64,000 bases of DNA from Nitrospiraceae bacterium. GTDB lineage: Bacteria; Nitrospirota; Thermodesulfovibrionia; UBA6902. The stretch's first letter is position 1; each line of letters starts with the position of its first letter. This document shows positions 1 to 64,000 of this stretch, in pieces. The stretch is from assembly GCA_003599505.1 (NCBI GenBank), contig QZKO01000028.1, positions 1 to 64,000 on the forward strand. The letters run 5' to 3'. The position numbers and the translations under genes were made by a program. The notes under the pieces are model-generated. The model saw nothing but the letters and a program-made list of their open reading frames with translations. It searched no databases and was not told where the DNA came from.

Positions 1-139
1 CCCTTGCCCCTTGCCCCTTGCCCCCGGCCCCTGGATAGGGACTCTCATTGGCGTCAAGCTTAACTTTGCAGGGGATTTCTTCCGCATGATACGCGTGAAG
101 GGAGCGGATGCTGGGTTTTACAAGTTCCCGGATATTCAT
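1..139 (-). CDS. hisC: Histidinol-phosphate aminotransferase, N-terminal part (runs off left edge)
   Basis: Only the first 46 codons are in the window. From the ATG at 139 the translation opens MNIRELVKPSIRSL and reaches KLDANESPY, the motif that opens PLP-dependent histidinol-phosphate aminotransferases (histidine biosynthesis, cytoplasmic). It lies 57 bp downstream of glmM on the same strand, so it may end the cdaA-ybbR-glmM operon. Immediately after NESPY the frame runs through a GGGGCAA heptamer array (positions 4-31) that encodes Gly/Lys/Gln/Arg-rich residues not expected in HisC, and the frame is still open at the edge. The gene could instead be a related class-I/II aminotransferase or a frame broken just outside the window. 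Confidence 0.72.
   Translation of the reverse strand, partial: MNIRELVKPSIRSLHAYHAEEIPCKVKLDANESPYPGAGGKGQGAR
4..31. repeat. Heptamer array (TTGCCCC unit) inside hisC
   Basis: Three exact TTGCCCC copies (4-24) are followed by a CGGCCCC variant. On the hisC strand the unit is GGGGCAA. Because 7 is not a multiple of 3, the array cycles through all reading phases and codes for repeating G-A-R-G-K-G-Q. Confidence 0.85.
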
Positions 140-196
140 CCGGAAATTATAACACAAGTATTTACAGAATAAAGCAGGGTTTCCGACCGCCCCTGC

Positions 197-1561
197 CTAC
201 GACATATTCGACCTGATAACTTCGGCAATCTCCTCCGCTACCGTCGTAATGCCGTCCATATTGTCCCCCTCGACCATTACCCTGATCTTCGGCTCCGTCC
301 CCGAGGGCCTGACAAGAATCCTGCCTCCGGCAAGCTTTTTTTCAGCCTTTCTTATCGCCGCTGTGACCGTGGGGAAATCCTCTATGTTTTTCGGTTTCCT
401 GACAGGGACGTTTACCAGCACCTGGGGGTATATAGGTATGCGGGACGCGAGCTCTGATAGTCTTTTTCCCCTTCTGCACATCACGGACAAAATCTGGAGC
501 GCTGTTACCGGACCGTCGCCTGTTGTGTTGTGGTCAAGGAACACAATATGCCCGGACTGCTCACCCCCGAGGTTGCACCCTCTCTGCACCATCTCTTCAA
601 CCACGTATCTGTCGCCTACTTTTGTCCTGACAATTTTTATCCCTGATTTCTTTAAAAATATCTCAAAACCGATATTGCTCATGACCGTGGCAACAACCGT
701 GTTGGCCTTTAACTTCCCTTCGCTTTTCATGTCCAGGGCGCATATCCCTATTATACTGTCGCCGTCCACAAGCTCCCCCTTTTCATCGCAAAGTACAGTC
801 CTGTCCGCGTCGCCGTCATGAGCGATCCCGATATCCGCCTTATGCTCCAGCACGGCCTTCTGCATGCCCGCCGGGTGCGTCGCCCCGCATTTTTCATTGA
901 TGTTTATCCCGTCGGGTTTGTCGTTGATGGATATTACCCGGGCCCCAAGCTCGCCCAATACGGTAGGAGTGATTTTATACGCGGAGCCGTTGCTGCAGTC
1001 CACGACGACTTTCAGCCCGTCGAGCGTCATGCCTCTGGGGAAGGTGGCTTTGACGAATTCAATATATCTCCCGGTGGCGTCGTCTATCCTTTTGGCCCTC
1101 CCTATTTCCGCCCCTCCGGGCCTGATTTCTTTAAGCGCTTCCGAGAACATCGCCTTCTCTATTTCCTCTTCTGTCCTGTCGGGCAGCTTAAAACCGTCGG
1201 AAGAAAAAAACTTGATGCCGTTGTCGTCATACGGGTTGTGCGACGCGGAAATGACGATCCCGGCGTCGACCCTCAGGCTTCGCGTGACAAACGCGATTCC
1301 CGGAGTAGGCATAGGCCCGATAAGCACGACGTTCATTCCCATGGAACAGACCCCGGAAGTAAGCGCGCTTTCGAGCATGTACCCCGACAGGCGCGTGTCT
1401 TTGCCGATAAGTATCTTGTTCAGGCCGTGCTTTTTTTTGAGCACATAAGCGGCGGCCCTCCCCACCTCCAGCGCGATCTCCCCTGTCATCGGGGGCTGGT
1501 TCGCCTTGCCCCTTATCCCGTCCGTCCCGAATAATTTCATTCGCTTTTTGCTGTCTGCCAT
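197..1561 (-). CDS. glmM: Phosphoglucosamine mutase
   Basis: Converts glucosamine-6-phosphate to glucosamine-1-phosphate for UDP-GlcNAc, the peptidoglycan and LPS precursor. The 454-residue protein has the family length and its motifs in order: FGTDGIRG (about residues 11-18), the phosphoserine loop SASHNP (105-110, catalytic Ser107), the metal-binding DGDADR near residue 250, and the phosphate-binding RPSGTEP near the C-terminus. It follows ybbR by 9 bp in the cdaA-ybbR-glmM order found in many bacteria, where c-di-AMP synthesis is tied to cell-wall precursor supply. A second Met at residue 8 (MKLFGTDG) is an alternative start and resembles the usual GlmM N-terminus. Confidence 0.96.
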   Translation of the reverse strand: MADSKKRMKLFGTDGIRGKANQPPMTGEIALEVGRAAAYVLKKKHGLNKILIGKDTRLSGYMLESALTSGVCSMGMNVVLIGPMPTPGIAFVTRSLRVDAGIVISASHNPYDDNGIKFFSSDGFKLPDRTEEEIEKAMFSEALKEIRPGGAEIGRAKRIDDATGRYIEFVKATFPRGMTLDGLKVVVDCSNGSAYKITPTVLGELGARVISINDKPDGININEKCGATHPAGMQKAVLEHKADIGIAHDGDADRTVLCDEKGELVDGDSIIGICALDMKSEGKLKANTVVATVMSNIGFEIFLKKSGIKIVRTKVGDRYVVEEMVQRGCNLGGEQSGHIVFLDHNTTGDGPVTALQILSVMCRRGKRLSELASRIPIYPQVLVNVPVRKPKNIEDFPTVTAAIRKAEKKLAGGRILVRPSGTEPKIRVMVEGDNMDGITTVAEEIAEVIRSNMS

Positions 1562-1570
1562 GTAGCGCTC

Positions 1571-2215
1571 CTATTTTATCTGTTTGACCAGTATGGTCAC
1601 ATCAACTTTCTGGACATCCGCTCTCAACCCTGAATTCGGCAGATTGAGTTTTGCTTTATACTGCAGGTCCCTGTTAAGCCCGCTTATGTCTATCGGCTCT
1701 GTTTTTATATTATGAACTTTGGAAACAATGCTGCGCGGCCCTTCCAGAACAAGCGTCTCAGGGTCTACCCTGATTTCCAGAATTACATAGCCGCGTTCCG
1801 GAAGGCCCTCAATGGCGGGCTGGACCGACACGGTCCTTTTAAACTGCTTCTCGAGCGTCAAACTGATCGTCTGCGGATCGATGTTGGTCGCTTCGAGTGT
1901 GCTGGGCAGCCTGATATTTTCGGCGGTAAGGGAGTAAAAATTTCTTCCGGTCTTCGCGTCCCGCAAATCCACTACAGCGCTTATTTCATCACGTTTCAGG
2001 TTTTTCAGGATCCGCTCCTGTCCTTCAACATTAATGCTCAGCGTCTTCGGAAAGTCCGTCACTTCAAGCCCCTGCGGCACGTTCACATACATTACGGGAA
2101 TCTCGACAACGGTCCCCGACCTTCCACTAAGTATCACAAAAAACCAGAGGGTCACCGCCAGGACAAGCGAAGCAAGTTTAAGCCCGATATTTCTTGAAAG
2201 AAAATCTTTTTTCAT
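1571..2215 (-). CDS. ybbR: YbbR-domain protein (CdaR-like), membrane-anchored
   Basis: 214 residues: one N-terminal membrane segment (about 10-28, LKLASLVLAVTLWFFVIL) followed by two or three YbbR-type beta-rich domains with the recurring pattern of hydrophobic strand, 'V.G....L', then I-D-L. In Firmicutes CdaR binds the diadenylate cyclase CdaA and tunes it; the same role here is inferred from its position between cdaA (4-bp overlap at 2212-2215) and glmM. The number of YbbR repeats is lower than in Bacillus CdaR. Confidence 0.88.
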   Translation of the reverse strand: MKKDFLSRNIGLKLASLVLAVTLWFFVILSGRSGTVVEIPVMYVNVPQGLEVTDFPKTLSINVEGQERILKNLKRDEISAVVDLRDAKTGRNFYSLTAENIRLPSTLEATNIDPQTISLTLEKQFKRTVSVQPAIEGLPERGYVILEIRVDPETLVLEGPRSIVSKVHNIKTEPIDISGLNRDLQYKAKLNLPNSGLRADVQKVDVTILVKQIK

Positions 2216-2991
2216 TTTCCCGGTCCCTGCGTTTTTACGAAATTTTCATTGAGAAAATCTCTAAGGGCTGTTATGTCCACATTCTTCCTCAGTTTGCCGC
2301 CTGAAGCTGCCGTGATGCCGCCTGTTTCTTCCGAGACTATTATTACCACCGCGTCGGTCTCTTCCGTAAGGCCTATCCCGGCGCGGTGTCTTGTGCCAAA
2401 GGCCTTTGATATCTCGGCGCTCAATGTAAGCGGCAGGAAACAGCCGGCGGCCACCACGCGGTTCCCCCTGATAATGATGGCGCCGTCGTGAATCGGCGAC
2501 GTAGGGTTAAAGATGCTTAAAAGAAGCTCTCTTGAGACCCTGGCGTCAAGCTGGGTCCCCATCTCGATAAAATCCTTAAGGTCTGTTTCTTTTTCAATTA
2601 CGATCAGCGCGCCGATCTTCCTGTTCGCAAGGGCCACCGAGGCCTTGACAATCTCCTCCAGAGACCTCAGCTCTTCAGCAGTTGTGAGCGAGGGGAAGAA
2701 ACGCGCTTCTCCCATCCGGGCCAGGGTCTTCCGTATCTCCGGCTGAAACAGTATGATGACCGCAAGGACTATCTGCGCCCACAGGGTCTGGATGATCCAG
2801 TCTAATGTATAAAGCCCGGAATATCTTGAAAGAACAAACGCGAGGAACAGAAAGACCAGCCCTGTCAGCATCCTGGCGGCCTTTGTCCCTTTAATAATCA
2901 GGAGCACCCTGTAAAGAATGACCGACACAAGGAAAATATCAAGGATGTCCTGCCATCTTATGAGACCGAATATTTTTGATATTAAATTCAT
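2212..2991 (-). CDS. cdaA: Diadenylate cyclase, CdaA type
   Basis: Makes cyclic di-AMP from two ATP at the inner membrane. The 259 residues start with three hydrophobic segments (about 14-30, 38-55, 63-83) and continue into a DAC domain containing the catalytic signature pair HDGAIII (near residue 170) and GTRHRAGIGL (near 197-206). The start codon lies in a region without a strong Shine-Dalgarno. It is first in the cdaA-ybbR-glmM group. No c-di-AMP phosphodiesterase or receptor is present in the window. Confidence 0.95.
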   Translation of the reverse strand: MNLISKIFGLIRWQDILDIFLVSVILYRVLLIIKGTKAARMLTGLVFLFLAFVLSRYSGLYTLDWIIQTLWAQIVLAVIILFQPEIRKTLARMGEARFFPSLTTAEELRSLEEIVKASVALANRKIGALIVIEKETDLKDFIEMGTQLDARVSRELLLSIFNPTSPIHDGAIIIRGNRVVAAGCFLPLTLSAEISKAFGTRHRAGIGLTEETDAVVIIVSEETGGITAASGGKLRKNVDITALRDFLNENFVKTQGPGK

Positions 2992-3062
2992 ATAATATTG
3001 ACCCTTGCCCGAAGCGTGTTATTATATTAACAATTTTGCCGCAGGATTGCATCGCATATAAA

Positions 3063-3869
3063 CTACATCATATATGAACTGCCGTATCCAAAATAAAAAT
3101 ATGCCGGGACATCGACTTCATCTGCTTCCACATCATCGGGCAACGGCCATAAAGTTATGCCTTTCAACATCTTCATAATAAAACCGTCAATCTCTTTATA
3201 ACCTGATGTCCTATCCAGTTCTACCTTGCCTATTGTGCCGTCTTTTTTTATAGAAAATGTTATATAAAGATCACCGGAAGATAAGCCATGCCTCGAAACT
3301 ATTTTGAGAAATTCTTCCTGCCGGTCCCATATATATTCAATTTTATCTTTCATCATCTTGCGATAGCTTCTGTTCTTTAATTCCGGCATATCAAAAGTAA
3401 ATTTTCTGTCCGGAAGGTGTTCTTTCAGGGCGAATTTTTCTATGGTCTTTTTATCAAAAAGCGCTGACGGCGGTACAACCGGGAGGGTTTCGGGCTTTTT
3501 CTCATCAGGCGGCTTTATTACGCTATCTTCTGCTATAGAGACTCTCTGTTCATTTCTTGCGGCACTCCCTGGACCGCTTTTCGCATTATCACTCTTGGGG
3601 GACGTCTCTTCCCCTTCGCCGTAAAAGGTATCCGGCGCCGGTTTTTCATCAACCGGCTTCGGCCTGGGTTTCTGCACAAACGGCGCATGCTTTGTTACCG
3701 GAGGTGGAAGAATTTTGGGAGCGGCAGTTTTCTCACTTTCCAGCGGACCGACGATATCAACGTCAAAGACCCCGGATATACGGTCACTCTTAAATGTCGT
3801 TAACCCCAGCAAAACGACAAATAATAAATGAGACAACAGAGACGCTGCTATGTAACGGTTGAAAATCAA
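3063..3869 (-). CDS. TonB-family energy-transducer protein
   Basis: 268 residues with the architecture of TonB/TolA: one N-terminal signal anchor (about 7-24, IAASLLSHLLFVVLLGLT), a Pro/Lys-rich periplasmic linker (about 45-150) and a C-terminal TonB-like domain ending in 'GTIGKVELDRTSGYKEIDGF' and a Trp-Pro-Leu-Pro strand. It probably spans the periplasm and couples an ExbB/ExbD motor to an outer-membrane partner. The only ExbB/ExbD-like genes in the window are the tol ones at 22.9 kb, which have their own TolA-like protein, so its partner is unknown. It sits between cdaA and a JAMM protease without overlap. Confidence 0.75.
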   Translation of the reverse strand: MIFNRYIAASLLSHLLFVVLLGLTTFKSDRISGVFDVDIVGPLESEKTAAPKILPPPVTKHAPFVQKPRPKPVDEKPAPDTFYGEGEETSPKSDNAKSGPGSAARNEQRVSIAEDSVIKPPDEKKPETLPVVPPSALFDKKTIEKFALKEHLPDRKFTFDMPELKNRSYRKMMKDKIEYIWDRQEEFLKIVSRHGLSSGDLYITFSIKKDGTIGKVELDRTSGYKEIDGFIMKMLKGITLWPLPDDVEADEVDVPAYFYFGYGSSYMM

Positions 3870-3880
3870 TTTAGTATATT

Positions 3881-4417
3881 TTATCCTACTTTTAATCCGG
3901 GAGGGAACGGGCAGTAAATAACGGAGCGCAGAGGCAGGCTGTCGACGTCAGGGAAGAAATAAGCAGATATCTTGAAGAAAAAGTTTCCCATGCTTCCGGA
4001 TATGCTGCCGTCCCTGGTTTCTTTCCACGGCTTGGACGCCTTTAATTCATTGATCGCGATTATGATATAGAGATTGTCTTTTTCCATCCCTTTAATGTCT
4101 TCCGGGCTCGGAATCGGGATCCCCTTGGCATTGCCGTAGGGGGTGTGGGAGTGGAAATCACCCACTATCTGAAGCTTGACGAATTCGGAAAGTATCGGCT
4201 CTATCTTCTTTTTGTCACGGTGGTGAAGTATGACCCCGCGCCGCTTCCGCCTGGCGGACTGGAGGCTGAAGGCATATTCGATGATAAACCTGTCATGCAG
4301 GCGATAGCCCAGCAGATAGCCCAGAGACTCTCTTTTAAAAACCTCGGCGCTGCTTAAAAGAAGGCCCATAAAGGCATTCTCGGAGAGATATACCTTCATG
4401 GGTTTTATTCTCTTCAT
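3881..4417 (-). CDS. JAB/MPN (JAMM) metalloprotease-like protein
   Basis: The chosen start (ATG at 4417) overlaps the usp stop codon by one base (TAATG), a typical translational-coupling junction. An upstream in-frame start at 4462 would overlap usp by 46 bp and is less likely. The 178-residue protein has a JAMM zinc site: an upstream Glu in RESLGYLLGY, then FHSHTPYG (His-Ser-His) and IPSPEDI (Ser-x-x-Asp). JAMM proteins cleave isopeptide or peptide bonds next to ubiquitin-like folds, or trim sulfur-carrier proteins. No ubiquitin-like or E1-like gene is nearby. A second JAMM/Usp pair lies at 49.7-51.1 kb. Confidence 0.78.
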   Translation of the reverse strand: MKRIKPMKVYLSENAFMGLLLSSAEVFKRESLGYLLGYRLHDRFIIEYAFSLQSARRKRRGVILHHRDKKKIEPILSEFVKLQIVGDFHSHTPYGNAKGIPIPSPEDIKGMEKDNLYIIIAINELKASKPWKETRDGSISGSMGNFFFKISAYFFPDVDSLPLRSVIYCPFPPGLKVG

Positions 4418-4872
4418 TATGGTTTTCTGTGTTCCGGGACCCGTACCGTCATCACGGCGCATGGAGCTCTCCTGACGACCCTCTCCGCGGTGCTGCCGAA
4501 AATAAACCTGTCGAGGCCTGACCTTCCATATGTGCCTATTACTATTATATCTATTTTGTTGTCCCCGGCGAATTTTATTATTTCTTCATAGGGGACGCCC
4601 TTCAACACCACCTTTTCAATATCCTGAAAGCCCCTTATCTCTTCGGTACAGCATTTGTCCATTTCGTTGACCGCCCATTGATTCAACTCCTTATAAAGCT
4701 CGTCATGAGATATATGCGGAACATGTATCCCCATCGCCTTTGTAAGATCATAGATGACGTGGACCATATAAAGCTTCGCGTTATAATGCCTCGCGAGATC
4801 AACGGCATGAGGCAGCGCCTGCAAGGCCCCTTCTGAGAAATCCGTCGGAAAAAGAATGCGTTCAACTTTCAT
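4417..4872 (-). CDS. Universal stress protein, single UspA domain
   Basis: 151 residues forming one UspA fold: N-terminal ILFPTDFSEGA, and the ATP-type signature GTYGRSGLDRFIFGSTAERV (about 117-136) ending in a strand 'CAVMTVR'. Usp proteins bind ATP or other nucleotides in the cytoplasm; the target here is unknown. A good ribosome site (GGGAGG, 7 nt before ATG) supports the start. The gene overlaps the following JAMM gene by one base, so the two are very probably co-translated. Confidence 0.9.
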   Translation of the reverse strand: MKVERILFPTDFSEGALQALPHAVDLARHYNAKLYMVHVIYDLTKAMGIHVPHISHDELYKELNQWAVNEMDKCCTEEIRGFQDIEKVVLKGVPYEEIIKFAGDNKIDIIVIGTYGRSGLDRFIFGSTAERVVRRAPCAVMTVRVPEHRKP

Positions 4873-4908
4873 AAGTTATCCTCCCTTTTTTAGATGAAAA
4901 GGCTTTTA

Positions 4909-5661
4909 TTAAGATGTATTCATTTCATATATAAACCGCAGTCCCTCAAATGTCAGGTGAGGGTTTTCAATGTCGATTATCTTCAGGTGCTGCTTCACCA
5001 GACCGACAAGTCCGCCTGTAGCAATCACTCTTAAATCCCCGCCGGTATCTTTCCTGATCTCCGCGACAATCCTTTCGACTGCCCCGGCATGCCCCAGGAT
5101 AACACCTGTTAGTATATTGTTTTTTGTCTCTTTACTCAAGGGTTTTACGGGGTTTCTCAACGCGACCCTCGGCAGTTTCGACGTGCCTCCTGCAAGGGCC
5201 CCGGCGCACAAATCAAGCCCGGGCATGATAGCGCCGCCTTTGTATTTCCCGTCTCCGGCAATCACACTGAAAACGGTTGCCGTTCCAAAAGATACTACAA
5301 TTAAATCTCCCTTATAAAGTTTCCTCGCGGCAACTGCCTGGGCTATCCTGTCCGCGCCCATGCCGGCGGGAAATTTGAGGCCGGTCCTGGCCCTGAACGT
5401 CACGTTCATCGTTTCAATGCCGAAGCTCTTTCTCACCGCGCTTGCAAGCATAGGGGCAACCTCAGGCACAACAGAACACATGGCGGCGCCCTCCGGCTTT
5501 TTTCCCCGGTGATGCTTCACAAAGCTCTCCAATATATAAGAATATTCAATCATGCCTCTCGTGTTTATGACAGTCGCGAGTCGAAGAATATCTTTAACAA
5601 CGCCATGTTCATAAATGCCGATTTTCGTACTTGTATTGCCTATGTCGATGAGTAAAAGCAT
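4909..5661 (-). CDS. coaX: Type III pantothenate kinase
   Basis: First step of coenzyme A synthesis from pantothenate. The 250-residue protein has the ASKHA-fold signatures of CoaX: N-terminal LLIDIGNTSTKIG (phosphate 1 loop), GADRIAQAVAA near residue 103, and FGTATVFSVI near 128 (phosphate 2). Length fits the family (about 250-260). It is next to birA on the same strand, a pairing seen in many genomes. Confidence 0.96.
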   Translation of the reverse strand: MLLLIDIGNTSTKIGIYEHGVVKDILRLATVINTRGMIEYSYILESFVKHHRGKKPEGAAMCSVVPEVAPMLASAVRKSFGIETMNVTFRARTGLKFPAGMGADRIAQAVAARKLYKGDLIVVSFGTATVFSVIAGDGKYKGGAIMPGLDLCAGALAGGTSKLPRVALRNPVKPLSKETKNNILTGVILGHAGAVERIVAEIRKDTGGDLRVIATGGLVGLVKQHLKIIDIENPHLTFEGLRFIYEMNTS

Positions 5662-5692
5662 GCTTACCTCGACCCCCCGGCCCCTCGGACCC

Positions 5693-6496
5693 TTAACCCG
5701 TCTTTATCTTCAATACCGTCACTTCCCCGGCGTTCAGTATTTCGGTCCCGCCGTCCGGCATCCTGACAATCAGCTCTCCGCGGTCATTAATGTTTTCCGC
5801 GGTTCCGGATATGACTCTGTCCCGGTCTTTAGCGATAATTTCATGCCCTAACGTGCAGTTTAAATGAATCCATTCATTAATTAAAGCCCTTTTATTGCCC
5901 TGTAAGAGAATTTTATAAGCCCTTTCCATTTCCGCGAGTATCGCCCCTAAAAGGCCTGTCCTGTCAACAGGCCTTCTATTTTCCGCCTTTAAGGAGGTGG
6001 ATAATGACGTAATCTCTTCAGGCAATTCGTTCATAGACATGTTAACGTTTAATCCGACACCGACAGACAAAAGGCTGATACGGTCCTTATCAGCCTTCAT
6101 TTCAAGCAGGATGCCCCCTGCTTTTTTACTGTTAAAATAAATGTCGTTAGGCCATTTTATCTCAGCCTTTAAACCGGTATGCCTCCTGACAGACGCAGCA
6201 ACCGCTACGGCTGCCGTTAAGGTAAGAAACGGCGCCTCTGCCGGAGAAAAAGGCGGCTTGAGCAGGACCGTAAAATACAGATTAACTCCAGGTGGAGATA
6301 TCCAGGCCCTCCCCAGCCTTCCCCTGCCCCGTGTCTGGGCGTCGGCGATAATCACAATACCTTCCGGGTCTTCCCTTTTCCGGCCGACCTCAGCCGCAAC
6401 GTCATTTGTCGATGTCGCTGATTCAAGAAATATGATCTCTTTCCCGATGATTTCGCCTTTAAACAGGTTATTGATTTTTTCTTTCGTGAACATCAC
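5693..6496 (-). CDS. birA: Biotin--[acetyl-CoA-carboxylase] ligase, no repressor domain
   Basis: Attaches biotin to the carboxyl-carrier protein. The 267 residues contain the biotinyl-AMP loop GRGRLGRAWISPPG (about 57-70), KWPNDIYF (about 120) and a C-terminal SH3-like beta domain (about 215-262). It lacks the N-terminal winged helix of bifunctional BirA, so it should be an enzyme only. It overlaps nth by 4 bp (6493-6496). Confidence 0.95.
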   Translation of the reverse strand: MMFTKEKINNLFKGEIIGKEIIFLESATSTNDVAAEVGRKREDPEGIVIIADAQTRGRGRLGRAWISPPGVNLYFTVLLKPPFSPAEAPFLTLTAAVAVAASVRRHTGLKAEIKWPNDIYFNSKKAGGILLEMKADKDRISLLSVGVGLNVNMSMNELPEEITSLSTSLKAENRRPVDRTGLLGAILAEMERAYKILLQGNKRALINEWIHLNCTLGHEIIAKDRDRVISGTAENINDRGELIVRMPDGGTEILNAGEVTVLKIKTG

Positions 6497-7122
6497 GCAA
6501 CAGGTTTCTCAGGCCATTCACATTCATTGTAAACAACACATTCGAGGCACCTGGGATTGCGGGCAGTGCATGTTTCCCTGCCGTGGAGGATGAGCGCGAG
6601 GTTAAAAGACGTCAGAATGTTTTCGGGAAGCTGCCTGACAAGCTCTTCCTCCACCCTGTCGGGATTGGCTGAATGGGCGATGCCGAGCCTGTTTGAGACC
6701 CTCAGGACATGCGTGTCGACCGCTATTGTCTGCATGCCGAAGGCGCTGCCGAGTACGACATTCGCGGTCTTTCTTCCAACGCCCGGGAGCGTTATCAGGT
6801 CCCCAAGGACATCGGGCACTTTTCCGTTGAAATCTTTCACTATCTTTTTACAGCAATCGATAATCATTCTCGCCTTGTTTCTGTAAAACCCCGTCGGCCT
6901 TATTTCCAATTCAAATGTCCGGGGATTTGCCCCGGCGTAATCATCTGCTGTCTTATATTTTCTGAAAAGACTGTTTGTGACTTCATTCACCTTCTTGTCC
7001 GTGCACTGCGCGGAGAGAATTGTGGCGACAAGGAGCTCCAGAGGATTGGAAAATTTGAGCGCGATACCGGGATGGGGGTATTTCCTGAATAATTTTTTTG
7101 CGATCTTTTTCGCGTCAGCCAT
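6493..7122 (-). CDS. nth: Endonuclease III (DNA glycosylase/AP lyase)
   Basis: Base-excision repair enzyme for oxidised pyrimidines. The 209-residue protein has the helix-hairpin-helix LPGVGRKTANVVLG with catalytic Lys (about 114-127), the catalytic Asp in VDTHVLRVSNRLG (about 139-151), and a C-terminal [4Fe-4S] loop C-x6-C-x2-C-x5-C in CTARNPRCLECVVYNEC. It lies between birA (overlap) and the hydrolase gene, whose stop abuts its start. Confidence 0.97.
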   Translation of the reverse strand: MADAKKIAKKLFRKYPHPGIALKFSNPLELLVATILSAQCTDKKVNEVTNSLFRKYKTADDYAGANPRTFELEIRPTGFYRNKARMIIDCCKKIVKDFNGKVPDVLGDLITLPGVGRKTANVVLGSAFGMQTIAVDTHVLRVSNRLGIAHSANPDRVEEELVRQLPENILTSFNLALILHGRETCTARNPRCLECVVYNECEWPEKPVA

Positions 7123-7737
7123 TTATTCTTCCTTCAATATCTTTACTTCGATTTTTCCTTTCAACCCGTCCGCAAATTTTATTGCATCTTTTTCAGTGCC
7201 TACGATTGAATTATAATGCATCGGGATTGCTATCTTCGGCTTAATATCGAGAGCGGCCTTGACCGCTTCATCGGCAGTCATGACATAAGTCCCCGAGACC
7301 GGCAAAAGCGCGATATCCGCCCTGAAGGTCTTCATCTCGGGAATGTAATCAGTATCGCCGGCCAGGTAAATCCTCTGATTGTTGACCTTGAAAATGTATC
7401 CGACCCAGTTCCTGTTTCTTGTGTGGAACTGCTTATTCGTATTGTAGGAAGGGACCGCCTCTATCTCTATCCCTTCAACCGTCAGCTTGTCGCCGGGTTT
7501 CACCGTTCTGACATTCCCGGAAAACTTTGCCGCGCAGTCCGGGGGCGCGACTATAACAGTGCCGGTCCCCTGGATCTTTTTGACATCATCAGGAGAGCAG
7601 TGGTCGTAGTGCTCATGAGTGATCAGGATTATGTCGGCGTTGTCTTTCTTCCTGAGTTTAAAAGGGTCTGTAAAAATTATTTTCCCCCCTGTAATTTTGA
7701 ATGTATCATGCCCGAGCCAGTGTATATTCTCTACCAT
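7123..7737 (-). CDS. Metallo-beta-lactamase-fold hydrolase (UPF0173-like)
   Basis: 204 residues with MBL metal ligands: HEHYDH (about 41-46), Asp in GDTDYIPEM (about 127) and a final His in MHYNS (about 174). This matches the compact UPF0173/YtkL-type metal-dependent hydrolases, whose substrates are unknown. It is transcribed towards nth with no gap, and away from the TPR protease gene. A short intergenic stretch upstream (7740-7790) holds C-rich runs resembling other repeats of this window. Confidence 0.85.
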   Translation of the reverse strand: MVENIHWLGHDTFKITGGKIIFTDPFKLRKKDNADIILITHEHYDHCSPDDVKKIQGTGTVIVAPPDCAAKFSGNVRTVKPGDKLTVEGIEIEAVPSYNTNKQFHTRNRNWVGYIFKVNNQRIYLAGDTDYIPEMKTFRADIALLPVSGTYVMTADEAVKAALDIKPKIAIPMHYNSIVGTEKDAIKFADGLKGKIEVKILKEE

Positions 7738-7805
7738 ACTAAGGGCCTCCTTCTCTTCTGCCCCTCCCTTTACCCCTCCTTGCCAAATTGGTTAAATTAT
7801 ATCAT

Positions 7806-8966
7806 ATGCGCCTGCAGGTTAATATAAGTAAGATTATATGTTTTTTTGTTATTCTCTGTGTCCCTGTGTTCTATGTAGTTAGCCAACCTGCCGCTGCTTA
7901 CGCCGGGGCCGGTAAAATTTTCAAAGAAGACAGCAGGTCGATAGTCACAGTCACGGCTTATAACAGGAAGGGGCAGGAGCTTACTGAGGGAACAGGTTTT
8001 GTGGCAGGCAAAAACGGCGTCATAGTGACGAACTTTCACGTTATAAGCATCGCGTCGACCGTCAAGGTGAAGGCCGGCAATAAAGTAATGGATGTGGAAG
8101 GTGTAATTCATGCCGACAATGAGAATGACCTCATTATTCTGAAAGTAAACGCCGCAGACCTCCCTCCTGTGAGATTCGGAGACGCGGGGAAAAACAGGGC
8201 CGGCGATAAGCTTTATATCATCAGCAGCAATGAAGGGGCAGACACGATCATCTCGGACGGCATATATAAGGGAATTAAAGCAACAGCGCGCAAAAGAAAG
8301 GCCTTGTGGATTTCCGCTCCTGTATCACACGGAAGCAGTGGAAGTCCCGTGTTTAACGAAAGCGATGAAGTTATCGGCATAGTCACTTTCCTGATTAAAA
8401 GGACACAGCATATCCTGCTCGCCGTGCCGTCGGACCTGATAACAGAGAAAATCAGGAACAATAAAACCATCACTCCTATCGACAGAGCAATTAAGTCCTA
8501 TAAGAAAAGGCCGGAGCACTGGTATTACCTCGGTTATTTCCTCATTGAAGCCGGCGCTTATAAAGACGCGATCGATGTCTTCAAAGAAGCCGTAAGACTG
8601 AAGCCCGGTTTCGCGGACGCGTATTATTATCTCGGCGACGCGTATGAAAAATCAGGGAAGGACTCAAAGGCGGCCGGGGCCTACAGAAAAGCGGTTAAAG
8701 CGGCGCCGGATTTTACCGACGCGCATTTCAGCCTCGGCATGGCTTGCGGAAGGATGGGGAAATACAGGGAAGCGGTTGAAGCGCTCAGAGAAGCCGTAAG
8801 GCTGGAGCCCGATTACGCGGACGCGCGCTACAATCTCGGCCTCGCCTGTTTGTTTTTAAAGGACAAGAGCTCCGCGCTTGAAGAATATAAGGCTTTGAAG
8901 GGACTTCATAATGATCTGGCCGACAAACTGTTTAAGGTAATCCAGAAACAGGCTTCCCAAACCTGA
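7806..8966 (+). CDS. Secreted trypsin-like serine protease with C-terminal TPR repeats
   Basis: 386 residues from the ATG at 7806. An N-terminal signal peptide (hydrophobic core about 10-28, cleavage after AYA) precedes a DegP/HtrA-like trypsin domain with GTGFVAGKNGVIVTNFHV (catalytic His), NENDLIILKV (Asp) and VSHGSSGSPVFN (Ser). Residues about 235-370 hold three TPR units (YYLGYFLIEAGAYKDAIDVF, YYYLGDAYEKSGKDSKAAGA and AHFSLGMACGRMGKYREAV, plus a partial fourth). It lacks a PDZ domain. It is probably periplasmic, with the TPRs binding a partner or substrate. The signal-peptide core is coded by a CTCTGTG-type repeat (7854-7870) that also occurs between genes near 40.5 kb. Confidence 0.88.
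   Translation: MRLQVNISKIICFFVILCVPVFYVVSQPAAAYAGAGKIFKEDSRSIVTVTAYNRKGQELTEGTGFVAGKNGVIVTNFHVISIASTVKVKAGNKVMDVEGVIHADNENDLIILKVNAADLPPVRFGDAGKNRAGDKLYIISSNEGADTIISDGIYKGIKATARKRKALWISAPVSHGSSGSPVFNESDEVIGIVTFLIKRTQHILLAVPSDLITEKIRNNKTITPIDRAIKSYKKRPEHWYYLGYFLIEAGAYKDAIDVFKEAVRLKPGFADAYYYLGDAYEKSGKDSKAAGAYRKAVKAAPDFTDAHFSLGMACGRMGKYREAVEALREAVRLEPDYADARYNLGLACLFLKDKSSALEEYKALKGLHNDLADKLFKVIQKQASQT
7854..7870. repeat. CTCTGTG...GTGTT repeat inside a signal-peptide core
   Basis: This 17-nt segment closely matches 40531-40547 (14 of 17 positions by eye) in the intergenic inverted repeat upstream of rng. Here it encodes part of the hydrophobic core of the TPR protease signal peptide. Confidence 0.5.
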
Positions 8967-8971
8967 AATTT

Positions 8972-9151
8972 CTACAGTATCTTCCCTCTCCTGCTGAAAA
9001 ACTCGCTCAGGGCGACTCTTATGACAGCGCCTCTGGACCATTTCTGTCCTGTCTCTCTTGAATATTCCTCTGCGGTCTCCTTCAGGGCTTCGAGGACTTC
9101 CTCTTCAAGGCTGACGGTGGTTTTGACCAGTTTTTCTTTTTCCTCATGCAT
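8972..9151 (-). CDS. Small ribbon-helix-helix-like protein
   Basis: 59 residues, from ATG 9151 to TAG at 8972. After a charged N-terminus (MHEEKEKLVK) comes a strand KTTVSLEEEVLEALKETAEE and a helix with WSRGAVIRVALSEFF, matching the beta-alpha-alpha layout of CopG/Arc DNA-binding proteins. It is convergent with the TPR protease (6-bp gap) and divergent from mqnB. No obvious toxin partner is adjacent, so it could be an orphan regulator. No strong Shine-Dalgarno is visible, which lowers confidence in the start. Confidence 0.65.
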   Translation of the reverse strand: MHEEKEKLVKTTVSLEEEVLEALKETAEEYSRETGQKWSRGAVIRVALSEFFSRRGKIL

Positions 9152-9203
9152 AACAAATTCGCTGGTAGCTGCTGGAAATTTATTCTATAATACACGACGA
9201 GCC

Positions 9204-9938
9204 ATGAAATTTCTCGCGCTTTTATCATCGATGCCGTTTGAGTCAGATCAGGTCCTTGACGCGCTCAGGAATGTCCGGGTCCTGAATATTGCCGGGAAAA
9301 CCGTTTACAGGGGCCGGCTTTCAGGTCATGATATCATATTGTTGAATACTGGTATCGGAAAAGTGAACGCGGCCCATTCCGCTACGTGTATTATTGAGTA
9401 TTTTCAGGTCAAACAGGTTGTCAATTTCGGGGTCGGGGGAGCTTATCCGCAGTCCGGACTTAAAATCGGAGATATCGCTGTTGCATCAAAGGAAATATAC
9501 GGCGATGAAGGAGTAATAACTTCAAAGGGATGGGATAGTTTAAGGAAGATAGGCATTCCCTTGTTGCAAGACGGCACAAAAAAATATTTTAATGAGTTTA
9601 CACTATCCCTTAACCGCCCTTTTGAAAAGGGGGGACGGGGGGATTTTCAAATTAAGCGCGGCAACTTCGTCACTGTCTCAGCAACGACAGGCGCTCAAAG
9701 AAGGGCGATTGAACTCGGAAAAAGGTTTAATGCAATTTGTGAAAACATGGAAGGCGCGGCGGTCGCCCATGTTTGTACAATATATAAAATTCCTTTCCTC
9801 GAGGTCAGAGGGATCAGCAACGTCACTGGCGTAAGGGACAAAAGAAAATGGGATTTGAAGCTTGCTTCCGGAAATTGTCAGAAGGCGGTTCTGGAATTCA
9901 TGACACGATACAAAAACGGTAACGGGAGGTTTAAATGA
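9204..9938 (+). CDS. mqnB: Futalosine hydrolase
   Basis: Releases hypoxanthine from futalosine in the alternative menaquinone pathway. The 244 residues show a purine nucleosidase fold: [34 protein letters not shown], and the nucleoside-binding [13 protein letters not shown] with the Met-Glu pair. The start at ATG 9204 is chosen because upstream codons in the same frame do not resemble the family and are antisense to the small RHH gene. About residues 137-149 ([11 protein letters not shown]) come from a repeat inserted in frame (9612-9646). The stop overlaps cysK's ATG. Other mqn genes are not in the window. Confidence 0.9.
9612..9646. repeat. Palindromic CCC-TTTTGAAAA-GGGG element inside mqnB
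   Basis: The element reads CGCCCTTTTGAAAAGGGG, then a G-rich tail GGGACGGGGGGATT. The same arrangement occurs reverse-complemented inside the GT39 gene (45406-45440). Both copies keep the host frame open and insert (R/L)-(E/K)-KGG-(R/Q)-G-(D/G)-F. Confidence 0.75.
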
Positions 9939-10846
9939 GGGTCAAGAGCATACTTGAGACAATAGGCAACACAGACCACGTAAAGATCAACAGGTTGTTC
10001 GGCGATAACGTTGAAGTCTGGATGAAGTTGGAGCGTTCAAACCCGGGAGGCAGCATCAAGGACCGGATAGCGGTATCGATGGTTGAAGACGCGGAAAAAA
10101 AAGGCGTCCTCAATAAAGACAGTGTAATCGTCGAACCGACCTCAGGCAACACGGGCATAGGCCTTGCGATGGTCGCGGCGGTCAAGGGATACAAGCTCAT
10201 CCTGGTCATGCCTGAGTCGATGTCCGTCGAACGCCGGAAGCTGATGTCCGTCTACGGAGCGGAATTCGTCCTGACCCCGAAAGAGAAAGGCATGAAAGGC
10301 GCGGTTGATAAAGCGACCGAGATGGTCTCTGAAATACCCAATGCGTGGATGCCGCAGCAATTTGAAAACGAAGCGAACACCGAAGCGCACAGGGATTTTA
10401 CCGCGCGGGAAATTTTAAGGGATTTTCCTGAAGGCATCGATTATCTGATTACCGGCGTCGGGACCGGAGGACACATAACAGGATGCGCGCAGACTCTCAG
10501 GAAAGAGTTCCCGAAACTGAAAGTCTATGCCGTGGAGCCCGAACTTTCACCTGTTCTCAGCGGCGGCAAGCCGGGTCCTCATCCCATCCAGGGGATCGGG
10601 GCCGGATTTGTCCCCGGCATTCTTCATAAGGAGCTTCTGGATGGAATTATACAGGTCTCAAAAGAGGACGCTTTTGCGTACGCGCAAAGATGCGCCAAGG
10701 AAGAAGGGATATTCGTCGGCATATCTTCAGGGGCCTCGCTCGCGGCAGTCTCAATAAAAGCAGGAGAAGTCCCCGCAGGGAGCCGCATCCTTACTTTCTG
10801 CTACGATACAGGTGAGAGGTATCTTTCGATTGAGGGGCTCTTTTAA
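9935..10846 (+). CDS. cysK: O-acetylserine sulfhydrylase (cysteine synthase)
   Basis: PLP enzyme making cysteine from O-acetylserine and sulfide. The 303 residues have the PLP-lysine segment NPGGSIKDR (Lys near residue 43), the substrate loop TSGNTGIG (about 70-77), the phosphate-binding GTGGHITG (about 177-184) and a C-terminal SSGAS loop. Length matches CysK/CysM; the subtype is not certain. The ATG overlaps the mqnB stop (ATGA), so the two are translationally coupled, and the 3' end overlaps the convergent trmN6 stop by 4 bp. Confidence 0.94.
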
Positions 10847-11580
10847 GACACCTCGTTGTCTTGTAAAATCCTTCTGATCTCAGGGCTGTATTCTTTGTCG
10901 TTTTCATAAATATAAAGCGGCGGGGTGACCTTGAGCCATGTGCCTGAGCCCTTTACCGCTTCAATCAAAACCATTTTGGCTTCCCCTCCGGCTTTTGAAT
11001 GCACAAATCTCATCCTCTTGGGTTCAAGGCGTGATTTCTGAAGAAGGCTTATGAGCTCGGCAAGCCTGAAGGGATGATAGATTAAAAAGAACTTGCCTGA
11101 ATGTTTGAGCAGATATGAAGCCGTCCTGATCAGATCAGGGAGTGTAATTTCAATCTCGTGTCTTGCAACAGCGCGCTCTTCATGCACGCTGAGCCGTCCT
11201 GTCTTTGTCTTCCTGAACGGCGGGTTTGAGAATACAAAATCAAATGCATTGGCCGGGAAAACCTTCTTCATGTCCCTGATGTCCTTCTCAAGTATCTCGA
11301 TCAGGTCATCAAGACCGTTCAAACCCACGTTTCTCCTTGCGCGCTCAGCAAGGGTTTTCTGGATTTCAACGGCTATTATTTTAGTTTGCCTCAGCCTTTT
11401 CGCAAGGAGGATGGAAACAACCCCCGAACCCGCGCCGAGTTCGACGCCCTTCTCAAGCCGTTTGGCGGAAATAAAGTGCTCGAGCAGAAGAGCGTCTACG
11501 CTGAACCGGTAGCCTTCTTTCGCCTGAAACAGCTTTATGTCTTTTATAGTGTCAAGCGTTTCATCGGATTTCGGCTTCAT
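10843..11580 (-). CDS. trmN6: tRNA1(Val) adenine-N6 methyltransferase-like protein
   Basis: 245-residue class-I SAM methyltransferase of the TrmN6/YfiC family: an N-terminal [19 protein letters not shown] segment, the SAM loop [14 protein letters not shown] (about 47-60) and the adenine-N6 catalytic motif SNPPF (about 118-122). It probably modifies A37 of a tRNA. It overlaps gph by 4 bp at its 5' end and cysK by 4 bp at its 3' end. Confidence 0.87.
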
Positions 11581-12254
11581 AAAATAAATCTTTTTTTATC
11601 AAGTTCAGGCAGTATCTTCAGCAATTCATCAAACCTGTCAATGATAAAATCAGCATCCTTCAATACTTCCCTGCTCCGGAAACCATAGGTGACGGCGATA
11701 GTTGTCACTCCCGCCGCCCTGCCGGCTTCGACATCATAATTGCTGTCGCCTGTTATGACAGCTTCATTCCGTGATACGCCGAATCTTTCCAGAAGCTTTA
11801 ATACCGGGACCGGAGAAGGTTTTTTCTCAGGCACACTGTCACTGCCCAAGACAACGTCAAAATACTGCAGGACCCCGAGTCCTTCGAGAATCTGCCTTGA
11901 AAATATCTCCCTCTTGTTGGACACCACCGCCTTCCTGTAGCTGCCTAACCGGGACAGTGTTTCCCTGACATGCGGATAGGTCTCAGTATTATCAAGGAGA
12001 TGTTCGGAGTAGAACTTGAGGAATCTGTCAACAACAACCTGGGCTGCAGATTTCTCATTATCATGGAAAATCTCCGACGAAGAAATAAGGGTCTCAAGAA
12101 GCTTTGAGATACCGGAGCCGACCATCGCCTTTGTCTCTTCGATGGAATATGTCTTATGAGTGAAGGGTTCCACGGCGAAATTAATCGCATCGGCGATGTC
12201 CTTCGCGGTGTCTACAAGCGTGCCGTCAAGGTCGAATATCAGAAGTTTGAGCAT
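11577..12254 (-). CDS. gph: Phosphoglycolate phosphatase-like HAD hydrolase
   Basis: 225 residues with the HAD motifs: DLDGTLVDTA (nucleophile Asp, residues 8-17), a helical cap (about 20-85), VVSNKRE (motif II) and GDSNYDVEAGRAAG (motif IV). It is closest to Gph/PpaX, which remove phosphate from phosphoglycolate or pyrophosphate; the exact substrate is not resolved. It heads a two-gene unit with trmN6. Confidence 0.88.
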   Translation of the reverse strand: MLKLLIFDLDGTLVDTAKDIADAINFAVEPFTHKTYSIEETKAMVGSGISKLLETLISSSEIFHDNEKSAAQVVVDRFLKFYSEHLLDNTETYPHVRETLSRLGSYRKAVVSNKREIFSRQILEGLGVLQYFDVVLGSDSVPEKKPSPVPVLKLLERFGVSRNEAVITGDSNYDVEAGRAAGVTTIAVTYGFRSREVLKDADFIIDRFDELLKILPELDKKRFIL

Positions 12255-12336
12255 TGAAGATACTTCCTTTCTGCTGTGTTAAAGGAATTATTATACCTGA
12301 ATCAGGACAGGGAAGTGATTGCCTGAATCCCGAACC

Positions 12337-12364
12337 TTGACAATGTCGATAAACGTGATATTAT
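12337..12364 (+). promoter_or_regulatory. Sigma-70-type promoter for the small gene at 12427
   Basis: TTGACA (12337-12342), a 16-bp spacer, and TATTAT (12359-12364). The next gene starts 63 bp downstream of the -10 box with a GGAGGGA ribosome site. Confidence 0.6.
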
Positions 12365-12426
12365 TTAAATAGATAAGTACGCAGCCAAACTTCTTGAGGG
12401 GACCGGCAGGGAGGAAAGGAGGGAGT

Positions 12427-12603
12427 ATGGCGGTATTAGAGATGAATGAAGCTGAAAAAGAGATGTTAAAACGCGCCCTTGAGAGTTTTGAAGGAGAGTT
12501 GAGGAATGAGATAGTAAGGACAGACGACCGCGAACTGAAGGCGATACTTCATGAAGATGAAACCGTTATAAAGAAGATCCTTGAAAAGGTATCGTTTTCC
12601 TGA
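12427..12603 (+). CDS. Small acidic helical protein, unknown function
   Basis: 58 residues with a purine-rich ribosome site (GGAGGGAGT) directly before the ATG at 12427. The protein is highly charged and predicted all-helical (EMNEAEKEMLKRALESFEGE, then a second Glu/Lys helix), without Cys or membrane segments. It has its own promoter-like sequence and a rho-independent terminator (12632-12667), so it is a monocistronic unit. I do not recognise a named family; small proteins of this shape are common in Nitrospirota and Deltaproteobacteria next to stress genes. Confidence 0.72.
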   Translation: MAVLEMNEAEKEMLKRALESFEGELRNEIVRTDDRELKAILHEDETVIKKILEKVSFS

Positions 12604-12631
12604 AAACATCAAGGGGAAAGACTCAAAGCGG

Positions 12632-12667
12632 GTCTCCGGTTTTTCGTCAAGACCGGGGACTTTTTTG
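12632..12667 (+). terminator. Rho-independent terminator
   Basis: A nine-pair stem (GTCTCCGGT with ACCGGGGAC, one G-T pair) is followed by six Ts. It ends the small gene at 12427 and lies against the convergent flavin-reductase gene. Confidence 0.75.
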
Positions 12668-12676
12668 TCGGCCTCC

Positions 12677-13327
12677 CTATCCCTCTTGTTTAAGCCGTTC
12701 GCGGATTGAAATCCCTTCATGCCATGCCTTGCCGATGCATTCCCCTATCGACCAATACCTGTTGTCGGGCATAGTCAGCACAAAAGGATTGATCTTCTTT
12801 ACATCGGGTTTCCCGTCAGTCAGAAACCTGTCTTCGGTGTAGATATTCATTATTTCAGCAATGAAGAAATAGTTGGTCGGCAGCTCAACGCGCTGTGATA
12901 CTTTGCATTCCAAATTCACCGGACAGTTTGCAATCATGGGCGCTGACTTCAATTCGCCGTAAAACACGTCAAAGAGTTTCGACTTGTCCACCTTCTTCCC
13001 TGAGACAATCCCGGTATAGTCCGTAACCGCCACCATGTCCGCCGAGGGGACATTGATGCTGAATTCACCTGTTGAAAGAATGGCTGAAGATGACGCGTGC
13101 ATCCTGTTGACGCAAATGCCTATCATCGCCGGATCATAATTGACCCTCGTCAACCAGTCAAGCGCCATGAAGTTCATTTTGCCTTCAAGGTGTGTGCCGA
13201 GAATGGTCTGCGTCCAGGGGAGGCAGAAAAGGTTTTTTTCGATGGTTAGTTTTGGCATGGGATGTAGATTGGACATGCAGAGTGTGATACTGTCGGCCTC
13301 AGCCATATTATATGGTCGATAGTGCAT
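12677..13327 (-). CDS. Flavin reductase-like FMN-binding split-barrel protein
   Basis: 216 residues resembling flavin reductase-like domains: a strand 'GKMNFMALDWLTRVNYDPAM' (about 50-69), 'ICVN..HASSSAILSTGEF' and 'FSINVPS' with the FMN contact region. The start at 13327 has a good AGGTG ribosome site 5 nt upstream; internal Mets at 18 and 24 are alternatives, because the first 20 residues do not look like the family. It probably binds FMN and acts as a flavin or ferric reductase; the substrate is unknown. It follows vsr on the same strand (7-bp gap). Confidence 0.8.
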   Translation of the reverse strand: MHYRPYNMAEADSITLCMSNLHPMPKLTIEKNLFCLPWTQTILGTHLEGKMNFMALDWLTRVNYDPAMIGICVNRMHASSSAILSTGEFSINVPSADMVAVTDYTGIVSGKKVDKSKLFDVFYGELKSAPMIANCPVNLECKVSQRVELPTNYFFIAEIMNIYTEDRFLTDGKPDVKKINPFVLTMPDNRYWSIGECIGKAWHEGISIRERLKQEG

Positions 13328-13334
13328 CGTTCAC

Positions 13335-13691
13335 CTACTGCATGATTAGAGCCTTCAATTTTGTCGGCAAGCTATCTTTTTTGATCTCACATTCCCAAAC
13401 TCTAATAACATGCCATCCAGCCCGTTTCAAAGCTTTTGTTATAAATTTGTCCCTCGATTTATTTCGCTGTATTTTCTTTTCCCAATAATCTGCATGATGC
13501 TTGGGTTTAGTGTTACGACAGTTATGGCCGTGCCAGAAACAGCCGTCAGCAAAAACAGCAATACGTTCTTTAGGGAACACAAAATCGGGACTACCCAACA
13601 ATTTATAACCTCTGCGCCAACCTTTGATGAAATTTTTACGAAATATACTAACTAGGGAAAGTTCTGTTGATTTATTCCCCGTTGAACGCAC
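13335..13691 (-). CDS. vsr: Very short patch repair endonuclease (Vsr), possibly N-terminally shortened
   Basis: Nicks DNA at T:G mismatches created by deamination of 5-methylcytosine. The 118 residues include RSTGNKSTEL, the metal-site region SPDFVFPKERIAVFADGCFW followed by HGHNC, and WECEIKK at the C-terminus, all Vsr hallmarks. The first possible start is GTG at 13691; the same frame continues upstream as ADDRLFSPK with no ATG, and about eight residues usual between 'SP.K' and 'RSTGNK' seem missing. Vsr genes normally neighbour a cytosine-5 methyltransferase, but none is present here, which suggests that the rest of the modification system was lost. Confidence 0.87.
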   Translation of the reverse strand: MRSTGNKSTELSLVSIFRKNFIKGWRRGYKLLGSPDFVFPKERIAVFADGCFWHGHNCRNTKPKHHADYWEKKIQRNKSRDKFITKALKRAGWHVIRVWECEIKKDSLPTKLKALIMQ

Positions 13692-13717
13692 CTTGGGAGA
13701 AAACAGTCGGTCATCCG

Positions 13718-13906
13718 CTATTTTGCGATTATGCGCTCTTCGATAAAAATACCGTTTTCTTCATAAGTTATTTCCGGCCTATTAGAACAAACAACAGATA
13801 TCACGTTATTGTAAATGTCAGACAAAGAAACACCATCAGTTTCCTGCAGGAACGTGGTAATCCGCCGTATAACATCGCTCCGATCCAAAATTCTTGATGT
13901 GGTCAT
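13718..13906 (-). CDS. Small protein of unknown function in restriction island
   Basis: 62 residues with a strong ribosome site (AGGAGG, 6-nt spacing) before ATG 13906. It shows an N-terminal helix (SDVIRRITTFLQETDGVSL) and a C-terminal strand-rich part (ITYEENGIFIEERIIAK). No family recognised. It is between vsr and the DUF3883 gene in the same orientation, so it probably belongs to the same accessory unit. Confidence 0.6.
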   Translation of the reverse strand: MTTSRILDRSDVIRRITTFLQETDGVSLSDIYNNVISVVCSNRPEITYEENGIFIEERIIAK

Positions 13907-13930
13907 TCTTGGCCTCCTGTGAGATTAATC

Positions 13931-14680
13931 CTAAATGATCGTGCTATAACTTCTCTGAATGATATGAGTTTCTATTTTCTTAAACTTAAGATCATTTTCA
14001 AGCGGATTTTGATAGATGATATGAGTTGGCTTATCAATAAAATTCTTCACAACAAATAAAAAATAATCCTGTTTTAGATATCTTGCAACACTATATTCTT
14101 TTTCTGTTAAAGCTATATTACCAGACAATCCATTTAAACCTTTTACTTCTACCCCCAAAAATTTATCGCTTGAAGTTGAATTCAGTTTAAAATCAAAGCC
14201 ACATCCAAATTTAGTCGTATCTTCTAAAATCCATCCTTGAAAAGCAGGAATTTGATTATGCACATGTATGAAATATTGTTCTGCTGCTTGACCTGTAATC
14301 AATCGCTTTGCAAAAGTTTCTTCCTTTGCTTTTTTACGTGTTGCTTTCTCGACAAGTGTTTCTACTTCATAGTTGGAATAGACAATACTTTTAATTAATT
14401 GCAAAAAAGTATTAATATCCCAATCGTTGTATTCATCATAAAAGACCTTGCAGAAATCTCTTATTTTCCGTTTATGCCAACCTTTTCTCGGATTTGGAAA
14501 CAACGGGTCAAACTCATCACGATAATTTTTTAACGAAGCAGGTTTCGCGCCGATTGCATAACCAAGAGTATTAACTGCCTCGGTAAAACCTCCAAAGCCA
14601 AGCAACTCTAATCCTTTGATATCAAACTTTGAAAGAAACAGGCCGATTAAGATTGATTTATCTCTTGTGCTTAATTTCAT
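13931..14680 (-). CDS. DUF3883-containing protein, probable restriction-associated nuclease
   Basis: 249 residues. The N-terminal half (1-110) is helical (KLSTRDKSILIGLFLSKFDI). The C-terminal half contains GCGFDFKLN, FLGVEVKGL, TEKEYSVARYL and YFLFVV, matching DUF3883 ('protein NO VEIN' C-terminal), which has a PD-(D/E)xK-like core (Asp, then E-V-K) and is common in restriction systems. It may be the nuclease or a DNA-targeting subunit; no helicase is adjacent. The local DNA is visibly richer in A+T than the flanking genes, consistent with acquisition by transfer. Confidence 0.7.
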   Translation of the reverse strand: MKLSTRDKSILIGLFLSKFDIKGLELLGFGGFTEAVNTLGYAIGAKPASLKNYRDEFDPLFPNPRKGWHKRKIRDFCKVFYDEYNDWDINTFLQLIKSIVYSNYEVETLVEKATRKKAKEETFAKRLITGQAAEQYFIHVHNQIPAFQGWILEDTTKFGCGFDFKLNSTSSDKFLGVEVKGLNGLSGNIALTEKEYSVARYLKQDYFLFVVKNFIDKPTHIIYQNPLENDLKFKKIETHIIQRSYSTII

Positions 14681-14722
14681 AAACTTTAAGCTGCATTGGC
14701 AAGAAAAAAACCTTTTGCAACA

Positions 14723-14941
14723 TCAAAACGTCGTGTTAAAGAGTTTGCTGACTGCAATTTCTTCATGAAACACTTTTCTCTCGCTGTTAAGTCTTAAATA
14801 TACTGGATTAATACCTGAATCTCTCATGAAACAAGACAAGGCAACTGGGAAGGAGGAGTTAAACTGATTTTTACCCCAATAATAATGATCTGAAAAATCA
14901 CGATTTGAGTGTGTTATTCCATATAATGCTGGTTTGGTCAT
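14723..14941 (-). pseudogene. HindVP-like type II restriction endonuclease, N-terminal fragment
   Basis: 72 codons beginning MTKPALYGITHSNRDF and continuing YYWGKNQFNSSFPVALSCFM, which I recognise as resembling the N-terminus of HindVP/HgiDI-type enzymes (recognition GRCGYC, partnered with a cytosine-5 methylase). The family is several hundred residues long, so most of the gene is missing: the frame stops after KLFNTTF and the DUF3883 gene follows 42 bp later. A cytosine-5 methylase partner would explain the Vsr gene next door. The family assignment is from memory of motif shape and needs a search. Confidence 0.5.
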
Positions 14942-15473
14942 AGCTGCTGCCTATATTCTGATTTAGGTGCTCTAATATAACACTTTTTTAACTGAGTTTG
15001 TTTACTGAAAATATAAAGAACAGAAGAGACTATCCCAATTTATTCTTCTTAATATTCACCCAAGCCCTCTTATTCATTCTGCCGATATCATAAGCGACGA
15101 AAGCCGGGGAATTCAAGAAAAAAGCGCCGCAACGCCAGAAAAGAAAAGCATTGTATTATTTAAAACGTTTTAATATTTATAACGTTGCTTCTCGTAATGC
15201 AAGAAACGGATTTCAGGAACATACTCTTATATAATTCAATAAGGTAGATACTAATGTTCGCCATGCCCGAATATCTTTGACATTTCAATTCTTGCTGACA
15301 GAACATTTCGAGTACCTTTTGTAGCTGTGGAGAATGAGACAGATAGACATTATAGTATTTATAGGGGTATTCAACTTATTCTTTTGTATTAAAGAGTTAC
15401 GATATAGACTTTGTGAATTAGTTTTACAATTCTCGCACTCGAACGTCTGTGCCATTTCTCAAAACGAGCCTCA
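14942..15473. other. A+T-rich intergenic stretch beside the restriction island
   Basis: No convincing gene. A 42-codon minus-strand open stretch (15030..15155, ending SPAFVAYDIGRMNKRAWVN... and a TAG) looks protein-like but has no start or family and may be a gene remnant. AT-rich segments around 15150-15250 contain AACGTT-type dyads without clear promoter spacing. Confidence 0.4.
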
Positions 15474-16013
15474 TCATTTTCCCTTCTTCATCCTGTTCAA
15501 AAAATCCGAATATTTCTTTGCATGTCCCTCTTTCTCCGACCACCGTTTCACCTCTCTGAGGTCTATCTCCTGTGCCCCGGCCACCATGAGCGCCTGATCC
15601 AGTGCCTGTGGATCATTCCAGTGGTAATAGGCTGCCAGTCGGTCCTTGACACTATCTGTCGGAGTTAGCATAACTATTGTACCTAACTTCGTTTTCAGTT
15701 CATTTTCGTATCTGAGAGGTTCATTCCCTATTGCAGCAGGCGGGGCGACGAATTCGATAAAGTAAGGACAGTCCAGGCGCGTGAAATAGCGTGAATCCTT
15801 CCGCCTGAAACCGACGTCAGTCAGAACCGAGGCCACTTCCTTCATGGTTGCATGAGTGACAAAATCGAGATCGAATGACTGATACCTGTTTTTAGTATAA
15901 ATGGAGACGCAGGCCCCTCCCACCAGGATCGCTTCAATCCCTTTTTCACGCAATTTGCCGCATACGAGCGCAGCCAGTTCCTTAATCCCGATCTTCTTCC
16001 AGTCAATTTTCAC
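15474..16013 (-). CDS. Nucleotidyltransferase-fold protein (MNT/DUF6036-like), possible toxin
   Basis: 179 residues with a polymerase-beta-type nucleotidyltransferase core: EAILVGGACVSIYTKNR (Gly-Gly helix) and SFDLDFVTHA (the D-x-D metal pair), then a third strand 'YFIEFVAPP'. Similar proteins act as AbiEii-like or MNT toxins/antitoxins that modify tRNA or partner proteins. It overlaps the winged-helix gene by 4 bp (16010-16013), the layout of a regulator-toxin pair. The true target is not evident. Confidence 0.72.
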   Translation of the reverse strand: MKIDWKKIGIKELAALVCGKLREKGIEAILVGGACVSIYTKNRYQSFDLDFVTHATMKEVASVLTDVGFRRKDSRYFTRLDCPYFIEFVAPPAAIGNEPLRYENELKTKLGTIVMLTPTDSVKDRLAAYYHWNDPQALDQALMVAGAQEIDLREVKRWSEKEGHAKKYSDFLNRMKKGK

Positions 16014-16357
16014 AATGGCTTGCCCGCCCTCCTCGGTCTCGTCCGCTTTTTGTAATAAACGCTCTTTTCTTTTTCAGGGAGAAATTCATAAGCCCTGGCC
16101 AATAAGGCCTTTAATTCCTCAAGGAAAGGATATCTCGGATTAAACGTGTAAATCCTCACCCTTCCCACGAGACGACTCACCACGACGCCGGCATTTTCGA
16201 GCCGTCTGAGCTGCTGCTGAAACATGTTCACGGGCGCTCCAAAGGTTTTGGCCATTCCGAGGGGATATCCCTCTCCGTACACATAGAGAGTGAAGAGTAT
16301 CTTTTCAACCGTTATATTTCCGAAAAGTCCTTCCAGCATAGTCTCACCAATTACCAT
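16010..16357 (-). CDS. Winged-helix regulator paired with the nucleotidyltransferase
   Basis: 115 residues. A winged-helix domain occupies about 8-75 (TVEKILFTLYVYGEGYPLGM, then VNMFQQQLRRLENAGVVVSR and a wing VGRVRIYTFNPR), like MarR/ArsR-type autoregulators, followed by a basic C-terminal tail (KKRTRPRRAGK). The start is ambiguous: ATG 16357 lies inside an operator-like repeat and lacks a ribosome site, while ATG 16339 (MLEGLFGN) is preceded by GGTGAG. Probably represses its own two-gene operon through the twin dyads at 16353-16388. Confidence 0.75.
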   Translation of the reverse strand: MVIGETMLEGLFGNITVEKILFTLYVYGEGYPLGMAKTFGAPVNMFQQQLRRLENAGVVVSRLVGRVRIYTFNPRYPFLEELKALLARAYEFLPEKEKSVYYKKRTRPRRAGKPL

Positions 16358-16388
16358 AATATATGGTTATATTACCATATTATATGGT
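16353..16388 (-). promoter_or_regulatory. Twin operator-like dyads in front of the winged-helix/nucleotidyltransferase operon
   Basis: ACCATAATATATGGT (16353-16367) and ACCATATTATATGGT (16374-16388) are two near-identical inverted repeats separated by 6 bp, so their centres are 21 bp apart, two helical turns. The first overlaps the upstream candidate start codon. AT-rich cores could also serve as the -10 region. Confidence 0.6.
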
Positions 16389-16485
16389 ATTGCAAGAATC
16401 TCATTTTGTCAAGGTGAAAGTGCTAACGGGACTAACGGGTCTACGGCGCAGAGGTGCGGAAGTAATGGCAGGACGGAATAACGAC

Positions 16486-16887
16486 CTATTTTTTCTCTGC
16501 TACGTGTATTCTCGTGATAGCGCGTTCGAGGGACGAGGTTGCGCGGGCCTGGTCGAACTTCTCGGCCTGTTTGAGCCTCTCCTCAGCGCGCTTCTTCGCT
16601 TCTATCGCCCTCTGGACGTCTATGGTATCGGACCTTTCCGCGCTGTCGGCAAGTATCGTAACGCTGTCAGGGCCAACTTCGGAATATCCGCCGCTGATAA
16701 AAAAGTATCCGGTCTGGCTGCCTTTTCTATAGGTCAGCATTCCGATCTTGAGCGTGGTAAGAAAAGGCACGTGTTCCGGCAGGACCCCGAATTCCCCCTC
16801 AGTGCCGGATGCCACTACCTCGTCTACTTCATCAGTAAAGACGTGACCATAAGGTGTAACGATATCCAATTTCAGTTTCTCAGCCAT
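16486..16887 (-). CDS. atpC: F-type ATP synthase epsilon subunit
   Basis: 133 residues with the N-terminal beta-sandwich (KLDIVTPYGHVFTDEVDEVV, GEFGVLPEHVPFLTTLKIG) and the C-terminal helix pair (DVQRAIEAKKRAEERLKQA). It is the central-stalk subunit that links rotor and catalytic head and can inhibit ATP hydrolysis. Last gene of the atpF'FHAGDC unit. Confidence 0.95.
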   Translation of the reverse strand: MAEKLKLDIVTPYGHVFTDEVDEVVASGTEGEFGVLPEHVPFLTTLKIGMLTYRKGSQTGYFFISGGYSEVGPDSVTILADSAERSDTIDVQRAIEAKKRAEERLKQAEKFDQARATSSLERAITRIHVAEKK

Positions 16888-16904
16888 TTAAAATCCTCTT
16901 TTTT

Positions 16905-16945
16905 TCTAAACTTCTCACTTCTTACTTCTACCTTCTGACCTGTCT
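16905..16945. repeat. Heptamer array between atpD and atpC
   Basis: CTTCTTA-type units with 7-bp phase (CTTCTCA, CTTCTTA, CTTCTAC, CTTCTGA). Not part of either gene. Confidence 0.7.
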
Positions 16946-16950
16946 TTTAT

Positions 16951-18366
<1,416 letters not shown>

Positions 18367-18404
18367 CTATAACCTCCATTAAATTAAAAATCAAATATCA
18401 AAAA

Positions 18405-18430
18405 AGTGTCAGCTATAAGCCGCCAGCTAA
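18405..18430. repeat. Short CAGCTA-type heptamer array between atpG and atpD
   Basis: TCAGCTA, TAAGCCG and CCAGCTA in 7-bp phase, the same words as arrays at 19320 and 54224. Confidence 0.55.
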
Positions 18431-18432
18431 GA

Positions 18433-19314
18433 CTATCCTTTCAGCGCCTCAACACCGCCTACGATATCCATGAGCTCGCCTGTGATCGAGGCCTGTCTGG
18501 CCTTGTTGAACTGAAGCGTCAGCTTGCCTACCATTTCACTACAGCTCTTTGTCGCATTCTCCATGGCAGACATCCTTGCGGCCTCTTCAGCGGCCGAGCT
18601 TTCAAGGAGCGCCCTGTAGATCTGGATATCCACGTTCCTCGGTATCAGCCTGTCAAAAATAGCCTCCATGGAAGGCTCATAAATAAAATCGGCCGCGGCG
18701 GATTCTGAAGCCGGGGCTTCTTTCCCCTCTTCTACGGGGGCCAATGGAAGGAGTTGCGCCACAGTGACAGTCTGCGCCACCATTGATTTGAACGCATTAT
18801 ATACGACTACCACTTCATCAATTGTTTCATTTATAAAATTCTCTTTGACGTCGTTGGCAATCTCCTGGGCGTTTGTAAAGCTAACGTTCCCTGAAATGCC
18901 GGTCCATGCGTTTCGCGTGGAGACCCCTCTTCTTTTGAAGTAATCCCTTGCTTTTTTGCCGACGACGCTGATGCTCACCTGAAATCCTTCTTTTGTATAA
19001 CCGTCAATAGATTTTTGAGCGGCCTTAAGGATATTTGTGTTAAAGGCGCCGCAAAGCCCCCTGTCGGAAGTGACCACTACAACCTCCACGGTCTTCCTGG
19101 GCCTGAAGGCAAGCAGCGGATGTGATTCCCTGTCCGCGCCCCTGGCAAGGCTCATGAGGACATCATGCATCTTGTCCGCATAAGGCCTCAGGTCCAGCAT
19201 CCTGTTCTGCACCTTTCTCAGCTTTGCGGCAGACACCATCTTCATGGCCTTGGTGATCTTCTGGGTATTCTGGACCGCCTTTATTCTTTTCTTAATGTCT
19301 CTTAAGGTAGCCAT
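18433..19314 (-). CDS. atpG: F-type ATP synthase gamma subunit
   Basis: 293 residues with the N-terminal coiled-coil helix (ATLRDIKKRIKAVQNTQKIT), the central Rossmann-like part (VVVVTSDRGLCGAFNTNILK) and the C-terminal helix ending FNKARQASITGELMDIVGG. It is the rotating central shaft. Residues about 185-210 include an Ala/Glu/Ser-rich loop (EEGKEAPASESAAADF) a little longer than in E. coli. Confidence 0.97.
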   Translation of the reverse strand: MATLRDIKKRIKAVQNTQKITKAMKMVSAAKLRKVQNRMLDLRPYADKMHDVLMSLARGADRESHPLLAFRPRKTVEVVVVTSDRGLCGAFNTNILKAAQKSIDGYTKEGFQVSISVVGKKARDYFKRRGVSTRNAWTGISGNVSFTNAQEIANDVKENFINETIDEVVVVYNAFKSMVAQTVTVAQLLPLAPVEEGKEAPASESAAADFIYEPSMEAIFDRLIPRNVDIQIYRALLESSAAEEAARMSAMENATKSCSEMVGKLTLQFNKARQASITGELMDIVGGVEALKG

Positions 19315-19319
19315 TTTTC

Positions 19320-19398
19320 TTAGCTTTAAGCTATTAGCTGTTAGCCATAAGCTTTAAAAAGAGTTTTTTCTAATCGCTTACAGCTTATCGCTTATAGC
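19320..19398. repeat. Inverted pair of AGCTTA-type heptamer arrays between atpA and atpG
   Basis: Left arm units such as TAGCTTT and TAGCTGT; right arm units such as TCGCTTA and CAGCTTA, roughly the reverse complement of the left. The two arms can pair across about 15 nt of T-rich loop. Confidence 0.75.
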
Positions 19399-19401
19399 TT
19401 C

Positions 19402-20919
19402 TTACGCCTGAAATCCTTTCTTGAATTCCTCTATAGCCTGTACCAATTTTGCCTTCAGGCTGTCGTCAATCGCTTTTTTCTCCGCAAGCTCCGAGCGGAG
19501 GTCGTCTTTTGTTCCGCGCATGAATTTCACGAATTCTTCTTCAAACTTCTTAATGGCCTCAACCGGGACATCATCGAGGTAACCCTGTGTGCCGGCAAAA
19601 AGGACAATGACCTGGTCCTGCATGGTCATCGGGACATACTGGTTCTGTTTCAGGAGCTCGACCATTCTCTTGCCGCGCTCTATCTGTTTGAGTGTCGCTT
19701 TATCGAGGTCTGAACCGAACTGGGCGAATGCGGCCATTTCACGGAACTGCGCAAGGTCGAGCCTAAGGGTACCGGCAACCTGCTTCATCGCCTTTGTCTG
19801 AGCTGCGCCGCCGACGCGGCTGACCGAAAGACCGACGTTGACAGCGGGTCTTACACCGGCATAGAAAAGCTCCGGCTCAAGGTATATCTGACCGTCGGTA
19901 ATTGAGATAACGTTTGTCGGAATATAACCGGAAACGTCGCCTGCCTGTGTTTCAATAATCGGAAGTGCCGTAAGGGAGCCTCCGCCGAGCTTGTCGGAGA
20001 GTTTTGCGGCCCTTTCAAGGAGCCTCGAATGTAAATAGAAAACGTCTCCGGGGAAGGCCTCACGTCCCGGGGGACGCCTGAGCAGGAGCGAGAGCTGCCT
20101 GTATGCCGTCGCCTGTTTACTGAGGTCATCATATATTATCAGCGCATGTTTGCCCTTGTCCCTGAAATATTCTCCCATCGCGCAGCCTGTATAGGGAGCA
20201 ATGTACTGCAGAGGCGAGGGCTCGCTCGCTGTCGCGGAAACAATAATTGTGTGCTCCAATGCGCCTTCTTCTTCGAGTTTTTTTGCGACGCGGACAACGT
20301 TGGAGCGCTTCTGCCCGACTGCGACATATATACATAAAACATCTCCGCCCTTCTGGTTGATAATGGCGTCAACACCTATCGCGGTCTTCCCTGTCTGACG
20401 GTCGCCGATGATAAGCTCTCTCTGCCCTCTTCCAACCGGGATCATGGCGTCTACCGCTTTCAGACCTGTCTGCAGGGGCTGGCGAACAGGCTGCCTGTCG
20501 ATGATACCGGGGGCCACAACGTCGACTATCCTGCTCTCTGTCGAGTTAATCGGCCCTTTTCCGTCAATGGGCTGTCCGATGGCGTTGACCACTCTTCCAA
20601 GCAGCGCTTCCCCGACAGGCACCGACATGATCTTACCCGTGCGTTTTACGATGTCGCCTTCCTTGATAAGCGTGTCTTCACCGAATAAAACAGCGCCGAC
20701 GGCATCCGTCTCAAGGTTAAGCGCCATCCCGAACACATTATTGGGAAATTCGAGAAGTTCGGAAGCCATACACTTGTCAAGGCCGTATATCTTTGCGATA
20801 CCGTCGCCGACTTTAACGACTGTCCCGACTTCACTGACGTCGACGCGCTTCTCGAAATCGCTGATCTGTTTTTTAATCAGCTCACTTATTTCTTCAGCTT
20901 TAAGCTCTGTAATTGCCAT
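19402..20919 (-). CDS. atpA: F-type ATP synthase alpha subunit
   Basis: 505 residues from ATG 20919 (preceded by GGGGGTG). It has the non-catalytic nucleotide site [11 protein letters not shown] (about 170-180), [12 protein letters not shown] (Walker B) and the family tail with '[19 protein letters not shown]'. Length is normal. It follows atpH after a 100-bp gap filled by an AT-rich heptamer array. Confidence 0.98.
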
Positions 20920-20937
20920 CAAACACCCCCGTGAAAT

Positions 20938-21018
20938 TTAATTAATAATTAACAATTAGAAATGAGCAATTAATAAGTTTCTTCCTTAATTGTTAATTAC
21001 TAATTACTAATTACTGAT
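20938..21018. repeat. AATTAAT/TTACTAA heptamer array with inverted arms between atpH and atpA
   Basis: Left arm AATTAATAATTAACAATTAG; right arm TTAATTGTTAATTACTAATT with TTACTAA repeated at 7-bp steps. The arms are complementary over TTAATTGTTAATT. Confidence 0.75.
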
Positions 21019-21023
21019 TGTTT

Positions 21024-21560
21024 CTATCTCATCAACTCCGCCCGCAAGAGGCGGATTTGTCCTTTAACGCTGTTATCGTAAATGGTGCTGCCGACTTTTA
21101 CAACAAAACCGCCCAATAACGACGGGTCCACCTGGCTCTCGATATCGATCTCTTTCTGTGTCATTGACTTGAGGGCGGCCTTGAGCCTCTCGGTGTAATT
21201 CCTGTCAAGAGGCACGGAAGATATCACTACGGCAGTCGCTTTCCTCTGCCTTTCGTTGTACGCCGTAATTGACGCGGAAATGATCTCCCTGATCGCAGCA
21301 AGATGACCCTGCATGACGATGAGTTTCAGAAATTTCTCCGCTGCGGGGGAAAATTTCATACCAGGAAGGAGCGCGCCCAATGCCCTGCTTTTTTCATCAT
21401 CGGAGAATATCTGCCCCGCAAACAGCAGTTTGAGCTTTCTGTTCGCGTCAATAATACCTGAGAAGGCCTTAAACTCCCCGATGACCGAAGGTATGGCGGA
21501 AAGGTCGACGCTGCTGACCAATGCCCTGCTGTATTTTTTCCCGATCTGATGTTTGTTCAA
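21024..21560 (-). CDS. atpH: F-type ATP synthase delta subunit
   Basis: 178 residues, OSCP/delta family: N-terminal helical bundle (GKKYSRALVSSVDLSAIPSV), and the conserved C-terminal strand 'VDPSLLGGFVVKVGSTIYD' followed by 'SVKGQIRLLRAEL'. Connects the F1 head to the b-type stator. It overlaps atpF by 4 bp. Confidence 0.95.
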   Translation of the reverse strand: MNKHQIGKKYSRALVSSVDLSAIPSVIGEFKAFSGIIDANRKLKLLFAGQIFSDDEKSRALGALLPGMKFSPAAEKFLKLIVMQGHLAAIREIISASITAYNERQRKATAVVISSVPLDRNYTERLKAALKSMTQKEIDIESQVDPSLLGGFVVKVGSTIYDNSVKGQIRLLRAELMR

Positions 21561-22138
21561 TTCTTGGCCTCGAGTCTTTTTATATAATCGTCTATCAATG
21601 CTTCCTGTTCTTTCTGTCCCAGTTTTTCCTTTATCTGCTTTTCCGCAAGTTCAAGGGCCATCATGGCCGCCTCGGTCTTGATCTGGTCTTTTGCCTTCTG
21701 CAGCTCGAAATCAATGTTTGTCTTCGCCTGCTCCAGTATCTTCTCCTTCAGCTTCTCGCCCTCTGCTATGATCGTCTCTTTTTCCTTCTCCCCGGCCTTT
21801 CTTGCCGACGCAAGTATTTCCTCTATTTCACGGTCCGTGTTACCGAGCCGGGCCTTGACTTCGTTCAGCGCCTTCTGCGCCAGCTCTTTGGCCTCAGTCG
21901 CCTCCCTGAGGGACTTCTCTATGAGCTGCGTCCTGTTTTTGAAAAACTCTGCAAAGGGTTTGCGCGCGGCAAAGACAAGGACAACTACGAGGACCGCGAA
22001 ATTAACTACAGGCCAGAGCCAGTCCTTCCATGTAAAAGCATGCTCGGCATGCTCACCGCCTTCAGCCGCTAACGCGGCAGAACAAATAACACAGAACACA
22101 GAACACAGACAAAAAACAGCGAGGGTTTTTCTTCTCAT
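21557..22138 (-). CDS. atpF: F-type ATP synthase b subunit with signal-like N-terminus
   Basis: 193 residues from ATG 22138. After MRRKTLAVFCLCSVFCVICS and an ALAAEGG cleavage-like site comes the true membrane helix (WLWPVVNFAVLVVVLVFAA, about 44-62) and a long stator coiled coil (about 70-190). A GTG at 22183 overlaps the upstream stop (GTGA) and would add 15 polar residues coded by an AAAGAGC-type array. The hydrophobic core of the signal-like segment is itself coded by a TCTGTGT heptamer array. Signal-bearing b subunits are known in Deltaproteobacteria and relatives. Confidence 0.9.
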   Translation of the reverse strand: MRRKTLAVFCLCSVFCVICSAALAAEGGEHAEHAFTWKDWLWPVVNFAVLVVVLVFAARKPFAEFFKNRTQLIEKSLREATEAKELAQKALNEVKARLGNTDREIEEILASARKAGEKEKETIIAEGEKLKEKILEQAKTNIDFELQKAKDQIKTEAAMMALELAEKQIKEKLGQKEQEALIDDYIKRLEAKN

Positions 22139-22180
22139 AAGTCTTTGCTCTTTGTTCTTTGCTCTTTGTTCTGTCTTTCT
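22072..22180. repeat. Two heptamer arrays covering the 5' end of atpF
   Basis: ACAGAAC-type copies (22088-22112, TCTGTGT on the gene strand) lie in the signal-like core, and TTTGCTC/TTTGTTC alternating copies (22142-22172) lie between the GTG and ATG start candidates. Confidence 0.8.
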
Positions 22181-22599
22181 CACGCCTTCACCAGCTTTTC
22201 CACTATCTGTCCTGAGAAATTCTCAACATCCGATTTTAATGTCGTCCTCGCCTTTTCAACTGCGGTCTCAAGCTCGGACTTTGCCTTTTTGTTCAGCTCC
22301 GCAGCCCCGTTCCGCGCGGAATCAAGCGCCTGCTTCTGCGCTTCCATGCCTTCCCTGCTCAAATCCTCAAATACCGCCTTTGCTTTTCCCCTTCCCTCGG
22401 CCAGTTTTGAATCGATCCGGGCAATTATACTGTCCTTTTCCTGGTCCATAGATTTAGCTGTGTTGAGGGCCCCGTTAATCCCCGCGTCCCTCTCTTTAAA
22501 AAGGCGGAGGAGAGGCTTGAATAAAATGATGTTCAGCGCTATCAGCAGCAACAGAAAATTCGCAAGCTGGGCAAAAAACCACTCATTGATTTCTAACAT
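22180..22599 (-). CDS. atpF2: F-type ATP synthase second b-type (b') stator subunit
   Basis: 139 residues: an N-terminal membrane helix (about 9-27, ANFLLLLIALNIILFKPLL) and a long coiled coil. The paralogue next to atpF indicates a heterodimeric b/b' stator as in cyanobacteria and many Deltaproteobacteria. It is the first gene of the operon and has a promoter just upstream. Confidence 0.88.
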   Translation of the reverse strand: MLEINEWFFAQLANFLLLLIALNIILFKPLLRLFKERDAGINGALNTAKSMDQEKDSIIARIDSKLAEGRGKAKAVFEDLSREGMEAQKQALDSARNGAAELNKKAKSELETAVEKARTTLKSDVENFSGQIVEKLVKA

Positions 22600-22656
22600 T
22601 AAAAGCTCCTACTTATTCAAGAAAGTGAAGAGTCGTCGTAAGACAAAGTGAGCGTA

Positions 22657-22685
22657 AAATTACCATAGCGGGAATATTTTGTCAA
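22657..22685 (-). promoter_or_regulatory. Sigma-70-type promoter of the atp operon
   Basis: On the minus strand TTGACA (22685-22680), a 17-bp spacer, then TAATTT (22662-22657), about 60 bp before the b' start at 22599. Confidence 0.65.
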
Positions 22686-22823
22686 TAACTGAATAATTAT
22701 ATTTAGGAAATTTATAAAACGTCAGTAAACGGCGGTAAAAAATCTGTCGCGGATGCTCCCGGTTTTGACTTTTTGAAGACTTTCTTTTAAACTTCAGTAA
22801 ATATTGACTACAGAATAATTTTA

Positions 22824-22893
22824 GCCACGGATTAACGCGGGCATTGATAATATATTTATATTCTTATCCGCGAAATCCGCGCTGGTCCGTGGC
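22824..22893. repeat. GCCACGGA...TCCGTGGC inverted repeat between atp and tol operons
   Basis: GCCACGGATTAACGCGG (22824-22840) pairs imperfectly with CCGCGCTGGTCCGTGGC (22877-22893) around an AT-rich loop. The same word family (CCACNGAT, CACGGAT, TCCGTGTT) builds hairpins at 45134 and 51131. Nothing else but the atp promoter is seen in the 312-bp divergent spacer 22600-22911. Confidence 0.8.
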
Positions 22894-22911
22894 GAAAAAA
22901 TGTTTTAAATC

Positions 22912-23562
22912 ATGAGCGGCGACACGGTATTAACATTAATATTCAAGGCAGGGCCTGTTGTAAAGTTCATCCTTCTTGTTTTGCTGTCTTTCTCCGTCTT
23001 CTCGTGGGCTATTATCTTCTATAAAACCAGACTGTTCTCAAAGGCCGAAAAAGAATCCCTTCAGTTCTACCAGGCCTTTATAAAAGCAAAACAATGGGAC
23101 TCTCTCTACCAGTCAACAAAGAAATTTACGGTAAGTCCCCTGGCGAACCTGTTCAGGGCCGCGTATTCAGTCGATGACGCAAGCATGGATGAAATCAAAA
23201 CCATACTGAGAAGAGTTGAGACGATGGAGGCGGCCCGTCTCGAAAAATACCTCACTTTCCTTGCGACAACCGGGTCTACAACTCCTTTTATAGGTCTTTT
23301 CGGAACTGTATGGGGGATAATGAATTCTTTTATGGGCATCGGGCGGATAGGCGCGGCTTCACTTGCCGTGGTCGCGCCCGGCATTGCCGAGGCTCTGATA
23401 GCCACTGCCGCGGGACTGGCTGCCGCAATCCCCGCCGTCGTAGCGTATAATTACTTTCTGAGCAGAACGCGCCGGGCTATCAGCATGACTGAGGATTTTT
23501 CCAGGGAACTAATCGACTATCTCGCGAGGAAACATGGAGAAACGCAGGCCGGCTCTTTCTGA
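22912..23562 (+). CDS. tolQ: TolQ/ExbB-family proton-channel motor protein
   Basis: 216 residues with three membrane helices (about 13-36, 120-140, 155-180), the MotA/TolQ/ExbB signature 'FIGLFGTVWGIMNSFMGIG' and 'IAEALIATAAGLAAAIPAVV'. With TolR it uses proton flow to drive TolA in envelope constriction. First gene of the tol operon; its end overlaps tolR by 29 bp. Confidence 0.93.
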   Translation: MSGDTVLTLIFKAGPVVKFILLVLLSFSVFSWAIIFYKTRLFSKAEKESLQFYQAFIKAKQWDSLYQSTKKFTVSPLANLFRAAYSVDDASMDEIKTILRRVETMEAARLEKYLTFLATTGSTTPFIGLFGTVWGIMNSFMGIGRIGAASLAVVAPGIAEALIATAAGLAAAIPAVVAYNYFLSRTRRAISMTEDFSRELIDYLARKHGETQAGSF

Positions 23563-23923
23563 AATAAACGTAACCCCTTTCGTAGATGTAATGCTGGTCC
23601 TTCTCATCATTTTCATGGTTACGGCGCCTCTCCTTCAGCAGGGGATAGACGTCAACCTTCCGCAGGCCAAGGGCAAAGAAATGTCCCCGGCGGAAAGGGT
23701 CATCATTACCGTAAAGAAAGACGGCAAGCTGTATATGGACAAATCGGCAGTGACCCTGGAAACTCTCAGGTCCGCTTTATCGAAGATACAGAACAGGGAA
23801 GTTTTTCTTAAAGCCGATAAAGACGTCCCTTACGGACTTGTTGTAGCAGTCATGGGCGAGCTGCGCGAGATCGGCATAGAAAAATTGGGGATGGTGACAG
23901 AGCCGCAGGCCCGTATTCAATGA
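23534..23923 (+). CDS. tolR: TolR/ExbD-family motor protein
   Basis: 129 residues: short cytoplasmic N-terminus (SEINVTPFVDVMLVLLIIF) with the conserved membrane Asp in 'FVDVMLVLLIIFMV', then a periplasmic domain ending AVMGELREIGIEKLGMVTE. ATG at 23534 lies within the tolQ 3' end, and the stop overlaps the next start by 4 bp. Confidence 0.93.
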   Translation: MEKRRPALSEINVTPFVDVMLVLLIIFMVTAPLLQQGIDVNLPQAKGKEMSPAERVIITVKKDGKLYMDKSAVTLETLRSALSKIQNREVFLKADKDVPYGLVVAVMGELREIGIEKLGMVTEPQARIQ

Positions 23924-24621
23924 AGTATGCCCTGCACATCGGGAAGGAGCCGAATTTCCAGGCAGTCGTAATCGCTTCCGCTGTAATTCATCTGGTCCTC
24001 GTTGCACTAATAGTAATTCCGCTCAAAACAAAAGGCGATGAATACAGGAGCTATTTCGTGGATCTTGTCGGACCGCTTGAAACCCGTACAGAGAATACGG
24101 CGTCTTATTCGTCAACCGGTAAGGGAGGAGAAAGAGAGGCGGTTGCGATAAAAGAGCCCTCTGCACAGTCTGAATCAAAGGCAGACATGTCCCTGGAGTC
24201 CGAAAGGGTAGCAAAAGAAATAGACAGGATCCGCTCCATCAGCGCCCTGTCAAAACAGAAAAATAAAAAAGAGGAAGAAAGGTACCGTGATATAGAAATT
24301 ATAAGGCAGAATATCCATGGCAGCGCGGTTAAAAACACAACGAGGGGCGCCGGCTCGCAGTCACCGGCTCCTGATTCATATTATGCACTGGTTACCCGGA
24401 GGATATGGAGCGAATGGGTCTATCCGGATTTCGGCTCTTCCGGGCTTGAGGTAATTATCAGTATGAAGATTGAGAAAGACGGGAAGATCATTTCTTGCGA
24501 AATCGAAAAACCGTCAGGCAATCCCCTTTTTGACCGTTCCGCGGTGAAAGCTGTAGCGAAAGCCGACCCGCTGCCGCCCCCTCCTTATGAAATGGAGATA
24601 GGCGTGAGGTTTTACTTATGA
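23920..24621 (+). CDS. tolA: TolA/TonB-like periplasm-spanning protein
   Basis: 233 residues with an N-terminal anchor (about 13-33, AVVIASAVIHLVLVALIVI), a polar linker (40-140) and a C-terminal TonB/TolA domain (YYALVTRRIWSEWVYPDFGS, then KIISCEIEKPSGNPLFDRSA). The position between tolR and tolB argues for the TolA role although the C-terminal domain reads like TonB. The linker is much shorter than in E. coli TolA. Overlaps tolB by 4 bp. Confidence 0.85.
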   Translation: MKYALHIGKEPNFQAVVIASAVIHLVLVALIVIPLKTKGDEYRSYFVDLVGPLETRTENTASYSSTGKGGEREAVAIKEPSAQSESKADMSLESERVAKEIDRIRSISALSKQKNKKEEERYRDIEIIRQNIHGSAVKNTTRGAGSQSPAPDSYYALVTRRIWSEWVYPDFGSSGLEVIISMKIEKDGKIISCEIEKPSGNPLFDRSAVKAVAKADPLPPPPYEMEIGVRFYL

Positions 24622-25901
24622 AAAAAACAGGCAATAGGCAATGGGCAATGGGCAAAAGGCGGGAGTCAAAAGTCTGGTCATCTGTCACTCGTCACTTTTT
24701 ACTTGTCTCTGTTTTACTTGTTGCTTGTTACTTTTCACTTGTCACTGTTTCATACGCAAAGGTCTACATCGACATCACATCGCCCGCCATACGGAAACTG
24801 CCGATATCTATTACGGCAAAAGGACCCTCAGAAGCAAAAGAAATAGAAGGGATAATAATGAATGATCTGGAGTTCACCGGCTTATTCCTATTCGTAGCGC
24901 CGGAGGCGCCGGGAGCGGAGATGACCGTGCAACTGGGAACCGATACTTCAAATGATATAAAAGTTCTCCTGTCGGTTTTCGATCTGATAGAAAACAGGGA
25001 GACATTTAAAAAGCAGTATTCCGGAACAAAGGATATTCTCCGCGCCATCGCTCACAGCATATCGAACGATATTTATGAAATTGTGACCGGAAAAGACGGG
25101 GCCTTCAGGACAAAGATTTCTTATCTGATGCAGACATCCCAGGGAAACAAGGAACTCCGTTTGATGGACTGGGACGGGCATACCCCGATCAGGGTAATCC
25201 CGATCGGTTTGACCTCAAGCCATGCGTGGTCTGATAACGGACGTTTTCTTATATACTCGTCGGAGAGAAACAGGGACTGGAAAATCTATCGGTTCGATCT
25301 CGAGGATTTCAGGGAAACACTGCTGTTCTCCGCAAAAGGCCTTAACCTTGCCGGGAACACTTCTCCAGGCGGAGAAATGACCTTCTCTTCGTCCAGAGAC
25401 GGCAATTCAGAAATATATGTTATGAATATAAACGGGACCAACCTGCGGAAGCTCACCACATCTTTCGGCATCGATGTCTCACCGGTTTTTTCCCCTGACG
25501 GCTCAAGCATCGCCTTTGTATCCGACAGGGGCGGCTCTCCCCAGATATATATCATGGACTCAAGCGGAAGAGGCGCGGGAAGGCTGACCTTTGAAGGTTC
25601 ATATAATACTTCTCCCGCATGGTCGCCTGACGGAAAGTGGCTGGCGTACGTCGGACAAAGGGGTGGTAAAAATCAGATATTCATGATAAAATCTGACGGT
25701 ACAGGGTTAAGGCAGCTTACAATCAGCGGCAACAATGAAAGCCCGTCATTCTCTCCTGACGGGATGTTTCTGGCTTTTGACTCTGACAGGGACGGCGGAC
25801 GGGGCATTTATATTATGCGCGTCAACGGGGAAGACCAGAGGAGGATTTCGCCGAAGACGGTAAAAGCGATGTCGCCGAAATGGTCGCCGTTTTTAAAATA
25901 A
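24618..25901 (+). CDS. tolB: Tol-Pal system beta-propeller protein
   Basis: 427 residues. The N-terminal TolB domain (about 50-165) is followed by a six-bladed WD40-like propeller with repeated 'SPDG..IAF.SDR.G...IY.M' blocks (for example FSPDGSSIAFVSDRGGSPQI near 290 and SPSFSPDGMFLAFDSDRDGG near 375). Periplasmic partner of Pal. The first 46 residues are unusual: a long Arg/Lys-rich n-region then HFLLVSVLLVACYFSLVTVS, all coded by a heptamer array (24629-24754). The signal peptide is still plausible, with cleavage near SYA. Confidence 0.94.
   Translation: MKKTGNRQWAMGKRRESKVWSSVTRHFLLVSVLLVACYFSLVTVSYAKVYIDITSPAIRKLPISITAKGPSEAKEIEGIIMNDLEFTGLFLFVAPEAPGAEMTVQLGTDTSNDIKVLLSVFDLIENRETFKKQYSGTKDILRAIAHSISNDIYEIVTGKDGAFRTKISYLMQTSQGNKELRLMDWDGHTPIRVIPIGLTSSHAWSDNGRFLIYSSERNRDWKIYRFDLEDFRETLLFSAKGLNLAGNTSPGGEMTFSSSRDGNSEIYVMNINGTNLRKLTTSFGIDVSPVFSPDGSSIAFVSDRGGSPQIYIMDSSGRGAGRLTFEGSYNTSPAWSPDGKWLAYVGQRGGKNQIFMIKSDGTGLRQLTISGNNESPSFSPDGMFLAFDSDRDGGRGIYIMRVNGEDQRRISPKTVKAMSPKWSPFLK
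24629..24754. repeat. Long heptamer array encoding the TolB signal peptide
   Basis: Eighteen consecutive 7-bp units can be laid in register. The first part uses GGCAATG-type units, the second CACTTGT-type units, which are roughly the complement of a GACAAGT-type word. All units are free of stop codons in the tolB frame. Confidence 0.85.
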
Positions 25902-25927
25902 TTTATTAAATAATTATCAAGGAGGTC

Positions 25928-26488
25928 TTGCTTATGAAAAAGATATTAGCCGTATTTCTGCTGGTTTTTGTTATAGGTTGCGCGAAAAGGCTGCCCCCGC
26001 CCGCTGAAACAAAAATGCCGAAAGAACCCGCGAGAGAAACCGTTGAGCCCGCAAAAAAGATAGAAAAAGAAGCTGTAAAGGAAACCGTAAGACCCAAAGA
26101 AGCTAAGCTGCAGGAAGAAGAACTGGCCCTGAAGGGCGAAGTGCCCGCTGCCTTGAAAGAAGTGCTGAACGATATATTTTTCGATTATGACAAGTACAGC
26201 ATACGGGACGACGCCAGACCCGGCCTTGATTCCATTGCCTCATATCTCAAAAAGGACACGGCTGCCGGCATTATAGTCGAAGGGCACTGTGATGAAAGAG
26301 GCACCAACGAATACAACCTCGCGCTCGGAGAAAAGAGGGCAAAGGCCGCAAAGGAGTATCTCACATCACGCGGTGTTGCTCCTTCAAGATTAACAGTGGT
26401 TACGTATGGAGAAGAAAAACCCGTCTGTACGGAACAGAATGAGGCCTGCTGGCAGAAAAACAGGCGGGCGCATTTTGCAGTGAAATAA
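25928..26488 (+). CDS. pal: Peptidoglycan-associated lipoprotein
   Basis: 186 residues. Signal peptide with lipobox VIGC (Cys near residue 18), a Lys/Glu/Pro-rich linker (25-75) and an OmpA-type peptidoglycan-binding domain: IFFDYDKYSIRDDARPGLDS, VEGHCDERGTNEYNLALGEKRA and RLTVVTYGEE. The outer-membrane anchor of the Tol system. A GGAGG ribosome site lies 8 nt before ATG. Confidence 0.96.
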   Translation: MLMKKILAVFLLVFVIGCAKRLPPPAETKMPKEPARETVEPAKKIEKEAVKETVRPKEAKLQEEELALKGEVPAALKEVLNDIFFDYDKYSIRDDARPGLDSIASYLKKDTAAGIIVEGHCDERGTNEYNLALGEKRAKAAKEYLTSRGVAPSRLTVVTYGEEKPVCTEQNEACWQKNRRAHFAVK

Positions 26489-26498
26489 ATTTAAGCAT

Positions 26499-27467
26499 AT
26501 GATTATCAAAAGACCTGTAAATATTTATACCGTTCTATACTGCTTACTCTTTACCCTTTCCCTTGCGTTTCTCCTCTCCGGGTGCGCCACAACAGACGAC
26601 ATGGGCAGGATGCAGTGGAACATCAATGACTTGAGGTCCGAGATAAAAAGTATTAAGGAAACAGCCCCCTCCCAGGTCGAGAGGGAAAAGCTTGACAGGA
26701 ATTTTCAGGAAATCCGGCAGGCGAACGAACTGACCTCAAAATCCGTTTCCGACCTGCTGGTGCAGACGCAGTCTCTCGCCAATGAATTCCGCACCCTTAC
26801 CGGCCGCTTTGAGGAAACGCGTTATCATGCTGATAAAAATTCAGCCGAAATGAAGGCTGAAAGAGAAAAGCTCGCTGCAAAGCTCGGAGAGATGGAGCTT
26901 GCGCTTGATGATGTAAAGAAGAAAGTGTCCCATCTGGAGGAAGTTGAGCGTTCCGCAAAGAAAGACGAATTAAAGCAGGACGAAGGAACAAAGCAGCCCG
27001 ATGACGCAGCTAAAACAGGAGAGACGGAAAAGAAAACCCCTGAAAAGACAGAAGACAAAAAAGAAGCCCCTAAACCGGACGTAAAGGATATTTACCTGGC
27101 AGGCTATCAGGCATACAATGAAGGCAAGACCGTGGAGGCAAGAGAAAAGCTGTCAACTGTCCTGAAAGATTATCCTGATAATGAATATACGGACAACGCG
27201 CGTTTCTGGATCGCGGAAAGCTACTATAAAGACGGCAACTATGAAGACGCCATCCTCGCGTACGAAGAGATTTTAAAAAAGAGTCCCAAAAGCGATAAGG
27301 TCCCGGGCGTCCTGCTGAAGCAGGGGCTTGCCTTTTACGCATTAAAGGATGAAAAAACCGGCAGGATAATCCTCGAAAAGCTTATTCAGGAACACCCGAA
27401 GTCGGACCAGGCAGGCATCGCTAAAAAGAAGCTCGGCAACCCCGCCCCTGCGAAAAAGAAAAAGTAA
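26499..27467 (+). CDS. cpoB: Tol-Pal system protein CpoB/YbgF
   Basis: 322 residues. Lipoprotein-like signal (lipobox LLSGC near residue 28), a coiled-coil region (about 35-150, Glu/Lys heptads), a charged linker rich in Lys/Glu/Pro (150-195) and C-terminal TPR repeats ('YLAGYQAYNEGKTVEAREKL', 'FWIAESYYKDGNYEDAILAY', 'LLKQGLAFYALKDEKTGRII'). In E. coli CpoB coordinates Tol with peptidoglycan synthesis; here it is lipidated rather than soluble. Its signal core overlaps three TACTCTT-type heptamers (26538-26558). Confidence 0.92.
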   Translation: MIIKRPVNIYTVLYCLLFTLSLAFLLSGCATTDDMGRMQWNINDLRSEIKSIKETAPSQVEREKLDRNFQEIRQANELTSKSVSDLLVQTQSLANEFRTLTGRFEETRYHADKNSAEMKAEREKLAAKLGEMELALDDVKKKVSHLEEVERSAKKDELKQDEGTKQPDDAAKTGETEKKTPEKTEDKKEAPKPDVKDIYLAGYQAYNEGKTVEAREKLSTVLKDYPDNEYTDNARFWIAESYYKDGNYEDAILAYEEILKKSPKSDKVPGVLLKQGLAFYALKDEKTGRIILEKLIQEHPKSDQAGIAKKKLGNPAPAKKKK

Positions 27468-27543
27468 TTACGGCTTGTCTATGTAATCAGATTATATGTT
27501 TTTTTATTATGCATAATCAGGCGTGATCCGTATGCCGGGTGGT

Positions 27544-27598
27544 GTAGGAGGAGGGGAATCATGAGATTCCGCCTTATATCCACTCAGTCGCCTCCTAC
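27544..27598. other. Structured intergenic segment (nested hairpins)
   Basis: GTAGGAGG (27544-27551) pairs with CCTCCTAC (27591-27598), enclosing a smaller GGAATC-ATGA-GATTCC hairpin (27555-27570). The flanking text CCGTATGCCGGGTGGTGTAGG reminds me of sequence found near the 3' end of some group II intron reverse-transcriptase loci, but no intron domains or reverse transcriptase are here. May be a retroelement scar or a small structured RNA. The rest of the gap 27468-27883 holds repeats only. Confidence 0.4.
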
Positions 27599-27636
27599 TC
27601 ATCCTCTCTTTTACTCCCTTTCGGGTTCCGTTCACA

Positions 27637-27690
27637 AGTATGACAAGGGGTTATGACAAGGGGTCAAGGGTTATGACAAGGGGTCAAGGC
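27637..27690. repeat. TATGACAAGGGGTCA-type heptamer array
   Basis: Words TATGACA, AGGGGTT and GGGGTCA alternate in 7-bp phase (14-bp superperiod). Related to the GGGTCAAG arrays at 35746, 42045 and 44112. Confidence 0.75.
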
Positions 27691-27733
27691 TTGAAGATGT
27701 CCTCAACTGTTGCTTTTTTCCACTTTCAAGCCC

Positions 27734-27750
27734 TGACCCCATACCTTCTG
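27734..27750. repeat. Left copy of 17-bp direct repeat TGACCCCATACCTTCTG
   Basis: Identical to 28786-28802. The two copies bracket the DUF4258/DUF2283 pair and the ORF6N pseudogene. Confidence 0.85.
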
Positions 27751-27883
27751 ATTCAATTATATCGCTGTTTTGGGAGTCGGGGAAGAGGGGAGTTCGTTCC
27801 GGCACTCCGATGTTTTCCTCATCAGACTTGCAAACAGCACTGCAAAATATGTATGATGTGTAAAATTTCAAGGGGACAGGCTG

Positions 27884-28153
27884 ATGAAAATTCGTATTGA
27901 CCTCCACACGCTCGGAAGAGCTTTGGAACGGGGTACTCATAAAGAAGAAATTATAGATGTGCTTCTTACAGGTGTCGATGCCCGGGCAAAAGGACATCGA
28001 AAATCTAGAGCCAAGGTATTCGACTATGGACAAAAGAGACTGGGTACATTCTATGAACAGAAAAAGGTTGAAGTGATTTATACGATTGAAAATGATACAA
28101 TAATTACGGTAACCGTCTATGTTTTTTATGGTAGCTGGGAGGGCAGGAAATGA
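27884..28153 (+). CDS. DUF4258-domain protein (toxin-like)
   Basis: 89 residues, opening IRIDLHTLGRALERGTHKEEI and ending in strand pairs (KVFDYGQKRLGTFYEQKKVE, VIYTIENDTIITVTVYVFYG), the DUF4258 pattern. Such proteins are frequently paired with DUF2283 proteins and may be RelE-like toxins, but this is not proven. A GGGGACAGG element sits upstream of ATG. The stop overlaps the DUF2283 start by 4 bp. Confidence 0.8.
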   Translation: MKIRIDLHTLGRALERGTHKEEIIDVLLTGVDARAKGHRKSRAKVFDYGQKRLGTFYEQKKVEVIYTIENDTIITVTVYVFYGSWEGRK

Positions 28154-28365
28154 AAATTACATATGACGACAAGACAGACCTTCTCTATATCCGGTTGGAC
28201 GAAAGCAAACAGGACGTTGTAAACAGACGCGTCGCTGATGATATTGTGCTTGATATCGGAGAAGGCGACAGGATCGTCGGAATAGAGATACTTGAAGCAT
28301 CCTCCCACGTAGACCTCAACAAGATATTGCCGATCCAGCATGAAGGGATCAGGGCGTCGGCGTAG
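28150..28365 (+). CDS. DUF2283-domain protein
   Basis: 71 residues with the DUF2283 signature 'YDDKTDLLYIRLDESK', 'VADDIVLDIGEGDRIVGIEI' and 'LEASSHVDL'. Coupled to the DUF4258 gene by ATGA overlap, so the two form one cassette; it would be the antitoxin or partner half. Function uncharacterised. Confidence 0.85.
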   Translation: MKITYDDKTDLLYIRLDESKQDVVNRRVADDIVLDIGEGDRIVGIEILEASSHVDLNKILPIQHEGIRASA

Positions 28366-28408
28366 AATTCCAAGATTTCATATTCTGATTGAACACAGCG
28401 GAGAAATC

Positions 28409-28729
28409 AGAGGTGGTCGCAAAATGCGACCACCTTAAAACCTCAGATTTTCTCCAAATCTTCCTTATGTTTTTACCGAGCACGGCGCGATAATGCTTGC
28501 GACGGTCTTAAACAGTTCGGTTGCTATTGAGGCGAGTATTCACGTCGTACGGGCATTCGTAAAACTCCGGGAAATTCTTTCAACTCATAAAAAACTGACT
28601 CTCAAATTACAGAAGCTTGAAAAGAGGATGGAAGAGCAGGATGAAAAGATTTATACAATCTTTGAAGCGATCAGCAGCCTGATGTCTCCGCCGGAGAAGA
28701 AGAAACGGGAGATCGGGTTTAAGAGGTGA
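28409..28729 (+). pseudogene. ORF6N-domain DNA-binding protein, C-terminal remnant
   Basis: Codons from 28460 on read LPYVFTEHGAIMLATVLNS, then ASIHVVRAFVKLREILSTHK, a coiled coil, and end PPEKKKREIGFKR. This is the second half of ORF6N-type proteins (phage/plasmid-linked DNA-binding proteins). The domain's N-terminal ORF6N part is missing. Upstream the frame gives RGGRKMRPP (28409-28435), typical of the segment before 'YVFTE', then a TAA stop (28436-28438). An ATG at 28493 could still yield a 78-residue fragment. Confidence 0.65.
28411..28435. repeat. Perfect 11-bp hairpin inside the ORF6N remnant
   Basis: AGGTGGTCGCA and TGCGACCACCT separated by AAA. Outer flanks (GGAGAAAT.. and ..GATTTTCTCC) extend the dyad imperfectly to about 28399-28455. 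Confidence 0.8.
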
Positions 28730-28785
28730 GGGGCATGAGGACGTATGGGGTGAGATTTTGCTTGACAACAAGCCTTTAAATGGGT

Positions 28786-28802
28786 TGACCCCATACCTTC
28801 TG
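28786..28802. repeat. Right copy of 17-bp direct repeat TGACCCCATACCTTCTG
   Basis: Identical to 27734-27750. The upstream GTATGGGGT (28743-28751) forms a dyad with the ACCCCATAC of this copy. Confidence 0.85.
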
Positions 28803-28877
28803 CAAGGCGAAGGCTTAACAATCCTTGCTCATAAAATCGGCAGAGCCGTTTATTACATGCTCAAAAGAAAAAAGGTT
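28803..28877 (+). pseudogene. IS110-family transposase C-terminal scrap
   Basis: 25 codons read QGEGLTILAHKIGRAVYYML followed by KRKKV, matching the end of IS110/IS1111 transposases ('ALSVLAHKLARAVYYMLKR...'). No N-terminal DEDD domain, no start codon and no IS ends are visible, so only a fragment remains beside the direct repeat. Confidence 0.5.
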
Positions 28878-29276
28878 CGCGGCTGTTATGTTTTCATGCC
28901 GCTCAATCTTTACAAACAATCTCTTAATCTTTTCATCTTGTATTTCCATAAAATGTATTTTCTCAAAAATATGAACGGGAAAACAACTAAACTTATAAAA
29001 AAGAAAAAAAGATAGTATTGCTTTCTTATTAAAGTACTTATAATTGTTAGCCAATATAAAAAGCTATAAAAAAATATTTACTTCAACCTTATTGTTTATT
29101 ATAAATTTGCTGAAAAGCCCCACTCTTGTGCAAAAATTGCCCCCGCTGTACAAAAAATTTAAACTCCGTAAGAGCGTGATTAATTCTACGGTGGGACGAG
29201 AAGGAAAGGCAAGAAAAATATTGGTTCTTCAGGTTTAAAAATGAGTGAGTTCATAAGGGATAATAGAGACCCTCCA
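28878..29276. other. A+T-rich gene-free stretch
   Basis: No convincing gene, promoter or terminator. Open stretches here have no family resemblance. Long A and T runs dominate until about 29100. Confidence 0.5.
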
Positions 29277-29450
29277 TTATCCCCCTCGCTTACTGAGCCT
29301 CTTCGCCAGCGCCTTTTCCCCTGCCTTCCTCAGGTCACGGCAGAGATCGGAAAGCTCACATGCAATCCGGAGCCTCTCTGCCGGAGAGAGTTTACCGACT
29401 GCCGCGGACTCTCTTTTTTTATTTAATCGCATGACCTTCGATTTTGCCAA
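29277..29450 (-). CDS. Small basic helical protein, unknown
   Basis: 57 residues from a TTG at 29450, which has a GAGGAGAGG ribosome site, or 51 from ATG 29432. Sequence: short basic start (MRLNKKRESAAVGKLSPAER), then one long amphipathic helix with two Cys (LRIACELSDLCRDLRKAGEK) and a basic tail. It resembles small helical proteins with 'SPAERL..A.ELSDLC' motifs found beside unrelated genes. No function inferred. Confidence 0.55.
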   Translation of the reverse strand: MAKSKVMRLNKKRESAAVGKLSPAERLRIACELSDLCRDLRKAGEKALAKRLSKRGG

Positions 29451-29523
29451 AATGCCTCTCCTCTGCTGAGACCTTACTTTTATAAAATCGTTGTTGAATT
29501 ATAACACAGCAATTTTAAAAAGC

Positions 29524-29605
29524 AGCTTTCAGCAATCAGCACTCAGCGCTCAGCCAAGGTGGTCTGTTTTTTTTTGAGCTGACCGCTAACAGCTAAAGCT
29601 TAAAG
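29524..29605. repeat. Inverted pair of CAGCAAT/CAGCTTT heptamer arrays
   Basis: Left arm CAGCTTT, CAGCAAT, CAGCACT and CAGCGCT; right arm AGCTGACCGCTAACAGCTAA; a T-run forms the loop. Very similar to the array at 61848-61924. Confidence 0.8.
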
Positions 29606-29610
29606 CCAAT

Positions 29611-31587
29611 TCAATACCCCTCTACTTCCCATTGTTCATAAGTCCTTTCCGGCAGCTCCTGGATAAACGGAGAAGGCCTTTTTATGATGGAGCCGTCGCG
29701 CCATCTGTCGTCCATAACGGGATAACAGAGGTAAAGCTCGTCTTTTGCCCTTGTGACCGCGACGTAAAACACCCTCCTCTCCTCTTCCTCTCCCTCAAGG
29801 CTGCCCATTGACTTTGCCGAGGGGAAGTTGCCGTCGGTAAGTCCTATGATAAAGACCCTCGACCATTCCAGCCCCTTTGCCCTGTGGATGGTGGAGAGCA
29901 CGATTGATTCACTCTCCTCTCCCGGCTCTACCACATCCTCTGCCTGAACGTTAGTAAGGAGCGCGAGGTCGCTCAGGAAGTCCTTTGTTGATTTGAAATG
30001 TTCGGAGTAATTTGAGAGCTGCTCGATGTCCTCAAGCCTGTCTTCATAATTTTCGTAACTGCTTTGCAGATAGGCAATGTAGCCTCTTTCGAGTATTTCC
30101 CTGATGGCCTCCGGGGGCCGGCTTAAAACTGTTTCGTCTTTTAATGTTTCCATGCTGCTTCTGTACTTTTGCCAGTTGGCCTTCGCCCTCTTTGTAAGCA
30201 TCTTTGAAACTCCGTCGGATACCGCTGTCTCAAGCGGCGTTTCAGAAGCGCTTATATGTTCCCAGATTTTTTTCGCGGTTATATTGCCGATGCCCGGGAC
30301 CAGTTTCAGTATCCTCGTCCACGAAATCTCATCCATGGGGTTTAACGCGGCCCGCAGGTATGAGATGACATCTTTTATATGCGCCTGCTCAAAGAAACGC
30401 AGGCCGGAGCGGACTTCATAGGGTATCCTTCTCCTTGTTAATTCCATCTGCAGGTCCATAGACTGATAATGCGACCTGTAAAGGACCGCGATCTCTCTCA
30501 TCGGCATACCTTCATCAATAAGGTCGAGAACCCTCTGTGAAACGAATTCAGCCTCCCGGGACCGGTTTTCCAATGGAACAAGGGCGGGCCTGGCCCCTGC
30601 CCTCTGAACGGAATTGAGGACCTTCGGAAATTGCCTTTTATTGTTGGCAATGCTCTCATTCGCGAGAGAGAGGATTTCATCCGTACTCCTGTAGTTCGTT
30701 GTCAGTTTAAATACTTTCGCGCCGGGATATCTCTCCGGGAAGTTTATTATATTATCGAAGCACGCGCCCCTGAAAGAGTAGATAGACTGTGCGTCATCTC
30801 CCACCACCATCAGATTTTTATGCCTTGACGCCATGAGGTCCACGATCTCCGCCTGGATCCTGTTGGTGTCCTGATATTCGTCCACGAGGATGTGCAGAAA
30901 CCTTTCAGAGAGTTTCTCCCGGACCGCCGGGACGTCAGTGAGTATCTTTTTCCAGTAAAGGAGGAGGTCGTCAAAGTCCACAAGGTTCATGGTCCTCTTC
31001 TTTCTGACATACAACTGACCGACCTTTTCAATCTCTTCGGCAAACACAAGAAGGTATGAGAAATCTTTTTCTATTACGTCAATAACCGTCCTGTCGGCCC
31101 CGGTTGAGCGGCTGATAACCTCAAGGAGGACCTTCGCCTTCGGGAACATGCTGTGCGTCCTCAGGCTGAGCTCCGCTATGCATGAATCAACGAGGTCCTT
31201 AGTGTCTTCACTGTCAAGGATTGTGAAATTGGTATTGAGGTTGACTGTGTCTCCATATTGTCTCAGGATAATATTCCCTATGTGATGAAACGTGCCTCCC
31301 CACACCCTCCTTGATTCTCCTTTTATAAGAAGCTCGACCCTGTGGAGCATCTCCCGCGCGGCCCTGTTCGTAAAGGTCAGCAGCATTATCCTTGAGGGAT
31401 AAATACCGCTCTCCATTAGATAAGCTACCCTGTAGGTCACGACCCTTGTCTTTCCTGAGCCTGCGCCTGCAATGACGAGCGAAGGGCCTTCGCCGGATGT
31501 TACCGCCTCCATCTGCTCGGGATTGAGGTAGGATGCGTAATCAATAGAGGGTTTAAAGTGCGGCGATGATTTAAGGTGGTATTTCAT
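29611..31587 (-). CDS. uvrD: UvrD/PcrA-like superfamily I DNA helicase
   Basis: 658 residues. SF1A motifs in order: Q-motif LNPEQMEAV (about 22-30), Walker A GAGSGKTRV (about 41-49), LTFTNRAAREM, Walker B VDEYQDTNRIQ (about 240), DDAQSIYSFRGA, TTNYRS, 'EARFVS'-like motif, and STIHRAKGLEWSRVF followed by VAVTRAKDELYL. Unwinds DNA in repair. Slightly shorter than UvrD (about 720), lacking the C-terminal tail, and may be a Rep/PcrA-type paralogue. Confidence 0.93.
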   Translation of the reverse strand: MKYHLKSSPHFKPSIDYASYLNPEQMEAVTSGEGPSLVIAGAGSGKTRVVTYRVAYLMESGIYPSRIMLLTFTNRAAREMLHRVELLIKGESRRVWGGTFHHIGNIILRQYGDTVNLNTNFTILDSEDTKDLVDSCIAELSLRTHSMFPKAKVLLEVISRSTGADRTVIDVIEKDFSYLLVFAEEIEKVGQLYVRKKRTMNLVDFDDLLLYWKKILTDVPAVREKLSERFLHILVDEYQDTNRIQAEIVDLMASRHKNLMVVGDDAQSIYSFRGACFDNIINFPERYPGAKVFKLTTNYRSTDEILSLANESIANNKRQFPKVLNSVQRAGARPALVPLENRSREAEFVSQRVLDLIDEGMPMREIAVLYRSHYQSMDLQMELTRRRIPYEVRSGLRFFEQAHIKDVISYLRAALNPMDEISWTRILKLVPGIGNITAKKIWEHISASETPLETAVSDGVSKMLTKRAKANWQKYRSSMETLKDETVLSRPPEAIREILERGYIAYLQSSYENYEDRLEDIEQLSNYSEHFKSTKDFLSDLALLTNVQAEDVVEPGEESESIVLSTIHRAKGLEWSRVFIIGLTDGNFPSAKSMGSLEGEEEERRVFYVAVTRAKDELYLCYPVMDDRWRDGSIIKRPSPFIQELPERTYEQWEVEGY

Positions 31588-31659
31588 AATGACGGTTAAT
31601 TCATTCTAATATATGTTGTTACGGGTTTCAAACCCGGTGTTGCCAAACCCGGTGTTGCC

Positions 31660-31687
31660 GTAGGGGCAATTCATGAATTGCCCCTAC
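31660..31687. repeat. 28-bp perfect palindrome overlapping a stop codon
   Basis: GTAGGGGCAATTCA followed by its exact reverse complement. The last bases supply the TAG stop of the ParB-like gene (31684-31686). Upstream 31621-31659 contains two ACCCGGTGTTGCC half copies. Confidence 0.9.
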
Positions 31688-32655
31688 AATTCATCCAGCA
31701 AATTCTCGAGGGCCTTCTTCATTTCAGGAGAGCTCACCTTATCCAGCAATCCGTCAAATTCCTTTATATCCTTCAGATGCACCGTAACATCAACATTCTT
31801 GTTCTCAAGCGTCCTGTCCCACTCCAGGGATATTTCACGCGGGAGATTCAGACCCTCAACCGTTTTATCCATCTTTACCTGCACCCCTGATAAAACCGGG
31901 AACCGCTTCCTGCGGATAAGCTCCCGCAGCCTCTCGGTTTTGTCTCTCGGACTTTGGGTCGACCCCATGATTTCCGCAACGCCCGGCTCACCCGGAAAGT
32001 CGGCAATGGTTTTATTCTGCGCCCGCAGATAATCCTTCAGGTTTGAAGCGATTTCATCCATAATGGAAGCGGTCAACTGGATGTCCGGCCTCCACGCCAT
32101 CAACTGCGAAAGTATTTCTTCCGGATAATGGGTCAGATTAAGTATCTGCTTCAGGGAAAACTTCTTTTCATGGCAGAACAATTTCAATTCATCGGGCAAG
32201 GCATTCACCCTCCTGCAATCCTTCAGAAAATCACTGTAAGGTCTGAACCCGAAAGCAGGACAGAGGAAGTTCAATATCCATGATTCCGGCGAGTCCCTGT
32301 CCATCGCAAAACAGATGAACCGGACTTTATTCATGATGCTCTGTTCAATACCGCTTCTCTTATTGCAGAGGATGAAGGTAAAGATATCCGTTACCGGAGT
32401 AGTATCCGGAAGTATTACAGCGCTGATTTCATTAAAGTGATTGCGAAGCGCAAACTGAATACGCTTCCTCCCGTCAATCAGATGAAGCTGTCCGCCTTTG
32501 TCACTTTGAATAATGACAGGGTGGATTATGCCCATATTGGCGAACGAATCTTCAAGGCCCGTCTTATCAAAATCCGGTTCATAAAGAACGCCGCCCGGCG
32601 AGAAACGGCTTTTCTCAACAAAGATATCGTTTATATTTACGTTCTGAACAGTCAT
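31684..32655 (-). CDS. ParB/Srx-fold nuclease-like protein
   Basis: 323 residues. Residues about 1-90 have the ParB-N pattern: VNINDIFV, LEDSFANMGIIHPVIIQSDK and HLIDGRKRIQFALRNH (about 57-72), the nucleotide-binding box of the ParB/sulfiredoxin fold. Residues 90-200 are helical, like the ParB HTH region, but no clear DNA-binding helix is recognised. There is no ParA next to it, so plasmid-type partition is unlikely. It sits 13 bp downstream of the nucleosidase-glycosyltransferase fusion on the same strand, suggesting a joint but unknown role. The last residues and stop come from a palindromic repeat. Confidence 0.75.
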   Translation of the reverse strand: MTVQNVNINDIFVEKSRFSPGGVLYEPDFDKTGLEDSFANMGIIHPVIIQSDKGGQLHLIDGRKRIQFALRNHFNEISAVILPDTTPVTDIFTFILCNKRSGIEQSIMNKVRFICFAMDRDSPESWILNFLCPAFGFRPYSDFLKDCRRVNALPDELKLFCHEKKFSLKQILNLTHYPEEILSQLMAWRPDIQLTASIMDEIASNLKDYLRAQNKTIADFPGEPGVAEIMGSTQSPRDKTERLRELIRRKRFPVLSGVQVKMDKTVEGLNLPREISLEWDRTLENKNVDVTVHLKDIKEFDGLLDKVSSPEMKKALENLLDEL

Positions 32656-32668
32656 GGAATTAGATATT

Positions 32669-34141
32669 TTACATCTTCCTCAATGATTCAAGCATCCCCC
32701 TGCACTCCTCTGCCTCATTCCTCTTCCCCCTCTTTTCATACCCGTTAATCAGGATGGTCAGCTTCTTTGCAAGTACCCTGATAATCTTCTCCCTGTAGTG
32801 TCCGTCAGGTTCCTGCTCCAGCAATCTCATCAGCGACCTCACCCTGAACCTGTCCATCGCAGGATATCTCCGCGACAACTGATCGCTATGCCCGCCGTAT
32901 TTGATAACGGAAAAAGACGGTTCAAGGCCCACCGGATGACGCCGGGATATTTTAAGCCACAGGTCGTAATCTTCGCAGACAGACAGGCCTTCATCGAATA
33001 AACCGTATTGCTCAAGCAGCGATTTCCTGACAAGTACTCCGGAAGGAGATACAAGACACCGCTCAAGCGACTTTTCCCATATCCAGCCTTCCGGCTTTTT
33101 ATGATGCCTGCAGGGATTGACCCTCGCCCCGTTCCGTATCCAGACTTCCTCCGACTGGAGTATCCGGTAGAAAGGATATTTCCCCAGGTATTCGACCTGG
33201 TCCTTCAGTTTGTCCTTTTCCCAGCAGTCATCGGAATCAAGAAAGGCGACCCACTCGGTTTTTGCGCGTTTAACGCCTTCATTCCTTGCCGGTGACGGGC
33301 CTGAATTACGCGACAGAAAAACAGGAGTGATTTTTTCGTAGTAGCTCCTCAGGACATCTTTTGTTTTATCGTCAGAGCAGTCATCGACAACGATAATCTC
33401 ATCCGGCCTGTGGGACTGGGACAATACGGAATCGATCGCGCGTCCGATGGTTTGCTGCCGGTTGTGTACAGGGATTACCGCGGTTATTCTTGAGGGGTTA
33501 TCTTCTGTGAAACTGAAAAGGCCTGTCAGTTTTCGCGCGAACAAAGCGAGATTGGCGTTAAAGTCCGAAAGCATATTCCCATCGGAAAAATCCGTGCTGA
33601 ATTTCAGACAATGGAAGCTGATGCCGCATTCGCTGAAAATTTTTGCCTGTGAGTAGCATTCCATATCAATAGCATCATGTCTTTTCCAGGCATCAGGGAA
33701 GGCGCCGTTACAGGTTTTTCCGACGCTGAGAAGGGAATGGACCTCAACCGCGTCTTCCTCAAACGGAAACGGGAGTCTCATGTCGAGTTTCAGCGTGTCA
33801 CCGCCTTCGTTCGCAGAGTAACGCGGTCTTATCCATCGGGCGACCGGATATTCCCGTTTCAAGAGACCGCATGTTCCGATGTTAACGACAAAAAGCGGGC
33901 CCACGTGGTCCCTTATCCAGCGCGCTGCATCTTCATTCGCATCGGGTCCCGGCCCGGTTATCACTATCAGAATGCCTGAAGAGAAACTTTGCTGTTTAAT
34001 GGCCCCGGACTTCAAGGCCTCGATAGTATGCACCGGTATTCCATGAGTTACAAACCAGTCCCCTGGAACTTCCTTTTTCAGGGCGGCTGTGACGACAAGC
34101 TTGATATCAGGGGATTTTTGTAATTTAATTTTCATGTACAA
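32669..34141 (-). CDS. Nucleoside phosphorylase-like domain fused to family 2 glycosyltransferase
   Basis: 490 residues with two domains. Residues 12-210 resemble purine nucleoside phosphorylase/MTA-SAH nucleosidase: VVTAALKKEVPGDWF, GPGPDANEDAARWI, VVNIGTCGLL (85-94), DAIDMECYSQAKIF (157-169, the Met-Glu ribose contact) and STDFSDGN. Residues 217-440 are a GT-A glycosyltransferase: AVIPVHNRQQTIGRAIDSVL, VVDDCSDDKT, FLDSDDCWEKDKL (DxD region 302-304) and SVCEDYDLWLKISR. A helical tail follows. The combination is unusual; the first domain might handle a nucleotide by-product or a nucleoside signal. No signal peptide, so it is cytoplasmic. Confidence 0.82.
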   Translation of the reverse strand: MYMKIKLQKSPDIKLVVTAALKKEVPGDWFVTHGIPVHTIEALKSGAIKQQSFSSGILIVITGPGPDANEDAARWIRDHVGPLFVVNIGTCGLLKREYPVARWIRPRYSANEGGDTLKLDMRLPFPFEEDAVEVHSLLSVGKTCNGAFPDAWKRHDAIDMECYSQAKIFSECGISFHCLKFSTDFSDGNMLSDFNANLALFARKLTGLFSFTEDNPSRITAVIPVHNRQQTIGRAIDSVLSQSHRPDEIIVVDDCSDDKTKDVLRSYYEKITPVFLSRNSGPSPARNEGVKRAKTEWVAFLDSDDCWEKDKLKDQVEYLGKYPFYRILQSEEVWIRNGARVNPCRHHKKPEGWIWEKSLERCLVSPSGVLVRKSLLEQYGLFDEGLSVCEDYDLWLKISRRHPVGLEPSFSVIKYGGHSDQLSRRYPAMDRFRVRSLMRLLEQEPDGHYREKIIRVLAKKLTILINGYEKRGKRNEAEECRGMLESLRKM

Positions 34142-34159
34142 AATATTTTTAACAGGGTA

Positions 34160-34171
34160 TAGAATATTCTA
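34160..34171. promoter_or_regulatory. Small palindrome in the divergent ComF/fusion-gene spacer
   Basis: TAGAATATTCTA is a perfect 12-bp dyad centred in the 70-bp divergent spacer. It could be an operator; no factor is implied. Confidence 0.3.
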
Positions 34172-34211
34172 CACCGTGTATTATGACAGTTGCTATCTGT
34201 GACAGCTTTTT

Positions 34212-34910
34212 ATGATTAACAAATTCCTGAACATCCTCTTCCCTGAAACATGCCCGGTATGTAAAGGGCCTGCGAAAAATCATCAAACCACTCCCATTTG
34301 CGCGGATTGCTGGCAGACAGTTTCTCCATACGGAGGACCTGTTTGCCGGAGATGCGGGAAACCGCTTGTATCTGATGTTTCAGCGACCTGCGGGGAATGT
34401 CTTGAGGATGAGCCTTCCTTTTCTTATGCCAGGAGTTTCGGACTTTATGAGGGCGTATTAAGAAAAGCGATCAGCCTGTTGAAGTACCATAATGTTAAAA
34501 GACTTTCAAAACCCTTATCTGATATAATACTTTCGCTTAAAATGCCCGAGGCTGACGCTGTTATCCCGGTCCCGCTGCACGAAAAACGTCTCAGGATGAG
34601 GGAATTCAACCAGTCCGCCCTTCTTGCGAAATATCAGGCAAAAGGTCTGGGGATCAAACTGATAGTTGACTGTCTTGTCAAGACCAGAGACACGGCTCCG
34701 CAGGTGGGCCTCAGCTCACATGCCAGGAGAAATAACATCAGGAAGGCGTTTGAGGTCAGGCGCGCGGGAATGATAGAAGGGAAAAATATTATCCTTGTAG
34801 ACGATGTAGTAACAACCGGAGCTACCGTGCGTGAATGCTCCAGGGTTTTAAAAAAAGCAGGCGCTGAAAATATTTATATCACCACGCTTGCGCAAAGGAT
34901 GATGGATTAG
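34212..34910 (+). CDS. comF: ComF-family phosphoribosyltransferase-like protein
   Basis: 232 residues. N-terminal double zinc ribbon: CPVCKGP, CADCW, CRRCGKPL and CGECLED (about 15-65), then a PRTase domain with AVIPVPLHEKRLRMREFNQS and the PRPP loop IILVDDVVTTGATV (about 193-206). ComF proteins are linked to DNA uptake in competent bacteria, and comEA occurs at 49.3 kb. It starts a two-gene unit with nfnAB (9-bp gap). Confidence 0.92.
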   Translation: MINKFLNILFPETCPVCKGPAKNHQTTPICADCWQTVSPYGGPVCRRCGKPLVSDVSATCGECLEDEPSFSYARSFGLYEGVLRKAISLLKYHNVKRLSKPLSDIILSLKMPEADAVIPVPLHEKRLRMREFNQSALLAKYQAKGLGIKLIVDCLVKTRDTAPQVGLSSHARRNNIRKAFEVRRAGMIEGKNIILVDDVVTTGATVRECSRVLKKAGAENIYITTLAQRMMD

Positions 34911-34918
34911 AGAAAACC

Positions 34919-37204
34919 ATGTTCAAAATCTTGCATAAACAGTCGCTTGCCCCACTGGTTGATGAAATGGTCATAGACGCTCCGCATATCGCGCGTCACG
35001 CCAGGGCCGGCAACTTTGTCGTGCTGAGGATCGATGAAAAGGGAGAAAGAATCCCCCTGACCATTGCTGATTCAGACAGCGCAAACGGTACGGTAACATT
35101 ACTTTTCCAGAAGGTCGGAAAGACGACGGAAAAGCTCGGCTCCCTGGGTCCCGGGGGATACATAAGGGACGTGACGGGCCCGCTCGGTCATCCTACACCG
35201 GTAAAGGAATACGGACACTGCGTGCTGGTAGGCGGCGGCATAGGGACTGCTACGCTGTACCCTATCCTGAAGGCTTTAAAAGATACAAACAATATGGTGA
35301 CGGTAATTCTCGGGGCCCGGACAGAAGGGCTTCTGGTATGGGCGGACAAATTCATGGAGCTTGCCGACGAAACAGTGATAACAACAGATGATGGAAGCTC
35401 AGGCAGAAAAGGTCTTGTCACTGAAGCCCTGAAAGAAATAATCGATGCCGAATCTGTCGCAGTGGTCATTGCTGTCGGTCCCATAAGGATGATGAAGGCG
35501 GTTTCAGACCTTACGAGGCCGTACGGCATTAAGACCATAGTCAGCCTCAATCCCGTTATGGTTGAAGGCACGGGCATGTGCGGGGCCTGCAGGGTAACCA
35601 TAGGGGAGAAAACAAGGTTTGCGTGTGTTGACGGGCCTGAATTCGACGGGCATGAGGTGGATTTCCGGGAATTGGAGAACAGACTGGGATTTTATAAGAA
35701 AGAAGAAGAACAGGCGTACCATTTGTTTTTAAGAAAGACGAAGACAGGGTTCAAGGGTTCAAGGGTTCAAGGGTTCAAGGGGTCAAGGGGTCAAGTAATG
35801 CGATTCAGAAATCCTGAAAAAAGAAAAACCGATTTCAAGGAGGTTTCACTCGGCCTGACGGAAAGACAGGCGGTGAAGGAAGCGGACCGCTGCCTTCAGT
35901 GCAAAAAACCTCACTGCATTGCAGGCTGTCCTGTTGAGATCGACATACCGAAATTCATCTCATTTGTCAAAGAGAAAGATTATCTCGGCGGGCTGAAAAA
36001 AATAAGGGAATTCAACATGCTCCCCGCGATATGCGGAAGGGTCTGCCCGCAGGAGCACCAGTGCCAGGGCAACTGCGTGCTCGGCAAAAAGAAACATCCT
36101 GTCTCCATAGGCGCGCTTGAGCGGTTTGTCGCTGATTATGAGGCGACTTTGGGACAGCCGGAGCTCCCTGAAACAACTCCGCCTAACGGATATAAAGTTG
36201 CGGTTGTAGGTTCAGGCCCCGCGGGATTGACAGTTGCAGCCGACCTTGCGAAGATTGGGTACGGCGTCACGGTCTTTGAAGCCCTTCACGAGCCCGGAGG
36301 GGTGCTTACCTATGGTATTCCTGAATTCCGGCTGCCGAAGAAAATTATCAACAGAGAAATTGATTTTGTAAAAAGCCTCGGCGTGGAAATTATACTCAAC
36401 TGTGTTGTCGGAAGAACACGCACCATCGATGAACTGTTTGAAGACGGGTTCAAGGCAATTTTTATCGGCGTGGGCGCCGGTTCGCCGAAATATCTTGGAA
36501 TTCCGGGAGAAAACCTGAATAATGTATATTTTGCGTCGGAGTTCCTTACAAGGGTCAATCTCATGAAGGCTCATAAATTCCCTGTATACGACACGCCCGT
36601 GAAAAAAGCCAGGCAGGTAGCCGTCATCGGCGGGGGCAACGTTGCCATGGATTCAGCGAGGACGGCCCTGCGGCTCGGAGCTGAAAAAGTTTATATCGTT
36701 TACCGCAGGACAGAGCATGAAATGCCTTCAAGGCATGAGGAAGTTGAAAACGCTCAGGAAGAAGGGGTGGAGTTCCTCTTCCTTTCAAACCCGAAAGAGG
36801 TTATCGGTGATGAAAAAGGATATGTAACAGCGCTCAGGTGCGACAAGATGGTGCTGTGCGAGCCCGACGCATCAGGAAGGAGAAAACCTGAATGCTCTGG
36901 TGAAGAATTTACCCTTGATGTTGATCAGGTAATAATGGCAATCGGACAGACATCAAATCCCATCCTCGTCCGTTCCGTAACAGGTTTAACCCTCTGGGGT
37001 GAAGGCTATATCAAGATCGATCACGATGGAAGGACAAATTTACCGGGGATCTTTGCCGGGGGCGATATTACAACAGGCGCGGCAACGGTCATCAGCGCCA
37101 TGGGAGCGGGGAAACGCGCGGCGCGCTCAATCGATGATTACATCATGGGCAGAAAAGAAGAGCGGCAAACTGCCGGCAATCACACCCCTCAGGAGCCGTT
37201 ATAA
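34919..37204 (+). CDS. nfnAB: NfnA-NfnB fusion: NADH-dependent ferredoxin:NADP+ oxidoreductase
   Basis: 761 residues. Residues 1-276 are the NfnA/SudB-type subunit: FAD/NAD(H) ferredoxin-reductase fold and a [2Fe-2S] site (GTGMCGACRVT, FACVDGPEFDG). Residues 294-755 are the NfnB/SudA/GltD-type subunit: [4Fe-4S] motifs CLQCKKPHCIAGCP and CGRVCPQEHQCQGNC, FAD loop VAVVGSGPAGL and NADPH loop VAVIGGGNVAMDSARTALRL. Together they bifurcate electrons between NADPH, NAD+ and ferredoxin. These are normally two genes. The junction (277-293) is coded by a TTCAAGG heptamer array, and ATG 35798 is where a separate nfnB would begin. Confidence 0.92.
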   Translation: MFKILHKQSLAPLVDEMVIDAPHIARHARAGNFVVLRIDEKGERIPLTIADSDSANGTVTLLFQKVGKTTEKLGSLGPGGYIRDVTGPLGHPTPVKEYGHCVLVGGGIGTATLYPILKALKDTNNMVTVILGARTEGLLVWADKFMELADETVITTDDGSSGRKGLVTEALKEIIDAESVAVVIAVGPIRMMKAVSDLTRPYGIKTIVSLNPVMVEGTGMCGACRVTIGEKTRFACVDGPEFDGHEVDFRELENRLGFYKKEEEQAYHLFLRKTKTGFKGSRVQGFKGSRGQVMRFRNPEKRKTDFKEVSLGLTERQAVKEADRCLQCKKPHCIAGCPVEIDIPKFISFVKEKDYLGGLKKIREFNMLPAICGRVCPQEHQCQGNCVLGKKKHPVSIGALERFVADYEATLGQPELPETTPPNGYKVAVVGSGPAGLTVAADLAKIGYGVTVFEALHEPGGVLTYGIPEFRLPKKIINREIDFVKSLGVEIILNCVVGRTRTIDELFEDGFKAIFIGVGAGSPKYLGIPGENLNNVYFASEFLTRVNLMKAHKFPVYDTPVKKARQVAVIGGGNVAMDSARTALRLGAEKVYIVYRRTEHEMPSRHEEVENAQEEGVEFLFLSNPKEVIGDEKGYVTALRCDKMVLCEPDASGRRKPECSGEEFTLDVDQVIMAIGQTSNPILVRSVTGLTLWGEGYIKIDHDGRTNLPGIFAGGDITTGAATVISAMGAGKRAARSIDDYIMGRKEERQTAGNHTPQEPL
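35746..35797. repeat. GGTTCAA/GGGTCAA heptamer array at the nfnA-nfnB junction
   Basis: Units GGGTTCA then AGGGGTC in 7-bp phase, reading [17 protein letters not shown] in the fused frame. The array ends one base before an ATG that matches the NfnB N-terminus. Confidence 0.85.
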
Positions 37205-37395
37205 CCAATGCTGACTTTACCGTCTTCCACAATAACAGGGACCTTCCTCTGTCCGCCTGAATGCTTAAGCATTTCATCCAACTTTATTTTGTCCGCCTTT
37301 ACATCATAATATTCAGCCCCCCATCCGTAAGCCGACCTGGCTTTTTCTGTGAAGGGTCAGCCCGCCTTGCCGTAAATAATTATCCTGTCCGCCAT
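37189..37395 (-). CDS. Glutaredoxin-like selenoprotein with in-frame UGA (Sec13)
   Basis: Reading through one TGA (37359-37357) gives 68 residues: MADRIIIYGKAG-Sec-PFTEKARSAYGW, then AEYYDVKADKIKLDEMLKHS, GGQRKVPVIVEDGKVSIGYN and GS. This is a small thioredoxin/glutaredoxin fold: first strand, an active site U-P-F-T in place of C-P-x-C, helix, and the cis-Pro segment KVPVIVEDG. A strong ribosome site (AAAGGAGG, 7 nt) precedes ATG 37395. A SECIS-like hairpin follows the UGA. Glutaredoxin-like selenoproteins with UPxT motifs are known in Deltaproteobacteria. It ends inside the convergent nfnAB 3' end (16-bp overlap). Sec incorporation genes must lie elsewhere. Confidence 0.85.
37319..37359 (-). 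promoter_or_regulatory. Bacterial SECIS-like element after the UGA
   Basis: Reading the minus strand from the UGA: CCCUUC can pair with GGAUGGG (one bulge), and the apical hairpin AAGCC-AGGUC-GGCUU has a perfect 5-bp stem. The AGGUC loop holds the GGU that SelB recognises (the E. coli fdhF loop is AGGUCU), about 19-23 nt after the UGA. Confidence 0.7.
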
Positions 37396-37442
37396 GAGAG
37401 CGCCTCCTTTATTCATGAATTAATCACATATAATTACCCTAT

Positions 37443-37470
37443 GTAGGGGCGGGTTTAAAACCCGCCCCGC
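37443..37470. repeat. GTAGGGGCGGGTTT palindrome
   Basis: GGGGCGGGTTT (37446-37456) pairs with AAACCCGCCCC (37458-37468). Same family as 31660, 47050 and 52375. It stands alone between two genes. Confidence 0.85.
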
Positions 37471-37545
37471 ATGGAGACATAGTTTTCATATTATACCTCA
37501 TAACAATGGAGCCTGGAACACCAAAAACAGTATAATGAATGATAC

Positions 37546-37728
37546 ATGAAAGAAGACATAATCAACTGCTTCAACTGCTCCTATTTCTACATAACATGGG
37601 ACGAGCAATTCCCGCGCGGCTGCAGGGCCATGGGGTTCAAATCCAGGGAAATGCCTTCCGGTGTCGTTTACGCGTCATCAGGAACGCAATGCCTGAAGTT
37701 TAAAAAGAAGAAACAGAAACGAAACTAA
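37546..37728 (+). CDS. Small Cys-rich conserved protein, unknown function
   Basis: 60 residues with four Cys in zinc-ribbon-like spacing: CFNCSYFYITWDEQFPRGC (Cys8, Cys11, Cys26) and Cys49 in GTQCLKF. I recognise the pattern 'C..C.YFY.TWD..FPRGCRA.GFKS..MPS' from short uncharacterised proteins of Deltaproteobacteria and Nitrospirota. The basic tail KFKKKKQKRN suggests nucleic-acid contact. Monocistronic, before the radical-SAM gene. Confidence 0.75.
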   Translation: MKEDIINCFNCSYFYITWDEQFPRGCRAMGFKSREMPSGVVYASSGTQCLKFKKKKQKRN

Positions 37729-37737
37729 ATTTCACCC

Positions 37738-37770
37738 TCACCCTGACTCTCTCCCATCAAGGGAGAGGGA
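37738..37770. repeat. CTCTCCC-ATCAA-GGGAGAG hairpin (common dispersed type)
   Basis: A 7-bp stem (37749-37755 with 37761-37767) preceded by CACCCTCACCCTGACT. This CACCCT..CTCTCCC..GGGAGAGGG type is a frequent dispersed repeat in many bacterial genomes. It may also terminate transcription of the 37546 gene. Confidence 0.7.
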
Positions 37771-37821
37771 ATTATTGCAAAATTGCATTTGAACAATGCC
37801 CTGTGTGATAATGAAAATCTT

Positions 37822-40374
37822 ATGAACCTCGCGCGTTTCAAAAAACCAAGCAGATACATGGGCGGCGAAGTGAATATGGTCCGGAAAGGCGCGGACCTGA
37901 AGGTCGCCCTGTGCTTCCCCGACACATATGAGATCGGGATGTCCCATCTCGGACTCAAAATTCTTTATGAAACAATAAATAATATCCCTTATGCCTCCGC
38001 TGAAAGGGTCTATGCTCCGTGGAATGATTTTGAGTCGTATATCAGGCAGAACAACATACTTCTCTCTTCTCTGGAAAGTAAAAGGCCCCTGAAAGACTTC
38101 GACATTATCGGTTTCACCCTGCAATATGAACTTTCATATACAAATATCCTCAATATGCTGGATCTTGGCGGCATCCCGATCAGTGCTGCGGAAAGGGGAG
38201 ACAGCTATCCGCTCGTGATTGCCGGGGGGCCCTGCGCTGTCAATCCTCTCCCCCTTGTGCCCTTTATCGATGCCTTTGTAATAGGGGACGGGGAGGCGGC
38301 GGCAGTAGAGATAATAGAAGAAGTCAGAAGTCAGAAGTCAGAAGTCAGAAGTAAAAGAAGTCTTTTAAATATCCTTGCTGGACTTGAAGGCGTTTATGTT
38401 CCCATAATTCACGATATATCCAAACAGAAAATCAAAAGAAGAATAGTTGAAGACCTCGACAAAGCTCCTTATCCGGACGCGCCGGCTGTTCCTTATATGT
38501 CCGTTATTCATGACCGCGCGGCAATTGAAATATCACGGGGATGTACGAGGGGATGCCGGTTTTGCCAGGCGGGAATGATCTACAGGCCCTTGCGTGAAAG
38601 GTCGATGGAGAAGGTCCTCTCACTTGCGCAAAGGTCCGTTATAAATACGGGACATGAAGAGGTCTCGTTTACTTCACTCAGCACAGGAGATTACAGCGGC
38701 CTGCTGCCTTTAATCAGGAATTTTAACGCGATGTGCGCGGGCCGGCATATCTCAATCTCCCTTCCCTCACTGCGTGTGGGCTCTATAAACTCTGAGGTCC
38801 TTAAAGAGATAAAAAGCGTGAGGAAAACAGGTTTTACTATTGCGCCCGAAGCCGGCACCGAAAGGCTCCGCAATGTCATAAACAAGGACTTTACGGGAGA
38901 AGAATATGAGGAGACATTAAGAAAACTTTTTTCCGAGGGATGGAAAAACATCAAACTCTATTTCATGATAGGCCTCCCCACAGAGACTACGCAGGATATC
39001 GACGGTCTCATTAATATGGCGGTGATGGCTTCCAGAAAAGGCAGAGAGATGGGGGGCAGAGGCGTTAATATAAACGTGGGCATCTCATGCTTTGTGCCCA
39101 AACCGCATACGCCGTTCCAATGGATAGGACAGGCCCCGTTCGGAGAGCTGCGGGAGAAACAGGATTACCTTAGAAAGGCCTTCAGGAGAAGGGGGATTAA
39201 TTTCAAGGGGCAGCACGTTGAGAACAGCCTCCTCGAAGCCGTATTTTCAAGGGGCGGCAGGGAGTGCGCTTCTTTACTGGAAGAAGCGTGGAGACAGGGA
39301 TGCCGTTTTGACGGATGGTCGGAGATGTTTAATTTCGAAGCATGGCTGAGTGCAGCGGAAAAAACAGGAATCGACCTTTACAGTTCTGCAACGCGCACTT
39401 GGCTTATTGACGATGAGCTGCCCTGGGACTTTATCGATACGGGTATATCAAAGAGTTTCTTAATCTCTGAATTCGATAAGGCCTTTCAGCAGAAAATTAC
39501 TCCTGACTGCAGGAATGTTTGTTATGGATGCGGGCTGGAGTGTAAAAACAGGGCTCAGGGCAAAGAAAATCCTCCCTCTTTTGCAGGGGCAGGCCTATGT
39601 GCCTCTCCAGGGCAACCACAGGGGGTTGCCCTTACGAGACATAAAATCGCTGTCCCGACAAACCTGAGAGTTAAATTTTCAAAGACCGGGGACATGCGCT
39701 ACCTTTCCCATCAGGAGCTGATGACGGCAATATTGAGGGCCATGCGAAGGGCGAACATCCCTGTCGCGTACTCCGCGGGGTTCCATCCTCATCCCAAAAT
39801 CTCATTCGGTCCGGCCCTGGCAGCGGGAATTGAAGGAGTGCATGAATATTTTGATATAGAACTGACTGCTTTAATGAATACATCTGATTTTATAGAAAGA
39901 ATGAACCATGAACTGCCGGAAGGCCTTCGTATTTTACACTCGGTCCTGATTCCCGGAGAAGAGCGTGCATTGAGCGACTTTATTTCAAGATACGAATACG
40001 AAGTAGTTATTGACAGAGATGCAGATAAGCTAATAAAGTCATTTATGAGCAAACAACAGCACCTTGTTTTAAGAGAAAATAGAGTGGCAGGTTTGAAGCC
40101 CGCCCCTGCAAGCGGTGGGAAGGATGGCGCCCGAACGATCGACATACGCCCTATGGTAGAGAAGGCTGAGGTTGACGGCAGGGTCCTGCGTCTCGTGCTC
40201 GCCGATACAGACAGGGCAAAGGCACGGCTCTTTGAGATACTGAAAGAGATGCTTCAGAAACCCGTTGAGGATATACAGACGGCATTGATTAAAAGAATGC
40301 GCCTTTATGGTTATAATAGAAAAGGATGGTCTGAACCGATAAGTGAAATAAACACAGAGACACGGGGGCACTGA
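37822..40374 (+). CDS. Radical SAM protein (TIGR03960 type) fused to DUF2344
   Basis: 850 residues from ATG 37822; an upstream TTG (37783) is possible but adds residues outside the family. Residues 1-150 are the N-terminal cobalamin-like region (YMGGEVNMV.K, DTYEIGMSHLGLKILYE). The radical SAM cluster is CTRGCRFC (Cys-x3-Cys-x2-Cys, near residue 240). The C-terminal DUF2344 domain starts near 615 (LRVKFSKTGDMRYLSHQELM). Neighbour of rng in many genomes, so a role in RNA modification is often guessed. Three repeats are inserted in frame (38323, 39583, 40086), and the last codons and stop lie in a fourth. Confidence 0.9.
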   Translation: MNLARFKKPSRYMGGEVNMVRKGADLKVALCFPDTYEIGMSHLGLKILYETINNIPYASAERVYAPWNDFESYIRQNNILLSSLESKRPLKDFDIIGFTLQYELSYTNILNMLDLGGIPISAAERGDSYPLVIAGGPCAVNPLPLVPFIDAFVIGDGEAAAVEIIEEVRSQKSEVRSKRSLLNILAGLEGVYVPIIHDISKQKIKRRIVEDLDKAPYPDAPAVPYMSVIHDRAAIEISRGCTRGCRFCQAGMIYRPLRERSMEKVLSLAQRSVINTGHEEVSFTSLSTGDYSGLLPLIRNFNAMCAGRHISISLPSLRVGSINSEVLKEIKSVRKTGFTIAPEAGTERLRNVINKDFTGEEYEETLRKLFSEGWKNIKLYFMIGLPTETTQDIDGLINMAVMASRKGREMGGRGVNINVGISCFVPKPHTPFQWIGQAPFGELREKQDYLRKAFRRRGINFKGQHVENSLLEAVFSRGGRECASLLEEAWRQGCRFDGWSEMFNFEAWLSAAEKTGIDLYSSATRTWLIDDELPWDFIDTGISKSFLISEFDKAFQQKITPDCRNVCYGCGLECKNRAQGKENPPSFAGAGLCASPGQPQGVALTRHKIAVPTNLRVKFSKTGDMRYLSHQELMTAILRAMRRANIPVAYSAGFHPHPKISFGPALAAGIEGVHEYFDIELTALMNTSDFIERMNHELPEGLRILHSVLIPGEERALSDFISRYEYEVVIDRDADKLIKSFMSKQQHLVLRENRVAGLKPAPASGGKDGARTIDIRPMVEKAEVDGRVLRLVLADTDRAKARLFEILKEMLQKPVEDIQTALIKRMRLYGYNRKGWSEPISEINTETRGH
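38323..38356. repeat. GTCAGAA heptamer array (4 exact copies) inside the radical SAM gene
   Basis: Copies at 38323, 38330, 38337 and 38344, then a GTAAAAG variant. They encode EVRSQKSEVRSQKSEVRS. Confidence 0.92.
39583..39636. repeat. GGGCAACCACAGGGGGTTGCCC element inside the radical SAM gene
   Basis: Begins GCAGGGGCAGGCC, ends GGGGGTTGCCCTTAC. Same family as 46131-46207. Encodes an extra FAGAGLCASPGQPQGVAL between the radical SAM and DUF2344 domains. Confidence 0.8.
40086..40112. repeat. GGCAGGTTTGAAGCCCGCCCC element inside the DUF2344 domain
   Basis: Matches half of a GTAGGGGCGGGTTT-type palindrome. Encodes VAGLKPAPA in a place where the domain shows no conserved sequence. Confidence 0.65.
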
Positions 40375-40553
40375 GAACTATAAATTCGAAGCACGAAATA
40401 CGAAATTCGAAACAATATCAAATGACCAAAATCCTAATGTTCCGAACGGGCACTGTTTTGATCATTGGGTATTTAGATTTTGAATTTGTCTCGTATTTCG
40501 ATATTCGGATTTCGGATTTTATATGTCTTACTCTGTGCCTCAGTGTTTAACAA
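40351..40553. repeat. Nested long inverted repeat between radical SAM gene and rng
   Basis: Outer arms AACACAGAGACACGGGGGC (40351) and CTCTGTGCCTCAGTGTTT (40531). Inner arms of CGAAATTCGAA/ACGAAAT words (40388-40414) and TCGTATTTCGATATTCGGAT (40491). A central AATGACCAAAATCC / TTTTGATCATTGGG pair. The radical SAM stop (TGA 40372) lies in the left arm. Confidence 0.8.
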
Positions 40554-40562
40554 GAATAAACT

Positions 40563-42044
40563 ATGGCCGGCAAGATAATCATCAACATAACTCCCGAACA
40601 GACGCGGGTGGCGCTGCTTGAAAACAGTACCCAGCTCTCCGAGCTTTATATCGAAAGGAAAAAAGACGCGAGCCTTGTCGGTAATGTCTATAAGGGCAAG
40701 GTCGTTAAGATCCTGCCCGGCATGCAATCGGCGTTTGTGGATATCGGGCTTGAGAAAGCGGCTTTCCTGCATGCCGCTGATGTGCTTTCAGGATTTGATT
40801 ATTCAATCTTCGGTGAGGATGTGGAAGAAACCGTAGCGCCCCAGCTCCCTATTGAAGACCTTCTCCGGGAAGGCGAAGAGGTGTTTGTCCAGGTTTCCAA
40901 AGACTCTATCGGCTCCAAAGGCGCCAGGGTCACGTCCTATATTACGCTCCCCGGCAGATACCTTGTTTTAATGCCGGGCGTTGAGCATACAGGCGTTTCC
41001 AGAAAAATCCTGGAGGAGGAAGAACGGACCAGGCTCAAGAATATCGTAAGTGAGCTGAAACAGAAAAATTTCGGCTTCATCATCAGGACGGCAAGCGAGG
41101 GCTGCACTGAAGATGAATTGAAGAAGGATATCGACTATCTCATGCTGCTGTGGGAAAACATCCAGAAGAAGAAGGAGAAAGTCAGCGCGCCGCACCTGCT
41201 TTACAGCGACCTTGATCTGGCCCTGAGAAGCGTGCGCGATCTCCTCGGCCACGAAATCGATGAGGTGCTTATTGATTCAAAAGAAGAGCATAGAAAGCTC
41301 CTGGACTTTGTTAATACTTACTTTCCAAAACTTATCTCCAGGATAAAACTTTATGACAGTACAGAGCCGGTCTTTGACGCCTTCGGCATTGAAATAGAGA
41401 TACCAAAGGCATTGGGGAAGCGCGTATGGCTTAAGTCCGGAGGGTACATTGTAATCGACCAGACCGAGGCCTTGACATCAATCGACGTAAACACCGGAAA
41501 ATTCGTAGGCAAGGCGTCGCTTGAAGACACTATTTTCAAGACGAACCTTGAGGCTGTAAAGGAAATCGCGTACCAGATAAGGCTCAGGAACCTGGGCGGT
41601 ATTATAATTATTGATTTTATCGACATGGAAAAAGAGGAAAACAGAAAAAAACTCTTCACCGTCTTCCAGGAAGCTATGGCAAAAGACAGGGCGAAAACGA
41701 CGATACTTGAAGTCTCCGAGCTCGGACTTATCCAGATGACAAGGAAACGGGTGCGGGAAAGCCTGCAGAGGGTGCTTTGCGAGCCCTGCCATTACTGTGA
41801 CGGCAAGGGGTTTGTAAAATCCCCGACAACCGTGTGCTATGAAATATTCATCGAGCTGAGGCGGATTGCGTTGACAAAGAAGAACTGCAAGATCATGGTG
41901 ACGGCCCATCCTTATGTAGCAGACCTTATTTTTGAAGATGAGAGGGAAGGCCTTGAGACAATAGAAAAGGAAAACGGCTTCAAGATTATCCTGAAGGCTG
42001 ATGAAACCTTCCACCAGGAATATTTCGAAGTGGCGACGCTGTAA
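40563..42044 (+). CDS. rng: Ribonuclease G (RNase E/G family)
   Basis: 493 residues: S1 domain (about 35-120, DASLVGNVYKGKVVKILPGM, QSAFVDIGLEKAAFLHAADV), RNase H-like and DNase I-like core with the catalytic Asp pair (TSIDVNTGKFVG and IIIDFIDMEKEENR), and the zinc-link CEPCHYCDGKGF near 400. It lacks the RNase E C-terminal scaffold. Processes 5S/16S rRNA precursors and mRNAs. Only 188 bp of repeat separates it from the radical SAM/DUF2344 gene. Confidence 0.95.
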   Translation: MAGKIIINITPEQTRVALLENSTQLSELYIERKKDASLVGNVYKGKVVKILPGMQSAFVDIGLEKAAFLHAADVLSGFDYSIFGEDVEETVAPQLPIEDLLREGEEVFVQVSKDSIGSKGARVTSYITLPGRYLVLMPGVEHTGVSRKILEEEERTRLKNIVSELKQKNFGFIIRTASEGCTEDELKKDIDYLMLLWENIQKKKEKVSAPHLLYSDLDLALRSVRDLLGHEIDEVLIDSKEEHRKLLDFVNTYFPKLISRIKLYDSTEPVFDAFGIEIEIPKALGKRVWLKSGGYIVIDQTEALTSIDVNTGKFVGKASLEDTIFKTNLEAVKEIAYQIRLRNLGGIIIIDFIDMEKEENRKKLFTVFQEAMAKDRAKTTILEVSELGLIQMTRKRVRESLQRVLCEPCHYCDGKGFVKSPTTVCYEIFIELRRIALTKKNCKIMVTAHPYVADLIFEDEREGLETIEKENGFKIILKADETFHQEYFEVATL

Positions 42045-42112
42045 AACAGGGTTCAAGGGGTCCAGGGTCCGAGGGGTCAAGGGGAACACTTGGCCCCTCG
42101 AACCCTTTAAAT
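42045..42112. repeat. GGGTTCA/AGGGGTC heptamer array with inverted end
   Basis: Left units such as AGGGGTC and CGAGGGG; right TTGGCCCCTCGAACCC is complementary to the left end. Located between rng and larE. Confidence 0.8.
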
Positions 42113-42116
42113 TAAA

Positions 42117-42929
42117 ATGAACGATATTACGTCTGCAACCTTATACAAATTCGATAAGCTGAAAGACACTCTGAAAGCCATGGACCGCGTAATCATCGCT
42201 TATTCAGGCGGTGTTGACAGCGCCTTCCTCCTGAAAGCCGCCTCGCTGTCAGTGCCCGGAGAGATACTCGCTGTTACCGGAATTTCAGAGAGCCTCCCTG
42301 AAGAAGAGCTTTCTTTCGCAAGAGAATTGGCATCTTCACTCAGTGTTAAACATCTGACGATATTTACCGAAGAGCTCAAGAATGAAAATTACGTCAGCAA
42401 CCCCCCGGACAGATGCTATTATTGCAAAAAAGACCTTTTCAGAAGACTCAGACAGATAGCCTCGGATGAAAATTTTACCTGCATCCTCGATGGAACAAAC
42501 GCGGATGACGCAAACGACTGGCGTCCCGGCAGGCGCGCAGCCCGGGAGGAAGAGGTAGTGAGCCCCCTGCTTGAAGCAGGGCTGACTAAAAAGGAAATAC
42601 GCGAGCTCTCACGAAACCTCGGCCTTTCAACCTGGGACAAACCTGCAACCCCATGCCTTTCTTCACGCTTCCCCTACGGTCACAGTATTACTGCGGAAGC
42701 GCTTGACAGAGTTCACAGGGCGGAGAAATATTTAAAACAACTCGGTATCAAAGAACTCAGGGTCAGGAATCATTCTGAAACAGCGAGAATCGAGGTCCAT
42801 CCGGAAGATTTCGGAATAGTGTTAAATGACACGGTCAGAGAAAAAATTATTGCCTTTCTGAAGTCGATAGGCTATAAAAATGTCACCCTTGATCTCCAGG
42901 GTTTCAGAAGCGGCAGCGCGAATGAATGA
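42117..42929 (+). CDS. larE: LarE-type ATP-dependent sacrificial sulfur transferase
   Basis: 270 residues of the PP-loop ATPase type: IIAYSGGVDSAFLLKA (about 26-41), SNPPDRCYYCKKDLF (about 96-110) and DKPATPCLSSRFPYG (about 175-189), the segment that carries the sacrificial Cys in LarE. It makes the nickel-pincer cofactor of lactate racemase-like enzymes together with LarB and LarC, neither of which is in the window. It overlaps the Fe-S gene (ATGAATGA). Confidence 0.87.
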   Translation: MNDITSATLYKFDKLKDTLKAMDRVIIAYSGGVDSAFLLKAASLSVPGEILAVTGISESLPEEELSFARELASSLSVKHLTIFTEELKNENYVSNPPDRCYYCKKDLFRRLRQIASDENFTCILDGTNADDANDWRPGRRAAREEEVVSPLLEAGLTKKEIRELSRNLGLSTWDKPATPCLSSRFPYGHSITAEALDRVHRAEKYLKQLGIKELRVRNHSETARIEVHPEDFGIVLNDTVREKIIAFLKSIGYKNVTLDLQGFRSGSANE

Positions 42930-44112
42930 TACAGCTTATCAGAATGAGCTCTCAAAATGCGTCCGCTGCGGCGCCTGCAAGACATTATGCCCGACCTTCC
43001 TTACAACGCTGAATGAGACCATGGGCGCGAGGGGAAGGGTCGCTATGCTGGGCGGGCTCGAAGAAAACCGCCTCTCTCCCACAAAAACACTTGCCGAAAA
43101 GATATACAGCTGCATGCTCTGCGAGGCGTGCAGGGACCTCTGTCCCGCAGGGATTAATATACCCGAGATTGTTTATCAGGGCAGGGCCAGGCTGAAAGAC
43201 TCATTCAGAAAAGGATTTCTTCTCAGGACTGCGTTGAAGCATTCAATAACAAGAATGGACACGGCTTTTACTGTGCTGAGATGGGCGCAGAAAATCCTGT
43301 ATGCGCCTTTGTTTTACAAAGGGACACTCTCTCACATGCCTGAAATAGTTTCCGAGCCTTTCAAGAACAGCTTTCAGGTATACAAGCAAAAGAAAAAGGC
43401 CGGCAGGATCGCCATATTCGCCGGATGCAGTGTTAATTATTTTTACCCTGAACTGGGGAGGGCGCTCTCACGGGTCCTATTCAAAAAGGGATATGAAGTC
43501 GTCGTTTTTAAAGGGGAGTCATGCTGCGGCGCTCCATTGAGGTCGGCGGGACTGAAAGACGAAGCGATATCACTTGCCAGGAGGAACGTTGAACATTTCA
43601 GTAAAGTCAGGGCCGAGGCAATAATCAGCCTGTGTCCCACTTGCGCCACGGTAATCCGTGATCAATACCCTCATCTTGCGGGAAATACTATTTCGAATTT
43701 CATGGACATACACGAATTTTTAATTAAATATAATATAGCAGCCGGCCTTGAAATCAATCCGGCGGTCGTCACCTATCACGACCCGTGCCATCTTCATTTC
43801 GCTCTTGGAATTACGGATGAACCGAGGCAGATCCTTAAAGGCATCAAAGGGGTTGAATTTGTTGAAATGCGGCACGCGCATGAATGCTGCGGCTTCGCGG
43901 GGTTATTCAGCCTGTATTTTAACGATATTTCCAGGGACATAGGGAAAAGGAAGATTGAAAATATCATCAATACGAAGGCGGATACCGTTGTCACCTCATG
44001 TCCGGGCTGCATTATGCAGCTTGAGAACCTGAGGAGGATGACAAACGCTGAGATAAATATAAGGCACATCGTTGAGGTGATTGATGAAGCAATGAGCAAT
44101 TCTGTAGAATAA
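42922..44112 (+). CDS. GlcF/HdrD-like Fe-S oxidoreductase with two CCG domains
   Basis: 396 residues. Two [4Fe-4S] ferredoxin motifs near the N-terminus ([14 protein letters not shown] and [15 protein letters not shown]) and two CCG domains ([13 protein letters not shown] with GESCCGAP, and [12 protein letters not shown] with HECCGFAG). This is the Fe-S subunit of glycolate or lactate dehydrogenases. No flavoprotein GlcD partner is adjacent. Start chosen at ATG 42922, overlapping the larE stop. With LarE upstream a lactate/2-hydroxyacid route is plausible. Confidence 0.87.
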
Positions 44113-44188
44113 AGGCATTGGGTTCGGGGAGGAGCCAAGTGAAACCCCCTCTTCGGACCCTCGACCCCTTGAACCCTTGAACCCAATT
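44112..44188. repeat. TTGGGTTC...GAACCCAA inverted repeat with CCCTTGA heptamers
   Basis: The right arm has CTCGACC, CCTTGAA and CCCTTGA words in 7-bp phase; the left arm GGGTTCGGGGAGG is partly complementary. Confidence 0.75.
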
Positions 44189-44203
44189 AAACAGGAGGTT
44201 TTA

Positions 44204-44848
44204 ATGAAATTTTTTATCGACACTGCCAATGCGAAGGAAATCAGAGAGGCGTGGGAACTGGGCGTTATCGACGGCGTCACAACCAACCCGTCTCTGATAT
44301 CAAAGGAGAAAAGAAACCCCGTGGAGCTGCTCCGGGAAATCTGCGAAATAGTCGACGGCCCTGTAAGCGCCGAGGCGGTCAGCCTTGACGCTGAAGGCAT
44401 GGTGAAAGAAGCGCATGAACTGGCGAAGATCCATAAAAATATTGTAATCAAAATCCCCATGACAAAAGACGGACTGAAGGCTGTAAAAAAACTCTCCCAA
44501 AGCGGGATAACGACAAACGTCACCCTGATTTTTTCGCCTAATCAGGCCTTGCTGGCCGCAAAGGCAGGCGCGACGTTTGTAAGCCCTTTTGTCGGAAGGC
44601 TTGACGACATAACACATTACGGCATGGACCTTGTGGGGCAGATACTTGAAGTCTACGAAAACTATGCCTTTGAAACCGAGGTTATTGTTGCGAGTATCCG
44701 CAACCCCCTCCATGTGCTTGACGCCGCGCGTATGGGCGCCCATATAGCGACGATCCCTTTTGCCGTCATCGAACAGCTTTCAAAACATCCGCTTACGGAC
44801 ATCGGTATCGAGAAGTTTCTTAAGGACTGGGAAAAAGTGCCGAAATAA
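44204..44848 (+). CDS. fsa: Transaldolase / fructose-6-phosphate aldolase (TalC/FSA type)
   Basis: 214 residues from ATG 44204, which has an AGGAGG ribosome site. Family motifs: [28 protein letters not shown], the Schiff-base Lys in [11 protein letters not shown] (near 86), [15 protein letters not shown] and [13 protein letters not shown]. Short subfamily (about 215) that acts as transaldolase in non-oxidative pentose metabolism or as F6P aldolase; the sequence alone does not decide. Confidence 0.93.
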
Positions 44849-44849
44849 A

Positions 44850-44885
44850 TACAGAGGTCAGGGATTAGGGGTCAGGTTCAGTAAA
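44850..44885. repeat. GGTCAGG heptamer array between fsa and fmdB
   Basis: AGGTCAG, GGATTAG and GGGTCAG in 7-bp phase before an AGGAGG ribosome site. Confidence 0.6.
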
Positions 44886-44902
44886 AAAGGAGGATATATC
44901 GT

Positions 44903-45121
44903 ATGCCGGTCTATGAATATAAGTGCGACGACTGTTCGGAGAATTTTGAGAGATTGGTCTCCGGGGCAAACCCCGACGTCTCCTGTCCGAAGTGCAGCTC
45001 AAAGAACATCAAAAAGAAGTTCTCTCTCTTCGGTATGAGCGGCGTTGAAAAACCGGTCACTTCCGCAGGGGGCTCCGGATGCTCTTCATGCACCTCATCC
45101 ACATGCAAGTCCTGCCGTTGA
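44903..45121 (+). CDS. FmdB-family zinc ribbon protein
   Basis: 72 residues. MPVYEYKCDDCSENFERLV and CPKCSSKNIKKKFS make the FmdB/CxxC_CxxC_SSSS zinc ribbon, followed by a Gly/Ser/Cys-rich tail (SGCSSCTSSTCKSC). A putative regulator of unknown target in many anaerobes. A strong AAGGAGG ribosome site lies before ATG. Confidence 0.93.
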   Translation: MPVYEYKCDDCSENFERLVSGANPDVSCPKCSSKNIKKKFSLFGMSGVEKPVTSAGGSGCSSCTSSTCKSCR

Positions 45122-45133
45122 GAACGTCAATTT

Positions 45134-45232
45134 GCCACTGATCTACACAGATCGACACGGATTTTTTGAATTGTAAGCAAGTTATGATTTAATTTTTTAT
45201 CTTATCTGTGCTTATCCGTGTTCATCTGTGGC
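45134..45232. repeat. GCCACTGAT...ATCTGTGGC inverted repeat
   Basis: Left arm GCCACTGATCTACACAGATC, then GACACGG; right arm TATCTGTGCTTATCCGTGTT, then CATCTGTGGC. Same family as 22824 and 51131. It fills the convergent spacer between fmdB and the GT39 gene and could terminate both. Confidence 0.85.
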
Positions 45233-45236
45233 AAGG

Positions 45237-46994
45237 TTACTTTTCCGGCAGGTACACCGTCACAAAGGGCCTGAACCCGAATATCCCCTCTGATGTGTCG
45301 AAGTCTTTACTTTTGCTGTAACCCTTCAACTCCTTCTCGATATAATCCGGCAATGCTTTAACATGTCCGTTTGATATGACGGCGATTGCCTCACTCTGTT
45401 CAGAGAATCCCCCCTGTCCCCCCTTTTTCAAAGGGGGGTTATCATAATACCGCGGGGTCTTAAACTCCCAGGTAAACCGCAGCGGCGATGTATTGATCCC
45501 GTCATAAGGAAGAGAGTATGCAGCAGCATCCTGATAATAAATCTCATTCTCCAGATACAGATCAAGGACAGGAACGGCCACCGCAAGATTCACGCTTGTC
45601 TCACTTGAAGGAATGGTGAAGACCCTGACCCTTCCAGGTTCCGCTGAATCCAGGAATTCTCCGGCGCTCTTTATATTCACCATACTATTTTTCTGCAAAA
45701 AGGGCAGATATGAAAATATCGCGACAGCAAGCGCGGAAAATATGACGCCGAAAATGATAAACCTCCTGGTCCCGGCAATCCTGATTTTCTGAAGACCGTA
45801 AGATGCCATAAGAGTAAGCATGGGGAAAACGACCATTACATAGCGGGACCTTTTTATCTGAAAGACTATAACGAGGAGTATGAGCCAGCATATGATTACA
45901 TACTTCAAGTCCCTTCTTTTGACGGCTTCATAAACTGAATACAGGGCCGCTAATGTAATCAGCGGGTGCACCTGGAAAAGAAAAGTTGAGACAAAGCTTT
46001 CACCCCACCGCTTCAGTCCCGGCGCCTGATATTCCTGCAGGAATTTTATTTGCTGCGAAATGACGTCAAATTTAAGCAGGGTTGCAGCGGCGACAAGCGC
46101 CCCGGCGATTACGGCGACAGAGATGCCGCGCCTGTAGGGGCAAGCCCCCGTGCCTGCCCCTCTGCCTCCACGGCTTGAGGGCAACCACTGGGGGTTGCCC
46201 CTACAGGTAATTAAATACACCACCCATATCACCGGCAAAACAGAAAGCATCATCCACGTCGAATATTTTGAGAATACGGCGCTGAATACAGCGAGGGACG
46301 CAAGCACAATCCATATGCCGCCTTTTTCAACAGCTTTACAGAATGTATAAATCGAAAGGGTCAGGAAAAACATCGTGGGTACGTCGGTAAGCATCAACGG
46401 GACCTGTGAGAATAAATACGGAATTCCCAGGAGCAGCGCGCCCGCGGAAAACCCTGTCTCCTCATCCCATAAAATCTTGCCGGTATAAAAAGTAAGCACA
46501 ACCGTCATCGAGAACAGAAACGTCGTGAAAATCTGAATATACGCCCGTGATTCACCTGAAAATCTGAATATTACGCCGTAAATAAAAGAAACAAGGGGCG
46601 TATCGGTCCACGCGAAAATCTCCCGACCCCATTCCTGGAAGAAATAACGTATCCCGTAAATCTCAAGATGCTTCGCCTGTGTGAAATACCGTGACGTATC
46701 GACGATGACTTCCGGTTCACTCCAGAATATCGCGCTCAGGCCGAATGAAATGATAAACAGGAAGAGAGCGGGTCTTGATTTATAAAATGGAGATATAGAG
46801 AGCAGATAAGCGAAAATTATGCCGAGGATTAAAAGCGGTATGAACCACATCAGGTCCATGTGGGCAAAAGTCCACTGCCAGCTTGTCAGCCTGTTGTCGT
46901 CAGCGGAGCGGAAGGTATACTGCAGAAGGAAAATAAGCAGGAACAGCAGGGCAATGAAAATAAAATTGTATAATGACTTTTTATCAGCGGGCAT
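45237..46994 (-). CDS. Membrane glycosyltransferase, GT39/ArnT-like
   Basis: 585 residues with about ten membrane helices (first at 9-25, FIFIALLFLLIFLLQY). The first periplasmic loop has the acidic motif of GT39-type enzymes (VIVDTSRYFTQAKHLEIYG, then FFQEWGREIF). It would transfer a sugar from a polyprenyl phosphate to a lipid or protein. Two unrelated repeats sit in frame: a GT-rich element (46131-46207, coding GNPQWLPSSRGGRGAGTGA) and a palindromic element (45406-45440, coding NPPLKKGGQGGF). The latter is in the C-terminal periplasmic part, so both probably fall in loops. Confidence 0.82.
   Translation of the reverse strand: MPADKKSLYNFIFIALLFLLIFLLQYTFRSADDNRLTSWQWTFAHMDLMWFIPLLILGIIFAYLLSISPFYKSRPALFLFIISFGLSAIFWSEPEVIVDTSRYFTQAKHLEIYGIRYFFQEWGREIFAWTDTPLVSFIYGVIFRFSGESRAYIQIFTTFLFSMTVVLTFYTGKILWDEETGFSAGALLLGIPYLFSQVPLMLTDVPTMFFLTLSIYTFCKAVEKGGIWIVLASLAVFSAVFSKYSTWMMLSVLPVIWVVYLITCRGNPQWLPSSRGGRGAGTGACPYRRGISVAVIAGALVAAATLLKFDVISQQIKFLQEYQAPGLKRWGESFVSTFLFQVHPLITLAALYSVYEAVKRRDLKYVIICWLILLVIVFQIKRSRYVMVVFPMLTLMASYGLQKIRIAGTRRFIIFGVIFSALAVAIFSYLPFLQKNSMVNIKSAGEFLDSAEPGRVRVFTIPSSETSVNLAVAVPVLDLYLENEIYYQDAAAYSLPYDGINTSPLRFTWEFKTPRYYDNPPLKKGGQGGFSEQSEAIAVISNGHVKALPDYIEKELKGYSKSKDFDTSEGIFGFRPFVTVYLPEK
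45406..45440. repeat. CCCCCTTTTTCAAAGGGGGG element inside the GT39 gene
   Basis: Reverse-complement relative of the mqnB element at 9612; both have an A/T core flanked by G/C runs and a second G-run. Confidence 0.8.
46131..46207. repeat. 77-bp CCTGTAGGGGCAA...TTGCCCCTACAGG element inside the GT39 gene
   Basis: Terminal 13-bp inverted repeats are perfect; the interior repeats GGGGGTTGCCC and TGCCTGCCCC words. Same family as 39583-39636. Confidence 0.85.
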
Positions 46995-47049
46995 TGCTTA
47001 TGATACTAAGGAGTTCCCTAATAAAGCCACAATAGTTGTCATTCCGGAT

Positions 47050-49194
<2,145 letters not shown>

Positions 49195-49318
49195 TCAGCG
49201 GGGACGGCTGAAATTCCATCATCAGGTTATCATAAATAACGTTTATCAGTCTTCACAAATGACAGCAGGGAAAGGACAAATGAGGGGGAAAACAATAAAA
49301 CAATGAGGAGGACATGGC

Positions 49319-49600
49319 ATGAAAACAAAATTCATTAAGACGGCGACTTTTATGTTGATCGCGGTATTCCTTTTCACGGGGACCTTGTTTGCCGCGGGTG
49401 AAAAGACGGCGGTAAATATCAATCAGGCCACCGTCAAAGAGCTTTCGGCGCTTCCCGGATTGGGCAAAAAGAAGGCCGAGGCGATAATAAGCTACAGGGA
49501 GCAGAACGGCAAATTCAAGAGCGCCGATGAGGTCAAAAAAGTAAAAGGTATAGGAGAGGACATCTTCGCGAGGATTAAAGACCTGATAGTAATCGAGTAG
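49319..49600 (+). CDS. comEA: ComEA-like helix-hairpin-helix DNA-binding protein
   Basis: 93 residues: signal peptide (KTATFMLIAVFLFTGTLFAA, about 6-25) and a ComEA HhH domain (VNINQATVKELSALPGLGKK, AEAIISYREQNGKFKSADEV, KKVKGIGEDIFARIKDLIVI). Exported short form that may bind DNA in the periplasm for uptake. A GAGGAGG ribosome site precedes ATG. A strong terminator follows. Confidence 0.93.
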   Translation: MKTKFIKTATFMLIAVFLFTGTLFAAGEKTAVNINQATVKELSALPGLGKKKAEAIISYREQNGKFKSADEVKKVKGIGEDIFARIKDLIVIE

Positions 49601-49615
49601 GCAAACCGTATCGAA

Positions 49616-49666
49616 CAATAAAGCTGTCTCCCGGTCTTCCCCCCTTAGCCGGAGACAGCTTTATTG
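49616..49666. terminator. Strong bidirectional hairpin terminator after comEA
   Basis: CAATAAAGCTGTCTCC (49616-49631) and its exact complement (49651-49666) enclose a 19-nt loop, with A/T-rich flanks on both sides. Confidence 0.85.
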
Positions 49667-49745
49667 TTTCTTGCCGGCCCCTCTCAACTTTTTCAAGGAA
49701 AGGCTGAGGACTTTTTTTGTATTATATACGACAGGACAAACAATT

Positions 49746-50189
49746 ATGAGCCTGACAGAAGATGCAATCCGACAGATATTCGAGCACGCGGTCCGGACAT
49801 ACCCGGACGAATGCTTCGGTGTCGTAACCGGAAAGGGTCCTGAACAGACTGTTCACAAATGCGAAAACATACAGAATAAAATCCGGGAAAAAGACCCCGG
49901 AAGATATACTGATTCGCGTACCGGCTATTTCGTCGACAGGAAGAAGTTCGATACCATTATCTCGGCGGCAGAGCGTAGAGGGGAAAAAGTCGTTGCCCTT
50001 TACCATTCACACCCGGACATCGAAGCGTATTTCTCATCCACGGACATTGAAGCTCAAACCGTGTTCGGCGAGCCGGAATTCCCTGAAGCCCTGCAGATCG
50101 TGGTTTCCGTCATGAACGGAAAAATACACGACATGAAAAGATTCAAATGGGACAGGGACAAACGCTGTTTTATAACTTTGAAAAGTTAA
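49746..50189 (+). CDS. JAB/MPN (JAMM) metalloprotease-like protein (second copy)
   Basis: 147 residues from ATG 49746. JAMM zinc site: Glu in PDECFGVV (near 22), YHSHPDIEAYFSSTD (His-Ser-His-Pro with S-x-x-D near 85-100). It resembles the Mec/CysM-type bacterial JAB peptidases that process sulfur-carrier proteins in cysteine synthesis, and a cysK gene exists at 9.9 kb but not nearby. No ThiS/MoaD-like gene is adjacent. It is 34 bp upstream of a Usp gene, mirroring the pair at 3.9-4.9 kb. Confidence 0.87.
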   Translation: MSLTEDAIRQIFEHAVRTYPDECFGVVTGKGPEQTVHKCENIQNKIREKDPGRYTDSRTGYFVDRKKFDTIISAAERRGEKVVALYHSHPDIEAYFSSTDIEAQTVFGEPEFPEALQIVVSVMNGKIHDMKRFKWDRDKRCFITLKS

Positions 50190-50223
50190 TAACCATGATA
50201 CAATATAGAAAAAGGGGTATATT

Positions 50224-51111
50224 ATGAAAATACTGCTTGCCACAGACGGCTCGGAATATTCCGAGGCGGCAGCAAGATTCCTGAAAAGATTCACCCTTAC
50301 AAAAGAAGACGAAATCCTCATTTTGTACGCGATAAACGTGCTTCCTGTCTTCAGCGAGCTGGAAGCCTTCTATGTGGACTTCGGTGAGATAAGGAAAGAG
50401 GTCGCCCCCAGAATCCTCGGCGCGGCGGCCGACATTCTGAAAACGGCAAACGCAAAAACAGGCAGCGTGTTTGTTGAAGATTTCCCTGACAGGGCCATTG
50501 TCAATAAAGCGGATGAAGAAGATGTCGACCTCGTTGTTATGGGCGCGCGGGGACTGAGAGGGTTCGGTTCTTATATAACCGGAAGCGTAACAAGGCTCGT
50601 GGCAATAAACTCTCCCAGACCGGTCCTCGTCATTAAACCCCCTCAGCGGGAAATATCCGGGAAACTGAAAATCCTCTTTGCAACCGACGGCTCAGGACAG
50701 TCCGAAGAGATGGGTAGGACCCTGTCTTCAATACCCTTCCCTGAAGATACCGGGGTGACTATCTTGAATGTGGTGTTCCCGGTCCTTTCCGACATACCTG
50801 AAAGGTTTGTCCTGGAAATAGATGACAGGATGAAGGAACTGGCAGCAGGCGCCCGCGAGGCTGAATCAAGGGAATCGGAAAAAATTATAAAAAAGGCCCA
50901 GGAATATTTAGGGAATAAATTTTCGAAAATAGAAAAAATAACAAAGTTCGGGGACCCCTCCGGAGAGATTCTTCATACGGCGGAAGAGGTAAAGGCCGAT
51001 ATTATCGCTGTGGGAAGCAGCGGGATGAGGGGGATCAGGGGGATGCTGGGCAGTGTCTCACGGTATGTCCTTAATCATTCAAAATGCTCGGTCTTAATCG
51101 GCAAGGTTTGA
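50224..51111 (+). CDS. Universal stress protein, two tandem UspA domains
   Basis: 295 residues made of two Usp folds (1-140 and 150-295). Each has the start strand ILLATDGSEYSEAA / ILFATDGSGQSEEM and the ATP signature: GARGLRGFGSYITGSVTRLV (about 114-133) and GSSGMRGIRGMLGSVSRYVL (about 267-286). Cytoplasmic nucleotide-binding stress protein. The gene is next to a JAMM protease gene, again as at the first locus. Confidence 0.92.
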   Translation: MKILLATDGSEYSEAAARFLKRFTLTKEDEILILYAINVLPVFSELEAFYVDFGEIRKEVAPRILGAAADILKTANAKTGSVFVEDFPDRAIVNKADEEDVDLVVMGARGLRGFGSYITGSVTRLVAINSPRPVLVIKPPQREISGKLKILFATDGSGQSEEMGRTLSSIPFPEDTGVTILNVVFPVLSDIPERFVLEIDDRMKELAAGAREAESRESEKIIKKAQEYLGNKFSKIEKITKFGDPSGEILHTAEEVKADIIAVGSSGMRGIRGMLGSVSRYVLNHSKCSVLIGKV

Positions 51112-51130
51112 TCATCCTGAAAAGGTTCCA

Positions 51131-51219
51131 GCCACAGATAAACGCAGATGAACACGGATAGTTAATAAATAAATCACCCACTTTATCTTTATCCGCGTCC
51201 ATCCGTGTTAATCCGCGGC
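51131..51219. repeat. GCCACAGATAAACGC...ATCCGCGGC inverted repeat
   Basis: Left arm GCCACAGATAAACGCAGATG then AACACGGAT; right arm TTATCCGCGTCCATCCGTGT then TAATCCGCGGC. Third copy of the family at 22824 and 45134, in a convergent spacer. Confidence 0.85.
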
Positions 51220-51239
51220 TTTTATTCGAGCCCCGCAAA

Positions 51240-51686
51240 TCATACCTCAACCTCCATCAACACTGCGTCATCATCCGGCTTATGATAATAGTTCTTCCTT
51301 TTGCCTGTCACTTTAAAACCGAACTTTTCATACAACCTTATGGCAGCAGTGTTTGACTGTCTTACCTCAAGTGTGAGCTGTGTGGCAGGTTTTGTCCGTC
51401 TTAGTTCATCAAGGGCTTCACTGAGAAGCATGCCCGCAATCCCTTTCCGCCGGGACTCCGGCAAGACCGTGATATTCAGCAGGTGGGTCACATCCAGAAT
51501 GGTCCGCACGCACACGTATCCCGTAACCCGGCCGTTTGAAACAGCCACTTTCAGAATCGTGTCTTTCTTCCCAAGCTCATACTTGAACGAATTAAGCGAC
51601 CAGGGGGTTGAATAACACAGGTTCTCTATTGCGTGGACCTCCGCAAGGTCCGCAGACGTCATCTGCCTTATCGTTACCCCTTCCAC
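51240..51686 (-). CDS. rimI: Ribosomal protein S18-alanine N-acetyltransferase
   Basis: 148-residue GNAT enzyme: VRTILDVTHLLNITVLPESR, acetyl-CoA loop RRKGIAGMLLSEAL (about 82-95), LEVRQSNTAAIRLYEKFGF and a C-terminal KRKNYYHKPDDDAVLM, the RimI tail. Overlaps tsaB by 13 bp, the usual tsaB-rimI pairing. Confidence 0.92.
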   Translation of the reverse strand: MEGVTIRQMTSADLAEVHAIENLCYSTPWSLNSFKYELGKKDTILKVAVSNGRVTGYVCVRTILDVTHLLNITVLPESRRKGIAGMLLSEALDELRRTKPATQLTLEVRQSNTAAIRLYEKFGFKVTGKRKNYYHKPDDDAVLMEVEV

Positions 51687-52360
51687 CTGATTTCCGCCTC
51701 GGACCTGCGTATGTAAAAAGGGGCAAGACCCGCCGGGTCTTCGACTATTCCCTGTTTTAATTTTTCCAGGGCTATTTCTCCCACAGTCGATGCCGAGGGA
51801 GACATCCTCGACGCCGGAGCGAAAACAGCCCTGTCACCCGCTATCTTCTGAATAAGCCCCGAATATATTTTCACGCCGTCTCCCGTGAACACGACCGGCC
51901 CGTTAATCTGCCGCAACAATTCAGCAGGGCTTATAACGGTTTCAGGAAGAATCTTCCTGCAGGCGCCGCCTTCCCACCTGTAAAGCGCGGCGTATACTTC
52001 GTCCCTTCTTGCGTCGAGCATCGGGCATATCACGTAAGAACAGAAAGGAAGGGCCCTCGCGAAGGCGTCAAGCGTAGGCACTGAAACAACCGGCTTGCCG
52101 GCGGCGTATGAAAAGCCTTTTACGGTGCTGAGACCGATCCTGAGACCTGTAAAAGAGCCCGGCCCGATCGACACGGCAAATGCGTCAATGTCATTGATGG
52201 AAATGCCGGCAGACCTTAAAAGCCACTCGATAGAGGGCATAAGTCTTTCCGCATGCGCTATCTTGACGTCGACCCGGACCTCGCCGACAAGCCCATCGGC
52301 GTCATCGAGTATGGCGACACTGCCCGCGATCGTCGCTGTTTCAACAGCGAGTATTTTCAT
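51674..52360 (-). CDS. tsaB: tRNA N6-threonylcarbamoyladenosine protein TsaB
   Basis: 228 residues, ASKHA fold: KILAVETATIAGSVAI, HAERLMPSIEWLLR, VSIGPGSFTGLRIGLSTVKG (about 64-83), LDARRDEVYAALYRW. It acts with TsaD and TsaE in t6A37 modification; these are not in the window. Confidence 0.95.
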   Translation of the reverse strand: MKILAVETATIAGSVAILDDADGLVGEVRVDVKIAHAERLMPSIEWLLRSAGISINDIDAFAVSIGPGSFTGLRIGLSTVKGFSYAAGKPVVSVPTLDAFARALPFCSYVICPMLDARRDEVYAALYRWEGGACRKILPETVISPAELLRQINGPVVFTGDGVKIYSGLIQKIAGDRAVFAPASRMSPSASTVGEIALEKLKQGIVEDPAGLAPFYIRRSEAEIRWKG

Positions 52361-52374
52361 AGCAATTTATTGTT

Positions 52375-52402
52375 GCAGGGGCGATTCATGAAGCGCCCCT
52401 AC
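52375..52402. repeat. GCAGGGGCG...CGCCCCTAC palindrome overlapping a stop codon
   Basis: Arms GCAGGGGCG (52375-52383) and CGCCCCTAC (52394-52402). The TAG stop of the DsbA-like gene (52401-52399, minus strand) is inside. Confidence 0.85.
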
Positions 52403-53025
52403 TTTAAAATGCTTCTCAGGATCAGAATCGTATTGTCCCTTAAGATACTCACATTGTGGTCGAGCATGTGCGGACTTACCTTTAAATTGCCCGCTATAAT
52501 CAAAGTAGGCGTCTCGTCAATACCGTATATCCGCGAGCGCGTTATCGCCTCCTCCGCGTCAAGGGCCTTTTCTCCTGTCCGCAGCCTGCGGCTGAAATCA
52601 AAACCGAGCCCGACTTTGGCGCCAAGCCTTTCAAGGACTTCAAGGTTGCCGATGTCTTTCTTCTCAATAAAGAAGGCCTCGAAAAGCGCCTTTTTCATTT
52701 CTTCTCCCTTGCCCGCTTCATCAGCAAGAAAAAAAGCCTCGGCAGGTTTTGAAGAGCCTTTGCCCCAGTGGATCGGGACAACCTTCCACTTTATCTTTTT
52801 GGGAAAATTACCCTTGATGACCGGTATATATTTTTCGAAATCATAACAATGTCCGCAGTAGAAGCTGAAGAACTCAAGGACCTCAACCTGCCCGCCGTCA
52901 AAAACAAACCTCTGCCCCGGCACTCCATCATATACTCCCATGATGGACGGTCTTTGCTGCGCGTTCGCAATGAGCGGAAACAATATTACAACCGAAAAGA
53001 TAATAAATAATTTTTTAAAGTTCAT
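52399..53025 (-). CDS. DsbA-family thiol-disulfide oxidoreductase
   Basis: 208 residues from ATG 53025, which has a GGAGGAGAGG ribosome site; an upstream start at 53046 is less likely. Signal peptide (FKKLFIIFSVVILFPLIANA), then a thioredoxin fold with FFSFYCGHCYDFEKY (CGHC, as in DsbA) and the cis-Pro segment TPTLIIAG. A periplasmic dithiol oxidase. It follows the cytochrome fusion gene, whose heme and disulfide maturation it might serve. Last codon and stop come from a palindromic repeat. Confidence 0.9.
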   Translation of the reverse strand: MNFKKLFIIFSVVILFPLIANAQQRPSIMGVYDGVPGQRFVFDGGQVEVLEFFSFYCGHCYDFEKYIPVIKGNFPKKIKWKVVPIHWGKGSSKPAEAFFLADEAGKGEEMKKALFEAFFIEKKDIGNLEVLERLGAKVGLGFDFSRRLRTGEKALDAEEAITRSRIYGIDETPTLIIAGNLKVSPHMLDHNVSILRDNTILILRSILK

Positions 53026-53042
53026 TCCTCTCCTCCTTTTAA

Positions 53043-54215
53043 TCAATGCGTGATTTTTTCACGATAGCTTTCATAACTGAAATCCGGGCTTCTGTCTTTC
53101 GTATGACATTTAAGGCAAACCGGCTCCGTAACGGGCTGCAGCGGCTTCTCCATGACCGGGAGGTGTTCCCGTCCCGCCCCATGACAAACTTCGCACTGAA
53201 CGCCTGCAAGTCCGGGAGTCGCTTCCATATTGTAGAATCCTCCCTCGCCGAACCCGACCGCATGGCATATTACGCATTCCGGGTCAAATGATTTTCCCAC
53301 GCGCTCGAGGCTTGAAAAGGCCCCTGCGTGTTTCGTTTTCTTCCAGCTTTCAACAAAGGGCTGGTGGCACTCGGCGCACTTTTCAACGCCGAGGTATTTA
53401 GCTTCAGTCAAAGGTTTTATATCCTCTTTAAAAAGCCTTGCAACCCGCAAGTCGTAATCATTTAAAACGCTTCGGACCGCTTTATCTTCCCTTATATCAC
53501 TACCGAGAGGCTGCCATCTGTGCCTGTAATCCTTTATATTCCCCGCGTTATCAAACCGCAGGGTCAGAATTCCCAGTTTTTTACCTCTCTGAGAGCCTGA
53601 GATAATTATGGTTCCATTTGCCTTAAGAGGCTCTTCAATCTCTTCTCCTGAAGACAATATTATCACATCCCACCCCTTAATGGTTTCAGCATCGGAAATA
53701 TCGGTATCAGAAAGCAGGATATTTACCTTCCCTTTTTCATACCGTTCCGGATTTGTGCCGAGATGGATGTTTAATTTGTCCTTTTTCGTCATAATGGACT
53801 TCGTATAATGCGGAGAGTCATATACAGCCCGTATCCTGTTCTTTTTCGAGACGTGTGACAGAAAATCTTCACGGAACACGGCTTCCCTTTTCCCGAAAGC
53901 CACAGCGTCATATCCGATAATGCCGTAAGCCTTCAGCAGTGTTTCCGTCTTCAATCTCCCCTGCGGCGTATCTTCACCGCTGAAATTGCCGGCGTCAATT
54001 AGAATATTTGGCGAAAGTTTCTTTTTATTTTCTTTAAGATACCCTGAAAGCCTTGCCAGTCCGCCGAAGTCTGTCTTCGGGGAGCAGCCGCAAGGCTCCA
54101 GTTCGCCCTGCAAGCTCCCCGTGTAAAGGACATTCAGGACCCGTTCCTTCCCATACGCAGCCGGAGCAGCCAGGAAAATAGATAATAGAAGGTTAATCAA
54201 TAAAATCCGTTTCAT
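53043..54215 (-). CDS. UshA-like domain fused to a tetraheme cytochrome c554-type domain
   Basis: 390 residues. Signal peptide (ILLINLLLSIFLAAPAAYGK). Residues 25-250 resemble the N-terminal half of 5'-nucleotidase/UshA-type proteins (LYTGSLQGELEPCGCSP, LIDAGNFSGED, DAVAFGKREAVF). The C-terminal third has four CxxCH heme sites: CAECH (near 290), CVICH, CEVCH and CLKCH, in the c554/multiheme arrangement. Periplasmic. The metallophosphatase metal ligands look incomplete, so the first domain may be structural. It shares an operon with the DsbA-like gene (the 3' end overlaps the alternative start of that gene). Confidence 0.85.
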   Translation of the reverse strand: MKRILLINLLLSIFLAAPAAYGKERVLNVLYTGSLQGELEPCGCSPKTDFGGLARLSGYLKENKKKLSPNILIDAGNFSGEDTPQGRLKTETLLKAYGIIGYDAVAFGKREAVFREDFLSHVSKKNRIRAVYDSPHYTKSIMTKKDKLNIHLGTNPERYEKGKVNILLSDTDISDAETIKGWDVIILSSGEEIEEPLKANGTIIISGSQRGKKLGILTLRFDNAGNIKDYRHRWQPLGSDIREDKAVRSVLNDYDLRVARLFKEDIKPLTEAKYLGVEKCAECHQPFVESWKKTKHAGAFSSLERVGKSFDPECVICHAVGFGEGGFYNMEATPGLAGVQCEVCHGAGREHLPVMEKPLQPVTEPVCLKCHTKDRSPDFSYESYREKITH

Positions 54216-54223
54216 GTGAAAAC

Positions 54224-54256
54224 AAGCTATAAGCCGTAAGCTTTCAGCTAAAAACC
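54224..54256. repeat. AAGCTAT heptamer array upstream of the cytochrome gene
   Basis: AAGCTAT, AAGCCGT, AAGCTTT and CAGCTAA in 7-bp phase. Confidence 0.7.
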
Positions 54257-54432
54257 ATGGTCAAACACATTTACTTTAACACCAATTAATGAATTTGTTA
54301 TGAAATCTCAATGTTGTATTTTATCAGTTTGAATTTTTTCCTTCATCACCATCCGGTTTAATTTGACCTTATTAAATTCAGGCTTCTATAATACCTTTCA
54401 GGATAATCGTATCATATTATCAACGAATGATT

Positions 54433-54451
54433 CCCTCTTTGAAAAAGAGGG
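54433..54451. repeat. CCCTCTTTGAAAAAGAGGG palindrome before the PhnD-like gene
   Basis: A perfect 8-bp stem with 3-nt loop, 13 nt before the ATG. It resembles the core of the 9612/45406 elements and could fold over the ribosome-binding region. Confidence 0.7.
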
Positions 54452-54463
54452 CCGGATTCGACG

Positions 54464-55402
54464 ATGACAGCGCTATTACACAATAAATTATATGCCATAA
54501 TATTTTTGGCCCTGTCTTTCTCACTGATAATTTCAGGATGCTCAAAGAAGGAAATTCCCAAAAAAGTAAGCCTGAACAAAAGGTCGCCGGCTTCAGAGAA
54601 TTTTGTAAAGCAGACAGACACAGGCTCATTGAAATTCGGTTTTGACCTCAGGCTCAATCCCAAAGAAGACGTGAAGATATATTTACCCTTTCTTCGTTAT
54701 CTTGAGCAAAGCACCGGAAATAAATTCTCCCTGAGGTTTACTGAAAGATACGAAGATACCGTAGAAAACCTCGGGAAGGGGATTATTCATTTTGCAGCGC
54801 TGGGCCCTGTTAACAGTGTCCTCGCAAGAAAGAAATACGGCGCGAACTGTCTTGTGATGGGGCTTAATTCCGAAGGGAAGCCCAGGTACCGCGCGGTTAT
54901 ATTTACAAAAACAGGCAGCCCCATAAAGGATATTACGGATTTGAAAGGCAAGTTCTTTGCGTTTGGAGATAACTATTCAACACAGGGGCATATCATTCCA
55001 CGCAGGATGCTTGAGGATGCGGGCATAACCCTGGAGTCCCTGAAGGGTTACGTGTTTACAGGTTCACACGCAAACACCGCGAGGGCGGTCCTGAACGGAG
55101 AATACGACGCAGGGGCCATACAGGACAATCTCGCAATACGTTTGATGTCTGAAGGAAAGATTAAAATCCTTGCGACATCGAAGCCATACCCGAGCAGTCT
55201 TATCTGCTACAGTAAAGAGGTCCACTCCCCTATAGTGAAAAATGTAAAAATCGCGCTCCTGGGCCTCGACCCGAAGGGTAAGCATTCAGGAATCCTTACG
55301 AACTGGGACAAGACCGAGATGCCCAACGGATTTACTGAATACAGTGATGAATCTTTAAAAGAGATTGAAGAACTCACCATAAGATATGGTCTTCTGGAAT
55401 GA
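54464..55402 (+). CDS. PhnD-type periplasmic substrate-binding lipoprotein
   Basis: 312 residues. Lipobox LIISGCSK (Cys near residue 26), then a PhnD/type-2 periplasmic binding fold: GFDLRLNPKEDVKIYLPFLR, LEQSTGNKFSLRFTERYED, FAALGPVNSVLARKKYGANC, FAFGDNYSTQGHIIPRRMLE and 'YDAGAIQDNLAIRLMSEG'. Such proteins normally feed ABC transporters of phosphate, phosphite or phosphonate. Here no permease follows; instead the stop overlaps the histidine kinase start (ATGA), so it is probably the ligand sensor of that kinase. Confidence 0.85.
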   Translation: MTALLHNKLYAIIFLALSFSLIISGCSKKEIPKKVSLNKRSPASENFVKQTDTGSLKFGFDLRLNPKEDVKIYLPFLRYLEQSTGNKFSLRFTERYEDTVENLGKGIIHFAALGPVNSVLARKKYGANCLVMGLNSEGKPRYRAVIFTKTGSPIKDITDLKGKFFAFGDNYSTQGHIIPRRMLEDAGITLESLKGYVFTGSHANTARAVLNGEYDAGAIQDNLAIRLMSEGKIKILATSKPYPSSLICYSKEVHSPIVKNVKIALLGLDPKGKHSGILTNWDKTEMPNGFTEYSDESLKEIEELTIRYGLLE

Positions 55403-56784
55403 AACTCTGGATAAAAATAGCCCTGCTCAATGTCCTTGTCGTTGTCGGATTGGGGATATTAATCGGACTTGCAATAAGAGATGTGGTGGTAAATTCAATG
55501 CGGTCGGAGCTGACAAGAGAGGGCGAATCCATTGCGAGAAATCTCTCCGACAGGATCGCCGATTCCATCCTTCTTGAAGACGCGTACAGAGTACAGGAGG
55601 CTGTAGAAGACGTCACCGGGAAAGAAGAGGACATAGAATATATTTTCGTTACGGATAAAAACAGGCAGCTTGTTGCCCATACATTTCAGGGTGGATACCC
55701 GCCTGATATATTGCGGTGGAACCCGCTTGATGCCGATAAGCCGTTGTCTATTCAGCTGCTCGATACCGAAAAAGGATTTATAAGGGATATAGGGTTAAAA
55801 ATATTCGGGGGCATGAACCCCGAGCTCCATATCGGCATAAAAGAGCAAAGAATATCACTGGCACTGAACAGCGTCAGGAATTTAGTTATTGCGCTGACCA
55901 TAATCGCGACATTGTTCGGCTCGGTTTTGTCATTTTCTTTCAGCCGGCTTATTACAAAACCTCTCAATGCCCTCGTGGGATTTACCCATAATCTCTCAAA
56001 AGGCGAATTCGGTAAAAGTATCGCGATCAGCTCACGCGATGAAATCGGCGAGCTTTCAGAGACCTTTAACAGGCTCTCGCAGGAGCTTAAACTCTATAGA
56101 GAAAAAATGGAGGAGTCCTATAAACAAATGCTCAGGACCGAGAAGCTTACCGCGCTCGGAAGGGTCTCCGCGGGACTGGCCCACGAACTCAGAAATCCTC
56201 TTACATCAATAAAGGTATTGCTTCAGGCCTTTAAGGACCATAAAGGGCTTACAAGAGAGGATATGGAGATTCTGCTTATAGCCGTCGAACAAATGGAAGA
56301 CCTCCTTACAGGATTTTTACGGTTTGTCAAGAGCGATAAGTTTAATTTATCGGATGTCGATGTAAATACGATAATAAAGCATGTGACAAACCTTGCTCAA
56401 TTCCAGATCAAAAATCAGCCCATTAATGTTGCCCTTGATCTCTGCAGCCTGCCGCTGATAAAGGCCGACAGGATAATGATTGAACAGGCCCTGCTGAATC
56501 TCGTTCTTAACGCAATTGAGGCAATGCCGGGGGGCGGAGAGCTTACTATATCCAGCAGAGTGGAAGACGGCAAGCTGGTTGTCAGTGTAAAAGACACGGG
56601 CAGCGGCATACCCGAAGACGTGAAAGACAAAATCTTTGACCCCTTCTTTACGACAAAAGGAGACGGAACAGGCCTGGGGCTTTCAATCGTGTATAATATT
56701 GCTAATCTCCATAATGGCGAAGTCAGTTTTAAAAGTAATGCAGGCGGGACGACTTTTAACCTTAACATCCCTGTAACCGCATGA
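55399..56784 (+). CDS. Membrane sensor histidine kinase with HAMP domain
   Basis: 461 residues. Membrane segments at about 5-27 (IALLNVLVVVGLGILIGLAI) and 155-178 (LVIALTIIATLFGSVLSFSF) bracket a periplasmic sensor domain. HAMP follows (to about 230), then HisKA with the phospho-His in LAHELRNPLTSIKVL and the ATPase with NLVLNAIEAM, DTGSGIPEDV and GDGTGLGLSIVYN. Its partners are the PhnD-like protein upstream and the NtrC-type regulator downstream (4-bp overlaps on both sides). Confidence 0.93.
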   Translation: MKLWIKIALLNVLVVVGLGILIGLAIRDVVVNSMRSELTREGESIARNLSDRIADSILLEDAYRVQEAVEDVTGKEEDIEYIFVTDKNRQLVAHTFQGGYPPDILRWNPLDADKPLSIQLLDTEKGFIRDIGLKIFGGMNPELHIGIKEQRISLALNSVRNLVIALTIIATLFGSVLSFSFSRLITKPLNALVGFTHNLSKGEFGKSIAISSRDEIGELSETFNRLSQELKLYREKMEESYKQMLRTEKLTALGRVSAGLAHELRNPLTSIKVLLQAFKDHKGLTREDMEILLIAVEQMEDLLTGFLRFVKSDKFNLSDVDVNTIIKHVTNLAQFQIKNQPINVALDLCSLPLIKADRIMIEQALLNLVLNAIEAMPGGGELTISSRVEDGKLVVSVKDTGSGIPEDVKDKIFDPFFTTKGDGTGLGLSIVYNIANLHNGEVSFKSNAGGTTFNLNIPVTA

Positions 56785-58172
56785 ATACCATACTTATCGT
56801 TGACGACCAGAAAGTTGTTTGTTATTCGCTCCAGCGTTTTCTTCAATCCGAAGGTTATGATGTTGTTACCGCCCCAGGCGGCAAAGAGGCAGTTGTAATT
56901 ATGAATGAAACAAACCCCGGCCTTGTTATCATGGATGTCAGAATGCCCGACATGGACGGACTCGAGGTATTGGAAAAGATAAAGGCGTCCCATCCAAAAA
57001 CCCAGGTAATAATGATGACGGCCTTCAGCACCACTGAAAAGGCGATTCATGCCATGAAGCTCGGGGCCTACGATTACCTCATAAAACCCTTTGACAATGA
57101 TGAACTGCTTATCCGGGTAAAAGACGCTCTTAAAACAGGGGACCTGATGAAGGAGGTGGTCACTCTTGATGAGACGGCGGATTATGCGGACAGTGAAAGA
57201 ATCGTGGGAAGAAGCGCCGTAATGCTCGGCATCTATAAACAGATCGGAAAGGCGGCGCCGACTGATGCTACGGTTCTCATAAGGGGAGAAAGCGGGACCG
57301 GCAAGGAGCTTATAGCCCGGGCCCTTTATCATTACAGCAAGAGGGCGACAAAACCTTTTATGGCGATAAACTGCGCGGCTATCCCTGAGCCCCTCCTTGA
57401 GTCGGAGCTTTTCGGATATGAGCGCGGGGCCTTTACAGGCGCGGATTTCAAGCGTATCGGCAAGTTTGAACAGAGCAGCGGCGGGACGGTCTTTCTTGAC
57501 GAGATAGGTGATATGTCGTTAAACCTGCAGGCAAAACTCCTGAGGGTCATACAGGACGGGAGGTTTGAGAGACTCGGCGGAAACGAGACCGTCAAAACGG
57601 ATGTAAGGACAATAGCGGCAACGAACAAAGACATCGAGGATATGGTCAAAAAAGGCGTGTTCAGGGAAGACCTTTATCACCGCCTTAATGTAGTCGGCAT
57701 AAAGGCGCCTCCGCTGAGGGAAAGAAAAGAAGACATAAAAGAACTCGCGGCTTATTTTATTCAGAAGTTCAACGTAAAACTCGGAAAGAGCGTTAAAGGT
57801 ATTACAACCGAGGCCCTGAAAATCCTGAATGAATACTCCTGGCCCGGCAATGTCAGAGAACTTGAAAATCTTGTTGAGAGGGCCGTCGTCTTCTGCGGCG
57901 ACGATTATCTGTCTGTGGAATGCTGCAGGGAGTTTTCCTTGCAGCCCCGGATGACCGGCTGCGCTACATTGGAGGACGCGATTAAATACCTTACAGATTT
58001 GTCCTTCAAAGAAGGCTGTCAGGGGAAGTTTCAGGATATTGCCGGTATGCTGGAGAAAAGCATGGTCATGAGGGCGCTGGAGCTTTCGAAAGGCAACCAG
58101 GTCCACGCGGCAAGGCTTCTGGGAATATCAAGGACTACCCTGAGGAAAAAGCTTGGGGAGAAAGAAAGCTGA
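56781..58172 (+). CDS. NtrC-family sigma-54-dependent response regulator
   Basis: 463 residues in three domains: receiver (1-120, phospho-Asp in VIMDVRMPDMDG), AAA+ ATPase (about 145-380; Walker A GESGTGKE, sigma-54 contact GAFTGA, Walker B GGTVFLDEIGD) and a Fis-type HTH at the C-terminus (GNQVHAARLLGISRTTLRKK). Activates sigma-54 promoters when phosphorylated by the adjacent kinase. A likely target is the molybdoenzyme operon 148 bp downstream, but I do not see a clear -24/-12 sequence there. Confidence 0.95.
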   Translation: MNTILIVDDQKVVCYSLQRFLQSEGYDVVTAPGGKEAVVIMNETNPGLVIMDVRMPDMDGLEVLEKIKASHPKTQVIMMTAFSTTEKAIHAMKLGAYDYLIKPFDNDELLIRVKDALKTGDLMKEVVTLDETADYADSERIVGRSAVMLGIYKQIGKAAPTDATVLIRGESGTGKELIARALYHYSKRATKPFMAINCAAIPEPLLESELFGYERGAFTGADFKRIGKFEQSSGGTVFLDEIGDMSLNLQAKLLRVIQDGRFERLGGNETVKTDVRTIAATNKDIEDMVKKGVFREDLYHRLNVVGIKAPPLRERKEDIKELAAYFIQKFNVKLGKSVKGITTEALKILNEYSWPGNVRELENLVERAVVFCGDDYLSVECCREFSLQPRMTGCATLEDAIKYLTDLSFKEGCQGKFQDIAGMLEKSMVMRALELSKGNQVHAARLLGISRTTLRKKLGEKES

Positions 58173-58319
58173 CCTGTCCACATCCTGTACATCTGACTAT
58201 TAACTGTACACTCTCATCCCGGCAACCCCTTTAATTATCAACAAGTTTTATCAAGCATATTAGTTGCTTCCTCATTTTCATCTTACCTTACAAATCCCAA
58301 CCTGGAAGGAGGAAAGCTT

Positions 58320-58985
58320 ATGTCCAAAAAGTATGCATTACTTGTGGATCTGAGGAAGTGCGTCGGATGCACATCCTGTCAGGTAAGCTGCAAGATGGAA
58401 AACGCAGTGCCGATAGGAGACTTCAGGTCGAGAGTGGATTTCGCCGATACCGGCGAATATCCGAAAGCAAAGAGACATTTTTTTCCAAAAATCTGCAACC
58501 AGTGCGACGAGCCGCCGTGTGTCCCCCCCTGTCCTGTTCCCGGCGCGACTTTCAAGCGGGCAGACGGAGTTGTGATGGTGAACAGGGATTTATGCATCGG
58601 ATGCGGCAGATGTGTGGGCGCCTGTCCATACGGAGCGCGCTTCATGCACCCCCATATCCCTGTTACAAATGACCCGAAACCTTACGCAAAGAATGTCCCT
58701 GAGGTAAAGGGGAAGAAGGCAAAGGATTTGAGGGTCGTCGACAAGTGCGACTACTGCAGCCACCGTCTCGCGGAGGGAATTGAAGAGCCTGCGTGCGTGA
58801 GAAACTGCGTAGGCAATGCAAGATATTTCGGCGATACGGGCGATCCCGGCAGCGCGGTCTCAAAGCTCAAAGCCTCTGTAAAAACAACGGACTGGCATCC
58901 CGAATACGGCACAAAGCCGCGGACTGTTTTTATCGCCCCTGATGAAGAGGTCTTTTCAGCGGCAGACGGCCAGATAAACAGATAG
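58320..58985 (+). CDS. Molybdoenzyme electron-transfer subunit, four [4Fe-4S] clusters
   Basis: 221 residues with four cysteine groups: CVGCTSCQVSC, CNQCDEPPCVPPCP, CIGCGRCVGACP and CDYCSHRLAEGIEEPACVRN followed by C. This is the NrfC/PsrB/DmsB type. No Tat or Sec signal is seen, so it is probably exported as a complex with the Tat-bearing catalytic subunit. The ribosome site GGAGGAAAG is strong. No NrfD-type membrane anchor gene follows. Confidence 0.92.
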   Translation: MSKKYALLVDLRKCVGCTSCQVSCKMENAVPIGDFRSRVDFADTGEYPKAKRHFFPKICNQCDEPPCVPPCPVPGATFKRADGVVMVNRDLCIGCGRCVGACPYGARFMHPHIPVTNDPKPYAKNVPEVKGKKAKDLRVVDKCDYCSHRLAEGIEEPACVRNCVGNARYFGDTGDPGSAVSKLKASVKTTDWHPEYGTKPRTVFIAPDEEVFSAADGQINR

Positions 58986-58996
58986 GAGGTGGAAAA

Positions 58997-61843
58997 ATGC
59001 AGGTATCAAGAAGGGTATTTTTGAAATATGCAGGAGCGGTCAGCGGCCTGGCGGCTTTAAACAAAACAGGGCTTTTATCTTTAGAACATCTTTCCCCTCA
59101 AGAGGCAGAGGCGATGCAGACGGCAATGGGAAAATATGAGGTGAAATATACCGCCGACGCCATGTGCCCTGCTGAATGCGGAATGGAGATGTGGATCAAA
59201 GACGGTAAGATAGCAAAGATTTACGGCAATAAGGCTGTGCCCATGAACGACGGAATTGCGTGTGCCAAAGGCGCATCCGGACAGCAGTTGGTTTACTCCC
59301 CTTACAGGCTTAAATATCCGATGATAAGGGTAGGTGAGAGAGGCTCCGGTAAATTTAAGCGCGTAACATGGAGTGAGGCCATAGACCATATCGGGCAAAA
59401 ACTGACGGACATCAAGAAGAAATACGGAGCGGAATCGGTCATTATGGACTGCGGTGATGTTACAGACAGAGACCATTACTACAGGCTTTTCTTTGCATAC
59501 GGCACTCCTAACTGCACGGAGCACGGCGCTATCTGCGATACTCCGAGGAGACATGGCCCGAAACTCATGGTCGGCGGCAAGAGATGGGAGCCCGATGTGA
59601 TGAGACCGCAGCTCGTAAGGCAGCCCGACGGCTCCCTGAAAAAAGATTACACCTATAAAACAAAGTTAATCGTTTACAACGGCTGGAACCCCTTTGTCGC
59701 GACAAGAATATTCTATGAAAACAGGGGAACGGTCGGCGCGATGGTTGAGAATGGCTGCAAAGTTGTGGTCATTGACCCCTCTCTGAGCAATACTGCTGCT
59801 AAGGCGGATATGTGGCTTTCACCGAGAGCCGGCACTGACGGAGACCTCTTCGGCGCAATGCTGCGATACATCCTTGAAAATGACAACCAGAACGACCCTG
59901 ACAGGAAATACATTGACTCGAGTTTCAAAAAATACTCTGTTGGATGGGACGATTTTGAGGCCGCGTTCAAGTCATGGTGGGGCAAGAAAGACCCTGTCAA
60001 CGGACTGGGTTATTTCAGCCTTGACTGGGCGGCAGACAGGACAGGCCTTTCAAAGAAACAGATCGAAGACCTCTCACATCTCTTCGGGATAACAAAACCT
60101 GCGGCCCTTGTTTGGGGTATGCAGTCGCCGGGACACCATTACAACGGGTACTGCGCTTCCATCATCGGCGTGGCCCTGAACGTGATAACCGGGAACTTTG
60201 ATGTGCCGGGCGGGGTTATAGACACCGAGCTTGTGAAGTCCGACAAGGGCGGGTCTGCAACAGGAAAAGACTTCAAAAAGAAAAAGGTCAAACGGGTCAT
60301 TGACGGAAAAGAGGTTGAGGGAGAAGTGGAACATTTCCACATGGACCTCTTCGGAAGCAAATACCCGGCAGCATGGGACGATGCGGTTGCGGATTATCCA
60401 AATGCCTTTAAAGAGGGGGTTGACATCAGGTATGGTCCCTTCAGGGGACATCACTATCCCATAAAGGCCTACATCCTGAGGACCGGCAACTCGGTGCTCA
60501 CAGGCTCCGCGCCTCACAAATGGAAAGACGCCATTCTGGCAAAGGACGCGAAAGGCGATTACAAGCTTGAGCTCTATGTGTTTATAGATACACTCAACCT
60601 TGAAAGCGCCCTTTATGCAGATGTAATTCTGCCGGAAGCAAGCTACGCTGAAAGACAAAGCCTCAGCGATATTTACCCGTCCCATCAGGTGATATACAAC
60701 AGGGACGCGGTAATCAAGCCGCTTCACGAGTGTAAGAAACCAACTGACATAATGAACATGCTTGCAAAGAAACTCAATGAGCTTGGCGACGCTGATTTGA
60801 AAGGTTCCGACTTCTGGGAAAAGTATAAATCTGAAGAGGACTTTGTCAATGAAATGCTTGCGCCGGCGCCGGGCAGGGTGAATGTCGGGACCCCGCTTCC
60901 ATATCCACAGTATCCCGAGGGGTACAAACTTAAGGGCACACCCGATTCGCTGGAAAAGGGCGAGGTTACCATTGACAATGAAAAAAAGGAAGTAAAAGGC
61001 AAGCCCGTCACAGTTGAATGGCTCAGGAACAATAACGGCGTAGCCATATGGCCCATGAGCTGGTATCGTTACAGGAAACACAATGCAGACGAACCGAATA
61101 AGGCCTTCCCGAATACATCTACAAAACTCATTGAATTCAGGTTCGACTGGAAAGACGGCGACAAACGCTACGGCGGGTACAAGTCTTATAATGAAAAGAT
61201 TGAAAAGGCAGGCGGCGAAGTCCCAAAAGGGCTGAAGGAAGTCGGCTTTGACAGGTTCCCGTCAACGTTCTTCTGGTTTGAGACAAAGTGGAACCCTTAT
61301 ACAAATCCTGATTACAAGAAGTATGAGAAGGATTTCCCGTTCCAGCTCATCTGCGGCCGTGTCCATCATTCAATGAGCGGTACGCAGATGATTCCATGGC
61401 TTAGTGAAATCAAGACAGAAGGCACCTGGCAGCCTATGAACAAGGAGTTTGAGGCGGATGTTCCTGAGGCGATGCCGATGGGTGAGGAGCCGATGAAGAC
61501 AATGAAAATGAAATTCAAGGCAAATACCTATTCAGTCGGCACAATCTGGATGAACACCGACGACGCGAAGAAGGCGGGAATCAAAAACGGTGATCTGGTC
61601 GTTGTCGAGAACCCGCTCGGCAAGTCCACAAAGGGCAAGGTGTTCGCGTCAGGCGGCATAAGGCCGGGCGTTATCAAGATTGGTTTTGCAACAGGCGGAA
61701 GGTTCAGCGAAGGGCTGGGCCCTGCGTATAAAACCAGAGACTATACGCCGAGCCACAACGACCTGGTTGACCCTGACGTTCTGAGCCCTATTATGGGGTT
61801 CCCGGGGTATGCAGATATGATAGTAAAGGTGAAAAAGGCGTAA
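58997..61843 (+). CDS. Tat-exported molybdopterin oxidoreductase, PsrA/TtrA-like
   Basis: 948 residues. Tat signal SRRVFLKYAGAV (near residue 4). The cluster region reads YTADAMCPAECGM...C, so the first position of the usual C-x2-C-x3-C-x27-C is Asp (D), with the rest present. The Mo-ligand region HGAICDTPRR suggests a Cys ligand. Later segments VLPEASYAERQ and GRVHHSMSGTQMI fit MGD binding. It is closest in architecture to polysulfide/thiosulfate/tetrathionate-type reductases, but the true substrate is not determined. TorD-family chaperone follows. Confidence 0.92.
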   Translation: MQVSRRVFLKYAGAVSGLAALNKTGLLSLEHLSPQEAEAMQTAMGKYEVKYTADAMCPAECGMEMWIKDGKIAKIYGNKAVPMNDGIACAKGASGQQLVYSPYRLKYPMIRVGERGSGKFKRVTWSEAIDHIGQKLTDIKKKYGAESVIMDCGDVTDRDHYYRLFFAYGTPNCTEHGAICDTPRRHGPKLMVGGKRWEPDVMRPQLVRQPDGSLKKDYTYKTKLIVYNGWNPFVATRIFYENRGTVGAMVENGCKVVVIDPSLSNTAAKADMWLSPRAGTDGDLFGAMLRYILENDNQNDPDRKYIDSSFKKYSVGWDDFEAAFKSWWGKKDPVNGLGYFSLDWAADRTGLSKKQIEDLSHLFGITKPAALVWGMQSPGHHYNGYCASIIGVALNVITGNFDVPGGVIDTELVKSDKGGSATGKDFKKKKVKRVIDGKEVEGEVEHFHMDLFGSKYPAAWDDAVADYPNAFKEGVDIRYGPFRGHHYPIKAYILRTGNSVLTGSAPHKWKDAILAKDAKGDYKLELYVFIDTLNLESALYADVILPEASYAERQSLSDIYPSHQVIYNRDAVIKPLHECKKPTDIMNMLAKKLNELGDADLKGSDFWEKYKSEEDFVNEMLAPAPGRVNVGTPLPYPQYPEGYKLKGTPDSLEKGEVTIDNEKKEVKGKPVTVEWLRNNNGVAIWPMSWYRYRKHNADEPNKAFPNTSTKLIEFRFDWKDGDKRYGGYKSYNEKIEKAGGEVPKGLKEVGFDRFPSTFFWFETKWNPYTNPDYKKYEKDFPFQLICGRVHHSMSGTQMIPWLSEIKTEGTWQPMNKEFEADVPEAMPMGEEPMKTMKMKFKANTYSVGTIWMNTDDAKKAGIKNGDLVVVENPLGKSTKGKVFASGGIRPGVIKIGFATGGRFSEGLGPAYKTRDYTPSHNDLVDPDVLSPIMGFPGYADMIVKVKKA

Positions 61844-61847
61844 AGAT

Positions 61848-61924
61848 TAAAAATCAGCGATCAGCAATCAGCGGTCAGCAATCAGTTTTTTTAAGCTGAC
61901 CGCTGAAAGCTGACCGCTAAAAGA
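61848..61924. repeat. ATCAGCG/ATCAGCA heptamer array with inverted arm
   Basis: Left arm ATCAGCG, ATCAGCA, ATCAGCG and GTCAGCA; right arm AGCTGACCGCTGAAAGCTGA. Can fold into a long hairpin between the catalytic-subunit and chaperone genes. Confidence 0.85.
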
Positions 61925-61929
61925 CACCG

Positions 61930-62532
61930 ATGATCGAAGAGCTTAAAGAAGAGCTTCACATATACAACCTCCTCAGGCAGTTATTTTTAAAAGAGCCTTC
62001 AAAGGAGATAATACTCGCCCTGTCGGAAATTCCATCTGATGAGGGGGGAGAAAATGACCCGGGCTTCAAATTAATGGTATCCGCGGTCAAGAAAAACAAA
62101 GACCGCCTCGATGCCTGGCTTGAAGAACTCGCCATTGAATACGCCCGTTTATTTATAGGGCCGCAAAATCCGCCCGCGGTGCCCTACTCCTCTTTTTATT
62201 TATCAGAGTCCCATTCGTTGATGTCGGATGAAACTATTGATGTCAGGAGAAGATACCTCGAAGCAGGCATGGCGGTTAAAGAGCTTTACAGCATACCTGA
62301 CGACCATGCCGGCATAGAGTTTGAATTTGTCTATTACCTTACACAAAGAATTGTTGAATTGTTCGAGAAGGGGGAGCGGGAAGCGTCAACAAGGCTTTAC
62401 GAGACAAGAAGTGATTTCATTGAAGGACATATGTCTGAATGGATACCTCTTTTTACGAATAAAATTTACGGATCGACTACGGAAGATTTTTATAAGGGAC
62501 TTTCCATGCTGTCCTCCTCCTTCCTTCAATAA
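61930..62532 (+). CDS. TorD/DmsD-family molybdoenzyme chaperone
   Basis: 200 residues, all-helical, with 'LEELAIEYARLFIGPQNPPA', 'VPYSSFYLSESHSLMSDETI' and 'SIPDDHAGIEFEFVYYLT', typical of TorD/DmsD (the P-x-x-S/Y motif and E-D-H region). It binds the Tat signal of its partner and assists cofactor insertion. Third gene of the molybdoenzyme operon. Confidence 0.9.
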   Translation: MIEELKEELHIYNLLRQLFLKEPSKEIILALSEIPSDEGGENDPGFKLMVSAVKKNKDRLDAWLEELAIEYARLFIGPQNPPAVPYSSFYLSESHSLMSDETIDVRRRYLEAGMAVKELYSIPDDHAGIEFEFVYYLTQRIVELFEKGEREASTRLYETRSDFIEGHMSEWIPLFTNKIYGSTTEDFYKGLSMLSSSFLQ

Positions 62533-62660
62533 ACAACCCTTACTACCATTTTATTCCCGCTTAATCACGAAGGCGCTGAGACACGGGAAAACCAGGATGA
62601 ATCTTTGACAAGAGGATTTATTATGTGTTACACCAATTATTAAGAGTACTGAGGAACATA

Positions 62661-64000
62661 ATGCAGCAGATCAAACTGAAATTTAAAAAAGACACTTGCG
62701 AAAACGAAAGGACCTGTTCCTGCTGCGCCGTGGACCTCTTTGAGGAAAGGCCTCCCTTCTGGAAAAGAGAGGTATTAATAATCAGTATCACCGCCGGAAT
62801 TTTGCTGGCATCGGGCCTTGTCCTGAAGTTTTTCACGCCTTACAGCATCATCTCGCTGCTCCTGTTCATCTCTGTAACGGCAATTGCCGGAAAGGATATT
62901 TTCAGAAAAGCCTTCCTGGCGGCCCGCAGGCTGCGGCTCGATATGAACTGTCTTATGAGCATCGCTTCCCTCGGCGCCTTCTTCATCGGCCACGGCGAGG
63001 AAGGCGCGGCTGTAATTTACCTTTTCTTCGTTGCCGAGGCCCTGGAAGAATACGCGTCCGACAACGCAGAAAAATCGATACGCCGGTTATTGAGCCTGGC
63101 CCCCGAGAAGGCACGGGTAAAAAAGGCGGACGGGGAAATTGAGCTCCATGTCCACGAAATCCGGCCCGGCGATGTCATAATCATACGGCCCGGCGAGAAG
63201 ATCCCGCTGGACGGGAAAATTGCGACCGGCCATTCGTCAGTGAACGAATCGACCATAACAGGGGAATCCGTTCCTGTCGACAAGACAGAGGGAGATGAGG
63301 TCTTTGCCGGGACCATGAACGAAGACGGCTACCTTGAGGTAACGGTCGAAAAAAAATCCGGAGAGACCCTGCTTTCAAGGATTATAAAACTCGTCGAAGA
63401 AGCTGAGAGGAAAAAATCGAAGACCGAAAAGGTGATTGACAGGTTCGCCCGTTTCTATACCCCCGCGGTAATCGCGTTGGCCTTCGCGGTGTTTTTCATC
63501 CCGTCCGTCATCCTCGGACAGGACTGGCATGTCTGGTTTTACCGCGCCCTTGTGCTTCTGGTTGTGTCCTGTCCCTGCGCCCTTGCCATCTCAACGCCTG
63601 TTGCCATGGTCTCCGCGATAACAAGCGCGGCAAGGCACGGCGTATTGATAAAAGGCGCTTCTTTTCTTGAGGAACTGGTAAAAGTCAGGGTTTGCGCGTT
63701 CGATAAGACAGGCACTCTCACTAAAGGAAAACTGGAGGTTGTCGATATCGTCGGTTTTAACAATATCCCGGCGGAGGAAGTCCTCTCCATAGCCGCGTCA
63801 CTGGAGGCCCGCTCGGAGCACCCGATCGCAAAGGCCATCCGCAGGAAGGCGCGTTCGGAAAATATACCTCTGCTGGAAATAGGGCGGTTCAAATCTATAA
63901 GAGGGAGGGGGCTGGAAGCTCAAATCAACGGTAAAACGTATTATGCCGGCTCGAAGAACCTTATTGATGATGCCGCCATAAAGCTCCCTCCGGGTATGAC
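62661..64000 (+). CDS. Heavy-metal P1B-type ATPase, N-terminal part (runs off right edge)
   Basis: 447 codons in the window from ATG 62661 (GAGG ribosome site), still open at 64000. The N-terminus is short with a Cys cluster (CENERTCSCC) instead of a full HMA domain. Membrane helices follow, then the actuator TGES loop (VNESTITGESVPVDK), the metal-binding CPC (residues 304-306, SCPCALAISTP) and the phosphorylation site DKTGT (Asp348). CPC fits Cu, Zn, Cd, Pb or Co exporters (ZntA/CadA/CopA type); the selectivity is decided by residues beyond the window. Confidence 0.9.
   Translation, partial: MQQIKLKFKKDTCENERTCSCCAVDLFEERPPFWKREVLIISITAGILLASGLVLKFFTPYSIISLLLFISVTAIAGKDIFRKAFLAARRLRLDMNCLMSIASLGAFFIGHGEEGAAVIYLFFVAEALEEYASDNAEKSIRRLLSLAPEKARVKKADGEIELHVHEIRPGDVIIIRPGEKIPLDGKIATGHSSVNESTITGESVPVDKTEGDEVFAGTMNEDGYLEVTVEKKSGETLLSRIIKLVEEAERKKSKTEKVIDRFARFYTPAVIALAFAVFFIPSVILGQDWHVWFYRALVLLVVSCPCALAISTPVAMVSAITSAARHGVLIKGASFLEELVKVRVCAFDKTGTLTKGKLEVVDIVGFNNIPAEEVLSIAASLEARSEHPIAKAIRRKARSENIPLLEIGRFKSIRGRGLEAQINGKTYYAGSKNLIDDAAIKLPPGM

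Follow-up and report, generated by a model that had tools for sequence, protein, structure and literature searches.

A nucleosidase-glycosyltransferase fusion and an orphan ParB-like protein of Nitrospirota co-occur with a spore-photoproduct-lyase-type radical-SAM enzyme

A nucleosidase, an orphan ParB-like protein and a radical-SAM enzyme of the spore-photoproduct-lyase (SPL) type occur together in all 14 Nitrospirota genomes found to carry any one of them, and these three genes very probably act as one functional unit. Two of them are neighbours in the window, by which we mean the whole stretch of 64,000 nucleotides analysed here (contig QZKO01000028.1 of a Nitrospiraceae bacterium), where the nucleosidase is fused to a GT2 glycosyltransferase. 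An earlier note on this DNA had read the neighbours as parts of one nucleotide-handling unit, and in this it was right; the third partner escaped it, since in this genome the radical-SAM gene has been relocated to a different contig. Membership of the unit is strong. For its chemistry we tentatively favour a three-component radical-SAM pathway, to which the fusion and ParB-like genes would belong, consisting of the SPL-type enzyme, the nucleosidase (here fused to GT2) and the ParB-fold protein, in which a radical-SAM step would be followed by adenine removal, carbonyl reduction and optional glycosylation. The features in the window are as follows.

29611-31587, minus strand: UvrD/PcrA-type helicase, the next gene downstream of the ParB-like gene (PF00580, 1.6e-75); context, not a member of the set
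31684-32655, minus strand: orphan ParB/Noc-like protein, 323 aa (ORF list, alignment, profile, AlphaFold and Foldseek)
32131-32337, minus strand: helix-turn-helix (HTH) region like that of ParB/Noc (aligned by profile with Noc 7ol9, residues 17-174, and ParB 7bnk, 27-170; Foldseek)
32461-32472, minus strand: Box II, or P-motif, GxxR (G62-R65), with an invariant D61 before it (family alignment; Box II as defined in PMC12704722)
32669-34135, minus strand: nucleosidase-GT2 fusion gene, 488 aa from the ATG at 34135
32822-33493, minus strand: GT2 glycosyltransferase domain, residues 217-440 (PF00535, 4.7e-34; Foldseek 6p61, 9e-13)
33227-33238, minus strand: GT2 metal/sugar-nucleotide motif DSDD (302-305), invariant in 9/9 fusions aligned
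33527-34108, minus strand: nucleosidase domain of the PNP/MTAN superfamily, residues 12-205, nearest curated model HpnG (PF01048 and HpnG/nucleosidase NCBIfam matches in 10/11 homologues; MTAN structures by profile)
33590-33592, minus strand: predicted catalytic Asp D184 (MTAN Asp197), invariant in 14/14 genomes, aligned to the MTAN SD motif
33659-33661, minus strand: predicted catalytic Glu E161 in DME (MTAN Glu174), invariant in 14/14 genomes, aligned to the MTAN ME motif
34070-34072, minus strand: predicted catalytic Glu E24 (E. coli MTAN Glu12), invariant in 14/14 genomes, placed by motif and not by profile alignment

Both reading frames, 13 bp apart, are as first described, with one adjustment: the listed ORF of the fusion runs from 32669 to 34141 on the minus strand (490 aa), its TTG start at 34141 adding two codons, and comparison with homologues makes the ATG at 34135 the better start. 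Against the whole fusion protein PF01048 falls marginally below its Pfam cut-off of 25.1 bits (24.9 bits, E=1.6e-5), and against the nucleosidase domain alone it exceeds it (28.6 bits, 1.2e-6). Ten of the 11 nucleosidase homologues match the same model (best 5.4e-10), and a profile of the family reaches solved MTA/SAH nucleosidases at 2.9e-5. The catalytic residues of MTAN, which we take to be Glu12, Glu174 and Asp197, all have counterparts, and the Glu-Glu-Asp triad is intact. The relation of the N-terminal part to MTA/SAH nucleosidases, as originally proposed, therefore stands on these matches and on the invariance of the triad. The domain shares with MTAN (Pfs) the triad and the profile match of 3e-5, whereas it is fused to GT2 in 11 of the 14 genomes and lies below all curated MTAN cut-offs, the best scores of the equivalog models being 0.00056 (TIGR01704) and 1.5e-6 (PRK05584), far under threshold; judged by its sequence, it is a relative of MTAN in fold and mechanism and not an MTAN equivalog. 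The HpnG model gives a best E of 5.3e-10 within the family, with 15.9 bits for the window's own domain against a cut-off of 187.1, and the futalosine hydrolase model matches a single one of the 11 members (0.0023).

The C-terminal assignment to GT2 (residues 217-440) was likewise correct. The domain resembles polysaccharide GT2s such as TuaG, and a CEDYDLW acceptor-base region on the 3' side of DSDD is invariant in the 9/9 aligned fusions. The predicted structure of the fusion is mediocre (pLDDT 76) and a Foldseek search with it listed GT2 matches only; statements on its active sites rest on alignment and motif, not on this model. Viral matches to the fusion are single-domain, weak GT2 or PNP matches. 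The same genome also encodes two MTAPs and a separate, genuine futalosine hydrolase, the latter in the window at 9216-9899.

The product of 31684-32655 is a divergent ParB with an N-domain and an HTH region. On the single sequence PF02195 remains sub-threshold (E=0.0015), but with a profile of the family the E values for ParB/Noc structures are 1e-6 to 1e-4. In Foldseek the AlphaFold model (pLDDT 87) matches ParB/Noc over about 210 columns at an E of about 1e-6. A SbnI/SerK-type kinase, suggested by an Asp-Gly motif, was considered and rejected, since the fold search places ParB/Noc far ahead (1e-6 vs 0.02). No ParA lies beside the gene among the ORFs of the window, as had been noticed earlier, and a canonical ParB is encoded elsewhere in the genome (E 4.7e-57). 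The protein resembles the CTP clamps ParB, Noc and KorB, as well as orphan ParB-fold proteins, in having an N-domain with a GxxR P-motif followed by an HTH. It differs from ParB/Noc/KorB in lacking a ParA neighbour, in the invariant Asp that precedes the P-motif and in its Box III: the ENxQR box (Mg/phosphate) has been lost in the family, with LCxKR-like, variable residues there. According to a 2025 survey, the ligand of an orphan ParB fold may be CTP, ATP or GTP, and ENxQR has often been lost in this class (PMC12704722). The earlier premise that ParB folds bind CTP is thus unsupported for this protein: Box II GxxR is retained in 13/14 family members, but the ENxQR box is lost, and in orphan ParB folds ATP or GTP may take the place of CTP.

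The third partner carries the radical-SAM motif CX3CX2C in 14/14 genomes, matches PF20903 above cut-off and, as a family profile, aligns with the SplB structures 4k9r/4fhc over about 205 residues (E 1e-25). These features it shares with SplB. It differs in scoring far below the TIGR04070 cut-off (113-127 bits vs 400), in its longer C-terminus, in its own invariant cysteines (C28, C37, C38 and C291) and in the donor loop, where the Cys140/141 site has no Cys in any of the 14 enzymes and reads GTWxLGDS. The donor role of Cys141 has been described for Bacillus-type SP lyase (PMC3742179, PMC5368176), and in the Clostridium acetobutylicum SPL the H donor is Cys74 (PMC5368176). Because the donor-loop Cys is absent in 14/14, the enzyme is probably not an ordinary SP lyase and is unlikely to reverse spore photoproduct in the usual way, with SAM regenerated. 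By analogy with Cys74, the invariant C28 may stand in as H donor; it lies in a VCATF motif that resembles VCESF of the Fusobacterium protein described below, with a spacing that differs by 4 residues. The window's genome carries its SPL-like gene on a different contig (G000:C19, about 38775-39788; L064:9776-10789), next to a member of an SprT-like gene family also seen in L008; the SprT-like gene adjoins SPL in five related genomes, with a Pfam match in L008.

The case for a common function rests on distribution and linkage. The survey covered a sample of 246 Nitrospirota genomes, so that absences hold for the genomes listed rather than for every species. Nine of them encode the ParB-like protein, and the same nine carry both a close SPL-like enzyme (E<1e-100; next best in the survey 1.6e-47) and the nucleosidase domain (E<1e-40). 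Five more named genomes, retrieved from another collection through the ParB-like protein, all contain SPL (E<1e-180) and the nucleosidase. The naive probability of one identical nine-genome set is 1e-16; counted by genus (six of 115) it is 4e-10, and relatedness inflates both values, a fair reckoning being four to five independent lineages. Of nine genomes in the window's own family, five carry the set and four do not, presence and loss agreeing for all three genes. In G107, G154 and G156 each of the three genes has a contig of its own, and their co-occurrence is therefore not a by-product of physical linkage.

Linkage is nevertheless recurrent. The nucleosidase gene adjoins the ParB-like gene in 6/14 genomes (the window, G158, G209, G152, L007 and L008), with a small toxin-antitoxin-like pair between them in G158; the pairing is therefore not confined to the window's contig. 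Directly after the ParB-like gene comes the SPL-type gene in 8/14 (L005, L006, L008, G158, G176, G140, G209 and G152), and the two may also adjoin in G249, where each lies at a contig end. In G152 the genes for nucleosidase-GT2, ParB-like protein, SPL and an aldo-keto reductase (AKR) overlap head to tail. GT2 is present in 12 of the 14 genomes, fused to the nucleosidase in 11 and as a separate frame in G209, whereas the nucleosidase genes of G176 and G248 lack it. Three genomes of another family (f33), which have a more distant SPL, also encode a GT2 of this clade (43-46% identical). In the open-access literature we found no paper that relevantly joins SPL with ParB, none joining SPL with a nucleosidase and an SDR, and none joining a nucleosidase, GT2 and radical SAM.

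Parallels outside Nitrospirota came to light as side matches. A 623-aa protein of Fusobacterium vincentii (NZ_CP084075.1) combines a nucleosidase-like N-terminus (TALYxEAK, YIDMEAY, IVSDI) with an SPL-type C-terminus, the former assigned by motif and position, its Pfam score being weak (9.9 bits) and hhalign not significant. The gene after this fusion encodes an SDR of the same subfamily as one on a human-gut contig, where a nucleosidase ORF (PF01048, 5.9e-5) overlaps an SPL ORF, which in turn overlaps the SDR. On a second gut contig, SDR and SPL flank a shortened ORF devoid of the nucleosidase catalytic motifs, and in G139 (f33) an SPL gene overlaps an SDR. Since SDRs are present in 22/22 genomes tested, only adjacency to SPL counts as evidence. 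An AKR takes the place of the SDR in at least 6/14 Nitrospirota, with L008 and G249 among those in which it is linked to SPL; a close AKR orthologue was found in 4/9 system genomes and in 0/20 genomes that lack the system, with none in the other five of the nine, the window's genome among them. Taking these cases together, a carbonyl reductase is a recurrent, not universal, companion of SPL genes.

In menaquinone biosynthesis, a radical-SAM enzyme (MqnE) adds the 5'-deoxyadenosyl radical and a dedicated PNP-family nucleosidase (MqnB) then removes adenine, leaving a ribosyl group. The unit described here would have in common with this pair the succession of radical-SAM adenosylation and a dedicated PNP-family nucleosidase. 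The nucleosidase is not itself a menaquinone enzyme, a role that the true futalosine hydrolase at 9216-9899 fills in the window's genome. In hopanoid biosynthesis, HpnH/HpnG likewise add 5'-deoxyadenosyl and remove adenine to give a ribosyl group, after which reduction and glycosylation can follow (PMC12583986). Here the likeness extends to a radical-SAM enzyme, a PNP-family nucleosidase, later reduction and a glycosyltransferase (HpnI), and in most homologues the curated model that the nucleosidase domain matches best is HpnG; the differences are the SPL-type radical-SAM enzyme, the fusion of nucleosidase to GT2 and the ParB-fold partner. The hopanoid pathway itself, made attractive by the HpnG match, the glycosyltransferase and the reductase, was ruled out, since squalene-hopene cyclase is above cut-off in 0/9 system genomes vs 112/246 across the phylum.

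The pathway that we tentatively favour would work like these "adenosylate, then remove adenine" pairs, yet would be neither of them. The SPL-like enzyme would make a 5'-deoxyadenosyl radical and, from it, an adenine nucleoside product, either a substrate-adenosyl compound or free 5'-deoxyadenosine, from which the nucleosidase would hydrolyse adenine. The sugar aldehyde thus exposed would be the substrate of a carbonyl reductase, an AKR in the present set and an SDR in Fusobacteria and the gut contigs, and GT2, where present, would cap the reduced product with a sugar. The ParB-like protein may be an adaptor or regulator, either dependent on nucleotides or binding DNA, that belongs to the Nitrospirota version only. 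This scheme draws on the strict co-occurrence, the repeated operon linkage, the intact triad, CX3CX2C, the DSDD of GT2 and Box II of ParB. Several points weigh against it. GT2 is missing in G176 and G248, and no close AKR was found in five of nine genomes, so those steps would be dispensable or carried out by other enzymes; clearing 5'-deoxyadenosine could be all that the nucleosidase does; and the scheme gives no reason for the ParB fold.

SPL relatives, moreover, act on DNA, of which the proposed chemistry makes no use, and a DNA-directed function is the main rival to the pathway reading. It is possible, if doubtful, that the genes form a DNA-lesion repair or modification unit, in which the ParB-like protein would bind DNA and bring the SPL-type enzyme, the nucleosidase would remove inhibitory 5'-deoxyadenosine, and GT2 and the reductase would be accessory. 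The SPLs that have been characterised are DNA-repair enzymes, the ParB NTPase and HTH regions are retained in the ParB-like protein, and the upstream Cys28 may replace the donor Cys74 of the clostridial enzyme. DNA-repair genes are also found nearby: the UvrD/PcrA gene adjoins the ParB-like gene in the window and in L004 (not in more distant genomes), and there is PolX in G176, an EndoQ-like TIGR00375 gene in G249 and a RecB-like helicase in G107 and G156, in addition to the SprT-like gene beside SPL. These neighbours, however, vary by genome and could be due to chance, the Bacillus-type donor Cys is absent, and it is hard to see what a fused glycosyltransferase and linked aldehyde reductases would do in reversing a lesion. 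MTANs hydrolyse 5'-deoxyadenosine and so relieve product inhibition of radical-SAM enzymes, and the nucleosidase might accordingly serve in general SAM recycling, disposing of 5'-deoxyadenosine, MTA or SAH, with its link to SPL a matter of housekeeping. The intact triad fits such a role, which we consider unlikely: the window's genome already has its two MTAPs and futalosine hydrolase, and the restriction of the nucleosidase to genomes with the SPL-like enzyme and ParB-like protein points to a dedicated step.

The two functions that the earlier note had entertained fare worse. A surface-glycan enzyme with nucleotide sensing is improbable; the GT2 domain is like those of polysaccharide synthesis such as TuaG, and a flippase-like gene follows the SPL gene in G154, but no glycan cluster surrounds the nucleosidase-GT2 or ParB-like genes in the genomes read and GT2 is dispensable in 2/14. 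For an anti-phage defence system one may cite the patchy distribution and the occurrence of ParB-fold proteins in mobile elements (PMC12704722). Against this, no PADLOC family matches the five proteins at E<=0.01, loss of GT2 or the reductase is tolerated, and the genes are conserved, often dispersed and in ordinary chromosomal settings; no close relative of the ParB-like protein was found in the plasmid collection or among viral contigs, on which grounds a mobile or viral origin was also rejected. A defensive role is accordingly very improbable. Seen from this single genome, where the SPL gene is unlinked, the genes might look like chance neighbours with no common function, an explanation that is hardly credible given the identical set of nine among 246 genomes, the 5/5 further genomes with all three and the Fusobacterium fusion.

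To our knowledge, no function has been established for SPL-family proteins outside spore formers. It is conceivable, if doubtful, that the unit belongs to a widespread, undescribed pathway, in which an SPL-type enzyme would adenosylate its substrate (a third case of MqnE/HpnH chemistry, in an unrelated radical-SAM family), with a dedicated nucleosidase, a reductase and a glycosyltransferase, and which in Nitrospirota a ParB-fold NTP switch would control or deliver, possibly to DNA. One SPL clade is now tightly associated with an orphan ParB-fold protein, a nucleosidase, GT2 and carbonyl reductases, so that its function can be put to the test, and an orphan ParB gains a defined enzymatic partnership in place of a role in partition.

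The SPL-like radical-SAM gene is accompanied by a convergent SprT-like gene in five related genomes, which may represent synteny or an additional partner; in L008 and L059, at least one gene lies between the two. The SprT-like genes are located as follows, by locus:

L064 (the window's own genome): 10793-11467
L008: 9070-9738
L056: 4278-4988
L057: 8988-9662
L059: 11393-12064

The genes found beside nuc-GT2, the nucleosidase-like domain fused to GT2, or beside the lone nucleosidase vary among relatives. A TIGR00375 (EndoQ-like PHP) gene overlaps the nuc-GT2 start by 4 bp in G249 (L154:6571-9323), the lone nucleosidase gene of G176 is followed by PolX, and in G158 nuc-GT2 and the ParB-like gene are separated by an inserted PIN-domain/AbrB-like toxin-antitoxin-like pair (L056:7159-7808). 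DUF1848 genes lie no more than a few kb from nuc-GT2 in two genomes (L155:2535-3467 and L070:15198-16094, the latter assigned by sequence similarity only). In two genomes (L148:8215-10542, L149:8443-10771), the aldo-keto reductase gene is coupled to a TRZ/ATZ-family hydrolase gene resembling 5'-deoxyadenosine/MTA/SAH deaminases, and this pair is followed by an aldehyde:ferredoxin oxidoreductase-like gene.

The collection labels of three records look wrong: NZ_CP084075.1, a 2.1-Mb Fusobacterium 'plasmid', is chromosome-like in appearance, and the gut scaffolds MT835514.1 and MT835770.1, labelled 'Bacteriophage sp.', have bacterial-type gene content.

Two further features lie in the window:

34919-37204, +: 761-aa ORF, a two-part fusion
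9216-9899, +: genuine futalosine hydrolase (TIGR03664, 199.6 bits, above cut-off)

By sequence, the parts of the fusion are ferredoxin-NADP reductase-like and GltD-like; they are separate adjoining genes in L005 and L152, where the same ComF-GltD locus adjoins the set. Two MTAPs are encoded in this genome, both outside the window. The futalosine hydrolase suggests that menaquinone is made by the futalosine route in this organism.
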